Assembly: GCF_004912275.1 (NCBI RefSeq)
Contig: NZ_STGY01000042.1
Span: 30,710 to 94,709, forward strand
Length of the DNA stretch: 64,000 nt
Source of the DNA: Glycomyces buryatensis
GTDB lineage: Bacteria > Actinomycetota > Actinomycetes > Mycobacteriales > Micromonosporaceae
Direction of reading: 5' to 3'
Part shown: in pieces, positions 1-64,000 of the stretch
How the letters are laid out: each line of letters opens with the position of its first letter
Position numbering within the stretch: position 1 is the stretch's first letter
Notes under the pieces: generated by a model
What the model was told of the DNA's origin: nothing
Seen by the model: the letters and a program-made list of their open reading frames with translations, nothing else
The model's database searches: none
Program-made: the position numbers and the translations under genes

Positions 1-668
1 GTCGCCTGTTAGCCCGGCACCGCTCACAGTCCCCCTGCCACTGGCAGGGCGCTGCTTCGCGTCTATGCCCGGTAGCGCATGACTCCCGCTATGGTCGGCG
101 TTGCATCGCGTGCGCTGGTGTGCCTCGTTCAAAACACGTGCCGCCAGGTCGAGGTGATCCCGACAAGGCCGTCTCCCACCCGACACGACCCATAGGGGCC
201 GGGAAGCTGCGGAACCCGATAGCACTGGGGAGTGAGAAGGTCCCGACCCCTGGTACAGGCCGGTCGTTCTCGGAATCATTCAGGAGGCCGATTCGGCCAG
301 AGGCTTGGCGTAGTCTGCTTGCACCTACCCGGCTCCTGTACTAATTCCGCATCCCTGTGCGTATCTCAATTCTACCTCTACCGGCCATTATCGACAACAC
401 CTCAGTGGAGAAACATCATTCATGTTCCACGCCGAACACCCACGGCTGCAACGGAACCCGCATGAGGCGCACCCCACGGTCGGGTGTGTCGCCCGCCCAA
501 ACCCCAGGGGCTCCGGGAGCCCTGGAAGCCTTGCCCCGCTAACGGACACCCGCCCCGCTCACGCCTTCGTCGCCGATGCCTTTTGCGCAGAGCGGCCATC
601 CACCGACACCGCCCCCGCCAACGACTCCACTCCCAATGCAGGCCTCCCCGGGCGCGACAACACCACCT
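1..668. repeat. Left arm of a long imperfect inverted repeat
   Basis: Read on the plus strand, this stretch matches the reverse complement of 2811-3500 almost end to end. Position 18 pairs with 3500 and about 668 with 2811. The first 230 bp are the most alike, including a shared block around GCATGACTCCCGCTATGG; later parts are diverged but collinear with small indels. No long reading frame is preserved in both arms. Short similar peptides appear where both arms carry an ATG followed by a GAACACCCACGG block (422 here), but that frame stops after 25 codons in the right arm. The match seems to continue weakly to position 2, so the arm may extend beyond the window. I see no transposase or convincing gene here. 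Confidence 0.8.
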
Positions 669-700
669 CAGCCGGCTCTCAAAATTCAGGTTGAATCGCG

Positions 701-730
701 GCGGCTCCCGGCTAGGCCGGGAGCCGCTTT
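701..730 (+). terminator. Hairpin terminator between repeat arm and DUF397 gene
   Basis: A perfect 12-bp stem (GCGGCTCCCGGC with its complement at 716-727) has a 3-base TAG loop and is followed on the plus strand by TTT. It sits 17 bp beyond the stop of the minus-strand DUF397 gene, so it probably ends transcription from one or both sides. Confidence 0.65.
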
Positions 731-744
731 GCGTTGTGCGGCTG

Positions 745-993
745 TCAGGCGCGGGCTGCGGCTCGGAGGAGGCCGGTGAACTCTGCCGTGGGGAGGTCGA
801 AGACCGGGGAGTCCTCGCCTAGTTTCGAGTCGCGAACCTGGTACTGGCCTTCGAACGCCCTAGCTTCCACGCAATTCTGGTCACCAGTGTTGCTGCTGCG
901 ACTGGACTTCCGCCAGGTCTGGCGGCATTCAACGCAGTTCTGATTGCCCGTGTCGCTGCTGCGGCTGGACTTACGCCAGGAGGTTGCTTGCAT
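745..993 (-). CDS. DUF397 domain protein with duplicated N-terminal motif
   Basis: This 82-residue protein belongs to the DUF397 family, small partners of XRE/DUF5753 regulators in actinomycetes. The family core (WRKSSRS...NCVE, then VRDSK and a C-terminal helix) is present. The WRKSSRSS-(D/N)TG-(N/D)-QNCVE block occurs twice, at residues 6-22 and 27-43, so the protein is longer than the usual 60-70 residues; the matching DNA repeat is about 60 bp (roughly 863-985). The gene overlaps the upstream regulator by 23 bp in another frame, so the two are probably translationally coupled. Its role is unknown; by family it may act as a small partner or antagonist of the adjacent regulator. Confidence 0.85.
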   Translation of the reverse strand: MQATSWRKSSRSSDTGNQNCVECRQTWRKSSRSSNTGDQNCVEARAFEGQYQVRDSKLGEDSPVFDLPTAEFTGLLRAAARA

Positions 994-1804
994 CGATGAA
1001 CTCCTTAATCGGGGCGGCGATCGGCGGCTGCCTCGTCTCCTGGAAGGCCTCTTCGTAGTGTTGGACGACCTTGTCGGCGTCCTCGTAGTGGCTCCCGTGG
1101 AGTGATTCTAGATAGACCGTCGTGGGGAACACCCCGTCGGTGAAGTACATGGTCCGGTAGGGGCCTGGGATGCTTGAGTACATGCCTGAGGCGAACGGTA
1201 CCACCAGGATTTCGATGTTTTCGCTCTCACTCATCTCCAGCAGACGCCTGACCTGAGCCTGCATGACCTCCGGTCCACCGACCTCACGGCGCAGCGCCGC
1301 CTCATCGGTGATGTAGACGATCTCAGGCGGATTCGCGCCGTTGAGTACGGTCTCCTGCCGTTCGACGCGCAGACCGCTGTCAGGGACGCCCTTCCCGGGG
1401 ATGAGGTTCGTCTTGAGCCCATCGACATAGTCCTTGGTCTGGAACAGGCCGAAGACGAGACCCTGCCCCACGATGTGGAGGGTGCTGGCCGCACCTTCCA
1501 TTTCGATGTAGTGCGCAAACTCCGGCGACACGTCGTAGTCGTGGTACCAGCCGTGCGAGTCGGCTGCCTCCACGAGTTCAATCAGGTGTTCGGTCTCTTC
1601 CCCCGTGAGCTTGTAGATGACCGATGCCGCGAAGGCGTCCGGGAGCTTCAGAGCCTCGTTGGTGCCCGCTTCCTGCTTGCGCACCTTGGACTCTGAGATT
1701 CCCATCTTCCGTCCCGCAGCGGCCACGCTCATGCCCGCGCGCTTCCGGAAGCCTTGGACCTGCCGACCGTAAATGACCTTGGAGATGTACGGAGAGTGAG
1801 TCAT
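971..1804 (-). CDS. XRE-family regulator with DUF5753 domain (Scr1 type)
   Basis: A 277-residue helix-turn-helix regulator. Residues about 10-60 form the HTH (FRKRAGMSVAAAGRKMGISE... KQEAG) and about 75-265 the DUF5753 domain (FGLFQT, VERQ, MQAQVRRLLEM, ILVVPF). The frame stays open upstream to 2650, but the ATG at 1804 gives the family's normal length and N-terminus (MTHSPYISKVIYGRQ), so I chose it. It is followed directly by the overlapping DUF397 gene, the standard pairing. Such pairs are abundant in Streptomyces-like bacteria and often affect development or antibiotic production. The target is unknown; the divergent genes from 2022 are the nearest candidates. Confidence 0.92.
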   Translation of the reverse strand: MTHSPYISKVIYGRQVQGFRKRAGMSVAAAGRKMGISESKVRKQEAGTNEALKLPDAFAASVIYKLTGEETEHLIELVEAADSHGWYHDYDVSPEFAHYIEMEGAASTLHIVGQGLVFGLFQTKDYVDGLKTNLIPGKGVPDSGLRVERQETVLNGANPPEIVYITDEAALRREVGGPEVMQAQVRRLLEMSESENIEILVVPFASGMYSSIPGPYRTMYFTDGVFPTTVYLESLHGSHYEDADKVVQHYEEAFQETRQPPIAAPIKEFIDASNLLA

Positions 1805-1961
1805 ACATTCCAGAATCACATGGCATCGACCTCTGTGGGTAGTCCAACTCGGCCGCTCAGTTTTACCGGGTGGAACTGCCTGCCGCCCAGGTCCTTCACT
1901 CCGGGTCCCCGGAGTCTTACCTTGGGAATCAGGGGAGCACGGCACTCCCCCGCACAGAAAC

Positions 1962-1994
1962 GGCTCCCTGCCCGCTAGCACCGGGCAGGGAGCC
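1962..1994 (+). promoter_or_regulatory. Leader hairpin upstream of the 2022 gene
   Basis: A perfect 13-bp stem (GGCTCCCTGCCCG with its complement at 1982-1994) has a 7-base loop. It ends 27 bp before the start of the 2022 gene in the divergent intergenic region. There is no T run after it, so it could be a transcript leader structure or a weak terminator. The function is inferred from position only. Confidence 0.45.
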
Positions 1995-2021
1995 TTGACC
2001 ACCGGAAGATAGGACCCTCCC

Positions 2022-2363
2022 ATGGCAGACATCAGACTACTGCGGGCCGGCGGCGGCGGACAAGATCCGATCGGCGGGATCGTGCCCGAGCGCATGGATC
2101 TCCTCGACGAGTGGGTCACCGCCGACGACGAGAAGATCGAGCTGTACAACGACGACCGGGCGTGCGACGCGCACCTGATCCTCGTCGGAGGCCGAGCCGG
2201 GGAGGAGCAGATCGCGACGCTCTTCCACTCCGGAGGAGTGGCCCGCGGCGCCGTCTGGCACGGCACCGGTTCCGAGCGATCCAGGCGGTGGCAGGCGGCC
2301 CAGCGTCGCCGGGCGGCCGCGGCCATCGCTGCGCACCACGCCAGGCCGCGGGGGGTCGTATGA
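2022..2363 (+). CDS. Hypothetical protein, first of a coupled pair
   Basis: A predicted 113-residue soluble protein I do not recognise. The N-terminal 70 residues are acidic and mixed in composition (DEWVTADDEKIELYNDD), and the last 35 are rich in Ala and Arg (RRRAAAAIAAHHARPRG). There are no membrane segments or signal peptide. The ATG at 2022 follows a purine-rich AAGATAGGA stretch. The stop overlaps the next start (ATGA at 2360-2363), which supports both genes being translated. It is divergent from the XRE regulator and lies inside the long inverted repeat, so it may be controlled by that regulator. Confidence 0.65.
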   Translation: MADIRLLRAGGGGQDPIGGIVPERMDLLDEWVTADDEKIELYNDDRACDAHLILVGGRAGEEQIATLFHSGGVARGAVWHGTGSERSRRWQAAQRRRAAAAIAAHHARPRGVV

Positions 2364-2659
2364 CGCTCCTGGGCTCGTTCGACTTCCACGGCATGACGAT
2401 CGAGGTCAGCCGCACCGTCGGCGAACTCACCGGTGCCGAGGCGCTGTGGTTGCGGCGGGTCGATGCCGCGCCGACGGTGACGGTCGCGGTGGTCCGCGAC
2501 GGCGATGTCGCGGTCACCAACAATATGGACTTCCGCACCGGGAGCCCGCGATCCGTCGAACTGGAACGCGCGCTCCGCGCCTTCCTGGCCGAACAGGGCG
2601 GCCCGGCGCATCCCGGGGAACTGCTCGGCGCGCCTCGGCGCGGAAGGCATCGCCCCTGA
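2360..2659 (+). CDS. Hypothetical protein, second of a coupled pair
   Basis: A predicted 99-residue protein of unknown function. It reads as a small alternating strand and helix fold (FDFHGMTIEVSRTVGELTGAEALWL, then VTVAVVRDGDVAVTNN) with an Arg-rich tail. The frame extends upstream to 2111, but the ATG at 2360 overlaps the stop of the previous gene by ATGA, the usual coupling here, and avoids a long overlap. It is the last gene before the right arm of the inverted repeat. No terminator is evident downstream. Confidence 0.6.
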   Translation: MTLLGSFDFHGMTIEVSRTVGELTGAEALWLRRVDAAPTVTVAVVRDGDVAVTNNMDFRTGSPRSVELERALRAFLAEQGGPAHPGELLGAPRRGRHRP

Positions 2660-2810
2660 GCCGGGTCCGACCCGCTCCCCTGGACGATAGCTTTTGGATT
2701 GAACCTGTTGGGGTGCTTGCTGATCGAATCTCGCCGGGCTTGGTTGCCGCGCTAATCCCGCCGGATATCTTGGTCGTCAGTACGGGTAGTGGGTTCGAGC
2801 GCCTGTTCGG

Positions 2811-3500
2811 TGATGGTGTTGTGGCGCCCGGGGAGGCCTGCATTGGGTACGGGGGCGCTGGCGGGAGCGGTGTCGGGGGAGGTCCGGCTGCGCCAAAGGC
2901 ATCGACGACAAGAGCTTGGACGGGGCAGGTGTCCGTTTGCGGGGCAGGGTCTCTGGGGTTCCTGTGGTGGCGCGACCGGTCTGGATGTCGGACCTGTTGG
3001 GCATGGTTGCGGATGGGGGTTCTCAGTGGGCGACACACCCGACCGCGGGGTGGGGGTCTGGCGGCTTCGATTGCGGCCGTGGGTGTTCGGTGCAGAACAT
3101 GAGGGTTTTCTCCCCGATCGGGTGATGCCGATCGAGGCCTGTGGTGGGATAATTGAGGTACGCACAGAGATATGGAATTAGTACAGAAGTCGAGCGGGTG
3201 CAAGCAGACTACGCCAAGCCTCTGGCCGAGACGCCTTCTGACCGATTCCGAGAACACCGGCCTCATGTACTGGGGCAGTGGTTCTCAGCTCCTGGTGCTA
3301 TCGGGTCCCGCGGTCCACCGCGCCCTTGATGGGCCGGTGTAGGTGGGAGACGGCCTTGTCGGGATCACCTCGACTTGGCGGCACGTGTCCTGAACGAGGC
3401 ACACCAGCGCGATCGATGCAACGCCGACCATAGCGGGAGTCATGCGCTACCAGGCACACGCGAAGCAGCGCTCTGTTCGTTAGAGGGACTGTGGGCGGTG
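2811..3500. repeat. Right arm of a long imperfect inverted repeat
   Basis: Its reverse complement aligns with 18-668. Shared landmarks include the AATGCAGGCCTCCCCGGGCG block (631-654 on the left, about 2830-2855 here inverted), the CAGAGGCTTGGCGTAGTCTG block, and the near-identical 230 bp at the outer end. The arms are about 650 and 690 bp and differ by substitutions and small indels. The minus-strand equivalent of the ATG at 422 opens a frame that stops after 25 codons, so a conserved long protein is unlikely. The arms enclose about 2.1 kb. Confidence 0.8.
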
Positions 3501-4179
3501 TCTGGGCCTTGCGGCGAAAGCATGCCCTCCAAGGAATGACCCGCGGAGCATGCCGAACCGACAGGCGAAGCACACCCTCCACCGAGGGACCGCGAAGCAT
3601 GCCAGACCAAGGCCCGAGGCCCCCCTCGACCGAACCTGCCTGCACACCAGGCGGATACGGAGAGGAGTCCCCTCGGCGGTTGAGCCGAAGGCCACGCGCC
3701 ACACACGCCCGGCCGACACGACCGGGCACCCACAACCGACCACGGCAACCGGAAGGAGGAGAACGACATGACCGACCCGACCTCGACTGCGCCATCCGCC
3801 TGCCCCCACCAATGCAGCCACACGCGCACGCACGCGACCAAGGCCACCAGCATCGGCACCGGCCAGCGCCACACCGCGGGCCGACTCCAGCCGGACACCA
3901 TCCGACCCGGCCACGGCAACGCACCCCGGACCGGCCGGCCGCTCCTCGATCGCTGCGGGCCCGAACCCTCACCGACGGTCAGCCCAGACCCGGCAGGCCA
4001 CCACGACCGGGATTCCCCGTCGCTCCGTCGCTGCGAGCCTGAACCGCAAGGGAAACGCCGTCCGGCCCCGGCGACGCACCCCGGACCGGCCCGCCACCCT
4101 TCCATCGCCGACCGCCCGAACCGCAAGCGGAAGCACGGCCCGGCACGAAATGCCGGACTGGGGTCCGGCCCGGCGCCGG
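3501..4179. other. Gene-poor region with degenerate short repeats
   Basis: No convincing gene. Reading frames on both strands are low-complexity Pro/Arg/Thr/His runs that look like by-products of GC richness. A good Shine-Dalgarno (AAGGAGGAGAACGAC) does precede an ATG at 3768, but the peptide that follows resembles no protein I know. Degenerate copies of a GCGAAGCATGCC-like motif recur every 25-40 bp between about 3515 and 3605. The block CGCACCCCGGACCGGCC occurs twice (about 3929 and 4074). This may be decayed DNA next to the inverted repeat. Confidence 0.5.
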
Positions 4180-4524
4180 TTATTTCGCCGGGAACGTCGC
4201 CGCGGTTGCGAGGCCGCGCCGGGCCCACCGGTCCAGGTCCTCGTCCGCCTCGCATCCCTTGGCGTCCACGGTGATCCACCCGTCGAGGGGGCGGTCGCGC
4301 ATGACCATGGTCGCGGCGCCCGGCTCGGCGAGCAGCGACTCGTGCTCGTCGGGGTCGACGCGGACCATCAGGCCGCCGTGGCCGTGCACCGCGACGGCCA
4401 TATTGCCGTCGTAGAGGAAGGCGAGGCCGCCGAACATGCGCTTCTCGGTCAGGTGATCGGCCAGGTCGGGCGAGTCGGTCAGCAGTGCCCGGATGCGGGC
4501 CGCGAATGCTTCGTCGTATGCCAT
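4180..4524 (-). CDS. TfoX N-terminal domain family protein
   Basis: A 114-residue protein with the TfoX/Sxy N-terminal fold: AYDEAFAARIRALL, then KRMFGGLAFLYDGNMAVAV, LMVRVDPDE and WITVDAKG. Only the N-terminal domain is present, as in many actinobacterial stand-alone members; full TfoX of Gammaproteobacteria is about twice as long. The start at 4524 is supported by the family N-terminus, although the frame is open to 4746. It is convergent with nothing and follows the ESX-type cassette by 35 bp on the same strand. The function of these short proteins is not established; a role in DNA uptake should not be assumed. Confidence 0.9.
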   Translation of the reverse strand: MAYDEAFAARIRALLTDSPDLADHLTEKRMFGGLAFLYDGNMAVAVHGHGGLMVRVDPDEHESLLAEPGAATMVMRDRPLDGWITVDAKGCEADEDLDRWARRGLATAATFPAK

Positions 4525-4559
4525 GCCCCGATACTCGCATCCGGCACCGACCACCGGGG

Positions 4560-4907
4560 TCAGTAGCTGCGGCGCCCCCGCTTCGACGCCTTCTTGCGCT
4601 CGCGTTCGGCGCGTTCCTGGTCGCGCTGGGCGCGAGCGTGTTCGCGTCCGGCGGCGTCCATTTCCTTGAGCTCCCGGGCGAAGCGCTCGGCGTCGTCCTG
4701 CTCCCGGCGTTCGCGCGCCTCGGCGGTCGCCAGTTCCTCCTCCCACGCCCGGCGCGGATCCGGATCCGCAGAACGGCGGCGGTCCGACTCGACCGGCGGA
4801 CGCGGGACCGGCCCCCCTGAGGCGCCGGAGTCGCGGCCGCGGCGCCGGAGGTAGGCCAGGAGCGCCAGTCCGGCGATGCAGGCGAGGATGGCCGCCGTCC
4901 AGATCAC
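4560..4907 (-). CDS. Small single-span membrane protein of the ESX-type cassette
   Basis: A 115-residue protein with one N-terminal membrane segment (residues 2-20, IWTAAILACIAGLALLAYL), a stop-transfer RRRGR and a long charged cytoplasmic tail. Residues about 55-115 are rich in Glu, Arg, Lys and Ala (EEELATAEARERREQDD...ERERKKASKR) and probably form a helix or coiled coil. Its start overlaps the stop of the 340-residue upstream gene by ATGA, so it is the last gene of a four-gene unit. I do not recognise a family. Confidence 0.72.
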   Translation of the reverse strand: MIWTAAILACIAGLALLAYLRRRGRDSGASGGPVPRPPVESDRRRSADPDPRRAWEEELATAEARERREQDDAERFARELKEMDAAGREHARAQRDQERAERERKKASKRGRRSY

Positions 4908-5926
4908 GGGTTGCCTCCCTGCGCCGCGCGGTCCGCGTCCATCTGGTCCTCCAGCTTCAGGCCGTCATTCGTCTCGGTCAGGGTGTACTTCCCGATCTTC
5001 TGGAGGTTGATCGGGTTCCCCCAGTTGTTCTTGAGGGGGTCCCAGGACTTGCGGGTGGCGTCGAAGGACTTCTTCCATATATCCAATGTGGAGTTCATGG
5101 TGGAGGAGCCGGCCTTGGTCAGCGACTTCGACGTGCCCTGCAGCAGTTTGTCCTTGGTGACGTCGAGCGCCTTGCGCAGGCCCTTGGCCTCCGAGGAGAA
5201 CTTGCGGAGCTGCCCGGCCAGGCGGCCCATCTTCGACATCAGCCGCCCGAGCTTGCCGACCATCTTCGCGAACACCGCGACGGCCTTCGAGACGACCCGG
5301 GCGGCGGCCGCCGCCATCGTCGCCCCGAACGTGAAGCCGGCGGTCGCGGCCGCGCTCAGCAGCCACATGATCGCCTCGGCGATGAAGTTGGTGATGATCT
5401 CCAGGAAGATCGAGCGGAGGATCCCCACGGCCACCCCGGCGACATTGATCGCCTCGGCCGTGGACACCGCCTGCTCGGAGGAGGCCCGCAGGACCGCTTC
5501 GAACCCGGTCGCGGCCTCGCGGTAGTTGTCGGCGTCCGCGCCGGTCCAGTCGTCGACGGCGGCGACCTCGGCGGCCCATTCATCGGCCGCGGCGGTCATC
5601 TCCATCGCGATATTGTTCCAGGTCAGCGCCAGCCCGTCGATGGCCTGAGGATTGCCGGCGAGCATGTCGAAGGGTTCGCGCAGGAACCAGACGTGCTCGA
5701 TCAGCCAGCCGAATCCGGCCTGGACGAGGTGCTTGAAGGGGTTGCCGATGAACGAGAGGACGTCGAGCCCGGTGGTCACCGTCGTCGCGGCCGCGTCCAT
5801 GAAGCTGAAGTCGGCGGAGGTGAAGATCGCGCCGTAGGACTCGCCGGTCTTGGCCAGGCCGTGGACGACCTTGGATCCGGCGGTCGGGGCGGTGCTGGTC
5901 GGGTCTGCGATGAGGGGATTGGTCAC
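4904..5926 (-). CDS. WXG100/PPE-like large helical protein, putative ESX (type VII) substrate
   Basis: A 340-residue, mostly helical protein. Residues about 100-165 (ALTWNNIAMEMTAAADEWAAEV...DDWTGADADNYREAATGF) resemble the helix-turn-helix of WXG100/PPE-like substrates, with W-T-G at the turn. Residues about 165-220 are hydrophobic and Ala-rich (VGILRSIFLEIITNFIAEAIMWLLSAAATAGFTFGATMAAAA), as in EspB-like or PPE-like proteins. The last 120 residues are Lys/Ser-rich and amphipathic. There is no signal peptide. It sits directly downstream (ATGA overlap) of an EspC-like gene. A secreted ESX substrate or cargo is likely by context. No EccC ATPase or other secretion core lies in the window. Confidence 0.72.
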   Translation of the reverse strand: MTNPLIADPTSTAPTAGSKVVHGLAKTGESYGAIFTSADFSFMDAAATTVTTGLDVLSFIGNPFKHLVQAGFGWLIEHVWFLREPFDMLAGNPQAIDGLALTWNNIAMEMTAAADEWAAEVAAVDDWTGADADNYREAATGFEAVLRASSEQAVSTAEAINVAGVAVGILRSIFLEIITNFIAEAIMWLLSAAATAGFTFGATMAAAAARVVSKAVAVFAKMVGKLGRLMSKMGRLAGQLRKFSSEAKGLRKALDVTKDKLLQGTSKSLTKAGSSTMNSTLDIWKKSFDATRKSWDPLKNNWGNPINLQKIGKYTLTETNDGLKLEDQMDADRAAQGGNP

Positions 5927-6252
5927 GAGGTGGCTCCGTCGAGTTCGGCGAGCAGGTCGTTGAAGATCGCCTCGACCTCGTCGTCGGCGGCGGTGTACTG
6001 GTTGGCGGTGTCGTCGACCGCCGCGGCGAAGCCGACCCCGAGTTCGGCCGCGGAGCCGATCGCGGCGCCCGCGTCATCGAGGAACAGTTCGAGGATCGGC
6101 GGGATGACCTGCGCGAAGATGATGCCGTACGCCTCTTCGTCGCCGAGCCGCACCTGCTGGGCCGCGTCGGCGGCGGTCGCGACGCGGGTCATGGGGCCGT
6201 TCACGAGCCTGGAGGCGTGGTCGCGGAGCGACTGCGGGTCCACGTCGACCAT
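5923..6252 (-). CDS. EspC-like type VII secretion target protein
   Basis: A 109-residue helical protein that fits the ESX-1 EspC/DUF2580 family: MVDVDPQSLRDHASRLVNGPMTRVATAADAAQQV near the N-terminus, a Pro/Gly-poor middle, and a C-terminal helix (VGFAAAVDDTANQYTAADDEVEAIFNDLL). These proteins are about 100 residues long and are often exported with a larger partner encoded next to them. The ATG directly abuts the stop of the YbaB-like gene upstream, and the stop overlaps the next gene by ATGA, so the three are probably made together. Confidence 0.8.
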   Translation of the reverse strand: MVDVDPQSLRDHASRLVNGPMTRVATAADAAQQVRLGDEEAYGIIFAQVIPPILELFLDDAGAAIGSAAELGVGFAAAVDDTANQYTAADDEVEAIFNDLLAELDGATS

Positions 6253-6609
6253 TCAGGACTCCTGGCGCGGGTCGGTGAACGACTGGAGCATGCCCATCGC
6301 CTCGGAGTCGCCGCCGACCAGGCCGCCCATGATCTCGGTGGTCTTGCGGCCCGCCTCGGCGGCGGCCCGCTGGTAGGTCTCGAGGGTCAGCTCGGCCAGG
6401 CCGGCGCCGGACATGCCGCGCGCCTGCGGAGAGAACCGGAGCCCGGTGAGCGCGCCGCCCGCATTGACGGTGACCGTGACGGTCTCGTCATCGCTGCTCA
6501 GCGACGTCGAAGCCGCGGCCAGTTGCTCCTCGGCGCGGCTCGCCCGCTCCTGGATCTGGGCCACACGGGACTCCAGGGACTGCATGATCTCTTCTGGGGT
6601 TCGCATCAT
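6253..6609 (-). CDS. YbaB/EbfC-family protein heading the ESX-type cassette
   Basis: A 118-residue protein of the YbaB/EbfC nucleoid-associated fold: an N-terminal coiled helix (EEIMQSLESRVAQIQERASRAEEQLAAAS), then beta strands (ETVTVTVNAGGALTGLRFSP) and a C-terminal helix (LAELTLETYQRAAAEAGRKT). In actinobacteria many YbaB-like genes head ESX-type clusters rather than sitting by recR, and this is such a case. Two tandem Met codons (6609 and 6606) are possible starts. Its stop is directly followed by the EspC-like start. Whether it binds DNA or acts as a chaperone or partner of the secreted proteins cannot be told from sequence. Confidence 0.85.
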   Translation of the reverse strand: MMRTPEEIMQSLESRVAQIQERASRAEEQLAAASTSLSSDDETVTVTVNAGGALTGLRFSPQARGMSGAGLAELTLETYQRAAAEAGRKTTEIMGGLVGGDSEAMGMLQSFTDPRQES

Positions 6610-6828
6610 CGTCCTTCGTCTCGAAGTACAAGATCGGTGCCCTGAAGCTACTGGGCGGCAATGAATCTGAGATGGACGCGCACTGAACGTCCCGGGGTGG
6701 GGAGTGGACGGCCACTGACACTGTGCCGAACTGGCCTCAGGGGTTCCGCCATGGCGCTACGTGCCGATATAGTGACCGAAATGCGCGTGATGCGCGACAC
6801 TTTCGATTCCCTCCCCTTTGGAGCGGCT

Positions 6829-8208
6829 ATGCGGACAACGGCGACCCTCGCGGCGACATCGGCTCTGCTGCTGTCCCTGGCGGCTTGCAGCCCGGACGAA
6901 CCCGAGAGCTCCGGGGACGGCTCCATCGTCTTCTGGACCCCCTACACCACCCCCGAGCGAATCGCGTTGCAGCAGCCCGTGATCGACGCGTTCACCGAAT
7001 CCACCGGCATCGAGGTCGAGATGGTGCCGCTCGAACCCGACCAGATGTCGCAACTGCTGGTCACCAATGCCGCCTCCGGCGACGTCCCCGACGTGATCGC
7101 CCACAACCCGTCCTCCACCGCCGCCTGGGCCTCGCAGGGGCTGCTCGACACCGAAGCGCCCGGGGAGGTCGTGGACGCCCTCGGTGAGGGCACCTTCTCG
7201 GCGTCCGCCCTCCAGATGGTCACCATCGACGACGCGCTCAACGCGGTCCCCTCCGACGGCTGGGGCCACATGATCGCCTACCGCACCGACCTGTTCGAGG
7301 ATGCCGGACTGGGGCCGCCCGAGTCCGTCGCCGACGTCGCGGACGCCGCCGAGGCCCTCCAGGGCGACGGCATCGCCGGAATGGCCATCGGCACCATGCC
7401 CGGCGACCTGTACACGACCGAGGGCATCGAGTCGATGCTGCTGCCGTTCGGATGCCACCTCGCCTCCGGCGGCGAGGTCACGCTCGGCGCCGACGAGTGC
7501 GTCACGGGACTCGAGCAGTACCAGCGCCTGGCCGCCACGGCCGGTTCCGGCCAGCTCGACGTCGACGCCGCGCGCGCCGCCTACCTGGCCGGGGACGCGG
7601 CGATGGTGCTGTTCTCCTCGCACTTCGTGGACGAGGCCGCCGGACTCGATGTGGACAACCCGGTGACCTGCGACGAGTGCGCCGACAACCCGCGTTTCCT
7701 GGCCGAGAACACCGGGTTCGTCACCGGCCTGACCGGCACCGGGAAGGAACCGGCCGTCGCCTATGGACAGACGACGAACTACGGGATCCCCTCCGGCGCC
7801 AACACCGCCGACGCGAAGACGTTCATCGAGTACATGATGTCCGACGGCTACGTCGAGACCCTGGGCTCAGCCACCGAGGGCCGCATCCCGGTCCGCCAGG
7901 GACCGAGCGGAACGTCCACCGAGTACGTCGACGGGTGGGCGGAACTGCGCTTCGGCAACGACTCCACGCAGGACGAGTCGATCGCCGACGTCTACGGCCC
8001 CGAGCTCGTCGACCGGATGGCGTTCGGCGCCGATCACCTCACCCGCTGGGGCTGGGGCACCTCGGACGCCGAGCTGGCGGGCGTCGTGTTCACCCAGACG
8101 ATCCTCGCCAACGAGGCCGAGCCGCTGTTCGACGGCGCCGATCCGGCCGAGGTGGCCGCATCGATGGCCGAAGCGGTCACCGCCGCCCAGCAGGACCTGG
8201 GAGGATGA
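6829..8208 (+). CDS. Sugar ABC transporter substrate-binding lipoprotein
   Basis: A 459-residue extracellular binding protein (family 1, maltose/oligosaccharide type). The signal peptide ends in a lipobox, LAAC with Cys20, so it should be lipid-anchored. After it come IVFWTPYTTPERIALQQPVIDAFTE, then VPLEPDQMSQLLVTNAASGDVPDVIAH and later IPSGANTADAKTFIEYM, all typical. The frame is open upstream to 6661, but only the ATG at 6829 (GGAG five to six bases before) gives a proper signal peptide. Four Cys at about residues 214-281 could form disulphides. It begins a five-gene coupled operon with two permeases, an oxidoreductase and a glucosidase, so the ligand is probably an alpha-glucoside or modified sugar. 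Confidence 0.93.
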   Translation: MRTTATLAATSALLLSLAACSPDEPESSGDGSIVFWTPYTTPERIALQQPVIDAFTESTGIEVEMVPLEPDQMSQLLVTNAASGDVPDVIAHNPSSTAAWASQGLLDTEAPGEVVDALGEGTFSASALQMVTIDDALNAVPSDGWGHMIAYRTDLFEDAGLGPPESVADVADAAEALQGDGIAGMAIGTMPGDLYTTEGIESMLLPFGCHLASGGEVTLGADECVTGLEQYQRLAATAGSGQLDVDAARAAYLAGDAAMVLFSSHFVDEAAGLDVDNPVTCDECADNPRFLAENTGFVTGLTGTGKEPAVAYGQTTNYGIPSGANTADAKTFIEYMMSDGYVETLGSATEGRIPVRQGPSGTSTEYVDGWAELRFGNDSTQDESIADVYGPELVDRMAFGADHLTRWGWGTSDAELAGVVFTQTILANEAEPLFDGADPAEVAASMAEAVTAAQQDLGG

Positions 8209-9227
8209 GCGCCCCCACGCGCACCGGCAGGCCCGCCCCGCGCCAGCGCGAGGTGATCCGGTCCGACCCCGGCCGCCCCCGGTCGCTGCTGCTGCGCCGC
8301 CCCGGCGCGCCGCTGACCGCGTCCCAGCGCGAGGACCTGCACGGGCGGGTCCTGGTGTCCCCCACCGTCATCGTCGTCCTCGCCTTCGCGGTTCTGCCGT
8401 TCTGCGCCGTCGCCCTGTTCGCGTTCCTCGACGTCCGCCTGGTCGACATCCCGCGCCTCTACATCGACGAGCTGACCTTCACCACCGCCAATATGACGGC
8501 CGTGTGGACCTCGGAACGGTTCTGGTCGGCCGCGCTCACCACCGCGATCTACGCCGTCTCCGCCGCGGTCGGGGCCGTCGCGGTCGGCCTGGCCGTGGCG
8601 CTGGCGCTGCGCGCGCCCTTCCGCGGCCGCGCGGTGATCCGCGCGCTCGTGCTGACCCCGTACATCCTGCCGGTCGTCGCGGCGACCACGATCTGGAAGA
8701 CGCTGCTGCACCCCACCTATGGGCCGGTCAACGCGTTCGGCGTCCAGTGGCTCGGCTGGGACGAGCCGATCGCGTTCCTCACCACCTCCAGCGCCGACGT
8801 CGGCCCGTTCTCGGTGCCGGTGGCGCTGATGTGCGTGATCGCCTTCGAGATCTGGAAGACGTTCCCCCTCGCCTTCCTGTTCATCACCGCCCGGCTCCAG
8901 GTGGCGCCCAAGGACTTGGAGGAGGCGGCCGCGATCGACGGGGCCGGCAAGACCCGGACGTTCATCCACATCGTCCTGCCGCAGTTGATCGGGGTGATGG
9001 CGCTGCTGGCGGTGCTGCGGCTGCTGTGGTCGTTCCAGAACTTCAACGACATCTACCTGCTCACCGGCGGCGCGGGCGGCACGGAGGTGCTGGCGGTGCG
9101 GGTCTACTCGGAGCTGATCGTGCGCGCCGACATCGGATCGGCCTCGGCGACGGGCCTACTCATGACCGGCATGCTCCTGGTCGTGGTCGCCGTCTACGCC
9201 TGGATGCTCAGGAGGGAGCGCGTATGA
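8205..9227 (+). CDS. Sugar ABC transporter permease (MalF type)
   Basis: A 340-residue inner-membrane permease with about six spans and the EAA loop (EEAAAIDGAGKTRTFIHIVLPQLIG). The N-terminal 50 residues are Arg/Pro-rich and cytoplasmic. The ATG at 8205 overlaps the binding-protein stop by ATGA. No ATPase gene occurs in the operon; in actinobacteria such importers usually share a multipurpose ATPase (MsiK) encoded elsewhere, which I infer here. Confidence 0.93.
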   Translation: MSAPTRTGRPAPRQREVIRSDPGRPRSLLLRRPGAPLTASQREDLHGRVLVSPTVIVVLAFAVLPFCAVALFAFLDVRLVDIPRLYIDELTFTTANMTAVWTSERFWSAALTTAIYAVSAAVGAVAVGLAVALALRAPFRGRAVIRALVLTPYILPVVAATTIWKTLLHPTYGPVNAFGVQWLGWDEPIAFLTTSSADVGPFSVPVALMCVIAFEIWKTFPLAFLFITARLQVAPKDLEEAAAIDGAGKTRTFIHIVLPQLIGVMALLAVLRLLWSFQNFNDIYLLTGGAGGTEVLAVRVYSELIVRADIGSASATGLLMTGMLLVVVAVYAWMLRRERV

Positions 9228-10123
9228 GCCCGCCGCGCCGAAACCCTACAGGAAATAGGACATATCCTATAGGATCTGCCCGGGCGAGCCGGGAGGACCG
9301 GGTCCTGGCGGCGGCGCGCTGGGCCGTCATCGCCGCGGCGGTCGCGGTCACCGCCGGGCCGCTGTTGTACGGAGTGCTGTTGTCGCTCAAGCCGTTCGCC
9401 GCGGCGGCCGCCGATCCGCTCGACCTGTTCCCCACGCCCGGGGAGGCGACCTTCGAGGCCTACCCGACGGCGATCCTCGAATTCGGGCTCGGCCGGAACA
9501 TGCTCACCTCGCTCCAGGTCGCCCTCGCCACCGCCTTCCTGGCCGTCGCCTGCTCGATCCTCGGCGCCTACGCGGCCGTGCGACTGCGGTTCTTCGGCCG
9601 CAGCACCGTCAATGTCGTCTTCCTCGGGGTGTACCTGCTGCCGGGCATCGTCCTGGCGGTCCCGCTGTTCGTGCTGCTCAACCGGATCAGCCTGACCGGC
9701 ACGCTCATCGGCCTGGTCCTGGTCTACATCGCACAGACCGTCCCGGTCGCGCTGTACATGCTCCGCGGCTACCTCCAGGCCATTCCATCCTCAGTGGAGG
9801 AGGCGGCGATGATCGACGGCTGCGGGCGGCTGGCGCTCATCCGCCGCGTCGTCCTCCCCATGGCCCTGCCGGGCGTGGCGGCGACCGCGCTGTACGTCTT
9901 CATGATCGCCTGGAACGAATACCTGTTCGCGCTGCTGTTCCTGGTGGGCGACCGCGAACGGTGGACCGTCTCGCTCGGCATCGCCCAGCTCACCGAGTTC
10001 TCGGTGCCGACGACCGTGCTCATGGCCGGCTCGATCGCCATCACGATCCCCGTCGTCGCGGGCTTCCTCCTGGCCCAGCGGCTGCTCGTGACGGGTTTGA
10101 CGGCAGGAGCGGAGAAGGGTTGA
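9224..10123 (+). CDS. Sugar ABC transporter permease (MalG type)
   Basis: A 299-residue second permease with about six spans and an EAA loop (SSVEEAAMIDGCGRLALIRR). It is coupled to the first permease by ATGA. The first 20 codons contain an unusually AT-rich patch (9241-9280) with the palindrome TCCTATAGGA and three AGGA blocks, encoding NPTGNRTYPIGSARAS. The rest has normal high-GC codon use. Together with the other permease it forms the transmembrane channel. Confidence 0.93.
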   Translation: MSPPRRNPTGNRTYPIGSARASREDRVLAAARWAVIAAAVAVTAGPLLYGVLLSLKPFAAAAADPLDLFPTPGEATFEAYPTAILEFGLGRNMLTSLQVALATAFLAVACSILGAYAAVRLRFFGRSTVNVVFLGVYLLPGIVLAVPLFVLLNRISLTGTLIGLVLVYIAQTVPVALYMLRGYLQAIPSSVEEAAMIDGCGRLALIRRVVLPMALPGVAATALYVFMIAWNEYLFALLFLVGDRERWTVSLGIAQLTEFSVPTTVLMAGSIAITIPVVAGFLLAQRLLVTGLTAGAEKG

Positions 10124-10128
10124 GGCAT

Positions 10129-11463
10129 ATGGCGATCCGATTGGGCATCCTGGGGGCCGGGGCGCGCGGCTGTGACACCTACGGCCGCTGGGCCCTCGAA
10201 CATCCGGCCCGCGCGACCATCTCGGCCGTGGCCGACCCGGTGCCGCACCGGCGGGAACGGCTCTGCGACGCCGCCGGAGTGGCGAACGCGCACCGCTTCC
10301 CCGATTGGCGGGACCTCGTCGCGGGCGCCGAGCGGATCGGCTTGGACGCCTTGGTGATCGCCCTACCGGATCGGCTGCACGTCGAAGCGGCGCTGGCCGC
10401 CATCGAGACCGGCCTGCCGATCCTGCTGGAGAAACCCGCCGCGACGACGGCCGCGGACCTCGACGTCCTCGCCACGGCCGCACGGGAGGGCAAGGCCCGC
10501 ATCTGGATCAGCCACGTCATGCGCTACCAGGCGTTCTGGCAGACCGTGCATCGCCTCGTCGAGTCCGGCACGATCGGGCGCCTGGTGACGATGCGCATCG
10601 AGGAGAACATCGGGTTCTGGCATTTCGCCCACTCCTACGTGCGCGGCAACTGGCGCAACCTCGCGGGGTCGGCGCCGATGATCCTCGCCAAGACCTGCCA
10701 CGACCTCGACATCATTCGCTGGTTCGCCGGCAGCGCACCGGCGACCGTCGCCAGCGCCGGGTCGCTCACCTACTTCCGACCCGAGCACGCCCCCGCGGGA
10801 GCGCCGGCCCGCTGCCTCGACGGGTGCCCGGCGGCCGAGACGTGCCCGTTCTACGCGCCTCGCTACTACGCCGAGGCGCAGGCGGACAATCACGACTGGG
10901 TGGCGACGCTGCTGGGCGAGGACACGTCGACCGAGGGCCGTCTGGCGGCGCTGCGGACCGGGCCGTACGGGCGGTGCGTCTTCCACAGCGACAACGATGT
11001 CGTGGACCACCAGCAGACCGTGATGGGCTTTCCGAGCGGCCTGACGGCGACACTGTCCACTTCGGCGTTCACCGGTCAGAACACGCGGACGGTGCGGTTG
11101 ACGGGTTCGGCCGGGGAGATCGCGGGGAACCTGCACCAGTGTTCGCTCGAAGTCGACCTGTTCTCCCCCCGCGGCTCGCTGCCGGAGCTGCCGCAGGCCC
11201 GTGTCGTCGGGAGCTTCACGCGGCCGCCTATGGGACACCAGGTGTTCGAGTTGTTCTCCGGGCCGGTGAACGAGGCGGGGGAGCCCGACACCCGAGGCCA
11301 TTCGGGCGGGGACGAGGCCCTGATGGAGTCGTTCATCGCCTCCCTCGAGGGCCGCACGGAGCCGCCTTCGAGCCTGGAGGCGTCCCTGGACAGCCACCGG
11401 ATGGCGTTCGCGGCGGAGCGCTCGCGCCTCGAGGGCCGCGAAATCGTTTGGGGGACGACATGA
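10129..11463 (+). CDS. Gfo/Idh/MocA-family NAD(P)-dependent oxidoreductase
   Basis: A 444-residue dehydrogenase-like protein. Residues 1-125 form a Rossmann domain (IRLGILGAGARGCDTYG; EKPAATTAADLD with the conserved EKP Lys). The C-terminal domain follows, including YVRGNWRN and a Cys-rich loop, CLDGCPAAETCPFYAPRYY, found in a subgroup that may bind metal. The ATG at 10129 begins 6 bp after the permease stop; the earlier open frame is ignored because it overlaps that gene. Its sugar or inositol-like substrate is unknown. It lies in the sugar operon, so it probably acts on the imported compound or its product. Confidence 0.92.
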   Translation: MAIRLGILGAGARGCDTYGRWALEHPARATISAVADPVPHRRERLCDAAGVANAHRFPDWRDLVAGAERIGLDALVIALPDRLHVEAALAAIETGLPILLEKPAATTAADLDVLATAAREGKARIWISHVMRYQAFWQTVHRLVESGTIGRLVTMRIEENIGFWHFAHSYVRGNWRNLAGSAPMILAKTCHDLDIIRWFAGSAPATVASAGSLTYFRPEHAPAGAPARCLDGCPAAETCPFYAPRYYAEAQADNHDWVATLLGEDTSTEGRLAALRTGPYGRCVFHSDNDVVDHQQTVMGFPSGLTATLSTSAFTGQNTRTVRLTGSAGEIAGNLHQCSLEVDLFSPRGSLPELPQARVVGSFTRPPMGHQVFELFSGPVNEAGEPDTRGHSGGDEALMESFIASLEGRTEPPSSLEASLDSHRMAFAAERSRLEGREIVWGTT

Positions 11464-13049
11464 GCTGGTGGCGGAGTGCGGCGATCTACCAGGTGTACCT
11501 GCGCAGTTTCGCGGACGGGAACGGCGACGGCATCGGGGACCTGGCCGGGCTGGAGCAGCGGCTTCCGTACCTGCGGGACCTGGGCGTGGACGCACTGTGG
11601 ATCGCGCCCTGGTACGTCTCGCCGATGGCCGACGGCGGCTACGACGTGGCGGACTACCGAATGATCGACCCGTCCTTCGGGAGCCTGGCGGGCGCCGAGC
11701 ACTTCATCGGGGCGGCGCACGAGCACGGGCTGCGCGTCATCATCGACATCGTCCCCAATCACACCTCTGACGAGCACGTCTGGTTCCAGGAGGCGCTGCG
11801 GGCCGCGCCCGGTTCGCCCGAGCGGGCGAGGTACCACTTCCGCGACTCACCGAACAATTGGCCGTCGCGCTTCGGCGGTCCGGCGTGGACGCAGGTCCCC
11901 GACGGCCAGTGGTACCTGCACCTGTTCGACGCGAAGCAGCCGGATCTGAACTGGGAGAACCCGCAGGTGCGGGCCGAGTTCAAGTCGATCCTGCGGTTCT
12001 GGCTCGACCGCGGCGTCGACGGCTTCCGCATCGACGTCGCCGATCGCCTGGTGAAGCAGCACGGCCTGCCCGACAAGGCCGATCCCGGCAACCCCGACGT
12101 GCCACCGGCCTATGTGTACGAGGGGCCGGGCGCCCCGGACAAGGACCGGCCCGAGGTCCACGAGATCTTCCGTTCGTGGCGGCGGCTGCTGAACGAGTAC
12201 GACGGCGAGAGGACCTTCGTGGGCGAGATGTGGGTGCGCGACCCCGACCGGTTCGCGCTCTACCTGCGTCCCGACGAGCTGCACACGGCGTTCAACTTCG
12301 CGTTCCTCAGGTGCGCCTGGGAACCCGCGGCGCTGCGCGAGGTCATCGACCAGACCCTGGAGACCCACCGGAAGGTCGCGGCGCCGCCGACGTGGGTCCT
12401 GTCGAACCACGACGTGACCAGGCACGTGACCCGCTACGGCCGCGAGGACACCCGCTTCACCAAGCGCGTCCACGACGTCCCGACGGATCTGGAGCTCGGC
12501 ACCCGCAGGGCGAGGGCGGCGGCGCTGTTGAGCATGGCCCTGCCGGGGAACGTGTACGTCTACCAGGGCGACGAACTGGGCCTCCCCGAGGTCTTCGACC
12601 TGCCGGACGAGGTCCGCCAGGACCCGGTGTTCAGGCGCACCGGGGGAAGGGACCTGGGCAGGGACGGCTGCCGCGTCCCCCTGCCCTGGGAGGGCGAGGA
12701 GCCGCCGTTCGGCTTCGGCTCAGACGGCACCTGGCTCCCCCAGCCCGAGGACTGGCAGGGCTTGACCGCCGCGAGCCAGGCCGACGATGCCGGCTCGATG
12801 CTGGCGCTGTACCGCCTCGCCCTGCGCATCCGCCGGCACGAACCGGCCCTGGGCGACGGGAAGCTGCGCTGGCTCCCGAGCGAGGAGGGGGTGCTGGCCT
12901 TCGAGCGGGACCCGGGATTCGTCTGCTTGGTCAACCTGTCCGACTCCCCGGTGCGAGTCCCCGCCGGAACGCCGCTGCTGGCGAGCACCGAACTGGCCGG
13001 AGACGAACTGGGGCCCGACGCGACGGTGTGGATCCACACCGAGGCCTAA
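11460..13049 (+). CDS. GH13 alpha-glucosidase / oligo-1,6-glucosidase-like
   Basis: A 529-residue cytoplasmic glycoside hydrolase of family 13. It opens with WWRSAAIYQVYLRSFADGNG. The four GH13 regions are visible: DIVPNH (96-101), GFRIDVADRL with the nucleophile Asp192, FVGEMWV with acid/base Glu256, and LSNHDVTRH with Asp318. There is no signal peptide. It is coupled to the oxidoreductase by ATGA at 11460. The family and operon suggest hydrolysis of an imported alpha-glucoside such as maltose or isomaltose-type sugars or trehalose; exact specificity is not shown. Confidence 0.94.
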   Translation: MSWWRSAAIYQVYLRSFADGNGDGIGDLAGLEQRLPYLRDLGVDALWIAPWYVSPMADGGYDVADYRMIDPSFGSLAGAEHFIGAAHEHGLRVIIDIVPNHTSDEHVWFQEALRAAPGSPERARYHFRDSPNNWPSRFGGPAWTQVPDGQWYLHLFDAKQPDLNWENPQVRAEFKSILRFWLDRGVDGFRIDVADRLVKQHGLPDKADPGNPDVPPAYVYEGPGAPDKDRPEVHEIFRSWRRLLNEYDGERTFVGEMWVRDPDRFALYLRPDELHTAFNFAFLRCAWEPAALREVIDQTLETHRKVAAPPTWVLSNHDVTRHVTRYGREDTRFTKRVHDVPTDLELGTRRARAAALLSMALPGNVYVYQGDELGLPEVFDLPDEVRQDPVFRRTGGRDLGRDGCRVPLPWEGEEPPFGFGSDGTWLPQPEDWQGLTAASQADDAGSMLALYRLALRIRRHEPALGDGKLRWLPSEEGVLAFERDPGFVCLVNLSDSPVRVPAGTPLLASTELAGDELGPDATVWIHTEA

Positions 13050-13072
13050 GACTGATCGTCGCCCACTGAACA

Positions 13073-13147
13073 TGAGCAGATCTACTGACAGAGTTTGAGC
13101 AATTTTACTGATAGAATCTGAGCAATTGTTCTGATGCAACTTGAGCA
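13073..13147 (+). repeat. Four TGAGCA motifs at exact 23-bp spacing
   Basis: The hexamer TGAGCA occurs at 13073, 13096, 13119 and 13142, exactly 23 bp apart each time. Each later unit also carries (A/T)CTGA about 13 bp before it (13084, 13107, 13130). The block is AT-rich compared with its surroundings and ends within 20 bp of the ATG of the DUF4143 ATPase at 13165. Such phasing, just over two helical turns, suggests an array of binding sites (operator or iteron-like) rather than chance. Confidence 0.75.
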
Positions 13148-13164
13148 GATTGGCGATTAACAAC

Positions 13165-14412
13165 ATGGACCAGCGTCGACGCTGGCTGGCGGATCGTGTC
13201 ACCCGCGGGCTCGGATTCTCCCGGGTAGTCGTAGTCACCGGCCCTCGACAGTCCGGCAAGACCACACTCGTCCGAAAAATGGTGGAGCCGGAGGGCACCT
13301 TCCGAAGACTCGACGACGAGGCCACACTGCAGGCGGCCCGCAACGACCCGATCAGCTTCGCGAATTACGGTCCCACCCCCCGCGCGATCGATGAAATCCA
13401 GCTGGGCGGCGACTCGCTAGTCCGTGCCGTCAAGACCGTCGTGGACGACAACCCCGCCAAGGGCCAGTTCATACTCGACGGATCAGCCGACTTCCTCACC
13501 GTCCCCGGCCTTTCCGAGTCGTTGGCGGGTCGAGCCTCGTTCTATGAGCTACTGCCGTTCAGCCAGGGGGAGATCGAGGGTTCACGGGACGAATTCGTCC
13601 GCCGGGCCTTCACCGACCCCGATTCGTTGCGGGATTCGGCGACTTCCCCGGTCACTCGCAACGACTACCTGGACCGGATCGTTCGCGGCGGCTTCCCCGA
13701 AGCGTACGTGCTCCCATCGGAAGACCGAGCCGACTGGTTCGACGGCTTGGTCCGCACCGTGACGCAGAGGGATATCACGGCGCTGGCGAACGCCCGTCGC
13801 GCCGGCGAGATCCCCAGACTCCTCCGCCTTCTGGCGGCTCGGACCGCGAGCGAGCTGGTGATCTCGCAAATCCATTCGGACTCCGGGCTCGGGCGGGACA
13901 CCACAGCCGACTACATCGGCTTCCTGGAGATGACCTACATGATCCACAAGGTCTCGGCCTGGTCGACCAACTTCACCAACCGAGCACGCCGCACTCCGAA
14001 GGCGTATCTGCTCGACCCCGGACTCGCAGCGCATCTTCTCGGCGTCGACGTCGAGGGACTCGCGGTCCCAGAGGACCAGAGGCGCGGTCCGCTGACCGAA
14101 ACCTTCGTCGTCGGTGAAGTGAAGAAGCAGCTCGCATGGTCCGGTACGCGGGCCCAGATGTTCCATTTCCGAGACCAACACGGGGCCGAAGTCGATCTGA
14201 TCCTGGAACACCCGGACGGCAGAATCGTGGCCGTGGAGGTCAAAGCCGCCTCCACGACCCAGGGCAGGGATTTCAAACATCTTGCCGCACTGCGCGACAA
14301 GCTCGGCAACCGCTTTGTACACGGGTTCGTCCTGAGCATGCATCCGACCCCGGTCGCCTTTGGAGACCGGCTCACGGGACTCCCGATATCCGCCCTCTGG
14401 ACGAACCGCTGA
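13165..14412 (+). CDS. ATP-binding protein of the AAA-14/DUF4143 family
   Basis: A 415-residue protein. The N-terminal ATPase domain shows Walker A (GPRQSGKTTL, about residues 23-32) and Walker B-like AIDEIQ (about 81-86). The C-terminal DUF4143 domain contains PDDEXK-nuclease-like strands (DQHGAEVDLILE...AVEVKAAS), the D...E-x-K pattern of restriction-like nucleases. A TTG start at 13141 is also possible and would place the start within the last repeat; I chose the ATG at 13165, though neither has a strong ribosome site. It is not coupled to the sugar operon. The cellular role of this family is poorly known. Confidence 0.88.
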   Translation: MDQRRRWLADRVTRGLGFSRVVVVTGPRQSGKTTLVRKMVEPEGTFRRLDDEATLQAARNDPISFANYGPTPRAIDEIQLGGDSLVRAVKTVVDDNPAKGQFILDGSADFLTVPGLSESLAGRASFYELLPFSQGEIEGSRDEFVRRAFTDPDSLRDSATSPVTRNDYLDRIVRGGFPEAYVLPSEDRADWFDGLVRTVTQRDITALANARRAGEIPRLLRLLAARTASELVISQIHSDSGLGRDTTADYIGFLEMTYMIHKVSAWSTNFTNRARRTPKAYLLDPGLAAHLLGVDVEGLAVPEDQRRGPLTETFVVGEVKKQLAWSGTRAQMFHFRDQHGAEVDLILEHPDGRIVAVEVKAASTTQGRDFKHLAALRDKLGNRFVHGFVLSMHPTPVAFGDRLTGLPISALWTNR

Positions 14413-14517
14413 GAAACGGCCTGAAATCCGAAGTGCCGCACCGCGAACGCTTGGTCCCGTGTCCATGAACGAGGTGCGATCGCGTTTCGAGCAGGGAGTG
14501 GTGCACCGCAGAAAAAC

Positions 14518-14550
14518 GCCGGCCCGGCGCCTTTCGGCGTCCGGACCGGC
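14518..14550. terminator. Bidirectional hairpin between convergent genes
   Basis: A GC-rich imperfect stem (GCCGGCCCGGCGCC against GGCGTCCGGACCGGC, loop TTTC) lies between the DUF4143 gene stop and the convergent SHOCT gene stop. There is an A run just before it, which is a T run on the minus strand, so it suits termination of the minus-strand gene and perhaps both. Confidence 0.65.
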
Positions 14551-14566
14551 TTCGCGGTATTCGGTG

Positions 14567-14878
14567 TCAGGTCTGGTCGGTCGGGCTCGGCGGTTCGGGT
14601 GGGACCGGGGCCGAGCCTTCGAGTCTGGCTCGCATGTCTTCGTAGGTGGCCGCGTCGATCTCACCGGTCGCGTAGCGCCGGTCGAGGATTTCCCTGGCCG
14701 TGCCGTGCTGCATCGGGGTGAACGGCGGCCGGTGTGCCGCCATGGCTCCGGACTTGCTGAACCGCAGTACCGCCCAGATGATCAGCGCGATGAATCCGGC
14801 CCAGAACAGCAGCATGAACAGCCCCCAGATCCAGCCGCCCATCATGCCGGGCCCGTCGTAATAGTGGTTTCCCCACAT
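14567..14878 (-). CDS. SHOCT-domain small membrane protein
   Basis: A 103-residue protein. One membrane segment (residues about 13-38, GGWIWGLFMLLFWAGFIALIIWAVLRF) follows a short Met/Gly/Tyr-rich N-terminus. The C-terminus has a SHOCT motif (AREILDRRYATGEIDAATYEDMRARL). The frame is open to 14944, but the ATG at 14878 has GGGAGA in front and gives the usual N-terminus. SHOCT proteins are small oligomerising membrane proteins of uncertain role. It is monocistronic and convergent with the DUF4143 ATPase gene. Confidence 0.85.
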   Translation of the reverse strand: MWGNHYYDGPGMMGGWIWGLFMLLFWAGFIALIIWAVLRFSKSGAMAAHRPPFTPMQHGTAREILDRRYATGEIDAATYEDMRARLEGSAPVPPEPPSPTDQT

Positions 14879-15010
14879 CGTCGTCTCCCACCCTCCCTGT
14901 CTCGATTGAGTGGTTCTCGACTCCATCATCACCCCGTCGGGCACCGCTGTGAATCGTCTTAGAGACGTATTCGAACTACAGCAGGGCGACTACCCGCAGG
15001 TCCCGTGGTA

Positions 15011-15604
15011 CTAGAAGCGGTCGACGACCTGGACATGGCCGGGGGCGTAGGACGCGAGGCGGGCCAGGAGCTGGTCCGGTTTGGGTTCGAAGTCCTTGCA
15101 GCGGATGGCCAGGTCGAAGCCGGCGACCAATCCTTCGGTGGCGCGGTTGGCCTCGCGCAGGACCGATCGGTCGATGAAACCGGGGCGGTCGGAGCCGCCG
15201 CGGCCGAGGTAGACGTCCGCGGCGAGCAGCAGGTAGGACTGGCCGCGCCGGCGCGAGCCGACGGTGATGGCCGCGAGCTCCTCGACATTGCTCCAGGGGA
15301 TGAGCAGGACCTTCCCGAAGCTGGGGCGCACGCGCAGCCCGAAGTGGTTGACGAACAGCATCGGGGGCCGCACGAGCGGGGCCAGGAAGAACACGGTGCC
15401 GATCAGGGCGATGACGGTGAAGAAGCCGGGCAGGGCGACCACGGGGTTGGCCTCGCCGGAGTCGAGGGTGCCCGGTTCGGTGTGCACGAGCCAGGCCAGA
15501 GCGGCGATCCCGGCGGCGCACACCAGGGCGTACAGCACGAGAGAGGAGATGCGGCGGGCCGGCGAGCTGCGTTCGACGACGACCCATTCCGAACTCCTGC
15601 GCAC
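15011..15604 (-). CDS. Two-span membrane protein with PH-like domain, unknown function
   Basis: A 197-residue protein. Two hydrophobic segments at about residues 18-40 and 58-82 are followed by a beta-rich soluble part (LFVNHFGLRVRPSFGKVLLIPWSNVEELAAI), which resembles bacterial PH-domain membrane proteins. The C-terminus is mixed and charged. It is divergent from disA (187 bp apart). I do not recognise a specific family. Confidence 0.78.
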   Translation of the reverse strand: MRRSSEWVVVERSSPARRISSLVLYALVCAAGIAALAWLVHTEPGTLDSGEANPVVALPGFFTVIALIGTVFFLAPLVRPPMLFVNHFGLRVRPSFGKVLLIPWSNVEELAAITVGSRRRGQSYLLLAADVYLGRGGSDRPGFIDRSVLREANRATEGLVAGFDLAIRCKDFEPKPDQLLARLASYAPGHVQVVDRF

Positions 15605-15790
15605 AGCCTCACCTCCCCGGTCGACACTCTAACTATGGTCGCCCCGTCCTGGCTACCGGCGGGTCGCAAAATGGGGGTCCTTGTTTCTGACGTTTCGTCC
15701 GTACACTGGTAGCAACCCGGCATCGCCCCAAGCCCGTACGGCGCCGGCGAACACCGTCCAACCGGCTGAGCCGGAACGCAAGTCCAGACA

Positions 15791-16870
15791 ATGGGGGTTC
15801 TTGTGCCGGCGATCCCGGATGAAGGCCTACGCGCGACCCTGGCCACGATGGCCCCCGGCACCGCCCTGCGGGACGGGTTGGAGCGGATCCTGCGGGGCCG
15901 CACCGGCGCGCTCATCGTCGTCGGTTGCGACGAGGACGTCGAGACGATGTGCACCGGCGGCTTCGAGATCGACATCGAGTTCTCGGCCACCCGGCTGCGC
16001 GAACTGTGCAAAATGGACGGCGGCGTGGTCATCACGACCGACGGCTCCCGCATCGTGCGAGCCGGGGTCCACCTCATGCCCGACCCGTCGATCTTCTCGG
16101 CCGAGTCCGGCACCCGCCACCGCACCGCCGAGCGCGTCGCCAAGCAGACCGGCTTCCCCGTCATCTCGGTGAGCCAGTCGATGCACACCATCGGCCTGTA
16201 CATGGGCACGCTCCACCACCTGCTGGAGCCGTCCACGAAGATCCTCTCCCGCGCCAACCAGGCCCTGGCCACGCTGGAGCGCTACAAGCAGCGCCTGGAC
16301 GAGGTCGCGGGCAACCTGTCGAGCCTGGAGATCGAGGACCTGGTGACCGTGCGGGACGCGGTCGCCGTCCTGCAGCGGCTCGAAATGGCCCGGCACATCG
16401 CCGACGAGGTCGAGGGCCACGTCATCGAGCTCGGCACCGACGGCCGGCTCCTGGCCCTCCAGCTCGACGAGCTCATGGCCGGCGTCGACGCCGACCGCGA
16501 GCTGGTCGTCCGCGATTACGTGCCCGATGGCGCCGACTTCCCCAAGGCGCTGCGGACCGTGGACGAGATGAGCTCGACCGAGCTGCTCGACCTGACCGCC
16601 GTGGCCCGCTCGCTCGGCTTCCCGAACACGGCCGACGTGCTCGACCGGCGGGTCGGCCCCCGCGGCTACCGCATGCTCGCGAAGGTGCCCCGGCTGCCCG
16701 AGACCGTCATCGAACGCGTGGTCGACCACTTCGGCTCCCTGCCCGAGCTCCTCGGCGTCACCGTCGAAGACCTCCAGGACGTCGACGGCGTCGGTCCCGG
16801 CCGCGCCCAGAACATCCGCGAATCGCTCACCCGCCTCGCCGAGGTGTCGATCCTCGACCGCTACATCTAG
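15791..16870 (+). CDS. disA: DNA integrity scanning diadenylate cyclase DisA
   Basis: A 359-residue protein with the family's normal length. It makes c-di-AMP from two ATP and scans DNA in an octamer. The N-terminal DAC domain (residues 15-145) shows MDGGVV at 75-80, where the family DGA motif should be, so Ala is replaced by Gly78; and TRHRT at 108-112, the RHR motif. A helical linker and C-terminal helix-hairpin-helix DNA-binding repeats (VTVEDLQDVDGVGPGRAQNIRESL) follow. The start at 15791 is the only ATG near the expected N-terminus. The 15-bp block around ATGGGGGTYCTTGT at this start also occurs at 15671, 120 bp upstream. Confidence 0.95.
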   Translation: MGVLVPAIPDEGLRATLATMAPGTALRDGLERILRGRTGALIVVGCDEDVETMCTGGFEIDIEFSATRLRELCKMDGGVVITTDGSRIVRAGVHLMPDPSIFSAESGTRHRTAERVAKQTGFPVISVSQSMHTIGLYMGTLHHLLEPSTKILSRANQALATLERYKQRLDEVAGNLSSLEIEDLVTVRDAVAVLQRLEMARHIADEVEGHVIELGTDGRLLALQLDELMAGVDADRELVVRDYVPDGADFPKALRTVDEMSSTELLDLTAVARSLGFPNTADVLDRRVGPRGYRMLAKVPRLPETVIERVVDHFGSLPELLGVTVEDLQDVDGVGPGRAQNIRESLTRLAEVSILDRYI

Positions 16871-16873
16871 GCC

Positions 16874-16911
16874 GAGGCGGTGACCGACCCGTCCGGGCCG
16901 GTCACCGCCTC
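16874..16911 (+). terminator. Terminator of disA
   Basis: A perfect 13-bp stem, GAGGCGGTGACCG with its complement at 16899-16911, has a 12-base loop and begins 3 bp after the disA stop. The tail (CGTCGTTG) is only weakly T-rich, which is common in high-GC actinobacteria. Confidence 0.75.
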
Positions 16912-17025
16912 CGTCGTTGCGATACAAGGGAACTCATAGCAGTCCTTCCCGTACCCCCGGTCATGGAAACGCTTCCCCACTTGAGTCCGAATAATGCGGT
17001 ATCTGCTATATTCCGGTGAAATCGA

Positions 17026-17045
17026 ATATTGACGAAATTCAATAT
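17026..17045. promoter_or_regulatory. AT-rich palindrome upstream of pgsB
   Basis: The perfect inverted repeat ATATTGA-N6-TCAATAT lies in an AT-rich stretch (16970-17045) about 85 bp before the pgsB ATG. A TTGACG and a TATATT hexamer are nearby but I could not pick a properly spaced promoter. The symmetry suggests an operator for a dimeric regulator of pgsBC; the regulator is not identified. Confidence 0.5.
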
Positions 17046-17129
17046 GGGCCGCGCCGTCCGACGGCGCGTGTGCAACTCTCCCCGGCACGGGCGACACACG
17101 CAGGCCCCCTCACCGCCAAAGGACTCAGC

Positions 17130-18404
17130 ATGCTGTTCCTCTACTGCTGCGTGTCGCTCTCCTGCCTGGCACTGGCCGCGGCCGGCGCCATCGAGCAGCG
17201 ACGCCACTACCGACACCTCCGCTCCATCCCGCACCGCGTCCTCGTCAACGGCATCCGCGGCAAGAGCTCCATCACCCGCCTGTGCGCCGGCGCCCTCCGC
17301 GGCGGCGGCATGGTCACCGTCGCCAAGACCACCGGCACCGCCGCCCGCTTCATCCACCCCGACGCCACCGAAGAACCCATCCGCCGCAAATTCGGCATCG
17401 CCAACGTCATCGAACAGCTCGGCGTCGTCCGCCGCGCCGCCGCCTTGGGCCCCGACGCCCTCGTCATGGAATGCATGGCCATCCTCCCCGCCAACCAGGA
17501 GATCAACCAGACCAAACTCATCCAGTCCACCATCGGCGTCCTGTGCAACGTCCGCGAAGACCACCTCGAGGAGATGGGCCCGACCCTCGACGACGTCGCC
17601 CGCTCCCTCTCCCGGTCCATGCCCGTCGGCGGCATCTGCGTCACCGCCGAACGCGAACGCCTCCACCTGCTGCGCCACGAGGCCCGCAGACGACAATGCC
17701 GACTGCGCCTGGTCGACCCCGAATCCGTCACCGACGCCGAGATGTCCAAATTCGACTACATCACCTTCAAAGAGAACGTCGCCATCGCCCTCGCCGTCGC
17801 CGGACTCCTCGGCATCGACCGCCGCGACGCCCTCGAAGGCATGTGGGCCGCCCCGCCCGACCCCGGCGTCCTGCGCGTCGAAACCTATCGCCCGGCGGGC
17901 AAGACCATCCGATTCGCCAACGTCTTCGCCGCCAACGACCCCGAATCCACCCTCATGAACATCCGACAGCTGCTTGAGCAGGAAGCCATCGAACGGCCCC
18001 TCTACATGGTCGTCAACTGCCGACCCGACCGCATGGAGCGCAACGGCCAGATGGGCGCCCTCGTCCCCCTCGTCGCCCCCGAGAAGGTCATCCTCATCGG
18101 CGGCCCCACCCGCTCCGCCAAGGTCGCCGTCCCGCCGCGCTGGCAGGACACCGTCATCGACCACGGCGACCTGAACGCCGGACCCGGGCTCCTCGAAGCG
18201 GTCATGGCCGACATCCCCAGCGGCGCCTCCATCGCCGCCGTCGGCAATATCCACGGACACGGCGAAGCCCTCATCGAACAGCTCTCGCACCACCCCGCCG
18301 GCGCGGACGGCGCTAGGCCCTTCCCCGGCGTCGGCGACCTCCCGCTCCCGGTCACCGCGAACGGCTTCCAGCCGCTGACCGAGTTCCAGGCGGGCCCGCG
18401 ATGA
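17130..18404 (+). CDS. pgsB: Poly-gamma-glutamate synthase PgsB/CapB
   Basis: A 424-residue Mur-ligase-like amide ligase that polymerises glutamate using ATP. Residues 1-20 are a membrane anchor. The ATP-binding loop is VNGIRGKSSITR (41-47 GIRGKSS), followed by AKTTGTAAR, ECMAILPANQ and NVREDHLEEMG, all typical of CapB. The ATG at 17130 has AAAGGA before it; the frame is open upstream to 17016. It is coupled by ATGA to pgsC. The pair lies between disA and mutY. No pgsA/capA (the third subunit) is present within the window. Confidence 0.93.
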   Translation: MLFLYCCVSLSCLALAAAGAIEQRRHYRHLRSIPHRVLVNGIRGKSSITRLCAGALRGGGMVTVAKTTGTAARFIHPDATEEPIRRKFGIANVIEQLGVVRRAAALGPDALVMECMAILPANQEINQTKLIQSTIGVLCNVREDHLEEMGPTLDDVARSLSRSMPVGGICVTAERERLHLLRHEARRRQCRLRLVDPESVTDAEMSKFDYITFKENVAIALAVAGLLGIDRRDALEGMWAAPPDPGVLRVETYRPAGKTIRFANVFAANDPESTLMNIRQLLEQEAIERPLYMVVNCRPDRMERNGQMGALVPLVAPEKVILIGGPTRSAKVAVPPRWQDTVIDHGDLNAGPGLLEAVMADIPSGASIAAVGNIHGHGEALIEQLSHHPAGADGARPFPGVGDLPLPVTANGFQPLTEFQAGPR

Positions 18405-18943
18405 CCGGCACCGTCCTCCAGCCCGAGGTCGCCGTCATGGCCCTCGCCGTCGGGCTGCTCTTCTCCCTGGTCTGCTACCTGACCACGAACCTGTCGCCCG
18501 GCGGCATGATCACGCCCGGCTGGCTCGCCATCAGCCTGCTCATGAACGCCGCCCAGACCCTCGTGGTCATCGGCATGACGGTGGCGACCGCCCTCATCGT
18601 CATCGGTCTGCGGCGCCTGATGATCCTGTACGGCAAACGGCTCTTCGCCGCCGCCGTCCTCACCGGCGTGCTGCTCCAGACCGGGCTGTTCCTCATCGTC
18701 CAGCACACCGAGACGTCGCTGTACTCGCACTACATCCTCGGGTTCGTCATCCCCGGCCTCATCGCCTACCAGATCGCCCGCCAGAAGACCGGCGTCACGA
18801 TCGCCGCGACCGTCGTCGTCACCGGCGCCTGCTACCTGGTCCTGGTCCTCGGGGTCCTCACCGCGCTGGTGCCCACGACCGAGCCCGCGCCCGGTCAGGT
18901 CAGTTCGATCGCCGTCACCGGAGAGGCCGCCTCGCCCAGGTGA
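18401..18943 (+). CDS. pgsC: Poly-gamma-glutamate biosynthesis protein PgsC/CapC
   Basis: A 180-residue integral membrane protein with about four to five spans (residues 8-28, 34-66, 82-104, 108-128, 133-155). It contains YLTTNLSPGGMITPGWLAI and SHYILGFVIPGLIAYQIARQ, matching CapC. It is the membrane partner of PgsB. The start overlaps pgsB by ATGA. Its last 49 bp overlap the convergent gene 18895-19560. Its C-terminal 20 residues extend beyond the last span. Confidence 0.93.
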   Translation: MTGTVLQPEVAVMALAVGLLFSLVCYLTTNLSPGGMITPGWLAISLLMNAAQTLVVIGMTVATALIVIGLRRLMILYGKRLFAAAVLTGVLLQTGLFLIVQHTETSLYSHYILGFVIPGLIAYQIARQKTGVTIAATVVVTGACYLVLVLGVLTALVPTTEPAPGQVSSIAVTGEAASPR

Positions 18944-19560
18944 GCGCTCAACTCGTAGTCCCCGGCCGGAAGCTGCCGCCGGTCGCCCGCGCAGCCCGGC
19001 TCCGAGGCCAGACCGTCGAACTCGAACTCGACGGTCTGGCCCTTGCCGTCCTCGAGCTCGACCGGCTTCGCGGACGCGGGGGTGCAGTGCGCGCTCGAAT
19101 ACACCACGTCGGCCCCGGCCGCCAGCTCGATCGACACCCCGCCCAGGTCGGCCGTGCACGCGGCGTCCGCGCCGCTGGCCACCAGCACGCTCACCGGCAC
19201 CGGTGAACCGGAACGGGCCTGGTCGAACGCCGCCACCACCTGGAGCATCAGATCGTCCGCCGTGCAGACCGGCACCACCGGCTCAGCCGAGGACGCCGAC
19301 TCACTCGGCTCGGACGGGGGCGCCTCGGACGGGACGGTCGGGCGCTTGAGGGTCGAATCGACCGACGGCGTGGCCCACTCCTGGGCCTCGGCATCGCCCT
19401 CGGCCGTCGCCGAGCCGCCGTCGTCCCCGCCGATCGCTCCGACCGCCACGACGACCACGATGATCAGCGCGAGGACCGCGCCCGCCACGATCGCCCGCCG
19501 CTTCCAGTAGACCGCCTCGGGCTCCGAGCCCTTCACCAACTTGCCCCGAAAACCCTGCAC
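18895..19560 (-). CDS. Single-span membrane-anchored extracellular protein, unknown
   Basis: A 221-residue protein. A short basic N-terminus is followed by one membrane span (residues about 21-46, RRAIVAGAVLALIIVVVVAVGAIGG), a Ser/Pro/Glu-rich linker (about 50-95), and an extracellular domain of about 120 residues with four Cys (CTADDLMLQVV, ACTADLGG, HCTPASAK, PGCAGDRRQ) probably in two disulphides. The end of the domain (LPAGDYELSAHLG) looks like a beta sandwich. The gene is convergent with pgsC and overlaps it by 49 bp. It is divergent from mutY. Confidence 0.8.
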   Translation of the reverse strand: MQGFRGKLVKGSEPEAVYWKRRAIVAGAVLALIIVVVVAVGAIGGDDGGSATAEGDAEAQEWATPSVDSTLKRPTVPSEAPPSEPSESASSAEPVVPVCTADDLMLQVVAAFDQARSGSPVPVSVLVASGADAACTADLGGVSIELAAGADVVYSSAHCTPASAKPVELEDGKGQTVEFEFDGLASEPGCAGDRRQLPAGDYELSAHLGEAASPVTAIELT

Positions 19561-19621
19561 GTCGGGACGCTAACGCACCCTCCGAGGCGATCGGGGGAAC
19601 TACACGCGGACAATAGGGGCC

Positions 19622-20503
19622 ATGCCGACATCCGAAGTGCTGTCCGAGCGCCTCCTGCCGTGGTTCGAAGATCAGGGCCGCGGCGGGGACGACCTGCCCT
19701 GGCGCCAGGAGGGCACCACCGCCTGGGGCGTCCTGGTCTCGGAGGTCATGAGCCAGCAGACCCAGGTCGCGCGCGTCGCCCCCGTGTGGGAGCGGTGGAT
19801 GCGGCGCTGGCCGACCCCGGCCGACCTGGCCGCCGCGCCCACCGCCGACGTGCTGCGCGAATGGGACCGGATGGGTTACCCGCGGCGGGCCCTGCGCCTC
19901 CAGGAGTGCGCCCGGATCGTGGCCGAGAAGTACGACGGCTCCGTCCCCTCGGACCCGGCCGAGCTGGAGCGTCTGCCCGGCATCGGGGTGTACACCGCCG
20001 CCGCGGTGGCCGTCTTCCACTACGGTGCCCGGCATCCCGTGGTCGACACGAACGTCCGCCGCGTGGTCGCGCGCCTGGGCGGCGCGGCCGACGCCGGGAC
20101 CGCCACCACCAAGGCCGACCTGGCCGCCACCGAGGCGCTGCTCCCCGACGGCGCCGAGGCGGCCGCGAGGGTGTCGGTGGCGCTCATGGAGCTCGGTGCG
20201 CTGGTGTGCACCGCCCGCAAACCCGAGTGCGGCGTCTGCCCGGTGGCCGCCGAGTGCGGCTTCGCCGGCCAGGAGATCCCGCCCGGTCCCAGCCGCAAAC
20301 GGCAGCGATACACCGGCACCAACCGGCACGTCCGCGGTGAGGTCATGAAGCTCCTCCGGGACGCCGACGGGCCCGTCCCGCGCGAGCGAATCGACGCCGT
20401 CTGGCCCGATTCGAGGATGCTCGACGAGGCGATTTCCCAGCTCATATCGGACGGCCTGGTAGGTACCGACGAATCGGGGCAATTCGAGTTGCCGAGCGCG
20501 TGA
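19622..20503 (+). CDS. mutY: A/G-specific adenine DNA glycosylase MutY
   Basis: A 293-residue base-excision repair enzyme that removes A mispaired with 8-oxoG. It has DLPWRQEGTTAWGVLVSEVMSQQTQV at the N-terminus, the helix-hairpin-helix LERLPGIGVYTAAAVAVF with catalytic Asp in VVDTNVRR, and the [4Fe-4S] cluster pattern C-x6-C-x2-C-x5-C (CTARKPECGVCPVAAEC). The C-terminal NUDIX-like domain of E. coli MutY is missing, replaced by about 65 residues that look like a winged helix; this is usual in actinobacteria. It lies close to disA, interrupted by pgsBC. Confidence 0.95.
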   Translation: MPTSEVLSERLLPWFEDQGRGGDDLPWRQEGTTAWGVLVSEVMSQQTQVARVAPVWERWMRRWPTPADLAAAPTADVLREWDRMGYPRRALRLQECARIVAEKYDGSVPSDPAELERLPGIGVYTAAAVAVFHYGARHPVVDTNVRRVVARLGGAADAGTATTKADLAATEALLPDGAEAAARVSVALMELGALVCTARKPECGVCPVAAECGFAGQEIPPGPSRKRQRYTGTNRHVRGEVMKLLRDADGPVPRERIDAVWPDSRMLDEAISQLISDGLVGTDESGQFELPSA

Positions 20504-20634
20504 CAAGGGCCGCCACCACTGCTACGTTGGAATTGAGAGAACTTCACGATGCTCGGTCGGCGCCGATTATTTCGAGTCGGCGGCTCTGGGTCGAACTTCA
20601 CTGCTCATACAGTGAAGCACCGGACGGACGAAAG

Positions 20635-21795
20635 TTATTGTCCGTGCTCACCGCCGGTGCCAGAGCCGAATCGCCTACCGACCTGATCCGCCCCCGTGCG
20701 GCTGGCCAGGAACACGACGACGCGGCTCGCGCCAATTACCGTCGCGTCGACCGCGGACCGGCCGCCAGAAAGCGGATCAGGATGGGAGCGGACGCCTTGA
20801 GCGACGGACGCGACCGGGCAACGACGATGCCGCCGAGGTACCGCGCGCTCAGATCTCGGCGGCACCGTCTCGTTCTCGCCGCTTCGTAAGGCCGCCTGAG
20901 GGCGGCCTCTTTCTTCGTCCGCGAACCCCTCCGCAGCGCCTGAGAGGGCCGCTGCCGGCGCCTCGTTGCGCTTGGCCCACCGGATGATCCAGACGACGAT
21001 CAGGACCGCCGGGAGCCCTTTCGCCGCCACCGCCGCCAGGACGCCGACGGCGCCGAGACCGAAGCCGTCGCGGCCCAGCGGGGAGTTCCACAGCGCGTGC
21101 AGCGCGATCACCCCCACCAGGGAGGCCGCCGCGACCCACCCCGAACGCCGGGTCTTCCTCGTTGCGGCATAGGCGATCCCGGCGCCGACGATGGCGGTGA
21201 ACACCGCATGGCTCCACAGCCCCGCCAGCACCCCGCGCACCACGAACACGGCCACGACCGGTTCGACCACGTCGCCGGCCCGGTTGAGGACCGTGCTGGA
21301 CATGGCGAAGGCGTAGCCCTCCACGATCTGGAAGCCCACGCCGCAGAACGCGCCCAGGACGACCCCGTCGAGGACGCCGCGGACCCGGTCCCACACGATC
21401 GCGACCCCCAGCACCACCCCGGCCGCCTTGACGACCTCCTCGACCACCGGCGCCCCGAGCACCGGCGACCACTGCCCGGCCCACGCGGGGCCGCCCGCGG
21501 TCGCCAATAGGCCCCGCACCGCGTTGGAGCCGTACAGGGACGTCATGACCGCGACGGTCGCGCCCCACACGGCGACGACGGCCAGCGCCGCGCCCGGCAC
21601 CGAGAGGTGTTCGGCGAGGCGGCGGCGCAGCCACCAGAACGGGAGGGCGAACAGCGAGAACAGGAGCAGGGCGCAGGTGCCCGCTCTGGGATAGGCCAAG
21701 CCGACCGGGAGGGTGTTGTACAGCAACAGGATCGAGGCGGCGGCGATGAAGAGCGCGGCCGTCCACTGGGGCGGGCTGGTGGGGTCGAGGCGCAT
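20635..21795 (-). CDS. PrsW-family intramembrane metalloprotease
   Basis: A 386-residue reading frame. Residues 1-285 form a membrane protein with about eight spans and the PrsW motifs VVEEVVKAAG, FCGVGFQIVEGYAF, SHAVFTAI and ALHALWN. PrsW cleaves anti-sigma factors in Bacillus; the substrate here is unknown. The last 100 residues (after WAKRNEAPAAAL) are Arg/Gly-rich and unlike the family. A plus-strand terminator (20889-20917) lies within this tail, and another frame over 20760-20870 has more natural protein composition. The true end may be near 20930 with a frameshift, or the tail may be junk. It is coupled to the gene at 21795 by TGATG. Confidence 0.82.
   Translation of the reverse strand: MRLDPTSPPQWTAALFIAAASILLLYNTLPVGLAYPRAGTCALLLFSLFALPFWWLRRRLAEHLSVPGAALAVVAVWGATVAVMTSLYGSNAVRGLLATAGGPAWAGQWSPVLGAPVVEEVVKAAGVVLGVAIVWDRVRGVLDGVVLGAFCGVGFQIVEGYAFAMSSTVLNRAGDVVEPVVAVFVVRGVLAGLWSHAVFTAIVGAGIAYAATRKTRRSGWVAAASLVGVIALHALWNSPLGRDGFGLGAVGVLAAVAAKGLPAVLIVVWIIRWAKRNEAPAAALSGAAEGFADEERGRPQAALRSGENETVPPRSERAVPRRHRRCPVASVAQGVRSHPDPLSGGRSAVDATVIGASRVVVFLASRTGADQVGRRFGSGTGGEHGQ
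20889..20917 (+). terminator. Plus-strand terminator inside the prsW tail
   Basis: An 8-bp perfect stem (AGGCCGCC and its complement at 20901-20908) with loop TGAG is followed by CTTTCTTCG on the plus strand only. It probably ends the mutY transcript, 386 bp after its stop. A plus-strand reading frame (20500-20889) ends right at its foot but does not look like a protein. Confidence 0.7.
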
Positions 21796-22322
21796 CAGGC
21801 CTCCCCGAAGGCGATGCCGTCGATGAGGGCGTCGATGCGGTCGACGGTGGACTCGTCGAGGGCGGCGCCGGTCGCGGTCACCTCGGCGCGGACCTGGTCG
21901 TGGACGAAGGCGCAGGCGAATCCCGCGCCGGTCTCGGTGACGAAGCTGCGCCCGGACCCGGCGACGCCCGAGGCGGTGCAGGGGCGGCTATCGGTGAGCT
22001 GGACGCCGGGCTGGACCTCGAGCAGGCGGGCCATCTCGGCGGCCAGGTAGTCGGCGTCGAACTCGTACGGTTCGGCCACGGCGATGGCCACTTCCGCGTC
22101 ACCGACGAGGAATTCGACGCGGCCGGACTCGGGCTGGTAGTACCCGGGGCGCATGTGGACCTCGGCGGGCGCGGTGATGGTCACCTCGAACAGCGTGAAG
22201 GTCTCTCCGCCGACGTCGACGGTGGGGGCGACGGCCTTGTTCAGCAAGGGCACCGCCAGCGCGAGGGCGAGGACCACCGCGGCGACGACGGCGGAGACGG
22301 CGAGGCTCTTCTTGCGCGACAC
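21795..22322 (-). CDS. Membrane-anchored extracellular protein, unknown function
   Basis: A 175-residue protein. An N-terminal membrane segment or uncleaved signal (residues 6-27, LAVSAVVAAVVLALALAVPLLN) precedes a mixed alpha/beta domain (VDVGGETFTLFEVTITAPAEV, then EFDADYLAAEMARLLE, and a C-terminal helix LDESTVDRIDALIDGIAF). Two Cys (PCTASG and ACAFVHD) may pair outside the cell. It is translated just before PrsW (TGATG overlap), so it might be a partner or substrate of that protease. This is inferred from context only. Confidence 0.78.
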   Translation of the reverse strand: MSRKKSLAVSAVVAAVVLALALAVPLLNKAVAPTVDVGGETFTLFEVTITAPAEVHMRPGYYQPESGRVEFLVGDAEVAIAVAEPYEFDADYLAAEMARLLEVQPGVQLTDSRPCTASGVAGSGRSFVTETGAGFACAFVHDQVRAEVTATGAALDESTVDRIDALIDGIAFGEA

Positions 22323-22397
22323 GCCTCAACCTTGACATGGCTTTGCCGCCGGCACATCGCGAACGGCGGCCGAACGGGCGCCGGGCGCATTCGATAT

Positions 22398-22474
22398 GGG
22401 GCCGAGGGGTTCGGGGGCGCACCGGATGCGGGGGTTCAGGGGGGTTTGGGGCGAGGGGTCGAAGGGGTTCGGGG
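22398..22474 (+). repeat. Cluster of nine G-runs (G-quadruplex candidate)
   Basis: Within 77 bp the plus strand has nine runs of four or more G, separated by 3-11 bases (beginning at about 22398, 22406, 22413, 22429, 22439, 22448, 22455, 22464 and 22471). This is far denser than neighbouring DNA. It lies between bldC (ends 22599) and the start of the 22322 gene. On the template for minus-strand genes it could impede transcription or serve as an unusual terminator of bldC. Confidence 0.6.
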
Positions 22475-22598
22475 TCCTCGACTGGTTCGGCGGGCGCGGG
22501 CCCTGAGGGAGGGCCCGCGTCAGCGTCTCGGATGGTGGGCGTGGCCGGAAGGGTGGTCCGGCCGGTTCCCACTGTGCCGCTAAAGGCCGTGCTGTTGC

Positions 22599-22820
22599 TT
22601 ACTCGGCTGCTTCGCGCTGAGTCGGGATGTCACCGTTGATCAGGGCGCGGATCTCGGATTCGCGGTAGCGGCGGTGGCCGCCGAGCGTGCGAATCGCGGA
22701 GATCTTGCCGGCCTTGGCCCAACGGGTGACGGTCTTGGGGTCGACGCGGAACATCGCGGCAACCTCAGAAGGCGTGAGCAGGGCCTCTGTTTCAACCGGA
22801 AGGTTCAAGTCTGTCGTCAT
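22599..22820 (-). CDS. bldC: Developmental regulator BldC (MerR-like DNA-binding domain)
   Basis: A 73-residue protein nearly identical in plan to Streptomyces BldC: LLTPSEVAAMFRVDPKTVTRWAKAGKI, then IRTLGGHRRYRESEIRALI. It is a lone MerR-type winged helix with no effector domain. BldC binds DNA cooperatively on repeats and controls entry into development. An excellent ribosome site (GGAGGAGAACG) precedes the ATG at 22820; the open frame upstream to 22961 is not part of the protein. Its neighbour is the conserved unknown gene at 23028. Confidence 0.95.
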   Translation of the reverse strand: MTTDLNLPVETEALLTPSEVAAMFRVDPKTVTRWAKAGKISAIRTLGGHRRYRESEIRALINGDIPTQREAAE

Positions 22821-23027
22821 CGTTCGTTCTCCTCCACAGACGGGCGTGGAATCACCGGGTTCCGTAGCCTCGATTGGTTCCTTCTCTAATCGTCCGTGCT
22901 GTAACAGATGTCCGACATAGTCCGAACGGCCGATTTTGTGTGGACGTTCCGGTCGCGTCACTCATCCGAGTGATCACTCCAAACAGGAAACGCAAGGTGG
23001 CGGGGGCTGTGCGCAGGTGTTTCGGGC

Positions 23028-23861
23028 TCAGTTCAAACGCTCGGTGAGACGACGATCACGCCAGCGCTCGATCAGTTTCATGTAGCAGTCCTGTGCGGAC
23101 TCGACGTCGCCCGCGCCGAGGTAGTCCAGGGACTCCCAGGTGAGGTCGACGGAGTCCTCGCGGCGCAGCTCCTCGTAGTCCAGGCCTGAGACGATGCCGC
23201 CGTAGTCGAGTTCGACGATCGAGTCGTGGTGGAAGCCGTCGAGCCAGTCGCGGGTCTCGGCCAGGGCCTCGGCGAGGTCGGCGCCCTCGCCGAACTCGGC
23301 GCGGACGAGGTTGCGGGCCACCACGAGTCCGGTGCGGGCGCGGGCCATGGGGGTGCGGTAGCGCAGCCAGGTGGCGCGGGGGTGGATGACGAGCTGGCGG
23401 TCCTCGGGCCTGACGCAGGCGAACCAGCGCAGCGGGACCGACCAGGAGGCGACCTGCTCGTGGGCGTCGGCGGGGGCCTCGCGGCGGTCGGAGCCCTCGT
23501 CGTGGGCGACCACTTCGGTGGCGGAGGCGAGGAACTCGGGCGGGATGAGCGCCTCGGCGACGGCCTCGGGGGTCAGGCGCCGCACTTCGAGGGCGGAGGC
23601 GGCGATGCGGTAGCGCAGGTTCCAGGGGCAGATGAGCGGGTCGGCCTCGCCGCGGTCGATGACGTACGCGTCGCGTCCGAAGGCCGGTACGCTCCGCCAC
23701 GGCCACCCGATGCGCTCGTACAGCGCCTCGCGCCGGACCCGGGGGCCCTCGTGGATGTCGACCGCGCGTCCGGAGGCGGCGTAGGCGCGCCAGTAGTCGG
23801 CATCTACAAAAGCCCCCGCCGGCTCGTAGACACGCAGATACGACGCGTTCGGTGCGTACAC
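23028..23861 (-). CDS. Conserved actinobacterial protein of unknown function, next to bldC
   Basis: A 277-residue soluble protein. From memory, homologues sit between bldC and the valine/leucine dehydrogenase gene in many actinomycetes. It begins with YAPNASYLRVYEPAGAF and has WSVPLRWFACVRPEDRQLV, RTPMARARTGLVVARNLV and VELDYGGIVSGLDYEELRREDSVDLTW, probably an alpha/beta protein. I chose the GTG at 23861 (GGAAG ten bases upstream), which suits the conserved N-terminus; an ATG at 23903 is an alternative. It is divergent from the dehydrogenase. No function is known to me. Confidence 0.85.
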   Translation of the reverse strand: MYAPNASYLRVYEPAGAFVDADYWRAYAASGRAVDIHEGPRVRREALYERIGWPWRSVPAFGRDAYVIDRGEADPLICPWNLRYRIAASALEVRRLTPEAVAEALIPPEFLASATEVVAHDEGSDRREAPADAHEQVASWSVPLRWFACVRPEDRQLVIHPRATWLRYRTPMARARTGLVVARNLVRAEFGEGADLAEALAETRDWLDGFHHDSIVELDYGGIVSGLDYEELRREDSVDLTWESLDYLGAGDVESAQDCYMKLIERWRDRRLTERLN

Positions 23862-23976
23862 GAGGCAGATACTTCCACAGTCATAAGATGAGGACGTAGG
23901 CATACCCGCGCTACGCCAGCACGTCTCGGCCGCGACCCGGCCTGGGCGCGAGCCGTTCTTTGAACTGGAGCAAGCC

Positions 23977-25044
23977 ATGAGCATCTTCGACGAATCGGGC
24001 CATGAGCAGGTCGTGTTCTGCCACGACCCCGATTCGGGACTCCGCGCGATCATCGCGATCTATTCCACCGCGCTGGGCCCGGCCCTGGGAGGCACCCGCT
24101 TCTACCCCTACGCCTCCGAGGACGAGGCCCTGAGGGACGTCCTGCACCTGTCGGAGGGCATGGCGTACAAGAACGCGATCGCCGGGCTCGACCACGGCGG
24201 CGGCAAGGCCGTCATCTGGGGCGACCCGGCCATCGACAAGAGCGAGGCCCTGCTGCGGGCCTACGGCCGCTTCGTGGAGAGCCTGCACGGGCGCTACGTG
24301 ACCGCCTGCGACGTCGGGACCTATGTGGAGGACATGGACCAGGTGGCGCGCGAGACGCGGCACGTGAGCGGGCGCTCGCCCGAGGCGGGCGGCGCGGGCG
24401 ACTCCTCGATCCTGACCGCCTTCGGGGTGTTCCAGGCAATGCGGGCCGCGGCCCGCCACCGCTGGGGCACCGAGGACCTGGCCGGCAAGACCGTCGGCAT
24501 CGCGGGGCTCGGCAAGGTCGGACGGCACCTGATCCCGCACCTGACCGAGGCCGGGGCGAACATCGTCGCCTGCGACGTCTCGGACGCGGCCCGCGCATGG
24601 ACCTATGAGCACTTCCCGAACGTCAAGCTCGTGGCCGACGCCGACGAGCTCATCGCCTCCGGACTCCACGTCTACGCCCCCTGCGCGCTGGGCGGGGCCC
24701 TGAACGAGCAGTCGCTGAAGACCCTCGACGCCGAGATCGTGTGCGGCGCGGCGAACAACCAGCTGGCCGAGCCGGGCATCGCCCTCGAACTGGACCGGAC
24801 CGGCGTCCTGTACTGCCCGGACTACGTGGTGAACTCCGGCGGGGTCATCCAGGTCGCCGACGAGTACGACGGCGCCTTCGACTTCGACCGGGCGAAGCGG
24901 CGCACCGAGCAGATCTTCGCGACCACGGCCCGGATCCTGGAGCGCGCCAAGGGGGAGGGCACCACGCCGGTGGCCGCCGCCGACGCGATCGCCGAGGAGC
25001 GCATGGCCGCGGTGGGCCGGCTCCAGCGCGTGCGCCTGTTCTAA
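23977..25044 (+). CDS. vdh: Valine/leucine dehydrogenase (Glu/Leu/Phe/Val family)
   Basis: A 355-residue NAD-dependent amino-acid dehydrogenase that deaminates branched-chain amino acids to 2-oxoacids. The substrate-binding Lys and catalytic Lys are in [19 protein letters not shown], and the Rossmann motif is [17 protein letters not shown]. The length matches Streptomyces Vdh. It has a ribosome site GGAG and the context bldC-unknown-vdh-DUF3073 seen in Streptomyces. The product could feed the 2-oxoacid dehydrogenase complex encoded at 35.6-39.1 kb, if that complex acts on branched-chain oxoacids. Valine versus leucine preference cannot be told from sequence. Confidence 0.93.
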
Positions 25045-25095
25045 AGGTTCGCAGCGCCCTTACGCTCAATATCCGAATCCGTTCGAACACCCCCG

Positions 25096-25134
25096 CGCCC
25101 GCATAGTGGAGCCGTCGCTCCCACTATGCGGGCG
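25096..25134 (+). terminator. Terminator after the dehydrogenase gene
   Basis: A perfect 14-bp stem, CGCCCGCATAGTGG with its complement at 25121-25134, has an 11-base loop. It lies 52 bp after the stop. The T content after it is low. It separates this gene from the DUF3073 gene. Confidence 0.75.
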
Positions 25135-25307
25135 GTCGTTCGTACCCGTCTGGACGCCCCCGTCGGTAATCTGTGGCATCCAACTCATGGGCCGGGATGC
25201 AACCGAGCACCGCGAGGTTGTACCGTAGGAGCCACGAAGAGATTGCAAGCATTCCGGGGCGCCTGACTGGCTGCCCCGATGATTTCTGTGCGAGGGGGTC
25301 GAGCCAT

Positions 25308-25562
25308 ATGGGGCGAGGCCGAGCCAAGGCAAAGCAGACCAAAGTGGCCCGGAAGCTCAAGTACCATGCTCCGAACACCGACATACGGGCGCTCGAACGC
25401 GAGCTCTCCGGTGGTCGTGAGGACGTTGAGCCTCAGGAGCATGAGGAGGAACCGGACCCCTACGCCGCTTATGCCGAGCGGTACGAGTCGGACGATGACG
25501 ACGTCCGCGAAGAGGACTGGATCCCGCCCAAGAAGCAGTTAGCCTGCCCGCCGACCGTCTGA
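25308..25562 (+). CDS. DUF3073 domain-containing protein
   Basis: An 84-residue protein with the family's strict N-terminus, MGRGRAKAKQTKVARKLKYH, followed by a short helix (DIRALERELSG) and a very acidic, tyrosine-containing tail (EEEPDPYAAYAERYESDDDD). The length and composition fit DUF3073, a small, highly conserved actinobacterial protein usually near purM or vdh. The frame is open upstream to 25173 but the ATG at 25308 has GAGGGGG in front. Basic head and acidic tail suggest nucleic-acid or protein binding, but the role is unknown. Confidence 0.92.
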   Translation: MGRGRAKAKQTKVARKLKYHAPNTDIRALERELSGGREDVEPQEHEEEPDPYAAYAERYESDDDDVREEDWIPPKKQLACPPTV

Positions 25563-25751
25563 TAGGACGGCCCGCGCGCAGGAGGGCGTGCCCGACCGAC
25601 ACCTGCAATCCACAAATCCAGCGTGACCCACTGGGGCGATTCGTCGTGTCCTCGATTCCGGAGGCCGCGGCGGACGACGTCGTCCGCCGGTCTGCCGGGG
25701 CGAGTTCCTCGGCATTCTCACTCAGTTCCAGCGCAGGGATTCTCATACATA

Positions 25752-25797
25752 CAGCCGAAGGGCGGGGCGACCAGATGGTCGCCCCGCCCTTCGGCTG
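25752..25797. terminator. Strong bidirectional terminator hairpin
   Basis: A 21-bp perfect stem with loop AGAT, running from CAGCCGAAGGG at 25752 to its complement ending at 25797. It lies between the convergent DUF3073 gene and the 25825 gene, so it can serve both. Confidence 0.85.
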
Positions 25798-25824
25798 CCT
25801 TGCGTCCTTTTACTCGCTTCCTGA

Positions 25825-26553
25825 TTACTGCTGGGGAGCCTGGGGCCACTGCTGGCCCTGCTGCGGCTGACCCGGCTGCTGCGGCTGGCCGGGCTGCACC
25901 TGGCCGGTCGGGTAGCCCTGCGGGGCCGCCGGAGCCTGCGGCGCGGCCGGGGCGGCCGTCCTCGGCGCGGCTCCCGACGCCGGCACCATGAACACGGCAC
26001 TGACGAGCGCACCGTAAGCACCGATGACGAGCAGAGCGGCGATCCAACCCGCGGCGTCGCCGGCACCGTCACCGTCGGGCAGGCTCGCGATGGCGTACGC
26101 GAAGTCCGCGAGGAACAGCGCGCCGATGGCGATGGCGCCGAGCTTCCACAGGTTCTGGAGCTTCTCGCCCATGAAGACCGTCAGGCCGAGCAGCATCACC
26201 AGCCCGACGAGACCGCCGGTCATGCTCCCGCCCAGGTTGCCGGAGGCCCAGCCGGCGATGACGGTGGGACCGTCGGAGAACTCGCCGCCGTCGCTGAACC
26301 CGGCGATCAAACCGCCGAGCACCGCCGCCGCCAGGCCGGAGACGGCGAGGATGCCCGGCATCGCGGGCAGGCCGAACTTGTCGAACAGCGACGGGCCCTG
26401 CTGGGCATAGGCCGCGTACTGCTGCTGCTGGGCTTGCTGCTGCTGGTACTGCGCTTGAGGAGAGGCGTACGGGGTCTGCCCGTAGCCTTGTTGCTGCTGC
26501 GGCTGGCCGGGCGTGGGCTGCGGATACCCCGCACCTGATTGCTGTTCACTCAT
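25825..26553 (-). CDS. Gln/Pro-rich multi-span membrane protein
   Basis: A 242-residue protein. The N-terminal 52 residues are Gln-, Pro- and Tyr-rich (QQQQAQQQQYAAYAQQ). Four to five hydrophobic segments follow (about 62-85, 97-127, 133-160, 165-190), and the C-terminus is again Pro/Gln-rich (AAPQAPAAPQGYPTGQ...). This layout of disordered tails around a membrane core is common in actinobacterial cell-envelope proteins; I know of no function. The ATG at 26553 was chosen over the longer open frame because it starts with MSEQQSGAGYP and leaves a 95-bp divergent region to the aldehyde dehydrogenase. Confidence 0.82.
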   Translation of the reverse strand: MSEQQSGAGYPQPTPGQPQQQQGYGQTPYASPQAQYQQQQAQQQQYAAYAQQGPSLFDKFGLPAMPGILAVSGLAAAVLGGLIAGFSDGGEFSDGPTVIAGWASGNLGGSMTGGLVGLVMLLGLTVFMGEKLQNLWKLGAIAIGALFLADFAYAIASLPDGDGAGDAAGWIAALLVIGAYGALVSAVFMVPASGAAPRTAAPAAPQAPAAPQGYPTGQVQPGQPQQPGQPQQGQQWPQAPQQ

Positions 26554-26648
26554 GGCCCCATCATGCACTGTGAAGGCAAGAACCCTCAATTGGGTTCGAC
26601 GCCCCGGCAAGCGGGCCAAGGTCGCTCGCGAAGCTCTAGGCTGGAGTC

Positions 26649-28094
26649 ATGTCGCAACGTCTCCGTCCCGTATCGCCGATCTGGGTGGCAGGGCGTCCAC
26701 AGCACGGCGAAGAGGAATTCTTCGTCACCCACCCCTTCGACGACTCGCCCGTCGGCGCGGCGTCATGGGCCACGTCCGGACAGGTGGAGGCCGCCGTCTC
26801 GGCCGCCGCCGGGATCGCGGCCGAATGCGCCGCCCTGCCCGCGCACGTGCGCGCCGAGGCGCTCGACCACGTCAGGCGCCGCCTCGACGAGGAGGCCGAG
26901 ACGTGCGCCGAACTCATCACGGCCGAATCGGGCAAGCCCATCACGTGGGCGCGCGTCGAGGTGCGCCGCGCGGTCTCCACGTTCCGCTGGGCCGCCGAGG
27001 AGGCCCGCCGCTTCTCCGGCGAGATGCAGCGGCTCGACACCGACCCCGGCGCCGAGGGCCGCCTGGCGCTGGTGCGGCGCTTCCCGCGCGGCCCCGTCCT
27101 GGGGATCACGCCGTTCAACTTCCCGCTGAACCTGGTGGCGCACAAGGTGGGCCCGGCGATCGCCGCTGGCTGCCCGGTCGTGCTCAAGCCGGCCCCGGCG
27201 ACGCCGCTGTCGGCCCTGCATCTGGGGGCGCTGTTCTCCGAGACGGACCTGCCCGCGGCGATGCTGTCGGTCCTGCCGGTCCCCAATCAACGCGCCGAGC
27301 AGCTGGTGGACGACCCGCGGCTGCCGGTCGTCTCGTTCACCGGTTCGGGCGCGGTCGGGGCGCAGATCCGGCGTCGCGTGCCCGAGAAGCACGTGACGCT
27401 CGAACTGGGCGGCAACGGGGCGGCGCTGGTCGCGGCCGACTACCCGAAGCGGGACTGGGCGGCGGAGCGGATCGCGACGTTCGGGAACTACCAGGCCGGG
27501 CAGTCGTGCATCGCGGTGCAGCGGGTGTTCATCGAGGCCGCGGCGTTCGCCGATATGGCGGACCGGATCGTGGAGAAGGTCAAGGCCCTGGACACCGGCG
27601 ACCCGAACGACCCGGCGTGCAAGGTCGGGCCGCTCATCAACGAGGAGGCGGCCGCGCGCGTCGAGGGCTGGATCGGCGACGCGATCGCCGAGGGCGCGAC
27701 GGTGCTGTGCGGAGGGACGCCCCGGTCGGGGTCGACGCTGGAGCCGACGGTGCTCCAAGACGTTCGCGCCGATGCGCGGGTCCTGCGCGAGGAGGTCTTC
27801 GGCCCGGTGCTGGTGCTCCAGAGCGTCGAGGGCTTCGAGGAGGGCCTGGCGGCGATCAACGACTCGCGGTACGGGCTCCAGGCCGGGGTGTTCACCGACC
27901 GGCTGCCGCAGGCGATGCTGGCGCACCGCGTGCTCGAGGTCGGCGGCATCGTCATCGGCGACGTGCCCTCGTTCCGGGCCGACCAGATGCCCTACGGCGG
28001 GGTCAAGGGCTCGGGCGTGGGACGCGAGGGCGTCCGGTCCGCGATGGACGACTACACCACCGAACGCGTCCTGATCCTCCCCGACTCCCTCTAA
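26649..28094 (+). CDS. Aldehyde dehydrogenase family protein
   Basis: A 481-residue NAD(P)-dependent dehydrogenase. It has GPVLGITPFNFPLNLVAHKVGPAI, FTGSGAVGAQI, the catalytic Glu in HVTLELGGNGA and the catalytic Cys in NYQAGQSCIAVQRV, then EEVFGPVLVL and YGGVKGSGVGREG. The substrate is unclear; succinate-semialdehyde-like or general aldehyde oxidation are both possible. It is monocistronic. Confidence 0.92.
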   Translation: MSQRLRPVSPIWVAGRPQHGEEEFFVTHPFDDSPVGAASWATSGQVEAAVSAAAGIAAECAALPAHVRAEALDHVRRRLDEEAETCAELITAESGKPITWARVEVRRAVSTFRWAAEEARRFSGEMQRLDTDPGAEGRLALVRRFPRGPVLGITPFNFPLNLVAHKVGPAIAAGCPVVLKPAPATPLSALHLGALFSETDLPAAMLSVLPVPNQRAEQLVDDPRLPVVSFTGSGAVGAQIRRRVPEKHVTLELGGNGAALVAADYPKRDWAAERIATFGNYQAGQSCIAVQRVFIEAAAFADMADRIVEKVKALDTGDPNDPACKVGPLINEEAAARVEGWIGDAIAEGATVLCGGTPRSGSTLEPTVLQDVRADARVLREEVFGPVLVLQSVEGFEEGLAAINDSRYGLQAGVFTDRLPQAMLAHRVLEVGGIVIGDVPSFRADQMPYGGVKGSGVGREGVRSAMDDYTTERVLILPDSL

Positions 28095-28193
28095 ATCACC
28101 TATCGTTTCCAGGGCCCGAATCGACTGCGATGTTTCTAACTGAGGACGGTCCCATCCCTGGTCGCGATCGCCGAGCCCCTATAACTTGGGGAC

Positions 28194-29222
28194 ATGACTG
28201 TCCCTCCCAACTACGGCCAGGGCCCCGGCGGGCAACAGCCTCCCGGGTACGGCTACGGCTCAGGACCTGACCCGCAGACGCCCGCCAACGGATACGGCTC
28301 CACTCCCGATCCGCAGTCCGGCTCCGGCTTCGGCTACCAGCCGGGCCAGTCGAGCGGCGGATACGGCGGCGCGCCCGGCCCGGCGGGCTCCGGTGGCTAC
28401 AGCTACCAGAACCCGTACGACCCGCAGAGCGACCCGTACTCCCAGCCGGGTGCGCCCCAGCCGCCGAAGAAGAACCTCGGCATGATCGGCGGCATCATCA
28501 TCGGCGTCACGGTCGTGGTGCTGGGTGCGATCCTGCTCGTCACCCTGGGCCTGAGGGGCGACGAGCCCACCGACGACCCGACCGCGGCCGCCGGCTCCGA
28601 GTCGCCCTCGGCCGAGGAGAGCACCGCCCCCGAGGAAGAGGAGTCGGAGCCCCAGGCGGGCGACGAGGTCGGCCAGTGCCTGCCGTACGAGCCGGCAGTC
28701 GCCGACGACGGCTACGGGGACGGCCTCGTACTCGCCGAGTCCTGCGACGCCGAGGACGCGTTCTGGACGATCACCGCCCAGTCCTACGACGTCTCCGACA
28801 TCGCGGTGGACGACGAGGGCTACCTCGTCGACAATGCGCCGGTCTACGACTTCTGCGGCGAGAGCGTCGGTGCGTACCACCCCGGCCAGCCGTGGACGAA
28901 CTGGCATTACGTGTACTCCTCGGGCGGCCTCGACTCGCTGTACTGCATCGAGGCGATCGACAAGACCAACGCCGAGTCGGAAGGCGTCCCGGTGACGCCG
29001 ACCGAGGGCGACTGCTTCGACAAGACCTCCGAGTGGTGGACCGTCGACTGCTCGTCCGACAAGGCCGTCTACGAGGCGACCGGGGTGGTCGAGCTCGACG
29101 AGCCGACGGACCTGAGCGACGAGGAGGCCGCCGAGCAGGCGACGTGCGGCGGCAACCTCTACTGGGAGCTGCCCGACCCTGAAGGCCGCACCACGGCCCT
29201 GCTGTGCGGCAACGAGTTGTAA
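28194..29222 (+). CDS. Membrane-anchored protein with Cys-rich extracellular domain
   Basis: A 342-residue protein. Residues 1-92 are Gly/Tyr/Pro/Gln-rich and cytoplasmic (YGYGSGPDPQTP... repeats). A membrane span follows (about 95-119, GMIGGIIIGVTVVVLGAILLVTLGL), then an acidic linker (DEPTDDPTAAAGSES...EEEESEP) and an extracellular domain of about 190 residues with eight Cys in pairs (GQCLPYEP, ESCDAEDAF, YDFCGESVG, LYCIEA, GDCFDKTSEWWTVDCSS, ATCGGN, LLCGNEL). The domain resembles the LppU/septum-formation-type repeats found in other actinobacterial proteins of this layout. The function is unknown. Confidence 0.83.
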   Translation: MTVPPNYGQGPGGQQPPGYGYGSGPDPQTPANGYGSTPDPQSGSGFGYQPGQSSGGYGGAPGPAGSGGYSYQNPYDPQSDPYSQPGAPQPPKKNLGMIGGIIIGVTVVVLGAILLVTLGLRGDEPTDDPTAAAGSESPSAEESTAPEEEESEPQAGDEVGQCLPYEPAVADDGYGDGLVLAESCDAEDAFWTITAQSYDVSDIAVDDEGYLVDNAPVYDFCGESVGAYHPGQPWTNWHYVYSSGGLDSLYCIEAIDKTNAESEGVPVTPTEGDCFDKTSEWWTVDCSSDKAVYEATGVVELDEPTDLSDEEAAEQATCGGNLYWELPDPEGRTTALLCGNEL

Positions 29223-29246
29223 GCCGAAGCCGGGGAACGAACGAGA

Positions 29247-29282
29247 AAGCGGGGCCGCCCTGAGGAGGGCGGCCCCGCTTTA
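29247..29282. terminator. Bidirectional terminator between the 28194 gene and pstB
   Basis: A 16-bp perfect stem, AAAGCGGGGCCGCCCT with its complement at 29267-29282, has loop GAGG and a terminal T run on both strands. It lies 25 bp after the 28194 gene stop. Confidence 0.85.
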
Positions 29283-29292
29283 CGTTTCTCGA

Positions 29293-29357
29293 TTCGGCCT
29301 TAGCCGCTGTGTTCTCGTTCGGTCTTAACCGCTGTGCTCTCTGTTCGGCCCTAGCCG
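29293..29357 (-). repeat. Three 25-bp imperfect repeats over the pstB stop
   Basis: The block TTCGG-(C/T)-C-(T/C)-TA-(G/A)-CCG occurs three times on the plus strand, beginning at about 29293, 29318 and 29344, with a CTGTG(T/C)TCTC spacer after the first two. The third copy includes the pstB stop codon and last codons. The tail of pstB therefore appears to have been tandemly duplicated into the 3' region. Confidence 0.6.
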
Positions 29358-30214
29358 AAGCGCCCGGTGATGTAGTCCTCGGTGCGCTGGTCGGACGGGT
29401 TGGAGAACAGCTTCTGGGTGTCGTCGAACTCGACCAGGAACCCGAAGCGCTCGCCGGCCTCGTCGACGTCGGCCGAGTAGAACGCCGTCGAGTCGGAGAC
29501 GCGGGCGGCCTGCTGCATGTTGTGGGTGACGATCACGATCGTGTAGTCGCGCACCAGGTCGTTCATGAGCTCTTCGATGCGGGCGGTCGCGATCGGGTCG
29601 AGCGCCGAGCAGGGCTCGTCCATGAGCAGGACCTCGGGCTCCACTGCGATGGCCCGCGCGATGCACAGGCGCTGCTGCTGGCCACCGGAGAGCGCCAGGG
29701 CGCTCTTCTTGAGGTTGTCCTTGACCTCGTCCCACAGGGCCGCGCCGCGCAGGGCCTGCTCGACCCGGTCGGCGAGGTTGTCCTTCATGCCGTTGATGCG
29801 AAGGCCGTAGGCGACGTTGTCGAAGATCGACTTGGGGAACGGGTTGGCCTTCTGAAAGACCATGCCGATGTGGCGGCGGACCGCGATCGGGTCGACGCCG
29901 TGCGCGTAGATGTCCTTGCCGTGGAAGGTGACCTTCCCGCTGACCTTGGCGCCGGGGATGAGGTCGTTCATGCGGTTGATGGACCGCAGTACCGTGGACT
30001 TGCCGCAGCCCGAGGGTCCGATCATCGCGGTGATCTGGTTGCGGGCCACCGGCAGCGAGACGCCGCGGACGGCGTGCACCTGACCGTAGTGGATGTCGAC
30101 GCCTTCGAGCTCGATGACCGTGCCGGTCTCGACCGGGGCGGAAGTGCCCGCCTGGCTGTCAAGCGCGATGCGGGCGCGGACTTCGGTCCTGCCGCTGGTC
30201 TCGTTCACTGGCAC
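29351..30214 (-). CDS. pstB: Phosphate ABC transporter ATP-binding protein PstB
   Basis: A protein of about 287 residues, the cytoplasmic ATPase of the Pst phosphate importer. Walker [10 protein letters not shown], signature LSGGQQQR, Walker [13 protein letters not shown] and the PstB-specific [18 protein letters not shown]-like stretch are present. The GTG at 30214 has GGAG before it; another GTG at 30229 is possible. The N-terminus is about 30 residues longer than usual ([19 protein letters not shown]). The usual pstS-pstC-pstA genes do not lie beside it; the upstream gene is unrelated. A PHO-box-like site is upstream. Confidence 0.93.
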
Positions 30215-30295
30215 GCAAACTCCAATCACCGTATTTCAACCGCTGTTAACGTGTCCTGTACTCATCAAATGCGATCGAGGTGCACGAGGGTTGGC

Positions 30296-30318
30296 AATCA
30301 GGTGAACGCCGGGTGAAT
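30296..30318 (-). promoter_or_regulatory. PHO-box-like direct repeat upstream of pstB
   Basis: On the minus strand two 11-bp units stand in tandem, ATTCACCCGGC and GTTCACCTGAT, ending about 82 bp before the pstB start. They fit the GTTCAYY-type direct repeat bound by PhoP in Streptomyces (PHO box). This predicts induction of pstB under phosphate limitation. Confidence 0.65.
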
Positions 30319-30347
30319 GTGGGGCGGGAGCTGGGTCTCGGACTTGT

Positions 30348-31202
30348 TCAGGCGTGCTCGGGCGGCAGCAGCTCGTCATTAGGATAGCCGCCCAGTAGAT
30401 CGTCGGAGGCGGTGAGCGTGAACTCCTCGTCCAGCGCAATGGTGGCGAGATTCGAGGAGGAGGCGACGTCGCCGTCCTCGGACAGCTCCATGAGCATGCC
30501 ACGCACGACCTGCGCCGGCACGCCGGCATCGTCGCCCAGCTCGTTGAGGCTGAGCTCGACCTCCACCGACTTGCCGCCGCCGGGCAGGACGAAGTGGCCC
30601 TCGTCGTCGAAGTCGTACTCGACGCCGCCGACCCTGCGAATGGCGATGGCGGTCAGTTCCTCGAGGTCGCCGCGCTGATCGGCGGCTTCCTCGATCGCCT
30701 CGAGCTTGCCGAAGGCGAGGACGTCGAACGGGTTGATGTACAGCTGCGGGGCCACGAACAGCTGGCCGTCGCGGGTCTCGCCCCGGTACAGGCCCAAGGC
30801 GAGCAGGAATTCGAGCAGGTCGCGGACGGTGTGCGGCACGGGCAGGCCGGCCCGCTCGCAGTGAGTGGTGAAGGTCGCAATGCGCTCGCTCCGTTCGGCG
30901 GTGGCCCGGTCGTACTCCTCGCGGGCCTCCTTCTCGATCACCTCCGCGGAGGTGCCGAAATGGTGCTCGCGGGCCTCGGTGATCCAGTCGTCCACATCGC
31001 CCGGATCGCACCAGACCGGTTCGTTCCACAGGTCGTCGTCGGGGAAGACGTCGGCCCACCAGCTCGCGGGGAACAGACTGAGCGAGGGGACGGTGCGGAA
31101 CAGCTCGATGCTGCACGGCATGATCCGGATCCAGGCGGGGTGCATCTGCGCCTGGACCGGGCCGGTCTCATCGCCGCCGAAGGGCCTTTCGAAAGCTTCC
31201 AC
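30348..31202 (-). CDS. Hypothetical soluble protein (DUF6042-like)
   Basis: A 284-residue acidic protein without membrane segments. It contains PCSIELFRTVPSLSLFPASWWADVFPDDDLW, DRATAERSERIATFTTHCERAGLPVPHTVRDLLEFLLALGLY, and QLYINPFDVLAFGKLEAIEEAA. The C-terminal half may form a winged helix (LNELGDDAGVPAQVVRGMLMELSEDGDVA), so a link to nucleic-acid binding is possible. It resembles uncharacterised actinobacterial proteins I recall as DUF6042; that name is uncertain. It lies upstream of pstB on the same strand, but the PHO-like site between them suggests separate transcription. Confidence 0.75.
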   Translation of the reverse strand: MEAFERPFGGDETGPVQAQMHPAWIRIMPCSIELFRTVPSLSLFPASWWADVFPDDDLWNEPVWCDPGDVDDWITEAREHHFGTSAEVIEKEAREEYDRATAERSERIATFTTHCERAGLPVPHTVRDLLEFLLALGLYRGETRDGQLFVAPQLYINPFDVLAFGKLEAIEEAADQRGDLEELTAIAIRRVGGVEYDFDDEGHFVLPGGGKSVEVELSLNELGDDAGVPAQVVRGMLMELSEDGDVASSSNLATIALDEEFTLTASDDLLGGYPNDELLPPEHA

Positions 31203-31305
31203 ACATCGACGGTATCAGCGCACCACGACATCGCCCGCACGCATGGCCGCAGCGTGGTCCGCGTCCGACACGGGGCCTTGCACAGTCGAGTCCCGGGACC
31301 GGAAT

Positions 31306-31500
31306 CTAACCCAGCCGAAGGCCCGAAAGGTCCGGTTCGAACTCGGCGAGGGAACCGGCGTATTCGGGGGTGAGGTATTCGAGGGTGCGCACTTGCTGCG
31401 CGAGCAGCTGCCCCACCGACACGATCTGGTCGGCTGGATTGATCACGAGCCAGTGCTGGTACTCCGAGTAACGTTCTTCGGCCTGCGCCACGGCGGTCAC
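31306..31500 (-). CDS. Small hypothetical protein
   Basis: A predicted 64-residue acidic protein (EERYSEYQHWLVINPADQIVSVGQLL...). The GTG at 31500 has a strong AGGAGGAAGCT in front, so I chose it over the longer frame to 31569. The composition is normal for a real protein, with Tyr, Trp and Gln evenly used. I know of no family. It lies alone between the DUF6042-like gene and the NHL-thioredoxin gene. Confidence 0.6.
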   Translation of the reverse strand: MTAVAQAEERYSEYQHWLVINPADQIVSVGQLLAQQVRTLEYLTPEYAGSLAEFEPDLSGLRLG

Positions 31501-31623
31501 AGCTTCCTCCTGAGGTGATCGGGTGCGATCAGGCCAACCTAATGCGCCATGAGCGCTGCACGGATTCATGACACGCGCCCACGGGATGAAATACCTGTTT
31601 CGGCACAGATCACACCGGACGGA

Positions 31624-33411
31624 TCAGGAGCGCAGCACCAGGCGCAGCGTACCGGTGCCGCCCTCGGCGACCTCGATGGGCACGCCCCAGTCCTGGCGGG
31701 TCAGGTGGCACGCCGGGTGCTCGGCCTCGGCGTCGCAGGTGGCGGCCTGGGCGACGACTTGGAGGACGCCGCGTTCGATGCCGTCGGCGAGTTCGAGTTC
31801 GCGGTCGAGTTCCTCCGTCTGTCCCGCCCCGGCGGCGAGCAGCTGCGGCGGGTCGGCCGAGACGGTCACCGAGATGGGCGAGCCGTAGGTGTAGTCGAGC
31901 TTCTGGCCCTCGGCGGCGGTGAACAGGACTTCGAGTCGCAGCTTGCCGGGCCCCACCTTGGTGCGCTTGCGGGTGACGCGATGGTGCTCGCCGTCCACGG
32001 CGGACTCCGCCGGCTCGGGCCGGACCAGCCGGTGCGCGGCGGACTCGACCACGACCAACTCGCCGTTCAGCACGATCACGTCGCTGGGTTCGGCCAAGCC
32101 GGAGACCAGCGTGGACACGTCCCCGGTGTGCGGGTCGACGCAGCGAACGGCGCCGTTGTAGGTGTCGGCGATGGCGATGCGGCCGTCGGGGAGGACGGTG
32201 ACACCGAGCGGGTGCTGCATGAGCGCATCGGCGGCGGGGCCGTCGACATGCCCGAAGTCGAACAGCCCTTGGCCGACTGCCGTGAGGATCAGCTTGTCGT
32301 GGATGAACCGGAGCGCGGAGGTCTCGGCGTCGACCACCCACAGGAATTCACCGTCGACCGCGAGGCCGGAGGGCTGCGCCATCCAGGCCTCCCGGATGTC
32401 GCCGTCCTTCAGGCTCTCGACGGTGGAGCCGACGTAGGGAGCGGCGGTTCCCGACAGCGGTTTGAAGTACCAGAGCTGGTGAATCCCGGCCATCGCGATG
32501 ATGATCGAGTGCCCGTCCCAGGCGACGTCCCAAGGAGAGGAGAGGTCGACTTCGAGGGCGGCGTCGGTCCCGTTGTCCATGCGCCACTGCCTGCCGGTCC
32601 CGGCCACGGTGGTGACGGTCCCGTCTGCGAGGCGCACGCCGCGCAGCAGGTGGTTGACGGTGTCGGCGACGACGACGTCGTAGCCGACCTGGGCGGCGAT
32701 GTCCTCGGGCAGCAGCGCGAGCCCTTGCGGCTCATTGAACTGCGGCTCGGTGCCGTCGGCGCGGCCGCGCTCGCCGGTGCCGATGACGCCGGTGACGGTT
32801 TCGAGGTCGGGGGCGAGGCGGACGAGCCGGTGCCGGGCGGAGTCGGTGACGAGGACGTCGCCGCCGGGCAGGGGCAGGGCCTTGCCGGGGAAGCGCAGCG
32901 TCGTCTCCGCCTCGGGCGCGGCCACGTACGGCGTGCCCTCGGGCTTCAGCGTGCCGTCGGCGGTGTGGGTCTCGACCAGGCCGCCGATGAGCTTGTCGAG
33001 CGCCTCGACGTGGCCTTCGCCGGCCATGGTGGACACGACGTAGCCGACGGGGTCGATGACGACGAGGGTGGGCCAGGCGCGGGCGGCGTAGGCGTCCCAG
33101 GTCTTCAGGTTCGGGTCGTCCAGGACGGGGTGCTCGACGCCGTAGCGTTCGACGGCGGCGGCCAAGGCCTCCGGGTCCTTCTCGTGCTCGAACTTCGGGG
33201 AGTGGACGCCGACGATGACGAGGGCGTCGCCGTACTTCTCTTCGAGCGGACGCAGTTCGTCGAGGACGTGCAGGCAGTTGATGCAGCAGAACGTCCAAAA
33301 ATCAAGAACCACGACCTTCCCTCGGAGGTCGGCCAGTTCGAGCCGGCGGCCGCCGGTGTTGAGCCAGCCGCGGCCGACGAGTTCGGCCGCGCGCACGCGA
33401 GATTGGGACAT
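31624..33411 (-). CDS. Thioredoxin-like protein fused to NHL repeats (NHLRC2-type)
   Basis: A 595-residue two-part protein. Residues 1-140 are a TlpA-like thioredoxin domain (VVVLDFWTFCCINCLHVL) with the C43-x-x-C46 redox pair in CCINC. Residues 160-480 contain NHL beta-propeller repeats (LVTDSARHRLVRLAP, VVADTVNHLLRGVRL, IADTYNGAVRCVDP). A C-terminal domain of about 90 residues with two Cys follows. The layout matches animal NHLRC2 and bacterial homologues. There is no signal peptide, so it is probably cytoplasmic. The exact reaction is unknown. Confidence 0.92.
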   Translation of the reverse strand: MSQSRVRAAELVGRGWLNTGGRRLELADLRGKVVVLDFWTFCCINCLHVLDELRPLEEKYGDALVIVGVHSPKFEHEKDPEALAAAVERYGVEHPVLDDPNLKTWDAYAARAWPTLVVIDPVGYVVSTMAGEGHVEALDKLIGGLVETHTADGTLKPEGTPYVAAPEAETTLRFPGKALPLPGGDVLVTDSARHRLVRLAPDLETVTGVIGTGERGRADGTEPQFNEPQGLALLPEDIAAQVGYDVVVADTVNHLLRGVRLADGTVTTVAGTGRQWRMDNGTDAALEVDLSSPWDVAWDGHSIIIAMAGIHQLWYFKPLSGTAAPYVGSTVESLKDGDIREAWMAQPSGLAVDGEFLWVVDAETSALRFIHDKLILTAVGQGLFDFGHVDGPAADALMQHPLGVTVLPDGRIAIADTYNGAVRCVDPHTGDVSTLVSGLAEPSDVIVLNGELVVVESAAHRLVRPEPAESAVDGEHHRVTRKRTKVGPGKLRLEVLFTAAEGQKLDYTYGSPISVTVSADPPQLLAAGAGQTEELDRELELADGIERGVLQVVAQAATCDAEAEHPACHLTRQDWGVPIEVAEGGTGTLRLVLRS

Positions 33412-33508
33412 CGGGCGATCTTATCTCGCGCACACGGGGGCAGGCCCCGTCCGGACGAGTCCGGCCAGGGCCTGCGAAAGCCGGTGTGAACTGCGAAAAC
33501 GTGGACCG

Positions 33509-35170
33509 CTATTCGGCGGGTTCGGCTTCTTCCTCGCCGAGGAGCGTGAGGCAGTAGACGACGCCTTCGTACTCCATGGATTCGCGTTCTTCCTCTTTGC
33601 ACTCGGCGCCGTTGTCGACCTCTTTGGTGATCTCGAAGTCCTCGCCGTCGGTGGCGTCGGCGCAATCGACCGGCTCGACGGCCTCTTCGCTGACCTTCGT
33701 GACGCAGCCGCCCGGTTCGAAGGCGGGGCCGCGGAAGAACATGAACCAGGCGCCGACGGCGATGCCGAGGACGAGCACGACGGCGATCGCGATGCCGGGG
33801 ATGAGCCAGCTCTTGCCGCTCTTGGCGGGGGCCTGCGGCGGGTACTGCTGGCCGGTGCCCATCGCGCCGGGCGGCATCTGTCCCGGGGGCATCCCGGCGG
33901 GCGGGTACTGGCCGGCGGCCATGCCGGGCTGGGACGGCTGCTGCTGGGGCGAGCCGGGCTGCGAGGGGCCGTAGCCGGGGACGGCCGAGGCCGGCGGCTC
34001 GCTCTGCGGGTTGGCGGGCCCGATGATGAGCTTCTGGGTGTCGTCGGACCGGACCGGCGGAGGCTGCTGCGCGTAACCCTGCGGCGGCTGCTGTTGGGGC
34101 TGCTGTTGCTGGGGCTGCTGCATCTGCGGCTGCGACGACTGCTGCTGGTCCGCCGGGGGCATGGCGTTGCCGGCGAGCGGGTTCGGCGGCGGGGACGGCC
34201 AGGCCGTGGCCTGGTCGGCCGGGACGCCGCTCTGGAGGTCCTCGCCGTACGGAGCGGGCGCATTGAAGCCGCCGACGCCTTGGGGCGGGAGGACCTCGGT
34301 GCGCTCGTTGTCCTGGTACGGGGCCTCGGCTGCGGGCATCTCGCCGGGAGTCGCGCCCGGGTTGAACCGGAGGATGGTCGTGCCGCCCTCGTCGAAGCTC
34401 GGGACGGGGGACTCGTGCGGTTCGGGTTCGGCGGCGGGAGCCACGGGCTCGGGCTCGACCGGTGGCACCTGCGCGGGTGCGTCCGCGGCGGGAGCGGCCG
34501 GGATGTCGAAGTCCATGGAGGCGGCCTTCGGGATCGCCTGCGTCACATCGGCATCGAAAGGTTCGGGAACGGGGGTCTCGGCCGCAGGGGCAGGCGGGGC
34601 CGCCTCGGGCTCGGGTTCCACCGCAGGGGCCGCGGGCTCGGGCTCCGGCTCGGCGGGAGCCGCCGCTTCGGGAACGTCGGGCTCGGCAGCCGCTTCAGGT
34701 TCGGGGGCCGAGTCGGCGGCCGGGGCGGCGGGGATGTCCGCGTCAGCGAGAGCGGAAGTCGGGATCGCCTGCGTCGCATCGTCTTCAACGGGCGCGGCGG
34801 GCTCCGCTGCGGCCGGTTCGGGCTCCGGAGCGGGCGCTGGCGCCTCGGGTTCGGCGGCGGCCTGGTCGGCGGAGCTCTGGTCGGACGGCTCGGCAGCGAC
34901 TTGGTCGGACGGTTCGTCCGCGGCCGGGGCGGCGGGGATGTCGGCACCGGCCAGCGCGGAGGTGGGGATCGCCTGCGTCACTTCGTCTTCGACGGGCGGT
35001 GCCTTCTCGCCGTCGTCTGCCGGTTCGCTCGCGGCGTTGGTGTCGTCGGGCTCGGCGCTCTCCGGGGCGGGAGGCGGATTCGACCCCTGCTCAGGGGAGG
35101 CGTCGGTGTCGCGGGCCCGGTCGTCGGGGGCCTCGCCCTGCTCAGGCGTGTTGCCTTGCTCGGAGGTCAC
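33509..35170 (-). CDS. Large disordered membrane protein with TQxI-type repeats
   Basis: A 553-residue protein. Residues 1-450 are low complexity: Ala/Pro/Glu-rich, then Pro/Gln-rich (Q runs at 341-375). A block TQAIP...(A/F)DIPAAPAAD occurs three times (Thr65, Thr133, Thr210), and similar Thr-x-x-(Ile/Leu) sites recur in TTILRF (264), TEVLP (291) and TQKLI (378). One span (about 455-479) precedes an extracellular domain with four Cys (489, 503, 524, 540), which resembles the C-terminus of LppU-like proteins. The Thr sites resemble FHA-domain ligands after phosphorylation by Ser/Thr kinases, an inference. It is unknown in function. Confidence 0.82.
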   Translation of the reverse strand: MTSEQGNTPEQGEAPDDRARDTDASPEQGSNPPPAPESAEPDDTNAASEPADDGEKAPPVEDEVTQAIPTSALAGADIPAAPAADEPSDQVAAEPSDQSSADQAAAEPEAPAPAPEPEPAAAEPAAPVEDDATQAIPTSALADADIPAAPAADSAPEPEAAAEPDVPEAAAPAEPEPEPAAPAVEPEPEAAPPAPAAETPVPEPFDADVTQAIPKAASMDFDIPAAPAADAPAQVPPVEPEPVAPAAEPEPHESPVPSFDEGGTTILRFNPGATPGEMPAAEAPYQDNERTEVLPPQGVGGFNAPAPYGEDLQSGVPADQATAWPSPPPNPLAGNAMPPADQQQSSQPQMQQPQQQQPQQQPPQGYAQQPPPVRSDDTQKLIIGPANPQSEPPASAVPGYGPSQPGSPQQQPSQPGMAAGQYPPAGMPPGQMPPGAMGTGQQYPPQAPAKSGKSWLIPGIAIAVVLVLGIAVGAWFMFFRGPAFEPGGCVTKVSEEAVEPVDCADATDGEDFEITKEVDNGAECKEEERESMEYEGVVYCLTLLGEEEAEPAE

Positions 35171-35352
35171 GGCTGCTCCTCAATGCTGCTTTCGGCCCGG
35201 CGTCTTGGGGGAACGCCAGACGCGTCACACGGTACAGCAGCAGGGCACGCTCTCACTCGACAGGGTTACATCCGGGTTGCGCCGCATCGCCATCGGAGCG
35301 GGGAAGACGCGTGATCCGCATGGGACCGAAATGGAGTGGGGAGAGATTAAAG

Positions 35353-35402
35353 ACCGGGCGCCGGCAGTTTGCCCACCCCTCATGGCAAACGCGGCGCCCG
35401 GT
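35353..35402 (-). terminator. Terminator of the 2-oxoacid dehydrogenase operon
   Basis: A long stem of ACCGGGCGCCG plus GTTTGCC paired with its complement (bulge of 2-3 bases) has a loop of about 11 bases. On the minus strand it is followed by CTTTAATCTC. It lies 240 bp after the last gene of the operon and 183 bp before the start of the 35170 gene. Confidence 0.7.
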
Positions 35403-35641
35403 CGGTGTGAGAACCCCCTGGAGAGGGTCTCGCGGTGCGGAGACTCGGCGTTGTCGACCGCACCATTGGGAGGAGATAAGTTCGCGGCCTCGAATCGAGG
35501 CGTCCGCCGGGGCCGATGCTCGACTCCCAGTCGTCGGTCCGCGGCGGTCGAAAACTTCGAAGGTATGTTTCCTCGTTGTTTCCGTGCCTCAATTACAACA
35601 CCGAAAACCTTGATCCGCCAACGAATCATCGGTGCCCTTGA
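35403..35641. other. Untranslated region downstream of the dehydrogenase operon
   Basis: No credible gene. Minus-strand frames (35225-35629, 35380-35592) read through the terminator and have uneven composition. A small hairpin (CCTCGAATCGAGG, about 35493) and a moderately AT-rich stretch (35560-35625) are the only structure I see. Confidence 0.5.
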
Positions 35642-36973
35642 TCACGTCCAGGCGAGCAGTGTTTCCCCTGGTCGTGATAGGAACGCGCCGATGTCCGCGA
35701 GGAACTGGGAGCCCAGTTCGCCGTCGATGAGCCGGTGGTCGAAGGACAGTCCAAGGGTCGTGATCTGGCGGACCGCGATCTCCCCTTCGTGGACCCACGG
35801 CTGGGGCCGGATGGCACCGAACACCAGGATCGCCGACTCTCCCGGCGGGAGGATCGGGGTGCCGGTGTCGATGCCGAAGACGCCGACGTTGGTGATCGAG
35901 AACGTCCCGCCGGACATGTCGGCCGGGGTGGTCTTGCCCTCGCGCGCGGTGCGGGTGAGGTCGCCGATCGCGGCGGCCAGTTCCACCAGGCTGAGGCGCT
36001 GGGCGGCCTTGATGTTCGGCACGACCAGTCCACGCGGGGTGGCGGCGGCGATGCCGAGGTTGACGTCGTGTTTGACGACGATCTCCCCGGCCTCCTCGTC
36101 CCAGAACGCGTTGATCATCGGGTGGCGGGTCGCGGCGAGCAGCACGGCCTTGGCGACCAGCAGCAGCGGCGTGACCTTGACGTCGGCGAACTCCCGGCGG
36201 CCCTTGAACTGGGCGACCGTCTCCATCATGGCGGTGACGTCGCAGGTGAGGAACACGGTGGCGTGCGGGGCGGTGAACGCCGAGGCCACCATGTTCTGCG
36301 CGGTCAGCTTGCGCACGCCCTTGATCGGGATGCGCTCCTCGCCGCCGGGTTCGACTTCGCGGGCGATGCGGCTCGGCGGGGTGAAGACCGCCGGTGGCTG
36401 CGCCGCCGACTCGACGTCGGATCGGGAGACGGTGCCCCGCGGCCCGGTGGGGGTCAGCGAGGCGAGGTCGATGCCGAGGTCCTTGGCGAGTTTGCGCACC
36501 GGGGGCTTGGCGAGGACCGGCCCGGTCTGCGCCGGAGCTGAGGCCGGAGCCGGAGCCGGTACCTGGGGCACGACCGGTGCCGGAGCCTGGGCCACCGGTG
36601 CGGGCGCTTCGGCGCCGGACTTGCGCTTGCGGCGCTTCGGGGCGTGCTCCTTGGCGCCGTAGCCGACCAGGTTCGGGGTGCGCTTGTCCCCCGATTCCTT
36701 CGCGGGTTTGTCGGTGGGCGGCGCTTCGCCCTCGACCTCGAAGGTCGCCAGGGGCGAGCCGACGTCGACCGTGTCTCCCGGCTGCGCGTGGTGCTCGGCG
36801 AGGAACCCGTCGTACGGGCTGGGGACCTCGACGAGGGCCTTGGCGGTCTCGACCTCCACGAACGGCTGGTTGAGCTTCACTTCGCCGCCGGGCTCGACGA
36901 GCCATCCGGCGACTTCGCCCTCGGTGAGTCCCTCACCGAGGTCGGGCAGATTGAACGTGATCTTCTGACCCAT
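35642..36973 (-). CDS. 2-oxoacid dehydrogenase E2 (dihydrolipoamide acyltransferase)
   Basis: A 443-residue core enzyme that transfers the acyl group from lipoate to CoA. One lipoyl domain (residues 3-78, lipoyl Lys in VETAKALVEV), a Pro/Ala linker with basic patch (PKRRKRKSG), an E1/E3-binding domain (PPVRKLAKDLGIDLASLTPTGPRGTVSRSDV), and a catalytic domain with HRLIDG (SFDHRLIDGELG). GAGGAGCGGGAC precedes the ATG at 36973; the longer frame to 37078 overlaps E1-beta. It could belong to a branched-chain or a pyruvate complex; its single lipoyl domain and the small E1 subunits fit BCKDH-like complexes. Confidence 0.92.
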   Translation of the reverse strand: MGQKITFNLPDLGEGLTEGEVAGWLVEPGGEVKLNQPFVEVETAKALVEVPSPYDGFLAEHHAQPGDTVDVGSPLATFEVEGEAPPTDKPAKESGDKRTPNLVGYGAKEHAPKRRKRKSGAEAPAPVAQAPAPVVPQVPAPAPASAPAQTGPVLAKPPVRKLAKDLGIDLASLTPTGPRGTVSRSDVESAAQPPAVFTPPSRIAREVEPGGEERIPIKGVRKLTAQNMVASAFTAPHATVFLTCDVTAMMETVAQFKGRREFADVKVTPLLLVAKAVLLAATRHPMINAFWDEEAGEIVVKHDVNLGIAAATPRGLVVPNIKAAQRLSLVELAAAIGDLTRTAREGKTTPADMSGGTFSITNVGVFGIDTGTPILPPGESAILVFGAIRPQPWVHEGEIAVRQITTLGLSFDHRLIDGELGSQFLADIGAFLSRPGETLLAWT

Positions 36974-36983
36974 GTCCCGCTCC

Positions 36984-37958
36984 TCAGTACTCGAATGACC
37001 GGTCGACGGCGTCGAGCACCCGGTCCAGGTTCGGAAGGTAGTCCTCTTCGAGGCGGCTCGCCGGATAAGGGACGTCATAGCCCGTCACCCGCAGCACGGG
37101 TGCCTCCAGCGAGTAGAAGCACTGCTCGGTGAGGCGGGCGGCGACCTCGGCGCCGATGCCGTGCGAGCCGGGGGCCTCATGGACGACGACGGCGCGGCCG
37201 GTGCGGCGCACCGAGGCCTCCAGCGGCTCCCAGTCGATCGGGGAGAGCGAGCGCAGGTCGATGACCTCCAGGTCGCGTCCCTCCTCGGCGGCGGCCGCGG
37301 CGGCATGGAGCGCCACGTCGACGGTGGGGCCGTAGGCGATCACGGTCGCGTCGGATCCGGAGCGGACCGTCGCGGCGTCATGCAGGCCCAGGGAGGACTT
37401 CTCGGTGTCCACTTCGGCCTTGGCTTGGTAGCGGCGCTTCGGTTCGAAGAAGATCACCGGGTCGTCGCTGGCGGCGGCCTGCTGGATCATCCAGTGGGCG
37501 TCGTTCGGGTTCGAGCAGGCCACGACCTTGAGCCCCGCGGTGTGCGCGAAGTACGCCTCGGGGGATTCGGAGTGGTGCTCGATGGCGCCGATGCCGCCGC
37601 CGAAGGGAATGCGCACGACCACCGGGAGGCGCACGCGCCCGCCGGAGCGATTCGGCATCTTCGCGAGCTGGGAGACCAGCTGGTCGAAGGCCGGGTAGAC
37701 GAAGCCGTCGAACTGAATCTCGCAGATCGGCCGGTAGCCGCGCAGGGCCAGGCCGATCGCGGTGCCGATGATGCCGGACTCGGCCAGCGGCGTGTCGATG
37801 ACCCGATCGGAGCCGAAGTCCTTCTCGAGTCCGTCGGTCACGCGGAAGACGCCGCCGAGACGGCCGACGTCCTCGCCCATGATGAGGGCCTTGGGTTCCC
37901 TCTCGAGCACGGTGCGCAGCCCGGAGTTGAGGGCCTTGACCATTGACATCGTCGTCAT
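36984..37958 (-). CDS. 2-oxoacid dehydrogenase E1 component, beta subunit
   Basis: A 324-residue thiamine-diphosphate enzyme subunit. It has MGEDVGRLGGVFRVTDGL, DTPLAESGIIGTAIGLAL, RIPFGGGIGAIEHHSES and PVIFFEPKRRYQ, all conserved in E1-beta of pyruvate and branched-chain oxoacid dehydrogenases. Its ATG overlaps the E1-alpha stop and it stops 10 bp before E2. It acts as alpha2beta2 with the next gene. Confidence 0.94.
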   Translation of the reverse strand: MTTMSMVKALNSGLRTVLEREPKALIMGEDVGRLGGVFRVTDGLEKDFGSDRVIDTPLAESGIIGTAIGLALRGYRPICEIQFDGFVYPAFDQLVSQLAKMPNRSGGRVRLPVVVRIPFGGGIGAIEHHSESPEAYFAHTAGLKVVACSNPNDAHWMIQQAAASDDPVIFFEPKRRYQAKAEVDTEKSSLGLHDAATVRSGSDATVIAYGPTVDVALHAAAAAAEEGRDLEVIDLRSLSPIDWEPLEASVRRTGRAVVVHEAPGSHGIGAEVAARLTEQCFYSLEAPVLRVTGYDVPYPASRLEEDYLPNLDRVLDAVDRSFEY

Positions 37959-39109
37959 CAGGACTCACTCCCCTCGTCGAGCGAGGCGCGGAAGGCGACC
38001 GCCTCCGCGCGCTGGGCCGCCAGCTGCGGCACCGGTTCGGCGTACACCGAATCGAACATCTCGCTCACCTCCGGGTCGGTCAGGCTGATCACGCGGTCGC
38101 GCAGCTTTCGCACCTCGCGGTCGGCCTCGGCGTCGATCTCGGCGAAGTAGTCGCCTCCGGCTAGGCCCTCGGCCTCCAGCCAGGTGCGGTAGCGCAGGAT
38201 CGGGTCCTTGGCGCGCCACTGGTCGAGCTCGGCCTCGTCGCGGTAGCGGGTGGCGTCGTCCGAGGTGGTGTGGGGCTGCATGCGGTAGGTATAGGCCTCG
38301 ATGAGGCTCGGGCCCTCGCCGTGGCGGGCCCGGTCGAGCGCGCTCTTGGTGACCGCGTACGTCGCGAGGACGTCGTTGCCGTCGACCAGGATGCCCGGGA
38401 CGCCGAAGCCCGCGGCCCGCTGGGACGGCGGGACGAGGAACTGGCGGGCATTGGTCTCGGAGATCGCGTACTGGTTGTTCTGGCAGAACAGCACCAGCGG
38501 CGCGTTGAACACGCCGGCCCAGATGAGCGCCTCGTTGAAGTCGCCCTCGGAGGTGGCGCCGTCGCCGTGGTAGACGACGACCGCTTCGCCCTCGTCGGAG
38601 CCGACCGCGCCGTCCTTGGCCACGCCCATGGCGTAGCCGGCGGCGTGGAGGGTCTGGGAGGCGATGACGATCGAGTACATGTGGAAGCGGTCGGCGGCCA
38701 CGTCGCGGCCGCCGAGGTCGACGCCGCGGAACAGCGCGAACGACGACAGCAGGTCGATGCCGCGGCACCACTGGACGCCGAGCTCGCGGTAGGCGGGGAA
38801 GACGGTGTCCTGCTCGCGCAGGGCGCGGCCGGAACCGACCTGGGCGGCCTCCTGGCCGAGCAGGCTCGGCCACAGGCCGAGCTGGCCCTGACGCTGGAGG
38901 GCGGTGCCCTGGGCGTCGAGCTCGCGGGTGATGACGAGGTCGCGGTAGAGGCCGCGGTACTCCTCGTCGGACAGGTCGAGGGCGTAGTCGGGATGGTCGA
39001 CGCGCTGCCCTCCGGGATTCAGCAGTTGGACGAACTCGGGTTCGTTCGCTGAGGCGGATTTCCGACGGTTCTTGGCCGTCTTCTTGGCTGGACGCGGTTG
39101 GTCGCCCAT
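37958..39109 (-). CDS. 2-oxoacid dehydrogenase E1 component, alpha subunit
   Basis: A 383-residue subunit carrying the thiamine-diphosphate motif GDGATSEGDFNEALIWAGVFNAPLVLFCQNNQYAISE and QGQLGLWPSLLGQEAAQVGSGRAL. The basic N-terminus of about 35 residues (KKTAKNRRKSAS) is an extension. AGGAGGCCAAC stands just before the ATG at 39109; an upstream in-frame Met is ignored. It begins the alpha-beta-E2 operon. The PdhA or BkdA identity is open. No E3 gene is present in the window. Confidence 0.94.
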   Translation of the reverse strand: MGDQPRPAKKTAKNRRKSASANEPEFVQLLNPGGQRVDHPDYALDLSDEEYRGLYRDLVITRELDAQGTALQRQGQLGLWPSLLGQEAAQVGSGRALREQDTVFPAYRELGVQWCRGIDLLSSFALFRGVDLGGRDVAADRFHMYSIVIASQTLHAAGYAMGVAKDGAVGSDEGEAVVVYHGDGATSEGDFNEALIWAGVFNAPLVLFCQNNQYAISETNARQFLVPPSQRAAGFGVPGILVDGNDVLATYAVTKSALDRARHGEGPSLIEAYTYRMQPHTTSDDATRYRDEAELDQWRAKDPILRYRTWLEAEGLAGGDYFAEIDAEADREVRKLRDRVISLTDPEVSEMFDSVYAEPVPQLAAQRAEAVAFRASLDEGSES

Positions 39110-39303
39110 GTTGGCCTCCTCATATTGATATTCCGGTGTATCCAAGCATCTCAAAGCCTTGGGCGGTGCGCGTCACACCCGCCATCCGATTACTATTCGT
39201 GGGCTGACATTCAACGCTGAGTAACAATTCTCGCCTTAGCCTCCGACATCATCGGTCCTGAACGGCCGTTTCGTCGCACGGGGGTGGCAGGAAGGAGCAC
39301 GCC

Positions 39304-39828
39304 GTGCGCCGGACACGCAGCGACCAGGGGGGACGCTGGCCGTGGGGAATCTGGCTCGCTCTGGTGGGGGTGAGCGCCGGGACGGTGGGGTCCTTCGCGG
39401 TGGTCGGGTGGGCGTTCACCAGCGCGGCCGGGCTGTACGACGGCAGCGGCGGCGGCGCGCCGCTCGAATGGGAATCCGAGACGATCGTGATCGAGGCCGA
39501 GGAGGCTCCGCCCGGCGGGCCGTCCGACGGCGAGTCGCCCGGGGCGGCGGGGGACTCGCGCGCAGAACCGGGTCCTGAGCCCTCGGCCGCCGAGCCGCAG
39601 GTCGCCCCGGCGCCGGGGCGGACCGAGACCGAACCGGAGCTGCGACCCGAGTCGGATCCGGAGTCGGATTCGGTGACCGATGCGGAACCGCCGCAGCTGA
39701 TCCCGATCGAGAGCGGCCACGGACGCGACTGCGAATCGTCCGCGCCCGGACATTCCCCGGGCGGCGAGGAATCGCTGCCCGATTGGGCCCAGGACAACCT
39801 GCCGGAGCTGATCCCCGACTTCGAATAG
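39304..39828 (+). CDS. Single-span membrane protein with acidic disordered tail
   Basis: A 174-residue protein from a GTG start (AAGGAG six bases upstream). A membrane span at residues 14-38 (WGIWLALVGVSAGTVGSFAVVGWAF) follows a basic N-terminus, so the C-terminal tail is outside. The tail is rich in Glu, Pro, Ser and Gly (EEAPPGGPSDGESPG, ETEPELRPESDPESDS) and likely disordered. The end (LPDWAQDNLPELIPDFE) is a short amphipathic helix. I recognise no family. Confidence 0.72.
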   Translation: MRRTRSDQGGRWPWGIWLALVGVSAGTVGSFAVVGWAFTSAAGLYDGSGGGAPLEWESETIVIEAEEAPPGGPSDGESPGAAGDSRAEPGPEPSAAEPQVAPAPGRTETEPELRPESDPESDSVTDAEPPQLIPIESGHGRDCESSAPGHSPGGEESLPDWAQDNLPELIPDFE

Positions 39829-40021
39829 GCCGGACCGCTCCGTCGGCAAGGCGGCACGGGCTTGCACTTGAGCTTGGACTCGGGCGCGGACTCGCTCAAA
39901 GGAGTGAGCCTGGGAAATCCCCACCCGCAGCCGTAACTTGCACATGCGGATTTCCGTTAAAGGTTTCGAGAGCGCATCGCTGAGTGATGAACGCACACGG
40001 ACACCTGTGGGGTACAAGCAC

Positions 40022-40522
40022 ATGGACCTTTTCTCCCGCACCATGCTCGCCTCCTCGGCCGAGGCCGGCCTGACCACGACGGCACTGGCCCGTCATGTTC
40101 CACTCCTCGGCCGCAATATCCCGGCCGGGGACCGCGTGTCACTGCTGACCGGATGCATCGGCTCCGACGGACTCGGCAGCGGCGACCACATCCTCATGCT
40201 GACCTCGCAGCGCCTCGTCGTCACCAGGCAATCGCGTCTATTGGGGCGGGTCAGGCTGTGCCTGGACGCGCCGGTGTCGGCGGTGGAGAACCTGCGCTGG
40301 TCTGCCGACCCGAACGGGCCCGGCGTCGAGCTCGACTTCACGGTCCTGGAAGGTCCCGACGCGGCCGAGCCGCACCGCTGGCACTTCTGGCTGCCGGCCT
40401 CCCACGCCAAACGCGTATGGCGAATCGACGCGCTGCTGGCGCGGGAGTTCCGCCGCCCGGGCGCGAACTCGACCCGCGAGCGTCCGCAGACGGGATTCGA
40501 AGCGACCCTGACGGCGGCCTGA
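40022..40522 (+). CDS. Hypothetical protein, probable PH-like domain
   Basis: A 166-residue soluble protein. The middle (residues 25-125) alternates strands: NIPAGDRVSLLTGCIGSDGLGSGDHILMLTSQRLVVTRQSRLLGRVRLCLDAPVSAVENLRWSAD reads like a bacterial PH domain (LTSQRLVVT is the recognisable core). A short C-terminal helix (ASHAKRVWRIDALLAREFRR) follows. The ATG at 40022 suits this fold better than the frame's earlier start at 39938. It is followed by a strong hairpin. Confidence 0.75.
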   Translation: MDLFSRTMLASSAEAGLTTTALARHVPLLGRNIPAGDRVSLLTGCIGSDGLGSGDHILMLTSQRLVVTRQSRLLGRVRLCLDAPVSAVENLRWSADPNGPGVELDFTVLEGPDAAEPHRWHFWLPASHAKRVWRIDALLAREFRRPGANSTRERPQTGFEATLTAA

Positions 40523-40526
40523 CGAA

Positions 40527-40566
40527 GCCGGCGCGCCGCCCCTGGCTGGAGGGGAAGCGCGCCGGC
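40527..40566. terminator. Bidirectional terminator between convergent genes
   Basis: The perfect 10-bp stem GCCGGCGCGC / GCGCGCCGGC has a 20-base loop. It lies 4 bp after the 40522 stop and 51 bp before the end of the convergent ddaH-like gene. Confidence 0.75.
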
Positions 40567-40617
40567 GGCAGGTCGGAAGCGGCCCGGGGTGATCGCGGTT
40601 CGCTCGGCGACGATGCG

Positions 40618-41469
40618 TCAGCGGCGCAGTTCGGCGGTGCAGCATTTGACGCTGCCGCCGCCCTTCTTGAGCTCCGAGAGGTCGACCGGCACGGGTTCGT
40701 AGCCGGCGCCCGAGAGCTTGCGCTGCATGCCGACGGCCTCGGCGTTGACCACGACGTTGGCGCCGTCGGAGACGAAGTTGAGGCCGAATGCGGCTGCGTC
40801 GTCGGCGTCGGCGATGACCGCGTCGGGGAAGAGCCGTTCGAGCAGGAGGCGACTGCCGGGGGCGAAGGCGTCGGGGTAGTAGGCGATGCGGTCGTCATCG
40901 AGGGGCGCCAGCGCGGTGTCGAGGTGGTAGTAGCGCGGGTCGACCAATTTCAGCGAGACGACGGGGTGGCCGAAGACGTCGGCGGCCTCGGCGTGGGCGC
41001 GGGCGTCGGTGCGGAAGCCCCAGCCGGCGAGGATGAGCTCGCGGCCCGGCAGGTAGGTGAAGTCGCCTTCGCCTTCGTTGGTGTGCTCGGGCTTGATGAC
41101 GGTCCATGTGGCGGCGCGGTACCACTTCTCGTGGGAGTCGGCCTCGGGCGAGCGTTCGGGGTAGCGGAAGCGGGCGCCGTAGGCGATGCCGTCGACGGCG
41201 AAGGCGCCGTTGGCGGCGTAGACCATGTCGGGGAGGCCGGGTTCGGGCTCGATGTGCAGGACCTCGTGGCCGAGTTCGGTGTAGACGGCGGCGAGGGTGT
41301 TCCATTGGGCGCAGGCGAGGGCGGTGTCGACGGGGGTGGAGGTGTCCATCCATGGGTTGATCGCGTACTCGACGGCGTAGTAGGCCGGCTTGCACATGAG
41401 GTAGGTGCGCCGGCGACCGGACGCCCGGGTCGCGGGCGCCTGGTCGGGGGAGAAACCGTGTTGGGTCAT
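40618..41469 (-). CDS. N(G),N(G)-dimethylarginine dimethylaminohydrolase (DDAH-like)
   Basis: A 283-residue guanidino-modifying enzyme (pentein fold). It hydrolyses dimethylarginine to citrulline and dimethylamine, or acts as a related amidinohydrolase. It has KPAYYAVEYAINPWMD, MVYAANGAFAVDG, RYPERSPEADSHEKWY, EGEGDFTYLP and GLNFVSDGANVVVNAEA, with the C-terminal catalytic Cys in GGGSVKCCTAEL (Cys276-277). In Streptomyces this gene usually stands with an ornithine aminotransferase gene; here it stands alone. The ATG at 41469 begins a normal N-terminus. Confidence 0.92.
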   Translation of the reverse strand: MTQHGFSPDQAPATRASGRRRTYLMCKPAYYAVEYAINPWMDTSTPVDTALACAQWNTLAAVYTELGHEVLHIEPEPGLPDMVYAANGAFAVDGIAYGARFRYPERSPEADSHEKWYRAATWTVIKPEHTNEGEGDFTYLPGRELILAGWGFRTDARAHAEAADVFGHPVVSLKLVDPRYYHLDTALAPLDDDRIAYYPDAFAPGSRLLLERLFPDAVIADADDAAAFGLNFVSDGANVVVNAEAVGMQRKLSGAGYEPVPVDLSELKKGGGSVKCCTAELRR

Positions 41470-41615
41470 GGCGCGAGTTTAAACAGAGGATGCGGCTCTG
41501 TGCCCGTGGCGGCGCCGCGAGTCACTGATGCCGTCGAGCACCCCCGCGCCCCGCGTCGGGGTTTCGGTGGGAACCGTGTCGATAGCCGCCGAGCAGGCCG
41601 GTGACCGGGGAGCCG

Positions 41616-42506
41616 TCAGTGGCGAGGGGTTTCCGGGGCGGGGTGGGCGTCGCCCGGTTGTTCGCGGACCTGAGCGTTCAATGTGGGATGCGCGTTGCCG
41701 CCGTCCGCGCCCAGGCCGGCGAGCAGGCGCAGCCCGTCCTCGGTGGTGCTGCCGGGGGCCGCGGACAGCACCACCAGCTCCATGCCCGATTCGTCTGGTA
41801 GCGCGAAGTTCTCCTGGTGCAGCTCCAGCAGTCCGACCAGCGGGTGCCGGTACGCTTTGCGTCCATGTGCGCGGGCGCGCACGTCCGCGCGGGCCCAGAG
41901 GCGGCGGAACCGCTCGCTGCCCATCGCCAGCTCGCCGATGAGCGAGGCCAGGCGGGGGTCCTCGGGATACTTGCCGGCGGCCAAGCGCAGGTGCCCGACC
42001 ACATTGAGGGTGCACTGGTCCCAGTCGACATAGAGGCCGCGCTCGGCCTCCTCAAGGAATAGGTGCCGGGCGGTGTTCCAGCCCGGCACCGGCAGGCCGT
42101 AGAGGAGCCGGGCCAGACGGTTCCCGGCGAGCACGTCCAGGCGATGGTCCATGATCAGCGCGGGCGCGTCGGCGACCAGGTCGAGGACGCGCCCCAGTTC
42201 CGGCCGGACCCGCCCGCCCGGCACCTTCGCGCGGCGGCGGCGCTGCCTCGCGAGCCGGTAGAGGTGCCCGTTCTCGGTCTCGTCGAGCCCGAGAACGCGG
42301 GCGAGCGCGTCGAGGACCTGCTCGGAAGGCTGGGTCGCGCGGCCCTGCTCCAGGCGTACGTAGTAGTCGACGCTCACTCCGGACAGGTGCGCGACCTCTT
42401 CACGGCGCAGCCCTTCGACCCGGCGGAACCTGTCGGTGGGGATGCCGAAGGCCGCCGGGTCGACCCGGGAACGCCGGGTCCGCAGGAAGCCCGCGAGATC
42501 GTCCAT
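41616..42506 (-). CDS. XRE-family regulator with MmyB-like ligand-binding domain
   Basis: A 296-residue regulator. The N-terminus has an HTH (residues 1-70; FLRTRRSRVDPAAFG...RRVEGLRREEVAHLSGVSVDYYVRLEQGRATQPSEQVLDALARVLGL). The C-terminal MmyB-type domain includes ALIMDHRLDVLAGNRLARLLYG and RHLFLEEAERGLYVDW, which bind fatty-acid-like ligands in related proteins. It is divergent from the NAD(P)H oxidoreductase gene (153 bp), the usual arrangement of this regulator family with an oxidoreductase target. Confidence 0.93.
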   Translation of the reverse strand: MDDLAGFLRTRRSRVDPAAFGIPTDRFRRVEGLRREEVAHLSGVSVDYYVRLEQGRATQPSEQVLDALARVLGLDETENGHLYRLARQRRRRAKVPGGRVRPELGRVLDLVADAPALIMDHRLDVLAGNRLARLLYGLPVPGWNTARHLFLEEAERGLYVDWDQCTLNVVGHLRLAAGKYPEDPRLASLIGELAMGSERFRRLWARADVRARAHGRKAYRHPLVGLLELHQENFALPDESGMELVVLSAAPGSTTEDGLRLLAGLGADGGNAHPTLNAQVREQPGDAHPAPETPRH

Positions 42507-42659
42507 GGCCCAAGTATGGCCTCGGTGGCGCCGGTGAAGGTGGCCCTGCCATTACCAGGAAGTCCCGTCCGACGGAAGAAGCGCCCCTGAACGCCGGGCG
42601 GCGCGGCGCCCAGAATCGAAGGCACCACGTCCGAAAGAAGCAGCGCCGAAGGAGTTCCC

Positions 42660-43865
42660 ATGAAGACGCTGATCGTCTACGCCCACCCGGAGCCGAAGTC
42701 GCTCAATAGCTCACTGAAGGACCTCGCGGTGTCCACGTTGGAGGCCGCCGGGCACGAGGTGCGGGTGAGCGATCTGTATGCGATGAACTGGAAGGCGATC
42801 GTGGACGCCGCAGACTACGGGCCCCACGCCTCAAGTCCGCTGAGGGTCGCCCGGGACTCGGGCCGGGCCTTCGACGCTGGGGCGCTAACCCCGGACGTCC
42901 TCGCCGAACAGGAGAAGCTGCTGTGGGCCGACACGATCGTCTTCCAGTTCCCGCTGTGGTGGTATGCGATGCCCGCGATCCTCAAGGGCTGGGTGGACCG
43001 GGTTTTCACCTACGGCTTCGCCTACGGCGTCGGCGAGCACAGCGAGACCAAGTACGGCGAGCGCTTCGGCGAGGGCACCCTCGCGGGCAGGAAGGCGCTG
43101 CTGTCGGTGACGGTCGGGGGCCCGCAGTCGCACTATGCCGCCCGCGGGATCAACGGCCCGATCGACGATCTGCTGTTCCCGATTCACCACGGCATCCTCT
43201 ACTACCCGGGCATCGAGGTGCTGCCGCCGTTCGTGCTGTACGGCACCGACCGGACGACCGACGAGGACTACCCGGTCATCGCCAAGGCCTGGGAGCAGCG
43301 CCTGCTCACCCTGGAGTCGACCGAGCCGATCGCGTTCCGGCGGCAGAACTTCGGCGATTACGAGATCCCCTCGCTGCACCTGAAGGAAGGGCTGGAGCCG
43401 GCGGACCGCACGGGTTTCGGGCTGCACGTGCGCGGCTTACGGCCGGCCCTGCCGGCCCCGCCGGTAGCAACCCGCAACTCGCTTCCCACTCCCACTCCCA
43501 CTCCCACTCCCACTCCCACGATGCTGGGCGCGGACGCCAGGCAGGCTGAGGCGGCTCGGCGGCTCGACCCATTCCCGATACAGCATCCCAGGCGGGGCCA
43601 GATCGAATTTGAATCGATCCCCACTGAACACCCGCAGGGTCAACTCATCTGCAACAGGTGGAGCCGGAACCAACTCAGAACCCCCTCCCCTCCCCCCCCT
43701 GCCCACCCACCCACCACCGCCTACCAACCATTTCGAGAGCGGGCTCTCGCCCGCGCGGGGATCCGGGTCCGGTTCGGCGTGCTCGGCAGTACCGGTTCCG
43801 GGGCTTTCGCCCGCGTGAGGATCCGGGTGCGGGGGCCAGCTCCCGCACCCTCATCGACCCGCTGA
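42660..43865 (+). CDS. NAD(P)H-quinone oxidoreductase-like protein with abnormal C-terminal extension
   Basis: The first about 265 residues form a flavodoxin-like NAD(P)H dehydrogenase (MdaB/NQO1-type): KTLIVYAHPEPKSLNSSLKDLA, WADTIVFQFPLWWYAMPAILKGWVDRVFTYGFAYG, LLSVTVGGPQSHYAARG and NFGDYEIPSLHLKEGLEP. The family normally ends about here. The frame then continues for about 135 residues of low-complexity sequence starting with PTPTPTPTPTP from a CCCACT hexanucleotide array (43485-43519). The original stop was probably lost by a frameshift or insertion. The divergent MmyB-type regulator is the likely controller. Confidence 0.88.
   Translation: MKTLIVYAHPEPKSLNSSLKDLAVSTLEAAGHEVRVSDLYAMNWKAIVDAADYGPHASSPLRVARDSGRAFDAGALTPDVLAEQEKLLWADTIVFQFPLWWYAMPAILKGWVDRVFTYGFAYGVGEHSETKYGERFGEGTLAGRKALLSVTVGGPQSHYAARGINGPIDDLLFPIHHGILYYPGIEVLPPFVLYGTDRTTDEDYPVIAKAWEQRLLTLESTEPIAFRRQNFGDYEIPSLHLKEGLEPADRTGFGLHVRGLRPALPAPPVATRNSLPTPTPTPTPTPTMLGADARQAEAARRLDPFPIQHPRRGQIEFESIPTEHPQGQLICNRWSRNQLRTPSPPPPAHPPTTAYQPFRERALARAGIRVRFGVLGSTGSGAFARVRIRVRGPAPAPSSTR
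43485..43519 (+). repeat. CCCACT hexanucleotide microsatellite
   Basis: Five whole copies of CCCACT and one partial copy, in frame within the 42660 gene, encode a Pro-Thr run. Changes by one hexamer would keep the reading frame, so this array does not itself cause frameshifts by whole-unit slippage. Confidence 0.9.
43741..43834 (+). repeat. Imperfect direct repeat in the extension
   Basis: The block CT(C/T)TCGCCCGCG(C/T)G(G/A)GGATCCGGGT appears twice, starting at about 43743 and 43804, about 61 bp apart. Both copies lie in the abnormal tail of the oxidoreductase gene, supporting a duplicated or imported segment. Confidence 0.6.
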
Positions 43866-43882
43866 GTCCTGGTTCATCTCCT

Positions 43883-44362
43883 CTAGCCTGCCGTTACCGG
43901 GCCCGCCCTTGAGACTGCTCGGGCCGGGCCGAAGGCCCTTGGGATTCCGTTCGCTTCCTCAGTCACTCGGATCGTCACCTCCAGGTCGTTGACCTCGCAG
44001 CTTTCGAGTTCGGCGCTATTGGCCGCCACCATCGCCGCAGCGGCCGCACAGGCCTCCTCGTCTCCGAACAGGACCTTCGCGGCTCCTGCCAGCGCGGCCG
44101 CGTCGGCGGCTCCCTGTGCGCGATGCCTGGCCGCCGTGGCCTGGCCGACCGCGGCGAACGCCACCGTCGACACCACCAGGGCCGCCACGACACCGACCGC
44201 GAGCACCGTCGCCGAGCCTTCCTCCCCGCAGCCGGCCCTTCGGCCGTCCCGGGGCCCTATTGCGGTCCGGAGTGCGTTGGGGCGTTGCTTGTCCCGTTCG
44301 GCTTCGTTGGGAAGGTCGCATTGCCGCTTGTCGGCTCGATCGGGCCCGGCCGCACGGTTCAT
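43883..44362 (-). CDS. Rv3654c/TadG-like Flp pilus-assembly protein
   Basis: A 159-residue single-span protein. The cytoplasmic basic N-terminus of about 50 residues (MNRAAGPDRADKRQC...) leads to GEEGSATVLAVGVVAALVVSTVAFAAVGQATAARHRAQGAADAAALAGAA, the TadE/TadG-like core with the Ala-rich region after the span. Two Cys (EACAAAA and ESCEVND) lie outside. The ATG overlaps the TadE stop (ATGA at 44359-44362). It is the last gene of the Tad operon. Confidence 0.85.
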   Translation of the reverse strand: MNRAAGPDRADKRQCDLPNEAERDKQRPNALRTAIGPRDGRRAGCGEEGSATVLAVGVVAALVVSTVAFAAVGQATAARHRAQGAADAAALAGAAKVLFGDEEACAAAAAMVAANSAELESCEVNDLEVTIRVTEEANGIPRAFGPARAVSRAGPVTAG

Positions 44363-45021
44363 TCGGCCACCCCCGGTTCGAGTGGTGCGGTTGCCACTGC
44401 TGTCACGTCCATCGATGGGGCGAGCGGACCCAACGGCCGCGACGGCGCGGTCACCGTGGCTCGCGCGAGCCCGGCCTCCTGGGATATGGCGACCGACGCG
44501 CCATCGGGCAGGTACGCGGCCGCTGCGGCCTGGGCGTTCTCGCCCCTGGCGGCCGCGATCGCGGCGCTGTTGGCTGCGTCGATCGCCCGGACCTTCACCC
44601 CGACGGTCGAGATCGCCCACATCCCCAGGGCCAGCACCGCCACCACGGCCGGGAGCACCGCCGCCAGTTCGGCGGTGACGAGTCCCCGTTGGCCGTCCGC
44701 TCCCGACCGGCCGCGCCGAGACGCGCGAGGCCTGCCGTTCGCGCCAGAACCCGCTCGCCGTCCCGCTCGCTGACTGGCTCGCCGTGCAGATGAAAGACCT
44801 GTGCGGCTGCCGTCGCCAGAGCGGCGGTGCGGGGATGACCCGCGGCGGCCGGGGCCTCCCGCTCGGCGGCGTTCGGTGGGAAGGCACGGTGGTCTTCGCC
44901 GTGGAACATCCACATTGTGGCGACGAAGCCGGCTCTCAGGCTGCGCCCGTGCACCGTCAGGTGGTTGCGCCGCTTGGTTCGGCCGCTGGCCCGGCGCGGG
45001 CCGGATCTGGGCCGCCGTCAT
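44359..45021 (-). CDS. TadE-family pilus assembly protein
   Basis: A 220-residue protein. The last 110 residues are a TadE-like minor pilin: GQRGLVTAELAAVLPAVVAVLALGMWAISTVGVKVRAIDAANSAAIAAARGE. The first 110 residues are an Arg/Pro/Ser-rich region (RRPPCLPTERRRAGG...) not typical of TadE. The start at 45021 overlaps the stop of the Flp-like gene by ATGA, the operon's normal coupling, so the extension may be real. An internal start nearer the pilin domain cannot be excluded. Confidence 0.8.
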   Translation of the reverse strand: MTAAQIRPAPGQRPNQAAQPPDGARAQPESRLRRHNVDVPRRRPPCLPTERRRAGGPGRRGSSPHRRSGDGSRTGLSSARRASQRAGRRAGSGANGRPRASRRGRSGADGQRGLVTAELAAVLPAVVAVLALGMWAISTVGVKVRAIDAANSAAIAAARGENAQAAAAAYLPDGASVAISQEAGLARATVTAPSRPLGPLAPSMDVTAVATAPLEPGVAE

Positions 45022-45731
45022 GACAGGGCACGTTCGATGAGGGCCGACAGCGCGCTTTGGACCGTGCCCGAGGTGAGGACTTTCAACAGCACTCCCGCGA
45101 AGGCGACCGCCGCCAGAGTCCCCACGGCGTATTCCGCGGTGCTCATGCCGCTCTCTCCGCCACCGCGCATCTTGGAGGCGAACTTCCCGCCCCAGCTCGG
45201 TTTGGTCACGCCTTTCATGCGGCCCGGGCTCCATTCGTCCTCGCGCGGGCGGGGCCGCGGGCTCGGGCGGTGGGTCTGGGCGGCTTCGGATCGGGTACGG
45301 CCGGTTTCGCCTTCGGTGTTTCGGATCGGGGTCTTGCAGCAGCTGAGTTGGGACGGCTTGCAGGCGGCGTCTCCGCGACCGCCGCTGTTCGAGCGGGGCG
45401 TGCGCTGGCGCGGTTCGGTGTTGCCGTCGGCGTTCGGACCGGTCGCGGTCCGGCACCGTTCGTCGCCGCCATCGATGTTCGAGCCGGTCGCGGTCCGGTC
45501 ACGTTCGCCGCCGCATGGGCGGGGCGACGTCCTGGTGCCGAAGTCGGTGCCGCGCTGGTCCGGTACGGAGTGGATCGGGAGTTTGCAGGCGGTCATGGTG
45601 GTGTCTTCTCCGGTTTCATTGCGGTGCTCGACGGGTCGGGCCGTGGTGGTCGGGGTGAGTGCGGTGGTCTGAACTGGTGCGGTGGTCTTGGCGGGTGTGG
45701 TTGTCGGGACTGTTGCGCTGTTCGCGGTCAT
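45018..45731 (-). CDS. Flp/DUF4244 pilin-like protein with long N-terminal extension
   Basis: A 237-residue frame. The C-terminal 50 residues match the DUF4244 pilin-like family (GMSTAEYAVGTLAAVAFAGVLLKVLTSG), with the E of the pilin motif. The N-terminal about 190 residues are Thr/Arg/Gly-rich, with a duplicated DRTATGSN / CRTATGPN block. Pilins of this family are usually 60-80 residues. Good ribosome sites precede both the ATG at 45731 (AAAGG) and the one at 45596 (GGAGAAG), and a shorter start (MKGVTKPSW) is also possible. The start is uncertain. Confidence 0.72.
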   Translation of the reverse strand: MTANSATVPTTTPAKTTAPVQTTALTPTTTARPVEHRNETGEDTTMTACKLPIHSVPDQRGTDFGTRTSPRPCGGERDRTATGSNIDGGDERCRTATGPNADGNTEPRQRTPRSNSGGRGDAACKPSQLSCCKTPIRNTEGETGRTRSEAAQTHRPSPRPRPREDEWSPGRMKGVTKPSWGGKFASKMRGGGESGMSTAEYAVGTLAAVAFAGVLLKVLTSGTVQSALSALIERALS

Positions 45732-45764
45732 GCGGTGTTGCCTTTCTTCTCGGTGGTGTTCGGT

Positions 45765-46391
45765 TCAGATTCCGGTGCCCACGGTGTCGGCGACGATGCC
45801 GAAGACCACCGGGCCGATGCCGGCGATCACGAAGGCGGGCAGGAAGCACAGGCACAGCGGTCCGATGAGGGCCACGGCGGCGCGTCCGGCGCGTTCCTCG
45901 GTTCGGGTGCGGTGCTCGGCTCTGAGTGAGGCCGCCAGTTGTTCGAGTCCGGCGGCGATGGCCGCGCCGGAGTCACCGGACCGGTCGAGCTGTTTGGCGA
46001 GCCGGTCGGCACCGGGCAGGCGCCCGAGTTCGGGTGCGGCCTCGGCGGCGGTGGCGCCGAGGTGGATGGCCTGGGCGAAGCGGGCGAGCCGTTCGCCGAT
46101 CGCCGGTTCGTCGCTGCGGGCGACTGCGAAGGCCGCCTGAGGGAACGGGGCTCCGGCCCGCAGTCCGGCGGCGAGCAGGTCGAGCGTCCAGGGCCATTCA
46201 GGAGCGAGGCGGGCCGCGGTGGCCTTCTCGACCCGGTCCGGATCGGTCTTGAGCAGTCGTGCCGTGAGCCACCACAATCCCAATCCGACGGCGATTCCGG
46301 TGCCGCCGCCGATGACGACGACCGCAGCCGCCCCCGTCAGCGGGGCGATGCTAAACCTGGCGGTCGCTGCGATGCCGGCCGGTGCGCGCAT
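45765..46391 (-). CDS. TadC-like type II secretion F family protein
   Basis: A 208-residue membrane protein, one of the two inner-membrane platform proteins of the Tad apparatus. It has N-terminal span VVVIGGGTGIAVGLGLWWL, a cytoplasmic helix bundle (LDLLAAGLRAGAPFPQAAFAVARS...LGRLPGADRLAKQLDRSGDSG) and C-terminal span ALIGPLCLCFLPAFVIAGIGPVVFGI. Its start overlaps the TadB stop by TGATG. Confidence 0.88.
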   Translation of the reverse strand: MRAPAGIAATARFSIAPLTGAAAVVVIGGGTGIAVGLGLWWLTARLLKTDPDRVEKATAARLAPEWPWTLDLLAAGLRAGAPFPQAAFAVARSDEPAIGERLARFAQAIHLGATAAEAAPELGRLPGADRLAKQLDRSGDSGAAIAAGLEQLAASLRAEHRTRTEERAGRAAVALIGPLCLCFLPAFVIAGIGPVVFGIVADTVGTGI

Positions 46392-47053
46392 CACGCTGCC
46401 TCCGTTCCGACCGAGGCGATCAGCGCCCGAGTCCAGGCAAGGCCCGCTCCTTGGAGGACGATCGCTCCGGCCAGGCAGGCGATGCCCGCCCAGCTCGCCA
46501 GGAGGAAGGCGACGGCGTCGATGCCGAGCGATTCCCCCAAGGCGACTCCCGCCGCGGGCAGGACCGTCAGCAGGCCGGCGGTGGCGCGGATGGAGGCGGT
46601 CTGGGCCCGGCCTCTGGCGGCCGCCTGCTCGTCCTCTCGCAGGTGGTCGGCGAGACGGCGGCACAGCTCCGCCGCCGGAGCGCCGAGCTCGGACGCGACC
46701 GACCAGGCCGCGTTCAATCGCCTGGCGGTGGACCGGGCACCGCGGGGCCAGTCCGGTTCGATCGCGGCGATCGCGCGGGCCGGGTCCGTCCCGGCGGCGA
46801 GATCGGCGGCCAGGTAGGCGACGGTGTCGGCGGCGCCCTGCCGGGCTTCGCGAAGGTGCTGGCGGCGCAGGGACCGGTGCCAGGCGGCCAGGGCGGCCGC
46901 GGTGTAGACGGCGGCGAGGACACCGGCGGTCACAGCGGCGAGCGCGCCGAGCCCGGAGGCGAGCCAGGCGGCGGCGATGGTCGCGGCCGTCGCCGCTGCG
47001 GCGGCGGTGCGCTTCGGTCGGTGGATCATCAGAGCTCGGGCGATGGCGTTCAT
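46391..47053 (-). CDS. TadB-like type II secretion F family protein
   Basis: A 220-residue membrane protein. Two N-terminal spans (about 16-38 and 40-58), then a cytoplasmic domain (REARQGAADTVAYLAADLAAGTDPARAIAAI...ELCRRLADHLREDEQAAARGR), and two C-terminal spans (TAGLLTVLPAAGVALGESLG, FLLASWAGIACLAGAIVL). This is the inner platform protein partner of TadC. The ATG overlaps the TadA stop (TCATG on the plus strand at 47050-47053). Confidence 0.86.
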   Translation of the reverse strand: MNAIARALMIHRPKRTAAAAATAATIAAAWLASGLGALAAVTAGVLAAVYTAAALAAWHRSLRRQHLREARQGAADTVAYLAADLAAGTDPARAIAAIEPDWPRGARSTARRLNAAWSVASELGAPAAELCRRLADHLREDEQAAARGRAQTASIRATAGLLTVLPAAGVALGESLGIDAVAFLLASWAGIACLAGAIVLQGAGLAWTRALIASVGTEAA

Positions 47054-48222
47054 GAGTTCCGCTCCCTCAGCAGGCGTTCGAGGATGCCGGCGGCCGGTCC
47101 GGGGCCGTGGCGGGTCCAGGCGGTCGCGACGGTCAGACCGCCGGACCTGGAGGTGTCGGTGTCGATGACGGCGAGTTCGGCGACCTGACGGCCGTTTCCG
47201 CATCGTCGCAAGTGGATGATGACGCGGAGGGCGGCGACGAGCTGGGCGTGCAGGCCGGCGCGTGGCAGCCCGTGCGGGAGGGCCAGGGCCTCCAATCGCG
47301 CCGGGACGTCGGCGGCCGCGTTGCAGTGCAGGGTTCCGGCCCCGCCTTCATGTCCGGTGTTGAGCGCGGCCAAGAGTTCGCTGACCTCCGCGCCCCTGCA
47401 TTCGCCGACGACGATGCGGTCGGGCCGCATCCGCAGGGCCTGGCGCACCAGCGATGCGAGGTCCACTTCGCCGGCGCCCTCGATGTTCGCCGGCCGCGCT
47501 TCGAGGGTGAGCGTGTGGGGATGGTCGGGCGCGAGCTCGGCGGCGTCCTCGACGATGACGATCCGCTCCGCATCGTCCGCGCAGGACAGCAGGCTCGCCA
47601 GCAGCGTCGTCTTCCCGGTGCCGGTCCCGCCGGTCACGACGAACGGGAGCTTGGCTTTGACGATGCGCAGCAGCACGTCGGCCAGGTCGGCGGTGAGTGT
47701 GTCGGCAGCGACCAGTTGCGCCAGCGTGAAGGCTTTCGAGCGGTGGGTTCGGAAGGACAGGAACGGGCCGTTCGCGGCGATCGGCGGCAGGACCGCGTGG
47801 AAGCGGGTGCCGTCGGGCAGCCGGACGTCGGCGTACGGGTTGCCCGCGTCGAGGCGGCGGCCCGCCGCTGCCGCGAGGCGGCAGGCCAGCGAGCGGATCG
47901 ATTCAGTGCCGCCCAAGGCGACCGGCGCGGGCCGCAGTCCCTCGCCGCGGTCGATCCACACCCCGTCCTCCCCGTTGACGACGACGTCAGTGACGGTGGC
48001 GTCGTCCAGCAGCGGCTGGAGTGCCCCGGCGCCGGTGAGGTCGTCGGCCAGCGCGGCGGACAGGTCGAGGAGCCCGCGCTGGTCCGGGGGTGCGGCGCCG
48101 GATTCGCAGAGGGCGCGGACGATGTCGGCTTTGGCGGTGCGGCCGCGCTGCTCGCCGGGTGCGGCCGGGTCGGTCTGGGCGGCGAGTTGGCGGCGGATCC
48201 GATCCAGCAGTTCGCGGTTCAT
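47050..48222 (-). CDS. tadA: TadA/CpaF-family pilus assembly ATPase
   Basis: A 390-residue secretion ATPase that powers assembly of Flp-type pili. It has DVVVNGEDGVWIDRGEG, the Walker A GGTGTGKTTLLASLL, the Asp/Glu-rich box VEDAAELAPDHPH and Walker B RPDRIVVGECRGAEVSELLAALNTGHEGG with the His box. The start at 48222 overlaps the Ssd-like gene by ATGA; the much longer open frame is a shadow. Confidence 0.93.
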   Translation of the reverse strand: MNRELLDRIRRQLAAQTDPAAPGEQRGRTAKADIVRALCESGAAPPDQRGLLDLSAALADDLTGAGALQPLLDDATVTDVVVNGEDGVWIDRGEGLRPAPVALGGTESIRSLACRLAAAAGRRLDAGNPYADVRLPDGTRFHAVLPPIAANGPFLSFRTHRSKAFTLAQLVAADTLTADLADVLLRIVKAKLPFVVTGGTGTGKTTLLASLLSCADDAERIVIVEDAAELAPDHPHTLTLEARPANIEGAGEVDLASLVRQALRMRPDRIVVGECRGAEVSELLAALNTGHEGGAGTLHCNAAADVPARLEALALPHGLPRAGLHAQLVAALRVIIHLRRCGNGRQVAELAVIDTDTSRSGGLTVATAWTRHGPGPAAGILERLLRERNS

Positions 48223-49457
48223 CGCACCGACCCGGCCCGGTCGGCGGCGCGCCGGGAGCGTTCGCCGCAGGCGGTGCGGGATTGGACCAGTTCGGTCCCG
48301 AGCGCGTCGACGACGCGGGCGGTGCGGCCTCTGGGAAGTCGGCCCTGCCGCAGCCGGGTCGGCAGGTTTCGGTCGGTGGGCATCTGCCCCCAGACGGGCA
48401 GGACGGTCGCGTCCTCGGGCTCGGTCCGCTGCGCAGCCCGGGCCCGCGCCGGAGTCGCGTTCTTGCGCGAGGCGCCGGCGGGCCGGGCGTGGCCGGCGCC
48501 GGTGGCGGTGCGCCGGACGAGGCCGAGGCGGGAGGCGTGGAGGCCGTAGGCGGTGCGGACGCTGCGGGCGGCCTCCCAGTTGCGTTCGCCGGGGGCGACG
48601 AGCAGTGCGACCGAGCGGGCGGCGCTCGCGGCGCGGATCGCGGCCTCGCTCGGTTCGCGCGGCAGGTCGGTGACGATGAGGTCGGCGGCCAGGCGGGCGG
48701 CGTGGAGGACCCGTCCGACGAGTTCGGGGTCCACGCCGGCGGGGTTGTGCGGGTCGGGTCCGATCAGGTAGAGCTCGCCGCGCTGGGGGAGTCCGGCGAG
48801 GAGTCGTTCGGGTTCGAACGGGCCGGTGGCGCCCGCCAGGGAGGGCCAGCGCCAGCCCGATTGAGAGGCCAGTCCGGCGGCGGCGTCGATGCCGCCGCCG
48901 GTCACGTCGAGGTCGATGAGGACTGCTCGCTTGCCGCTCTGGGCTGCGGCGGTGGCCAGGCCGAGTGCGAGGGTTGAGGCGCCGGCCCCGCCGTGCCCGG
49001 CGACCGTGGCGACGACCGGTGCGAGTGTCACGGCGCGTTTGGCGCGGGTGAAGCGGTCGAGGAGCCATTCGGCGCCCTCGGGTACGGCGATCACGTGGTC
49101 GGCGTGCAGTTGGATCGCCATGGGCCACAACATGGACGTGTCGGCGGGGTCGGCGCCGAGCCAGGCCATGGTGGTGCAGAGGATGAGTCCGGGCCGCTCG
49201 GGGAGGCGGTGGGCGAGGCAGTCGGGGGCGACGTCGGCGCCGACGATGACCAGGGGCGCGCGTTGCCATCGCGGTTCGGCGTCGCGTGGATGGCGGACCC
49301 GGTGGAGGGGGTGGCCGGTCGCGGCGGCGAGGGGCGCGACGAGTTCGGCGAGGCGGTCGTCGCCGGTGATGAGCAGGGATTCCGAGGCGAGGCCGACGGC
49401 GGCACCCTGTGGTTGCCGGGTGGTTGCTGCGGGTTTGAGGGTCGAGGTCGCGGCCAT
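48219..49457 (-). CDS. Ssd/TadZ-like MinD-family ATPase of the Tad locus
   Basis: A 412-residue septum-site-determining-like protein. Residues 1-120 are a receiver-like domain (ESLLITGDDRLAELVAPLAAATGHPLHRV). The ATPase domain follows with a deviant Walker A (VVATVAGHGGAGASTLALGLATAAAQSGK; GGAGAST instead of GKGGxGKT) and VLIDLDVTGGG. The Arg-rich C-terminus is not conserved. The ATG at 49457 has TAGGAG upstream. Related TadZ proteins place the Tad machine in the cell. It is the first gene of the operon. Confidence 0.88.
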   Translation of the reverse strand: MAATSTLKPAATTRQPQGAAVGLASESLLITGDDRLAELVAPLAAATGHPLHRVRHPRDAEPRWQRAPLVIVGADVAPDCLAHRLPERPGLILCTTMAWLGADPADTSMLWPMAIQLHADHVIAVPEGAEWLLDRFTRAKRAVTLAPVVATVAGHGGAGASTLALGLATAAAQSGKRAVLIDLDVTGGGIDAAAGLASQSGWRWPSLAGATGPFEPERLLAGLPQRGELYLIGPDPHNPAGVDPELVGRVLHAARLAADLIVTDLPREPSEAAIRAASAARSVALLVAPGERNWEAARSVRTAYGLHASRLGLVRRTATGAGHARPAGASRKNATPARARAAQRTEPEDATVLPVWGQMPTDRNLPTRLRQGRLPRGRTARVVDALGTELVQSRTACGERSRRAADRAGSVR

Positions 49458-49544
49458 GATCACTCCTACATTCAGTGGCGGATGTGTGCCTTGGAGTAAC
49501 CATGTCCGGCAGTGTCAAGGGTTGGCAAGAAAAACTTTTGAGGC

Positions 49545-49627
49545 TGTGGATAACTTCCGGCGAAAGGTCGATAAGGGACATTTCAGAAAGCACGTTTCGG
49601 TGCTGGACCGGCCGCGCCTGTGGATAA
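49545..49627. promoter_or_regulatory. Two DnaA-box-like sites upstream of the Tad operon
   Basis: The minus-strand 9-mer TTATCCACA (TGTGGATAA on plus) occurs at 49545-49553 and 49619-49627, 74 bp apart, between the aldose epimerase stop and the Tad operon start. A TTGACA hexamer occurs nearby on the minus strand but no well-spaced -10 was found. These could be genuine DnaA sites or coincidental. Confidence 0.45.
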
Positions 49628-49680
49628 CTCGGCGTGTCGTACGCGAGTGGACGTCATCTCCCGATATGGAGGGACAAAGA

Positions 49681-49719
49681 CGAGTGAGGGACCGTCGCGA
49701 TGCGACGGTCCCTCACTCG
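49681..49719. terminator. Terminator of the aldose epimerase gene
   Basis: An 18-bp perfect stem (CGAGTGAGGGACCGTCGC with its complement) has a 3-base GAT loop. It lies 10 bp after the minus-strand aldose epimerase stop. Confidence 0.85.
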
Positions 49720-49729
49720 ATTGGAAACG

Positions 49730-50626
49730 CTATTCGGGACGGATGCCCCACACGCCGAACCAGGCCTCGCTGGGGGACAGCTCGACCACGTCCTCGCCGC
49801 TGGCGAGCGCGTTCGGCGGGCAGGTGGTCGGCTCGATCGCGACCGAGGCGCGGTTGCGGTCCCCGTCGAGGCCGTCGGCGGTGTAGATGTGGACCCAGTC
49901 GAAGGACTCGTCCATCCACACCGTGACCGCAGAGCCCGAGACCGGGTCGGCCAGGCGCACCTCGGCCTTGCCGTCCGAGCCGCGGGTCAGGCCGCCGTAG
50001 CAGTCGTCGATGACGTGGTCCTTGAGGACGGTCGGCTTGGCGAGGTCGCCGGCCTCGTCGCCCACCGGGATCTGCTGCTTGTCGAGCTTGAGCTTCTTGG
50101 AGGCCGGGACGTGGAGCGTGGCCTCGTCGATGCGCTCCAGCGAACCGGGGACGAAGTAGGAGTGGGTGCCGATGCCGAACGGCAGCGTGCGGATACCGGG
50201 GTTCGAGACGGTGTGCGCGGCGCGCAGACCGCCGGGGCCGATCGACCAGCGCGTCCGCAGCAGCATCGTCCACGGGTAGCCCAGCCGCGCCGGGAGGCGG
50301 CATTCGAGGGTGACGGAGGTTTCAGTGACCTCGACCGCCGTCCACTGGGCCCAGGCGACGAAGCCGTGGAGGGAGGTGTTCGTCTCGATCTCGTTGACCG
50401 GGAGCTGGAAGTCCTCGCCGCCGAAGGAGTAGCGGCCGTCGCGGACGCGGTTGGGCCAAGGGGCCAGGACATGCCCCGACCAACCCGGGGCCAGCTCGTC
50501 GTCGCCGTAGCTCATGACGATGTGGCGCCCTTTGTAGGTGTAGGAGCGCACGCCGCCGCCGACGGCGACAATGGTGGCCTCGTGGTCGGCATAGGCGATG
50601 GCCCATTGTTCGCCAGACAGCGCCAT
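49730..50626 (-). CDS. Aldose 1-epimerase family protein
   Basis: A 298-residue mutarotase-like enzyme that interconverts anomers of sugars. It has GDDELAPGWSGHVLAPWPNRVRDGRYSF, NTSLHGFVAWAQW (catalytic His), NPGIRTLPFGIGTHSYF and a C-terminal FDWVHIYTADGL and VAIEPTTCPPNALASG. The ATG at 50626 follows GGAGGTACCCCCG, a strong ribosome site, so the Met 15 bp upstream is less likely. It is divergent from citrate synthase. Confidence 0.92.
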   Translation of the reverse strand: MALSGEQWAIAYADHEATIVAVGGGVRSYTYKGRHIVMSYGDDELAPGWSGHVLAPWPNRVRDGRYSFGGEDFQLPVNEIETNTSLHGFVAWAQWTAVEVTETSVTLECRLPARLGYPWTMLLRTRWSIGPGGLRAAHTVSNPGIRTLPFGIGTHSYFVPGSLERIDEATLHVPASKKLKLDKQQIPVGDEAGDLAKPTVLKDHVIDDCYGGLTRGSDGKAEVRLADPVSGSAVTVWMDESFDWVHIYTADGLDGDRNRASVAIEPTTCPPNALASGEDVVELSPSEAWFGVWGIRPE

Positions 50627-50982
50627 CGGGGGTACCTCCATGTTGTTCGCGGTGCGCAGGATGTGCTTTGACGTTAGCTCATGTCCGATGACCTGCGGCA
50701 CGCGTGTCGATGTGGGCGAGATCGCAGCGAACCGTCGAAACCAACAAGACTCGTTATCGAAACCCTCCCAGTAAAACCGACAAACTAGTATAAATACCCA
50801 CGCTCACGTCGCCTGTCTCATATTTTGCGCGCCTTCTAGGACGCCTGTGAGGATCACCCTGCGGGCGCGGGGACTTCCGTCCACTCCCGGCTTGAGGCAC
50901 CATTTCACAAATAACTACCAACCGTCGCCTCCCGGAAGCCCCCGGTCGGCAACCACAGGGACAACCACTCAGGAGTACAACG
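50627..50982. promoter_or_regulatory. Divergent intergenic region, AT-rich core
   Basis: This 356-bp region separates the divergent epimerase and citrate synthase genes. It has an AT-rich stretch at 50745-50835 containing TATAAATA (about 50788) and TTTATACTAG on the other strand, plausible -10 elements; I could not find matching -35 hexamers. A good ribosome site (CAGGAGTACAACG) ends it at the citrate synthase ATG. No gene is seen within it. Confidence 0.4.
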
Positions 50983-52071
50983 ATGTCTGAGTTCAAGCCC
51001 GGCCTCGAAGGCGTCATCGCCTTCGAAACCGAGATCGCCGAACCCGACAAGGAGGGTGGATCGCTCCGCTACCGCGGTGTCGACATCCAAGACTTGGTCG
51101 GCGAGAGCACCTACGGCGATGTCTGGGGGCTGCTGGTCGACGGCCGCTTCGGCGACGGCCTACCCGCCGCAGAGCCCGTACCCGTACCGGTCTCGTCCGG
51201 CGACACGCGCGTCGACGCCCAGGCCGCCGTCGCCATGCTCGCCCCCTACTGGGGCCTCAAACCCCTCCTCGACATCGACGACGCCACCGCCCGCGACGAC
51301 CTCGCCCGCGTCTCGGTCACCACACTGTCGTTCATCGCCCAGTCCGCCCGAGGAGCCGGCCGCCCCGCCGTCCCCCAGTCGGAAATCGACAAAGCCGAGA
51401 CCATCACCGAGCGCTTCATGCGCCGCTGGCGCGGAGAACCCGACCCCCGCCACGTCGAAGCCGTCGACACCTACCTCATGTCCGCCGCCGAGCACGGCAT
51501 GAACGCCTCCACCTTCACCTCCCGCGTCGTCGCCTCCACCGGCGCCGACGCCGCCGCCGCCATCTCCTCGGGCATCGGCGCACTCTCCGGTCCGCTCCAC
51601 GGCGGCGCCCCCTCACGCGTCCTGCACATGATCGAAGGCGTCGAGAAATCCGGCGACGCCGAGGGCTACGTCAAGAATCTCCTCGACTCCGGCGAGCGCC
51701 TCATGGGCTTCGGCCACCGCATCTACCGCGCCGAAGACCCCCGCTCACGCGTGCTCCGCGCCGCCGCCAAGCGCCTGGGGGCGGCCCGCTACGAGGTCGC
51801 CGAGGCACTGGAGGCCGCCGCACTCGCCGAACTCCACGCCCGCAAGCCCGACCGCGTCCTCGCCACCAACGTCGAGTTCTGGTCCGCGGTCCTCCTCGAC
51901 TTCGCCGAGGTCCCCGCCGACCTGTTCACCCCGATCTTCACCTGCGCCCGCGTCGCCGGCTGGTCGGCCCACATCCTCGAGCAGAAGAAGCTCGGCCGGA
52001 TCGTGCGCCCATCGGCCACCTACGTCGGCCCCGGCCCCCGCAAGCCCGCCGACGTCGAGGGCTGGAAGTAA
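50983..52071 (+). CDS. Citrate synthase (CitA/methylcitrate-type family)
   Basis: A 362-residue enzyme condensing acetyl-CoA and oxaloacetate. The catalytic His residues are in SAAEHGMNAST and LSGPLHGGAPSRV; the acid residue is Glu in ATNVEFWSAVLLDFAEVP where classical enzymes have Asp. Glu is the form I recall for the actinobacterial CitA-like subfamily. The start has CAGGAG. In related genomes it stands next to serC, as here. Confidence 0.93.
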   Translation: MSEFKPGLEGVIAFETEIAEPDKEGGSLRYRGVDIQDLVGESTYGDVWGLLVDGRFGDGLPAAEPVPVPVSSGDTRVDAQAAVAMLAPYWGLKPLLDIDDATARDDLARVSVTTLSFIAQSARGAGRPAVPQSEIDKAETITERFMRRWRGEPDPRHVEAVDTYLMSAAEHGMNASTFTSRVVASTGADAAAAISSGIGALSGPLHGGAPSRVLHMIEGVEKSGDAEGYVKNLLDSGERLMGFGHRIYRAEDPRSRVLRAAAKRLGAARYEVAEALEAAALAELHARKPDRVLATNVEFWSAVLLDFAEVPADLFTPIFTCARVAGWSAHILEQKKLGRIVRPSATYVGPGPRKPADVEGWK

Positions 52072-52092
52072 CACCCTCGACCGCCGCTTGAC

Positions 52093-52133
52093 GACGGCCC
52101 GCGAGCCTCCCCCACCGGGGCTCGCGGGCCGTC
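52093..52133 (+). terminator. Terminator of the citrate synthase gene
   Basis: A 15-bp perfect stem, GACGGCCCGCGAGCC with its complement at 52119-52133, has an 11-base loop and lies 21 bp after the stop. Confidence 0.8.
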
Positions 52134-52231
52134 CGTCTGTGTGCCGCCCGGCCACCAGGGACCACCGCGCGTATCGAAGCCGACCGATCGGGTTTACAGT
52201 GTGCGCAGGAACGACCAGAACGGAGCCGAAC

Positions 52232-53344
52232 GTGACCGACCCGATCACCATCCCCGCCGACCTGCTGCCCGCCGACGGACGATTCGGCTCCGGCCCCTCC
52301 AAGGTGCCGTCGGCCGCAATGGGCGCGCTGGCGGGCATGGGTTCCTCCGTCATGGGCACCTCCCACCGCAAGAGCGCCGTCAAGAACCAGGTCGGGCGCC
52401 TGCGCTCGGGCCTGGCCGACCTGTTCTCGCTGCCCGACGGATACGAGGTCGTCCTCGGCGTCGGCGGCACCACCGCGTTCTGGGAGGTCGCCGTGTTCGG
52501 CCTCGTCCAGGACAAGGCGCAGTGCGCGACGTTCGGCGAGTTCGGCTCGAAATTCGCCAAGGCGATCAAGATCGCCCCGCACCTGGCAGATCCGACCATC
52601 ATCACCGGCGAGCCCGGATCGGCGGCGCACCTGACCGCCGAAGACGGCGTCGACGTCTACGCCGCCCCCCACAACGAGACCTCCACCGGCGTCGCCATCG
52701 ACGTCAAGCGCGTCGCGGCCCCCGGCCTGATGCTGCACGACGCCACGTCCGCGGCCGCGGGCCTGCCCGTCGACCTGAACGAGACCGACTGCTACTACTT
52801 CGCCCCGCAGAAGGGCCTGGCCTCCGACGGCGGCCTGTGGATCGCGATCATGAGCCCCGCCGCCATCGAGCGCGCCGAGCAGATCGCCGCCTCCGGGCGC
52901 TACATCCCGGCCTTCCTCGACCTGAAGACCGCGATCGACAACTCCCGCAAGGACCAGACCTACAACACCCCCGCGGTGGCCACGGTCGTCCTCGCCGCCG
53001 AGCAGGTCGACGCGCTCAACGCCGCCGGCGGACTCGACGCGGCCACGAAGCGCTGCGCCGAAAGCGCCGGCACCCTCTACTCGTGGGCCGCCTCGCGCGA
53101 CTTCGCCGAACCGTTCGTCACCGACGAGAAGCTCCGCTCCAACGTCGTCGCCACCATCGACTTCGACGGCGTCGACGCCGCCGAGATCGCCAAGGTGCTC
53201 CGCGCCAACGGCATCCTCGACACCGAGCCGTACCGCAAGCTCGGCCGCAACCAGCTGCGCATCGCCACCTATCCGGCCGTCGACCCCGCCGACACGGCGA
53301 AGCTGACCGAAGCGATCGACTACGTCGTCGCCCAGCTCTCCTGA
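52232..53344 (+). CDS. serC: Phosphoserine transaminase SerC
   Basis: A 370-residue PLP enzyme of serine biosynthesis (3-phosphohydroxypyruvate to phosphoserine). It has RFGSGPSKVPSAAMGALAGMGSSVMGTSHRK, the DATSAAAGLPVDL region and the PLP Lys in YFAPQKGLASDGG. The GTG start at 52232 (GGAG six bases upstream) gives MTDPITIPADLLPADGRFGSGP, the actinobacterial SerC beginning. The upstream open frame is excluded. Confidence 0.93.
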   Translation: MTDPITIPADLLPADGRFGSGPSKVPSAAMGALAGMGSSVMGTSHRKSAVKNQVGRLRSGLADLFSLPDGYEVVLGVGGTTAFWEVAVFGLVQDKAQCATFGEFGSKFAKAIKIAPHLADPTIITGEPGSAAHLTAEDGVDVYAAPHNETSTGVAIDVKRVAAPGLMLHDATSAAAGLPVDLNETDCYYFAPQKGLASDGGLWIAIMSPAAIERAEQIAASGRYIPAFLDLKTAIDNSRKDQTYNTPAVATVVLAAEQVDALNAAGGLDAATKRCAESAGTLYSWAASRDFAEPFVTDEKLRSNVVATIDFDGVDAAEIAKVLRANGILDTEPYRKLGRNQLRIATYPAVDPADTAKLTEAIDYVVAQLS

Positions 53345-53358
53345 CGACAACCCGCCAG

Positions 53359-53383
53359 GGCCGGACCGCTCCGCGGTCCGGCC
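53359..53383 (+). terminator. Terminator of serC
   Basis: A 10-bp perfect stem GGCCGGACCG / CGGTCCGGCC with a 5-base loop is followed by TTCGCG. It begins 15 bp after the serC stop. Confidence 0.75.
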
Positions 53384-53430
53384 TTCGCGCTTCCCCGGAC
53401 CTGTCGGCCCCCTCGGCTACCGTTGACCCC

Positions 53431-54309
53431 GTGGACACCGCCTCAGGCACCGGACGACTGCACCTGCTGCCCGAACTCATCGAGCATCAACGTGTGCGCA
53501 CCACCCCGGTCAAGACCGAGGCCTCCGCATCCGCGCAGCGCCTCACCTTCGACGACGGCACCTCGCTGTTCGCGAAGTTCGCCGAGAACGAACGCCCCAG
53601 CTACCTCGCCGCCGAAGCGAACGGGCTGCGCTGGCTGCGCGAGGCCACCGACTCGGTGGTGGACGTCCTCTACGCCGACGACCGGCTCCTCGTCGAACCG
53701 TGGATCGAACCGGCCGAACCGAACGCGGCACACGCCGCCGAACTCGGCCGCCAGATCGCCCTCATGCACGGCGCCGGCGCCGAACGCTTCGGCGCGCCCT
53801 GGCGCGGCTACATCGGCGAGACCTTCATGGACAACGACCCGGCCGGAGCGACCTGGGCCGAGTGGTACGCGGCGAAACGGATCGAACCGTACCTGCGGCC
53901 CTCCCGCGACAACGGCGCACTGGACGCGGCCGACGTCGCCGCCGTCGAAGCCCTCACCGCCCGTCTTTCGACCCTCGCAGGCTCTGACGAAACACCCGCC
54001 CGCACCCACGGCGACCTGTGGTGGGGCAACGTCCACTGGGGCACCGAACGCGCCTGGATGATCGACCCCGCCGCCCACGGCGGCCACCGCGAGACCGACC
54101 TGGCGAACCTGCGCCTGTGGGGCGGCGTCCCCCACTTCGACGCGATCCTCGCCGGATACACCGAGGTCAGCCCGCTCGCCGACGGCTGGGAGGAACGCGT
54201 CGGCCTCCACCAACTGTTCCCCCTCCTGATCCACACCACCCTCTTCGGCCGCACCTATCGCGCTCAGCTGATGGGAATCGTGTCTCACTTTACGAAAGTG
54301 TCATATTGA
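53431..54309 (+). CDS. Fructosamine kinase / aminoglycoside phosphotransferase-like protein
   Basis: A 292-residue protein with the APH/fructosamine-3-kinase fold. It has RLTFDDGTSLFAKF, YLAAEANGLRWL, LLVEPWI, the catalytic loop TPARTHGDLWWGNVHW and metal site WMIDPAAHGGHRETDLANL. Fructosamine kinases phosphorylate glycated lysines. I chose GTG 53431 as start because it gives MDTASGTGRLHLLPELIEHQRV; the longer frame overlaps serC. It is followed closely by moaA. Confidence 0.9.
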   Translation: MDTASGTGRLHLLPELIEHQRVRTTPVKTEASASAQRLTFDDGTSLFAKFAENERPSYLAAEANGLRWLREATDSVVDVLYADDRLLVEPWIEPAEPNAAHAAELGRQIALMHGAGAERFGAPWRGYIGETFMDNDPAGATWAEWYAAKRIEPYLRPSRDNGALDAADVAAVEALTARLSTLAGSDETPARTHGDLWWGNVHWGTERAWMIDPAAHGGHRETDLANLRLWGGVPHFDAILAGYTEVSPLADGWEERVGLHQLFPLLIHTTLFGRTYRAQLMGIVSHFTKVSY

Positions 54310-54326
54310 CGAACTAGGCTCGATTC

Positions 54327-55358
54327 ATGTCAGCACCAACGCACGGCTCTCCGGCCGCAAGCGGCGGCCCCGGCCTCGGCGACCGCCATGGCCGCACCGC
54401 GACCGACCTTCGGGTGTCGCTGACCGACAAATGCAACCTGCGCTGCACCTACTGCATGCCCGAAGCAGGCCTGTCGTGGCTGCCGAAGCCCGAACTGCTC
54501 ACCGATGACGAGGTGGGCCGCCTCGTCGCCATCGCCGTCCGCGACCTGGGCGTCACCGAGGTCCGCTTCACCGGCGGCGAACCGCTCCTGCGGCCCGGCC
54601 TGGTCGACATCGTCACCGCCGCCGCACAGCTCGAACCCCGGCCCGAGATCTCCCTGACCACCAACGGCATCGGGCTCGAACGCCTCGCCGAGCCCCTCGT
54701 CGAAGCCGGACTCGACCGCGTCAACGTCTCCCTCGACACCCTCAACCCGGACACGTTCATCGCGCTCGCCAAACGCGACCGGCTCGACCAGACCCTGCAC
54801 GGCATCAAGGCCGCCGCCGCGGCCGGCCTCGCCCCGGTCAAACTCAACACCGTCCTCATGCGCGGCGTCAACGACGTCGAAGCCGCCGACCTGCTCCGCT
54901 ACGCCCTCGCGCACGACTACCAGCTGCGGTTCATCGAGCAGATGCCACTCGACGCCGGCGGAGTGTGGCGGCGCGAGAACATGGTCACCGCCGCCGAAAT
55001 CCTCGAAGCCCTCCGCCCCGAATTCGACCTCGTCCCCGACCCGCACCACCGCGGCTCGGCACCCGCCGAAACCTGGCTGGTCGACGGCGGACCCGCGAAA
55101 GTCGGCATCATCGGCTCGGTCACCCGGCCCTTCTGCGGCGACTGCGACCGCACCCGCCTCACGGCCGACGGCCAAGTCCGCAACTGCCTGTTCTCCCGCA
55201 CCGAGACCGACCTGCGCGACCTGGCCCGCTCGGGCGCGAGCGACGCCGAAATCGCCGAACGCTGGCGCGAGGCCATGTGGGGCAAGCTCCCCGGACACGG
55301 CATCGACGACCCCTCGTTCCTCCAGCCGGCCCGACCCATGTCGGCAATCGGAGGCTGA
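54327..55358 (+). CDS. moaA: GTP 3',8-cyclase MoaA
   Basis: A 343-residue radical-SAM enzyme of molybdenum cofactor biosynthesis. The N-terminal [4Fe-4S] motif C-x3-C-x2-C is CNLRCTYC; the C-terminal cluster is CGDCDRTRLTADGQVRNC (C-x2-C-x13-C); it ends in GG (MSAIGG), which is needed in MoaA. The length is typical. The gene is 17 bp after the previous stop. A moaD-like gene follows in an apparent operon. Confidence 0.94.
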   Translation: MSAPTHGSPAASGGPGLGDRHGRTATDLRVSLTDKCNLRCTYCMPEAGLSWLPKPELLTDDEVGRLVAIAVRDLGVTEVRFTGGEPLLRPGLVDIVTAAAQLEPRPEISLTTNGIGLERLAEPLVEAGLDRVNVSLDTLNPDTFIALAKRDRLDQTLHGIKAAAAAGLAPVKLNTVLMRGVNDVEAADLLRYALAHDYQLRFIEQMPLDAGGVWRRENMVTAAEILEALRPEFDLVPDPHHRGSAPAETWLVDGGPAKVGIIGSVTRPFCGDCDRTRLTADGQVRNCLFSRTETDLRDLARSGASDAEIAERWREAMWGKLPGHGIDDPSFLQPARPMSAIGG

Positions 55359-55389
55359 ACGCAGTGCTGACGAATGCGGCGGTGACTTC

Positions 55390-55632
55390 ATGGCGGTGAC
55401 GGTCCGATACTTCGCGGGCGCACGCGCGGCGGCCGGAACGGCCGAAGAAACGGTGAAAGCGGCCGACATCGCCGAACTCAAGTCGGTACTCGCGGCCAAA
55501 CACGGCCCCGGCCTCGACAAGGTCCTGTCCATCTCGACAATCCTGGTCGACGGCCGCGCCGCACGCGAGGGCACGACGGCACTGGCCGACGGAACAACGG
55601 TCGAAGTGCTGCCCCCTTTCGCGGGCGGCTGA
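55390..55632 (+). CDS. MoaD/ThiS-family sulfur carrier protein
   Basis: An 80-residue ubiquitin-like protein ending in the required GG (VEVLPPFAGG). The fold is VTVRYFAGARAAAGTAEETVKAADIAELKSVL, then ISTILVDGRAAREGTTALADGTTVEVLPP. Beside moaA it is probably the molybdopterin synthase small subunit, carrying the C-terminal thiocarboxylate. The moaE partner is not in the window. Confidence 0.9.
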   Translation: MAVTVRYFAGARAAAGTAEETVKAADIAELKSVLAAKHGPGLDKVLSISTILVDGRAAREGTTALADGTTVEVLPPFAGG

Positions 55633-55645
55633 CCCCCTCTCGGGG

Positions 55646-55699
55646 TTATCCACAGGCCTTACCCAGGCAATTCATCTATTTCCCGCAGAGTTATCCACA
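55646..55699. promoter_or_regulatory. Two DnaA-box-like sites after moaD
   Basis: The 9-mer TTATCCACA occurs at 55646-55654 and 55691-55699, 45 bp apart, in the same orientation. They begin the non-coding region leading to the stem-loop cluster. The perfect match to the DnaA consensus is notable in a high-GC genome. Confidence 0.5.
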
Positions 55700-55765
55700 G
55701 GCACGAAATTATTGTTGGCGGCTTTGGGCAGGGATGAAATGCTTGTGTTTTTGAAGTAAGGAGTG

Positions 55766-55943
55766 TCTCGCCGGTGGTTGGAGGAGTGCGAGATATGGCC
55801 CTGGCAGGACAGCGGTGAGGAGGAATTGATGGTCTCGAGCACCGCGATACAAGACCGCGTGCGGGGCGCCCCGCACGCGGCTCCTGCCAGGGCCACCCGC
55901 GGGTAGTAATGCGCGGGTGCGCGACCGCCAGTCGCGCACCCGC
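55766..55943. other. Dense cluster of stem-loops, candidate structured RNA or DNA
   Basis: Several inverted repeats lie within 180 bp. (1) TCTCGC 55766-55771 with GCGAGA 55788-55793. (2) An outer 14-bp perfect stem, 55796-55809 with 55882-55895. Nested within it are (3) GCGGTG 55812-55817 with CACCGC 55840-55845, and (4) a 26-bp perfect palindrome, 55855-55880. Outer and inner stems form a possible three-way junction. (5) A 13-bp stem, 55913-55925 with 55931-55943, has loop CGCCA. No reading frame explains it. It lies between moaD and the helicase gene. Confidence 0.7.
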
Positions 55944-56154
55944 ACCTATCGCGAGGTTTCCTACGGCCCAGGGAGCCGCCTCGGCCGGTGCGTCGCCTAT
56001 CTGCGAGGATGGCCGGGTGCGCCGTCCTGATGAACGAAAGCAAACACAGGTGGCGTCCCCGTTGTTCGAGCTGTCAGCCGGCATGCGGTCCACCGCCGAG
56101 AGGCGGCGCCGCGCCCACCGGCCCCACGCCAAGTCCTCGCGGGAGGCCGTCCCG

Positions 56155-57216
56155 ATGCCCGAGCCGGCATTGACGACCCAGACCCCGGACCCCTGGCAGG
56201 AGTCCGCGCCTCTGCTCACAGGCATGGACGAGGTCGGAGCCGGACTGCTCGACTCCCTGGACGCGATGCAGCGTGTTGCCGCCTCCGCCGGTCCCGGTCC
56301 CCTGCTCATCAACGCCGCCCCCGGCACCGGCAAGACCCATCTGCTCATCCGCCGCGTGGCCTACCTTGTCCAGGAGCTCGGCATCCCCGCCCGGCAATGC
56401 CTGGTCCTGGCCGCTTCCGCTTCCGGCGCGGCCCGCGTCCGCCGCGAGCTCGCCTCGCTCATCGGCCGCGAAGCCAAGACGATCACCATCGCGGAGTTCG
56501 GCGATTTCGCCACCGCGGCGCCGCCCGAACTCGGCCATCTCTTCGTCGATGACCTGCCGCGCATGCCGATGCGGCTATACCGCCAGCTCATGGACCAGCG
56601 CGGCTCCGCCGCCGATGTCACCGCCACCGGCGACCCCGATTCGGCGCTCGGCCCGGACCGGACCGGGGAGGCGTTCAGCGCGTTCTCGGACCAATTCCCG
56701 CAGGCTCACGTCGTGCGTCTCTCGCGCAACCATCGCAGCGCCGCGGCCGTCTTGGTCGCCGCCTCCCAGGTCATCGAGCCGATCAGCCGCGTCCCCGGCC
56801 GCCTCACCCAGCCGCAGCGCCCCGCGTTGGAGGGTTCGGGCATCGGGCGGTGCTTCGCCGTCGACGCCGACGACGAGAAGCACTTCGTGGAGCAGCTCAC
56901 CGGCAAACTCGCCGACCTAGGCGTCTCGCCGGACGAGCTCGCGGTGATCGGGCCCGACGGCATCTCCGTCGCCGAAGCGGCCGACGGCGAGTATCGGGTG
57001 GTGTGCCTGACCGGCATGACCGCCGAGGCCTGGCCGAACACGCCCCAGGCCCGCCGCGAGCTGTACGTGGTGCTCAGCCGCACCCGCGATCTGGCCTACG
57101 TCAGCCACACCGGCGCCGGCTCGCCTCTGCTGGCCGATGTGGACCAGGGACTGTTCAGTCCTTTCGGGATGGTTCCGGTGACCCGTTCGGGCCCTGAGCA
57201 GCCCCGACTGCTGTAG
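56155..57216 (+). CDS. Minimal UvrD/Rep-like (SF1) helicase-type ATPase
   Basis: A 353-residue protein. Walker A APGTGKTHLL (55-64), motif II-like LFVDDLPRM (129-137) with Asp-Asp where UvrD has Asp-Glu, motif III-like ATGDPDSALG, motif IV-like VRLSRNHRSAAAVL (188-200), and a motif VI-like LYVVLSRTRDLAYVS (303-317). UvrD is about twice as long, so most of the 1B/2B regions are missing. The ATG at 56155 has GGGAGG eight bases upstream; the GTG at 56050 is an alternative. It precedes a ParA-like gene by 103 bp. Confidence 0.84.
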   Translation: MPEPALTTQTPDPWQESAPLLTGMDEVGAGLLDSLDAMQRVAASAGPGPLLINAAPGTGKTHLLIRRVAYLVQELGIPARQCLVLAASASGAARVRRELASLIGREAKTITIAEFGDFATAAPPELGHLFVDDLPRMPMRLYRQLMDQRGSAADVTATGDPDSALGPDRTGEAFSAFSDQFPQAHVVRLSRNHRSAAAVLVAASQVIEPISRVPGRLTQPQRPALEGSGIGRCFAVDADDEKHFVEQLTGKLADLGVSPDELAVIGPDGISVAEAADGEYRVVCLTGMTAEAWPNTPQARRELYVVLSRTRDLAYVSHTGAGSPLLADVDQGLFSPFGMVPVTRSGPEQPRLL

Positions 57217-57319
57217 ACGGTCTGACACCAGGCGATAGAGCAACGCGGAGTTCCCACTCGATGACCCACCGATAGGCCACAATAGGTCGGGTAACCGCAG
57301 TCTCGCCTAGGGAGTCCCG

Positions 57320-58771
57320 ATGGAGCACACCGAAGAGGACACCGTGCCTCTGCACCGGCCCGATGCTCCAGGGTGGTCGCCGTTCGCCCCGCCAGGGGTG
57401 AACGAACAGCCCAGTGCGCCGCCCGGGGTGAACGAACAGCCCAGTGCCCCGCCAGGGGTGAACCAGCAGCACAGTGCGAGTCAGCAGCACGGTGCCCCTC
57501 CAGAGGTGGACCAGCGGCTCGGCTCCCTGCCGGAGGGGAGCGAGCAGCCTGGGGCGGCACCGGAGATGAACGGCCAGCACAGTACCCCGCCATCGGTGAA
57601 CCACTACCAAGTCGCGGCGCCGAACCGGCAGTACAGTGCGCCGCCCGAGGCCGACCAGCCTCGCAGCGCCCCGCCGTTCGGCGGTCAGCAGCCGAGCACC
57701 CACTGGCCCAGTGCGCCACCGGAAACGGCCTACCAGCACAGTGCGCCACCTGCGCCGACGCCTTCGCCGGGGTCGGTCCCGGTGCCGTTCTCGGCGACCG
57801 GGCCCGCTTTCCCCGACCAGCCCGGGACGCTCGAGCGCCTCGGCGTCACCGCCGACGACTTCGCCAACCGCCGCGTCGTCCCGCCGCGCCCGCCCGTCGC
57901 CGAGACCGGTCTGCGGGGCGCGCTCCACCGCTTCAGCTTCGGCATGGTCGCCCTGCCGCCCAGCCCCCGCGAGCGCGCCAGGGGCCACGCCGTCGAGACG
58001 GTGCGCCGCAACTTCGGGGGCCTGCGCCAGATCACCGTCGTCAATCCCAAGGGCGGCGCGGGCAAGACCGTCGCGGTCCTCATGCTCGCCATGACCTTCG
58101 GCTGCCATCGCGGCGGCTACGTCCTGGCCTGGGACAACAACGAGACGCAAGGGACGCTGGGCATGCGGGCCCAGCAGGACTTCCATGTCCGCACCGTCCG
58201 CGACCTGCTGCGTGACCTCGACCACTTCCGGGGCCCGACCGGCCGCGTCGGCGACCTGTCGCAGTATGTGCGCGCCCAGGGCGGGGCCATGTTCGACGTG
58301 CTCGCCTCCGACGAATCGGCCACCGCCGGAGAGATGCTCACCTCCCAGGCCTTCGGGGATTTGCGCGAGGCCGTCTCCCGCTTCTACAAGCTCATCGTCG
58401 TCGACACCGGGAACAATGTGCGCGCCGCCAACTGGCAGGCCGCGATCGACGCCACCGACCAGCTCGTGATCACCATGTCCGCCCGCAACGACTCGGCCGA
58501 GACGGCCGCCAGGATGCTCGACCACCTGGAGCAGACCGGCCGCCGCGACCTGGTGCGCGGTGCGGTGTCGGTGGTGTCGATGCCCGCGCACCGCAAGGAC
58601 GTCGATCTGCCCGCTGTCCAGCGGCACTTCGCGGCCCGCACCCGCGCGGTCCTGCTGGCCCCGTACGAGAAGCTCCTGGACTCGGGCGAGCCGATCCGCT
58701 ACGACTCGCTGAGCAAGGCATCGATGGGGGCGTGGCTGCGAATCGGGTCGGCGGTCGCCGAAGGCCTGTAG
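57320..58771 (+). CDS. MinD/ParA-like ATPase with Pro-rich repetitive N-terminus
   Basis: A 483-residue protein. The first 165 residues are Pro/Gln/Ser-rich, beginning with three tandem copies of PPGVN(E/Q)QPSA (residues about 24-53; 30-bp DNA repeats at about 57386-57475). The ATPase core begins at residue 225 with TVVNPKGGAGKTVAVLML (deviant Walker A 244-250) and WDNNETQGTLGMRA, then LIVVDTGNNVRA, as in EspI-like and partitioning ATPases of actinobacteria. A GGGAG precedes the ATG. The upstream gene is a UvrD-like helicase; they may act together, but no centromere-like site or ParB is visible. Confidence 0.88.
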   Translation: MEHTEEDTVPLHRPDAPGWSPFAPPGVNEQPSAPPGVNEQPSAPPGVNQQHSASQQHGAPPEVDQRLGSLPEGSEQPGAAPEMNGQHSTPPSVNHYQVAAPNRQYSAPPEADQPRSAPPFGGQQPSTHWPSAPPETAYQHSAPPAPTPSPGSVPVPFSATGPAFPDQPGTLERLGVTADDFANRRVVPPRPPVAETGLRGALHRFSFGMVALPPSPRERARGHAVETVRRNFGGLRQITVVNPKGGAGKTVAVLMLAMTFGCHRGGYVLAWDNNETQGTLGMRAQQDFHVRTVRDLLRDLDHFRGPTGRVGDLSQYVRAQGGAMFDVLASDESATAGEMLTSQAFGDLREAVSRFYKLIVVDTGNNVRAANWQAAIDATDQLVITMSARNDSAETAARMLDHLEQTGRRDLVRGAVSVVSMPAHRKDVDLPAVQRHFAARTRAVLLAPYEKLLDSGEPIRYDSLSKASMGAWLRIGSAVAEGL

Positions 58772-58782
58772 GACGCATGAGG

Positions 58783-58813
58783 AAGCGGGTCGCGTCGTCG
58801 GCGCGACCCGCTT
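58783..58813 (+). terminator. Terminator of the ParA-like gene
   Basis: A 12-bp perfect stem AAGCGGGTCGCG / CGCGACCCGCTT with a 7-base loop begins 12 bp after the stop. Confidence 0.78.
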
Positions 58814-58991
58814 CGTCGTGCGTCAGTTGCCCGAGCGGCCTGAGTCGGCGCCGCCGCGGCAACGGTCGCGGTCTCGATGCTGGAACGGATCCTAGGTGCC
58901 TCTCGCCTCTAGTCCTATGTGCCGAGTCCCGGTGACCGGGACGGACATGTACATGGCGAACGAACGAATGACACGAATGCGTTTTAGCCGA

Positions 58992-59600
58992 TTACGGGCT
59001 CGCAGTCGCCACACCGCCCAAGAGGTCCACCAATCCGGCGGCCGCGTCGTTCAGGCGCCGGTCGTCCTCGTCGGCGTGCCCCACCACGAAGGACCCCTGA
59101 ATGAACACCAGCGCGGTCCGCGCCAGCCGTTCCGGGTCGGCGGCCGGGTCCATCTCGCCGCGCTCGACCGCGAGTGCCAGGATCGCGGCCAGATCGCGTT
59201 CGAGCTCGGCCCAGGCCTCTTGGACCCTTCGCACCGTCGCCGGGTCGTCGGCCAGCTCGACGGCGGCCCTCACCACGAATCCGCCCTCTTTGCTATGTCG
59301 GGCAACGACTTCGAGCAGGTCGGCGACGACTCGGGGCGCGTCCAGTCGCTCGGAGGACGGCCGGTCGAGGGCCCTGCGGGCGATCGCCCGCAGTTCGGGC
59401 TCGGTGTCCTCTCGGTAGCGGGCGAGTGCGGTGATGTAGAGCTGGTGCTTGGAGCCGAAGGCGGAATACAGGCCCGCGCGGTTCATTCCGGTCGCCGCCA
59501 CCAGGTCCGACATGGAGGTCGCGGAGAAACCGCGCTCCAGGAAGACCCGGGTCGCGGCACGGAGCGCTCTGTCCAAATCGGCATTCTTATTTCTACTCAC
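58992..59600 (-). CDS. TetR/AcrR-family transcriptional regulator
   Basis: A 202-residue regulator. The N-terminal HTH is LDRALRAATRVFLERGFSATSMSDLVAATGMNRAGLYSAFGSKHQLYITALARY; the C-terminal ligand domain is helical (LLEVVARHSKEGGFVVRAAVELADDP). It resembles the TetR_C group. It is divergent from the cobalamin riboswitch and operon at 59725 onwards, so it may control the promoter of that operon or itself. The ligand is unknown. Confidence 0.92.
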   Translation of the reverse strand: MSRNKNADLDRALRAATRVFLERGFSATSMSDLVAATGMNRAGLYSAFGSKHQLYITALARYREDTEPELRAIARRALDRPSSERLDAPRVVADLLEVVARHSKEGGFVVRAAVELADDPATVRRVQEAWAELERDLAAILALAVERGEMDPAADPERLARTALVFIQGSFVVGHADEDDRRLNDAAAGLVDLLGGVATASP

Positions 59601-59724
59601 GTTGTGAACCGTATCGACACTCGGCGCTACGGGTCAATAACCACAGGGCGGAAGTTACTCCAGTGGAAACAATGGCGGAGGTGTTCACTCCAGTTCGGGT
59701 GGTGGTGGGCGACGGGAGGGTGAA

Positions 59725-59935
59725 CGGGTCCACTCGCCGCGCGACCTGCTTGACACGCTGCGCCACCGGGCAGGACAATGAGCCGAAACTCAATGGCGTC
59801 CTGTGGGGAAAGTCCGGTCGGAAGCCGGCGCTGACCCGCAGCGGTAGTCGCGGTTCGTCTTCGAACACCAATCGAGCACATTACCCTTTGTTACAGCTCG
59901 GTCCACCCGCGTGAGCCCGAATGCCCACCGGCCGC
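59725..59935 (+). ncRNA. Cobalamin (B12) riboswitch
   Basis: Conserved cobalamin-riboswitch core is visible: GGGGAAAGTCCGGTCGG at 59805-59821, a short CCGG pairing, and GCTGACCCGCAGCGGTAG at 59830-59847, matching the family core (GGGAA...CCGG...CTGNCCCGCA...CGGTA). A B12-box-like block AGCCCGAATGCCCACC lies at 59914-59929. The 5' helices are approximate (from about 59725). A hairpin (59962-60001) and the AGGAAAGGTCAGG ribosome site of the next gene follow. It predicts repression of the downstream operon by cobalamin. The exact ends are estimates. Confidence 0.85.
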
Positions 59936-59961
59936 CCGTCTTTATTGTCAACGCCTGTCGT

Positions 59962-60001
59962 GGTCTGCGGGCGCTTGCGGCGCCGCCGCCTGCCCGAGAC
60001 C
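59962..60001 (+). promoter_or_regulatory. Expression-platform hairpin of the riboswitch
   Basis: GGTCTGCGGGC pairs with GCCCGAGACC (one bulged G) across a GC-rich loop that can itself fold (GCGGCGCCGC). It ends 27 bp before the start codon at 60028. It may be a terminator or sequester the ribosome site in the cobalamin-bound state. Confidence 0.6.
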
Positions 60002-60027
60002 CCGCGCGCTTCAGGAAAGGTCAGGCA

Positions 60028-61350
60028 ATGCGCCATCAGCCCAAACGGCGACTGCTCACAGCGGCGGCCGCCGCGGTTCTGCCCATCGCCGTTCTCGGCA
60101 CCGCCGCTGCCCCGGCTCACGCCCAGGACTCCGAGCCGTTCGCCGCCCCGGCGGCGGCCGGTGCGGCCTGGCTCGCCGCCCAGGCGGACGGGCCGTCCTG
60201 GTCCGACGGCGACATCGGCACCTCCCTGGACGCGGTCATCGGCCTCATGGCCGCGCGCGTGGGGACCGACCAGGTCCAGACCACGCTCGAATGGCTCAAT
60301 GACGAGGACGTCCTCTCCTCCTATGTCTACCCTCCGAGCGACGAGTCCGAGGACCCCGCGCTCAATGCGGGCGGCGCCGGGAAGGTCATGTACGTCGTGG
60401 CCACCGCGGGCGGGGACCCGACCGATTTCGGCGGGATCAGGCTCGCCGCCGAGGTGACCGCCGCCCAGACCGAGACGGGCGGCTTCGGCGACGGCAGTGT
60501 CCAGAACACGTCCTGGGCGGTCCTGGGCCTGTCGCGCACCGACCAGGGGGCGAACGCCGAGGCGGGGGCCGCGCTCGCCGCCGCCCAGTGCGATGACGGC
60601 GGCTTCAGCTACGCGGACGTGGACGCCGACGGCGGCGCCGACTGCGTCTCCGACCCCGACACCACCGGCATCGCCGTCGCCGCTCTCGCGGTCTTGGAGG
60701 GCGATGACGTCACCGCCGCGCTCGACGGCGCGGTGATGTGGTTGGAGAACAACCAGTCCGAGAACGGCGGCTTCGACGCCGGATTCGGCGAGAACGCCTC
60801 CTCGACGGCGATGGCCGCGCAGGCGTTCTTTGCGACCGAGCGCTCGGGCGCGGCCGAGCGGGCCACTTCGTTCCTCATCGAACTCCAGCTGGGCTGCGAC
60901 ACCGATGCGGCCGGTGCGTTCATGGCGTCCGACCCCGAGGATCCCGAATACGGGGAGTCCATGCGGCTCTTGGCGACCGCGCAGTCGCTCGTCGCCGTCG
61001 CCGGTCAGAACCTGGCCACGCTCGACGCCTCCGAGTCGACCGCTGACATCCCGGTCCTGGACTGCGAGGGCGGGACCGACGCCGCCAGCCCCGCCGACGA
61101 GGCGGTCTCCTCCGACTCCGATGCGTGGATTCCGTGGGTCATCGTCGCCGCGGCGCTGTTGTTGATCGCGCTCGTCGCCTACCTGATCGTCCGCGCCCGC
61201 CGCGGCGGTGACGGCGGCGCCGAGGGTGCGGCCGAGGGCGGCGCCGCTTCCGATGCCGCGGATGCCGACGAGACTGGCGAGACCGGCGAATCCGAGGACG
61301 GATCCGCTGGCGAGGGCGGCGACGGATCCGACCGGGACCAGCGCGGCTGA
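60028..61350 (+). CDS. Membrane-anchored intrinsic-factor-like alpha/alpha-barrel protein
   Basis: A 440-residue secreted protein. A signal peptide ends about residue 32 (AAAPAHA). Residues 35-340 form an alpha/alpha toroid with repeats ending in GGF (ETGGFGDGS, DDGGFSY, ENGGFDAGF), the fold of terpene cyclases and of the cobalamin-binding domain of animal intrinsic factor. A C-terminal span (IPWVIVAAALLLIALVAYLIV, about 372-392) anchors it with an acidic tail. The ATG at 60028 has AGGAAAGG upstream; the frame is open earlier. A cobalamin riboswitch precedes it and a DUF4430-like protein follows. Inferred role: cell-surface capture of a cobamide. Confidence 0.8.
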   Translation: MRHQPKRRLLTAAAAAVLPIAVLGTAAAPAHAQDSEPFAAPAAAGAAWLAAQADGPSWSDGDIGTSLDAVIGLMAARVGTDQVQTTLEWLNDEDVLSSYVYPPSDESEDPALNAGGAGKVMYVVATAGGDPTDFGGIRLAAEVTAAQTETGGFGDGSVQNTSWAVLGLSRTDQGANAEAGAALAAAQCDDGGFSYADVDADGGADCVSDPDTTGIAVAALAVLEGDDVTAALDGAVMWLENNQSENGGFDAGFGENASSTAMAAQAFFATERSGAAERATSFLIELQLGCDTDAAGAFMASDPEDPEYGESMRLLATAQSLVAVAGQNLATLDASESTADIPVLDCEGGTDAASPADEAVSSDSDAWIPWVIVAAALLLIALVAYLIVRARRGGDGGAEGAAEGGAASDAADADETGETGESEDGSAGEGGDGSDRDQRG

Positions 61351-61949
61351 TGACCGTCAGTCCCTCGCGGACGCTGGCCGGGGCCGGGGCGGCACTCGCC
61401 GTCCTGGCCTCCGTCCTCATTCCGGCCACTCCCGCGGCGGCCCATGGCCACTGCGAGGGCGTGACCGTCGTGGTCGACTTCGGCTCCGTCGCCACCGGCG
61501 CGGACACCGAACCGGCGATCGGCTGCGCCCAGGCACCCGCCGACGGGCTCGATGCGCTCATCGGCGCCGGATTCGACATCACCGAGGTCGCCTCGTTCCC
61601 GGGTATGGTGTGCCGCATCGACGACCTGCCCGAGACCGACTGCGCCGTCGCGCCTCCGGCCGGCGCTTCCTGGGCGTATTGGAGGGCCTCGGCGAGCGAC
61701 ACGAAGTGGACGTTCTCCAGCGTCGGCGCCGCGCAGGCCGAACCGGGCGAGGGCGACCTCGAAGGCTGGGTCTTCGGCGACGGCACCGCCCCGCCCTCGA
61801 TCTCGCCCAGGCAGGCGGCCGCCGCCGACGCCGACCATGTCTCCGATGAGGACGAGGGCGGCTCGCCGACCTGGTTGATCGCCGTCGTCGTCCTCGCCGG
61901 AATCGCCGGGCTGGTCATATGGCGGCTGCGGGCCGGCAAGCACACGTGA
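61350..61949 (+). CDS. Membrane-anchored DUF4430/transcobalamin-like protein
   Basis: A 199-residue secreted protein. A signal peptide ends about residue 31 (ATPAAAHG). Residues 35-150 resemble the DUF4430 beta domain that forms the second part of intrinsic factor and transcobalamin: VTVVVDFGS, GLDALIGAGFDITEV, MVCRIDDLPETDC, WAYWRASASDTKWTFSSVGA. A C-terminal span (about 170-190, PTWLIAVVVLAGIAGLVIWRL) anchors it. It is coupled to the previous gene by TGATG. The two proteins look like a split version of the animal B12 carriers. Confidence 0.75.
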   Translation: MTVSPSRTLAGAGAALAVLASVLIPATPAAAHGHCEGVTVVVDFGSVATGADTEPAIGCAQAPADGLDALIGAGFDITEVASFPGMVCRIDDLPETDCAVAPPAGASWAYWRASASDTKWTFSSVGAAQAEPGEGDLEGWVFGDGTAPPSISPRQAAAADADHVSDEDEGGSPTWLIAVVVLAGIAGLVIWRLRAGKHT

Positions 61950-63130
61950 ACGCGCGCAGCGCCAGAGCGGCCGCTCCGCGGGGGTCCGGCGCGCCGGGTC
62001 GCACCGCGAAAGGCCACGAGGTGAGCGGCCACGGCGCGAACGGGTCCGGTCCGAGGCGGCGCGGCGCGCATCCGGTCGCCTGGTGGGGGTGGGCGCTGCT
62101 GCTCGCCACCGCCGCCAGCCGCACCGGCAATCCGTGGCTGCTGCTCCTCATCGCCGCCGTCGCGGGACTCGTCGTCGTCTTCTGTCGCGGCGACGAGCCG
62201 TGGTCGGGCGCCTATCGGGTGTTCCTCTTCATCGGTTTGAGCGCCATCGCCGTTCGCATGGTCTTCTATGTCGTCTTCGGCGGCTCCGACGGGTCCACAG
62301 TGCTGTTCGCGCTGCCCTCGGTGACGCTCCCGGACTGGGCCGCCGGCTTTCGGCTCGGCGGCGTGGTCACCCTCGAGGGCGCCCTAGCGGCCCTCTACGA
62401 CGGCCTGCGGCTCGCCACGCTCCTGGTGTGCGTCGGCGCCGCCAATGCCCTGGCGAGCCCGCGCCGACTGCTGCGATCGGTCCCGGCCGCGCTGTACGAG
62501 GTGAGCGTCGCGGTCGTCGTCGCCCTCTCGGTCGCCCCCCAGCTGGTGCAGGGCGTCGCCCGTATCCGCAGGGCGCGCGCCCTGCGCGGCAACACCAGAC
62601 GCAATCCCGCCGACCTCATGCGCACGGTCGTCGCCCCCGTCCTGCACGACGCGCTCGACCGGTCGCTCGCGCTCGCCGCCGCGATGGCCTCGCGCGGCTA
62701 CGGCCGATCCGCCGGAATCCCGGCGCCCGCCCGGCGCACGACCTCCGCGTTCCTCCTCATCGGACTGCTGGGGTTGTGCGCGGGCGCGTACGCCTCCCTG
62801 TCCTCGGTCATCCCCTCGCCCCTCGCCTGGGGCCTCCTCGCCGCCGGCGCGGCCGCCGCGACCTGCGGTATCGCCTTCGCCTCCAAGCGCGTCCCGCACA
62901 CCCGCTACCGCCCGGACGCCTTCGGTTCCCGCGACTGGGCGATCCTCGCGTCCGGTGCGGCCGCCGTCGCCGGAACCGTCCTCTCAGGATATTTCGAATT
63001 CGGGTTGCTGTGGCCGGCAACGAATCCGCCCCAGGTGCCGCCGCTGCCCCTGGCCGCCACGTGCGGGGTGCTCCTCGCCGCCGCACCGGCCATGCTGGTA
63101 CCCACGCAGACCAAGGAGGGCCCCGCATGA
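61946..63130 (+). CDS. ECF transporter transmembrane protein EcfT (CbiQ family)
   Basis: A 394-residue integral membrane protein, the T component of an ECF-type importer. It has about eight spans, with the two Arg/Ala coupling stretches visible: ALASPRRLLRSVPAALYEVSVAVVVALSVAPQLV and RIRRARALRGNT...MASRGYGRS. The GTG start at 61946 overlaps the previous stop. The basic N-terminus of about 40 residues is unusual. It couples the ATPases to a substrate-binding S component, which must lie beyond the window or elsewhere. Confidence 0.9.
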   Translation: MNARSARAAAPRGSGAPGRTAKGHEVSGHGANGSGPRRRGAHPVAWWGWALLLATAASRTGNPWLLLLIAAVAGLVVVFCRGDEPWSGAYRVFLFIGLSAIAVRMVFYVVFGGSDGSTVLFALPSVTLPDWAAGFRLGGVVTLEGALAALYDGLRLATLLVCVGAANALASPRRLLRSVPAALYEVSVAVVVALSVAPQLVQGVARIRRARALRGNTRRNPADLMRTVVAPVLHDALDRSLALAAAMASRGYGRSAGIPAPARRTTSAFLLIGLLGLCAGAYASLSSVIPSPLAWGLLAAGAAAATCGIAFASKRVPHTRYRPDAFGSRDWAILASGAAAVAGTVLSGYFEFGLLWPATNPPQVPPLPLAATCGVLLAAAPAMLVPTQTKEGPA

Positions 63131-64000
63131 TCCACTTCGCCGACGTGACGTTCGGCTACGATGCCCACCCGGTCCTCGACGGCGTCTCCTTCGACATTCC
63201 CGAAGGCGAGTTCTGCCTGCTTGTCGGCACGACCGGCGCGGGGAAATCGACGCTGCTCCAGTCGATCAACGGCCTCGTCCCGCGCTTCACCGGCGGCACC
63301 ATGGCCGGCGACATCCACGTCAACGGGCGCAGCGTGCGCGGCGCCGCACCGGCCGACCTGGCCGACATCGTCGGCTACGTCGCCCAAGACCCCCTGGCGG
63401 GCTTCGTCACCGACGACGTCGAACTCGAACTCGCCTACACCGCTGAACAACTCGGCCTCGCACCCGCCGTGATGCGCAAGCGCGTCACCGAGATCGTCGA
63501 CCTCCTCGGCCTCGCCGACGTACGCGGCCGCACCCTGGCCGCGCTCTCCTCCGGCCAGCGCCAGCGGGTCGCGATCGGCGCGGCCCTGGTCGCGGGGCCG
63601 TCGGCGCTGGTGCTGGACGAGCCGACGTCGGCCCTCGATCCCGGTGCGGCCGATGAGGTGCTGTCGGCGCTGCACCGTCTCGTCCATGATCTGGGGGTGA
63701 CGGTGCTGCTCGCCGAGCACCGGCTGGAGCGGGTGGCGCAGTATGCGGATTCGGCGCTGCTCCTGCACGGCGGCAAGGTGATGGCCGGTTCGGTCGGGGA
63801 GGTGTTGGCGGTGAGTCCGGTGGCGCCTCCGGTGGTGCGGCTCGGGAAGGTCGCGGGCTGGGCGGGGCCGCCGGTGACGATCCGCGAGGCCCGTCGTCAT
63901 GCGGCGCCGCTGCGGGCGGCCCTCGCCGTGGAGTCGGTGCCGTCGGATGCCGCGGCCGCGGTCGGTCCGGCACTGCTGTGGACGGACGCCTTGACCGTCG
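63127..64000 (+). CDS. ECF transporter ATP-binding protein EcfA (partial)
   Basis: An ABC ATPase that continues beyond the window end. The first about 290 residues carry Walker A LVGTTGAGKSTLLQS (34-41 core), the Q loop IVGYVAQDPLAGFVTDDVELELAY, signature LSSGQRQRVAIG and Walker B ALVLDEPTSALDPG followed by the His switch LAEHRLERV. It is coupled by ATGA to EcfT. It may be a fusion with a second ATPase half, as in many actinobacterial ECF transporters; the end is not visible. Confidence 0.9.
   Translation, partial: MIHFADVTFGYDAHPVLDGVSFDIPEGEFCLLVGTTGAGKSTLLQSINGLVPRFTGGTMAGDIHVNGRSVRGAAPADLADIVGYVAQDPLAGFVTDDVELELAYTAEQLGLAPAVMRKRVTEIVDLLGLADVRGRTLAALSSGQRQRVAIGAALVAGPSALVLDEPTSALDPGAADEVLSALHRLVHDLGVTVLLAEHRLERVAQYADSALLLHGGKVMAGSVGEVLAVSPVAPPVVRLGKVAGWAGPPVTIREARRHAAPLRAALAVESVPSDAAAAVGPALLWTDALTV

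Follow-up and report, generated by a model that had tools for sequence, protein, structure and literature searches.

The window, i.e., the whole stretch of 64,000 nt from Glycomyces buryatensis that was analyzed, ends in a locus at which a cobalamin riboswitch is followed by five overlapping genes. They encode a predicted alpha/alpha-toroid protein, a predicted beta-domain protein, EcfT, a fused EcfAA', and an ECF S component (Table 1).

Table 1. Features of the locus, with positions in the window unless another locus is named.
Feature	Position	Strand	Remarks
Cobalamin riboswitch aptamer RF00174, operon leader	59750..59946	+	cmscan 32.5 bits
Predicted exported membrane-anchored alpha/alpha-toroid protein, SCO2321-like	60028..61350	+	440 aa; predicted N-terminal half of cobamide clasp
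Predicted exported membrane-anchored transcobalamin-like beta-domain protein, SCO2322-like	61350..61949	+	199 aa; predicted C-terminal half of clasp
EcfT-like transmembrane coupling protein, CbiQ family	61946..63130	+	GTG start; PF02361 E 3.6e-10, above cut-off
EcfAA' fused double ATPase, first part	63127..64000, continues 731 nt beyond window	+	PF00005 E 4.4e-47
ECF S component	L004:5428-6234, directly after ATPase, just beyond window		268 aa; PF12822 E 4e-5, below its cut-off

Riboswitch leader and transporter genes

RF00174 riboswitches allow the downstream operon to be expressed when coenzyme B12 is in short supply. The original prediction had read a cobalamin-riboswitch core at 59805–59847 of the window, and a cmscan search with RF00174 recovered the aptamer around it, although only 1 bit above the gathering cut-off (32.5 against 31.5 bits, E 0.00017). 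It is the sole match at gathering scores within the 64 kb. The folding of the 301-nt leader was no better than that of shuffled sequences (z −0.06).

The linkage with the riboswitch extends to the homologues of the alpha protein. A match lies closely upstream in 37 of 43 cases in a first set, where all 43 rows were counted and three of the six unlinked ones are short fragments, not full homologues, and in 47 of 56 cases in a second set, made up of the best 56 of a larger number of matches; in several instances here, adjoining fragments of a gene were joined manually. The latter count is a lower bound, which further riboswitch matches could only raise. By a crude estimate, a gene would have a riboswitch match on its own strand in the preceding 600 nt by chance with a frequency of 1.4e-4. 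No RF00174 match was found near the five genes of the relative G033 (locus L069), nor near three members of the NCBIfam family SCO2321_fam that score above its cut-off (G077, G169, G097). The accessible part of a riboswitch paper on Streptomyces griseus (PMC8914203) deals with another gene.

The four overlapping genes first described agree with the gene positions, but the ATPase proved to be an EcfAA' fusion, a single 534-aa polypeptide holding two ABC stretches (PF00005), and a fifth gene follows. The latter was found when the sequence beyond position 64000 was checked for an S component. Its protein, whose PF12822 match stays below the cut-off, is encoded directly after the ATPase; therefore, the transporter is complete, with EcfT (CbiQ), two ABC stretches, and the S component all present. 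The S component is 44–79% identical in 13 homologues and has no match to CbiM in Pfam; the PDB copy that was searched holds no chain matching it by sequence. Of 80 named loci, 62 reach far enough upstream to be compared. All 62 contain EcfT and EcfAA', 60 the beta gene, and 50 the alpha gene; the four occur together in 50, and in 12 a recognized alpha gene is missing upstream on the same strand.

Two predicted exported proteins resembling the domains of B12 carriers

In both proteins preceding the transporter, one hydrophobic stretch lies near the N-terminus (residues 9–27 in each) and another near the C-terminus (residues 370–388 in the alpha and 175–193 in the beta protein), in agreement with the earlier claim of two separate halves, each with a membrane anchor.

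The AlphaFold model of the beta domain (61437–61820) reached a pLDDT of 87.8. In a Foldseek search of the PDB with this model, ranks 1–17 were taken by transcobalamin, intrinsic factor, or the bacterial protein 3u7z, with probabilities of up to 1.00 and weak E-values (best 0.017, none ≤0.001). When PDB chains were searched directly by sequence with the beta family, nothing credible came up. The protein had also been called DUF4430-like. Pfam DUF4430 (PF14478) matches neither this protein nor its own genome at E 0.001, and among 46 beta homologues it matches one, at 0.013; the relation appears instead through structure and, less clearly, through the comparison of the beta and DUF4430 profiles (hhalign E 2e-4, but a probability of only 46.6). 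Against NCBIfam SCO2322_fam the beta protein scores 38.9 bits, below the cut-off of 85, and its residues 108–184 match positions 9–82 of that model (protein P0002). SCO2321_fam members above the cut-off are present in 15 of 197 class genomes, and the beta domain beside them is a circular permutation of the type seen in the window; the permuted type was represented by 14 rows chosen by eye from the 46-row beta alignment.

The alpha protein is likewise a distant relative of a named family, with 65.6 bits against a cut-off of 300 for SCO2321_fam. Its matches to PF13243 and PF00432 are weak and below cut-off, and it does not match PF01122 (Cobalamin_bind) at E up to 1, a model that matches three of 49 alpha homologues (best E 0.0016). 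The profile built from these 49 homologues finds squalene-hopene cyclase in the PDB at E 1e-43; SQHop_cyclase_C is recognized in 43 and Prenyltrans in 39 of them, at E up to 0.1. B12 carriers were not found by sequence profile in the PDB, which for the alpha profile refers to the best 60 rows, and single-protein PDB searches with P0001 and P0005 were spurious or empty. By sequence, the alpha protein is thus nearer to squalene-hopene cyclases than to B12 carriers, and it could be regarded as a terpene-cyclase-like enzyme that stands beside a B12-controlled transporter by coincidence or for a reason to do with a lipid.

Natural fusions bear on this question. At L103, an alpha–beta open frame lies immediately upstream of EcfT, while L102 holds alpha, a transmembrane segment, and beta in one open frame; in L106 and twelve Streptomycetaceae loci, one open frame encodes a beta domain with two or three alpha domains after it, and L128 and L142 carry beta–alpha open frames. 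When a natural single-chain alpha–beta homologue was modeled, transcobalamin occupied PDB ranks 1–6 over 470–485 alignment columns, gaps included. The 60028 protein is predicted to carry the same toroid by its homology to the alpha part of this fusion, which matches the alpha profile at E 2e-53. In the mixed alpha and beta alignment, the alpha rows end before the last toroid helices, which rest on the fusion rows L103 and L102. Over the whole chain, the fusion model, which holds no ligand, superposes on the carriers with a TM-score of 0.35–0.40 and an rmsd of about 22; therefore, the modeled domains are arranged differently from those of the carriers with bound ligand. On the TM-score scale, the squalene-hopene cyclase 8pak (0.48) ranks above transcobalamin, though it covers the toroid only. 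The proposed match to the intrinsic-factor domains is supported in that the carriers are the best matches by E-value for both the beta domain and the fusion, although the beta E-values are weak and the whole-chain TM-score is low.

The role of a terpene cyclase was rejected and is regarded as extremely improbable. The alpha protein is predicted to be exported, it accompanies the beta gene and the transporter in 50 of the 62 loci, and it occurs in natural fusions with beta; for the fusion modeled, transcobalamins are the top structural hits by E-value. Moreover, the N-terminal domain of transcobalamin is itself an alpha/alpha toroid, as stated in the accessible part of PMC1796856.

B12 synthesis, uptake genes, and the imported substrate

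The genomic context was surveyed in 58 genomes selected by their alpha homologue, with the whole cassette checked in 20 loci. The set comprises G000, G033, G034, G025, and G038 together with 53 genomes drawn from 100 matching ones (matches down to about 77 bits) after removal of those already scanned; the riboswitch scan of these 53 used stricter filters, by which weak matches were lost. CbiC was not found in 38 of the 58 genomes, yet B12-binding domains were found in all 58, and a cobamide is therefore a better candidate substrate than cobalt. In 26 of the 38 genomes lacking CbiC, no RF00174 match was found other than that preceding the alpha homologue. Furthermore, a strong match to a FecCD/BtuC-type permease is absent from 28 of the 38 (10 none, 18 weak, seven of the weak ones reaching the Pfam cut-off over part of the model) and present in 10; the counts of 26 and 28 derive from hand-copied lists. 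In the window organism, CbiC is present, CbiM is encoded at another place in the genome, and another riboswitch precedes genes that by eye resemble CbtA, CobD, and CobQ, so that cobalt import seems to be otherwise provided for.

These observations weigh on the proposal that cobalt (or nickel) is what the cassette brings in, to be used in cobamide synthesis, with the alpha and beta proteins as accessory metal-binding proteins. EcfT does belong to the CbiQ family, 3u7z, the structural neighbor of the beta domain, carries the PDB title putative metal binding protein, and cobalt importers also stand under cobalamin riboswitches according to the accessible part of PMC3766115. However, the S component has no CbiM match, and in the 38 genomes without CbiC there would be little corrin synthesis for imported metal to supply. 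Given these genomes, the CbiM gene elsewhere, and a beta domain that models as that of a B12 carrier, cobalt import was rejected as the main role and is considered highly unlikely.

The import of an incomplete or degraded corrinoid (e.g., cobinamide) or of a cobamide precursor, instead of complete B12, is harder to separate from the uptake of cobamides; it overlaps with that reading, and the two are not exclusive alternatives whose odds would add up to one. In its favor, CbiC and genes that by eye resemble those of cobamide synthesis are present in the window organism, and known B12 importers accept cobinamide as well (PMC6593275, accessible part). The alpha homologue is nevertheless kept in genomes lacking CbiC, which fits any corrinoid but not the lower-ligand base alone. 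Restriction to such incomplete substrates is a minor, rather unlikely possibility.

A proposed membrane-tethered clasp and its relation to known systems

Taken together, the locus is very probably a riboswitch-controlled operon for the uptake of cobamides (the vitamin B12 family), combining a predicted two-protein clasp with an ECF transporter. The original prediction is thereby largely supported: the RF00174 scan, the structure comparisons, and the linkage of the homologues each could have refuted it, and none did. From the known behavior of RF00174, a shortage of coenzyme B12 would permit expression of the operon. Judging from their sequences, the alpha-toroid and beta-domain proteins would then be exported and tethered to the membrane via their C-terminal helices. 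The structure models and natural fusions suggest that the two could grip a cobamide between them, much as transcobalamin and intrinsic factor hold their ligand between two domains. We infer that the clasp binds the cobamide and delivers it to the adjoining ECF transporter, where the S component would receive it and EcfT and EcfAA' would power the import step with ATP. For the window organism, with its CbiC, this would be a salvage system; for many relatives lacking CbiC, it may be a vitamin importer on which they depend.

To our knowledge, ECF transporters are usually thought to work without an extracellular substrate-binding device. With a slight leaning in its favor, we propose that a two-chain, membrane-tethered counterpart of intrinsic factor serves as such a device for an actinomycete ECF transporter. 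The clasp would assemble from its separate chains around the vitamin and dock on the S component, with a permuted beta domain in SCO2322-type members and extra alpha and beta copies on one chain in Streptomycetaceae loci. Animal intrinsic factor, transcobalamin, and haptocorrin share the secreted alpha/alpha toroid and beta domain and are the best structural matches by E-value; unlike them, the system described here mostly consists of two chains, each with a predicted membrane anchor, and is encoded together with an ECF transporter in one operon. BtuG/BtuFCD and BtuM also acquire B12, but belong to other protein families and other transporter classes.

The general idea of transcobalamin-like B12 scavenging in bacteria is not new. 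For low-GC Gram-positives, planctomycetes, and euryarchaea, Burroughs et al. (2007, PMC1796856) described, in the accessible part of their paper, transcobalamin-like SLBB proteins with a secreted beta domain, with or without a toroid, generally in operons with CbiO and CbiQ, and proposed that they scavenge B12 or a precursor. As in the present genomes, their hosts usually lack key enzymes of B12 synthesis; in contrast to those proteins, the beta protein of the window is missed by Pfam DUF4430. The main text of that paper, as far as accessible, does not contain "Streptomyces," "riboswitch," or "permut," and its single mention of actinobacteria concerns ComEA. Among the matches listed in the literature searched (titles and starts of abstracts), no description of the cassette was found. 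Relative to these sources, what seems new is an actinobacterial branch with two chains that Pfam does not detect, its linkage to the riboswitch, a dedicated S component, and the circularly permuted beta domain of SCO2322-type members. ECF-CbrT (PMC5997447; CbrT named in PMC6593275; both in their accessible parts) is likewise an ECF importer for B12; the present system differs in its two predicted dedicated extracellular proteins and in an S component without a PDB sequence match. The names of the families SCO2321 (NF053823) and SCO2322 (NF040672) in NCBIfam give no function.

The proposed operon offers a testable B12 importer for many actinomycetes and a possible function for the SCO2321 and SCO2322 families. 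It suggests that an ECF transporter may be served by extracellular binding proteins of its own, and it would add an actinobacterial branch to the question of the origin of the animal B12 carriers.

Operon layout and transporter

A cobalamin riboswitch ahead of four overlapping genes had been read from the sequence, and Rfam places an RF00174 match there (table). The gene set is as originally described, except that the gene read as EcfA encodes a fused EcfAA' with two ABC stretches, as seen when the contig was followed beyond the window end (genome stretch L004). In the same stretch, outside the view of the original prediction, which had advised looking beyond position 64000, the ATPase gene is followed by an S component of 268 aa. 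The ECF transporter of the operon is complete. The membrane anchor proposed for each half also agrees with the hydrophobic stretches of both proteins.

Features of the operon in the window
Feature	Position	Description	Basis
Cobalamin riboswitch RF00174	59750-59946	precedes overlapping operon genes	Rfam match
Alpha-toroid protein (alpha), 440 aa	60028-61350	predicted exported and anchored	hydrophobic stretches
Beta-domain protein (beta), 199 aa	61350-61949	predicted exported and anchored	hydrophobic stretches
EcfT, then fused EcfAA'		overlapping genes after beta gene; window ends inside operon	

Past its membrane helix, alpha carries a long acidic, glycine-rich tail (residues about 389-440) that is presumably cytoplasmic. 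A divergent TetR-family regulator gene (58992-59600, minus strand) adjoins the operon, and 54327-55632 on the plus strand holds MoaA-like (PF06463, PF04055) and ThiS-family genes of the kind found in molybdenum cofactor synthesis.

Conservation, riboswitch linkage and natural fusions

Homologues of alpha occur in 34 of 61 relatives, including 22/22 of the genus (own genome counted). The RF00174 search covered these 34 genomes plus 53 more that a class search had supplied. Same-strand matches lie upstream of 37/43 homologue matches (median gap 124 nt, range 81-210) and of 47 of the 56 class-search homologue matches listed (median 177 nt, range 60-583). Searching named genomes for the S component yielded 523 confirmed relatives, of which the 80 best were used. 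Among these 80 are loci of Streptomyces, Amycolatopsis, Lentzea, Nocardioides and Janibacter, and the top four named matches lie in Glycomyces (79-84% identity). At those loci among the best 80 with enough upstream sequence, EcfT and EcfAA' are present in 62/62, beta in 60/62 and alpha in 50/62. At nine loci with S component, EcfT and EcfAA' (L101, L105, L122, L124, L125, L138, L145, L146, L163), no alpha gene was recognised throughout the stretch; it has either diverged past detection or is encoded elsewhere. Loci L073 and L075 hold alpha-beta pairs without adjoining transporter genes, and L076 holds a second pair. These extra pairs have their own riboswitch matches upstream. Two alpha and two beta genes occur with five riboswitch matches within about 12 kb at L072 (G024:C1:669000-686000).

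Joint function of alpha and beta is supported by their natural fusion. In a Nocardioidaceae MAG (L103, 3538-5292), they form one 585-aa open frame directly 5' of EcfT, with the domain order of intrinsic factor, while L102 (2779-5208) encodes alpha-TM-beta in a single chain next to EcfT. In Crossiella (L106) and at twelve Streptomycetaceae loci, a single frame places beta ahead of two or three alpha domains, and L128 and L142 are further beta-alpha fusions.

Domain relations, models and permutation

NCBIfam relates alpha to the SCO2321 family and beta to the SCO2322 family, in both cases distantly and well under cut-off. No function is attached to these family names, and a literature search on SCO2321-SCO2325 turned up only unrelated work. 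In Pfam, alpha has weak toroid matches only; by sequence, the nearest relatives of its profile are squalene-hopene cyclases. For beta, which had been described as DUF4430-like, Pfam gave no match; its profile met 20 canonical DUF4430 domains with an E-value of 2e-4 but a probability of 46.6.

For the beta domain of the window, a model built on 47 sequences (pLDDT 87.8, pTM 0.84) was compared by Foldseek with 350,542 PDB chains. Ranks 1-17 went to transcobalamin, intrinsic factor or 3u7z, a putative metal-binding protein, followed by a Ras-binding domain (rank 18, prob 0.30) and haptocorrin (rank 19), all with weak E-values (best 0.017, none <=0.001). With a model of an alpha-beta fusion (468 residues, 46 sequences; pLDDT 83.9, pTM 0.75), the top six ranks were all transcobalamin (best E 2e-9); squalene-hopene cyclase came seventh and intrinsic factor tenth. 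Its whole-chain TM-scores to these carriers (0.35-0.40) are below that to cyclase 8pak (0.48, toroid only), and the fusion model therefore gives no support for the arrangement of the two domains relative to each other.

In 14 SCO2322-type rows picked by eye from 46 aligned beta homologues (L037, L041, L061, L083 and ten others), the two halves stand in opposite order to the window type; six of the 14 adjoin an alpha protein that scores above the SCO2321 cut-off. Crossed half-profile comparisons scored 96.2 (E 2.2e-9) and 99.0 (E 4e-18), against 0.1 and 0.3 for the uncrossed pairs. In agreement, positions 9-82 of the SCO2322 model match residues 108-184 of the window protein. Judged from these profiles, the beta domain of the SCO2322 type is a circular permutation of the one in the window.

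Substrate and relation to known systems

CbiC is required in corrin synthesis. It is present in 20/58 genomes with an alpha homologue (20/49 of good quality), whereas B12-binding domains, which some non-cobalamin proteins also carry, occur in 58/58 (57 over cut-off). In 26 of the 38 genomes lacking CbiC, the sole RF00174 match found is one before the alpha homologue. Matches to the FecCD permease are strong in 10 of the 38 and weak in another 18, seven of which exceed the Pfam cut-off over part of the model; the other 10 have none. Many thus seem incapable of BtuFCD operation, with the caveat that several are incomplete MAGs. The window organism itself has CbiC and encodes CbiM elsewhere. Two further riboswitches in its genome precede, as read by eye, a MetE-like gene and genes resembling CbtA, CobD and CobQ. 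Given CbiM elsewhere in the genome and the lack of CbiC in 38 of the 58 alpha-bearing genomes, cobalt import by the cassette is the weaker explanation, and B12 or another corrinoid is favoured as the substrate.

The passages available from Burroughs et al. 2007 (PMC1796856) describe bacterial transcobalamin-like domains and toroid fusions, in operons with CbiO and CbiQ and in hosts usually without B12 synthesis enzymes, and already put forward scavenging of B12 or a precursor. The idea of intrinsic-factor-like uptake is therefore not new in kind. Those passages do not mention the two-chain form in actinobacteria, its linkage to the riboswitch, the S component or the permuted beta domain, and literature searches largely outside subscription journals brought none of these to light. 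Locus L168, from another class of the phylum, has a DUF4430 protein directly 5' of frames reading by eye like EcfT and EcfA, and may link the DUF4430-type and actinobacterial branches. At G147:C1:3656980-3659127, a weak alpha homologue is followed about 1 kb further on by a Pfam DUF4430 match, and the same genome has an SCO2321_fam member elsewhere; this locus may be a DUF4430-type copy that coexists with the permuted one.

Riboswitch match, gene order, anchor stretches, model resemblance, fusions, linkage and host profile were established by computation. The alpha-beta pair would bind a cobamide between its parts and hand it to the S component, and plentiful coenzyme would repress the operon through the riboswitch. 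The operon is a well-supported predicted cobamide uptake system that merits a bench test.
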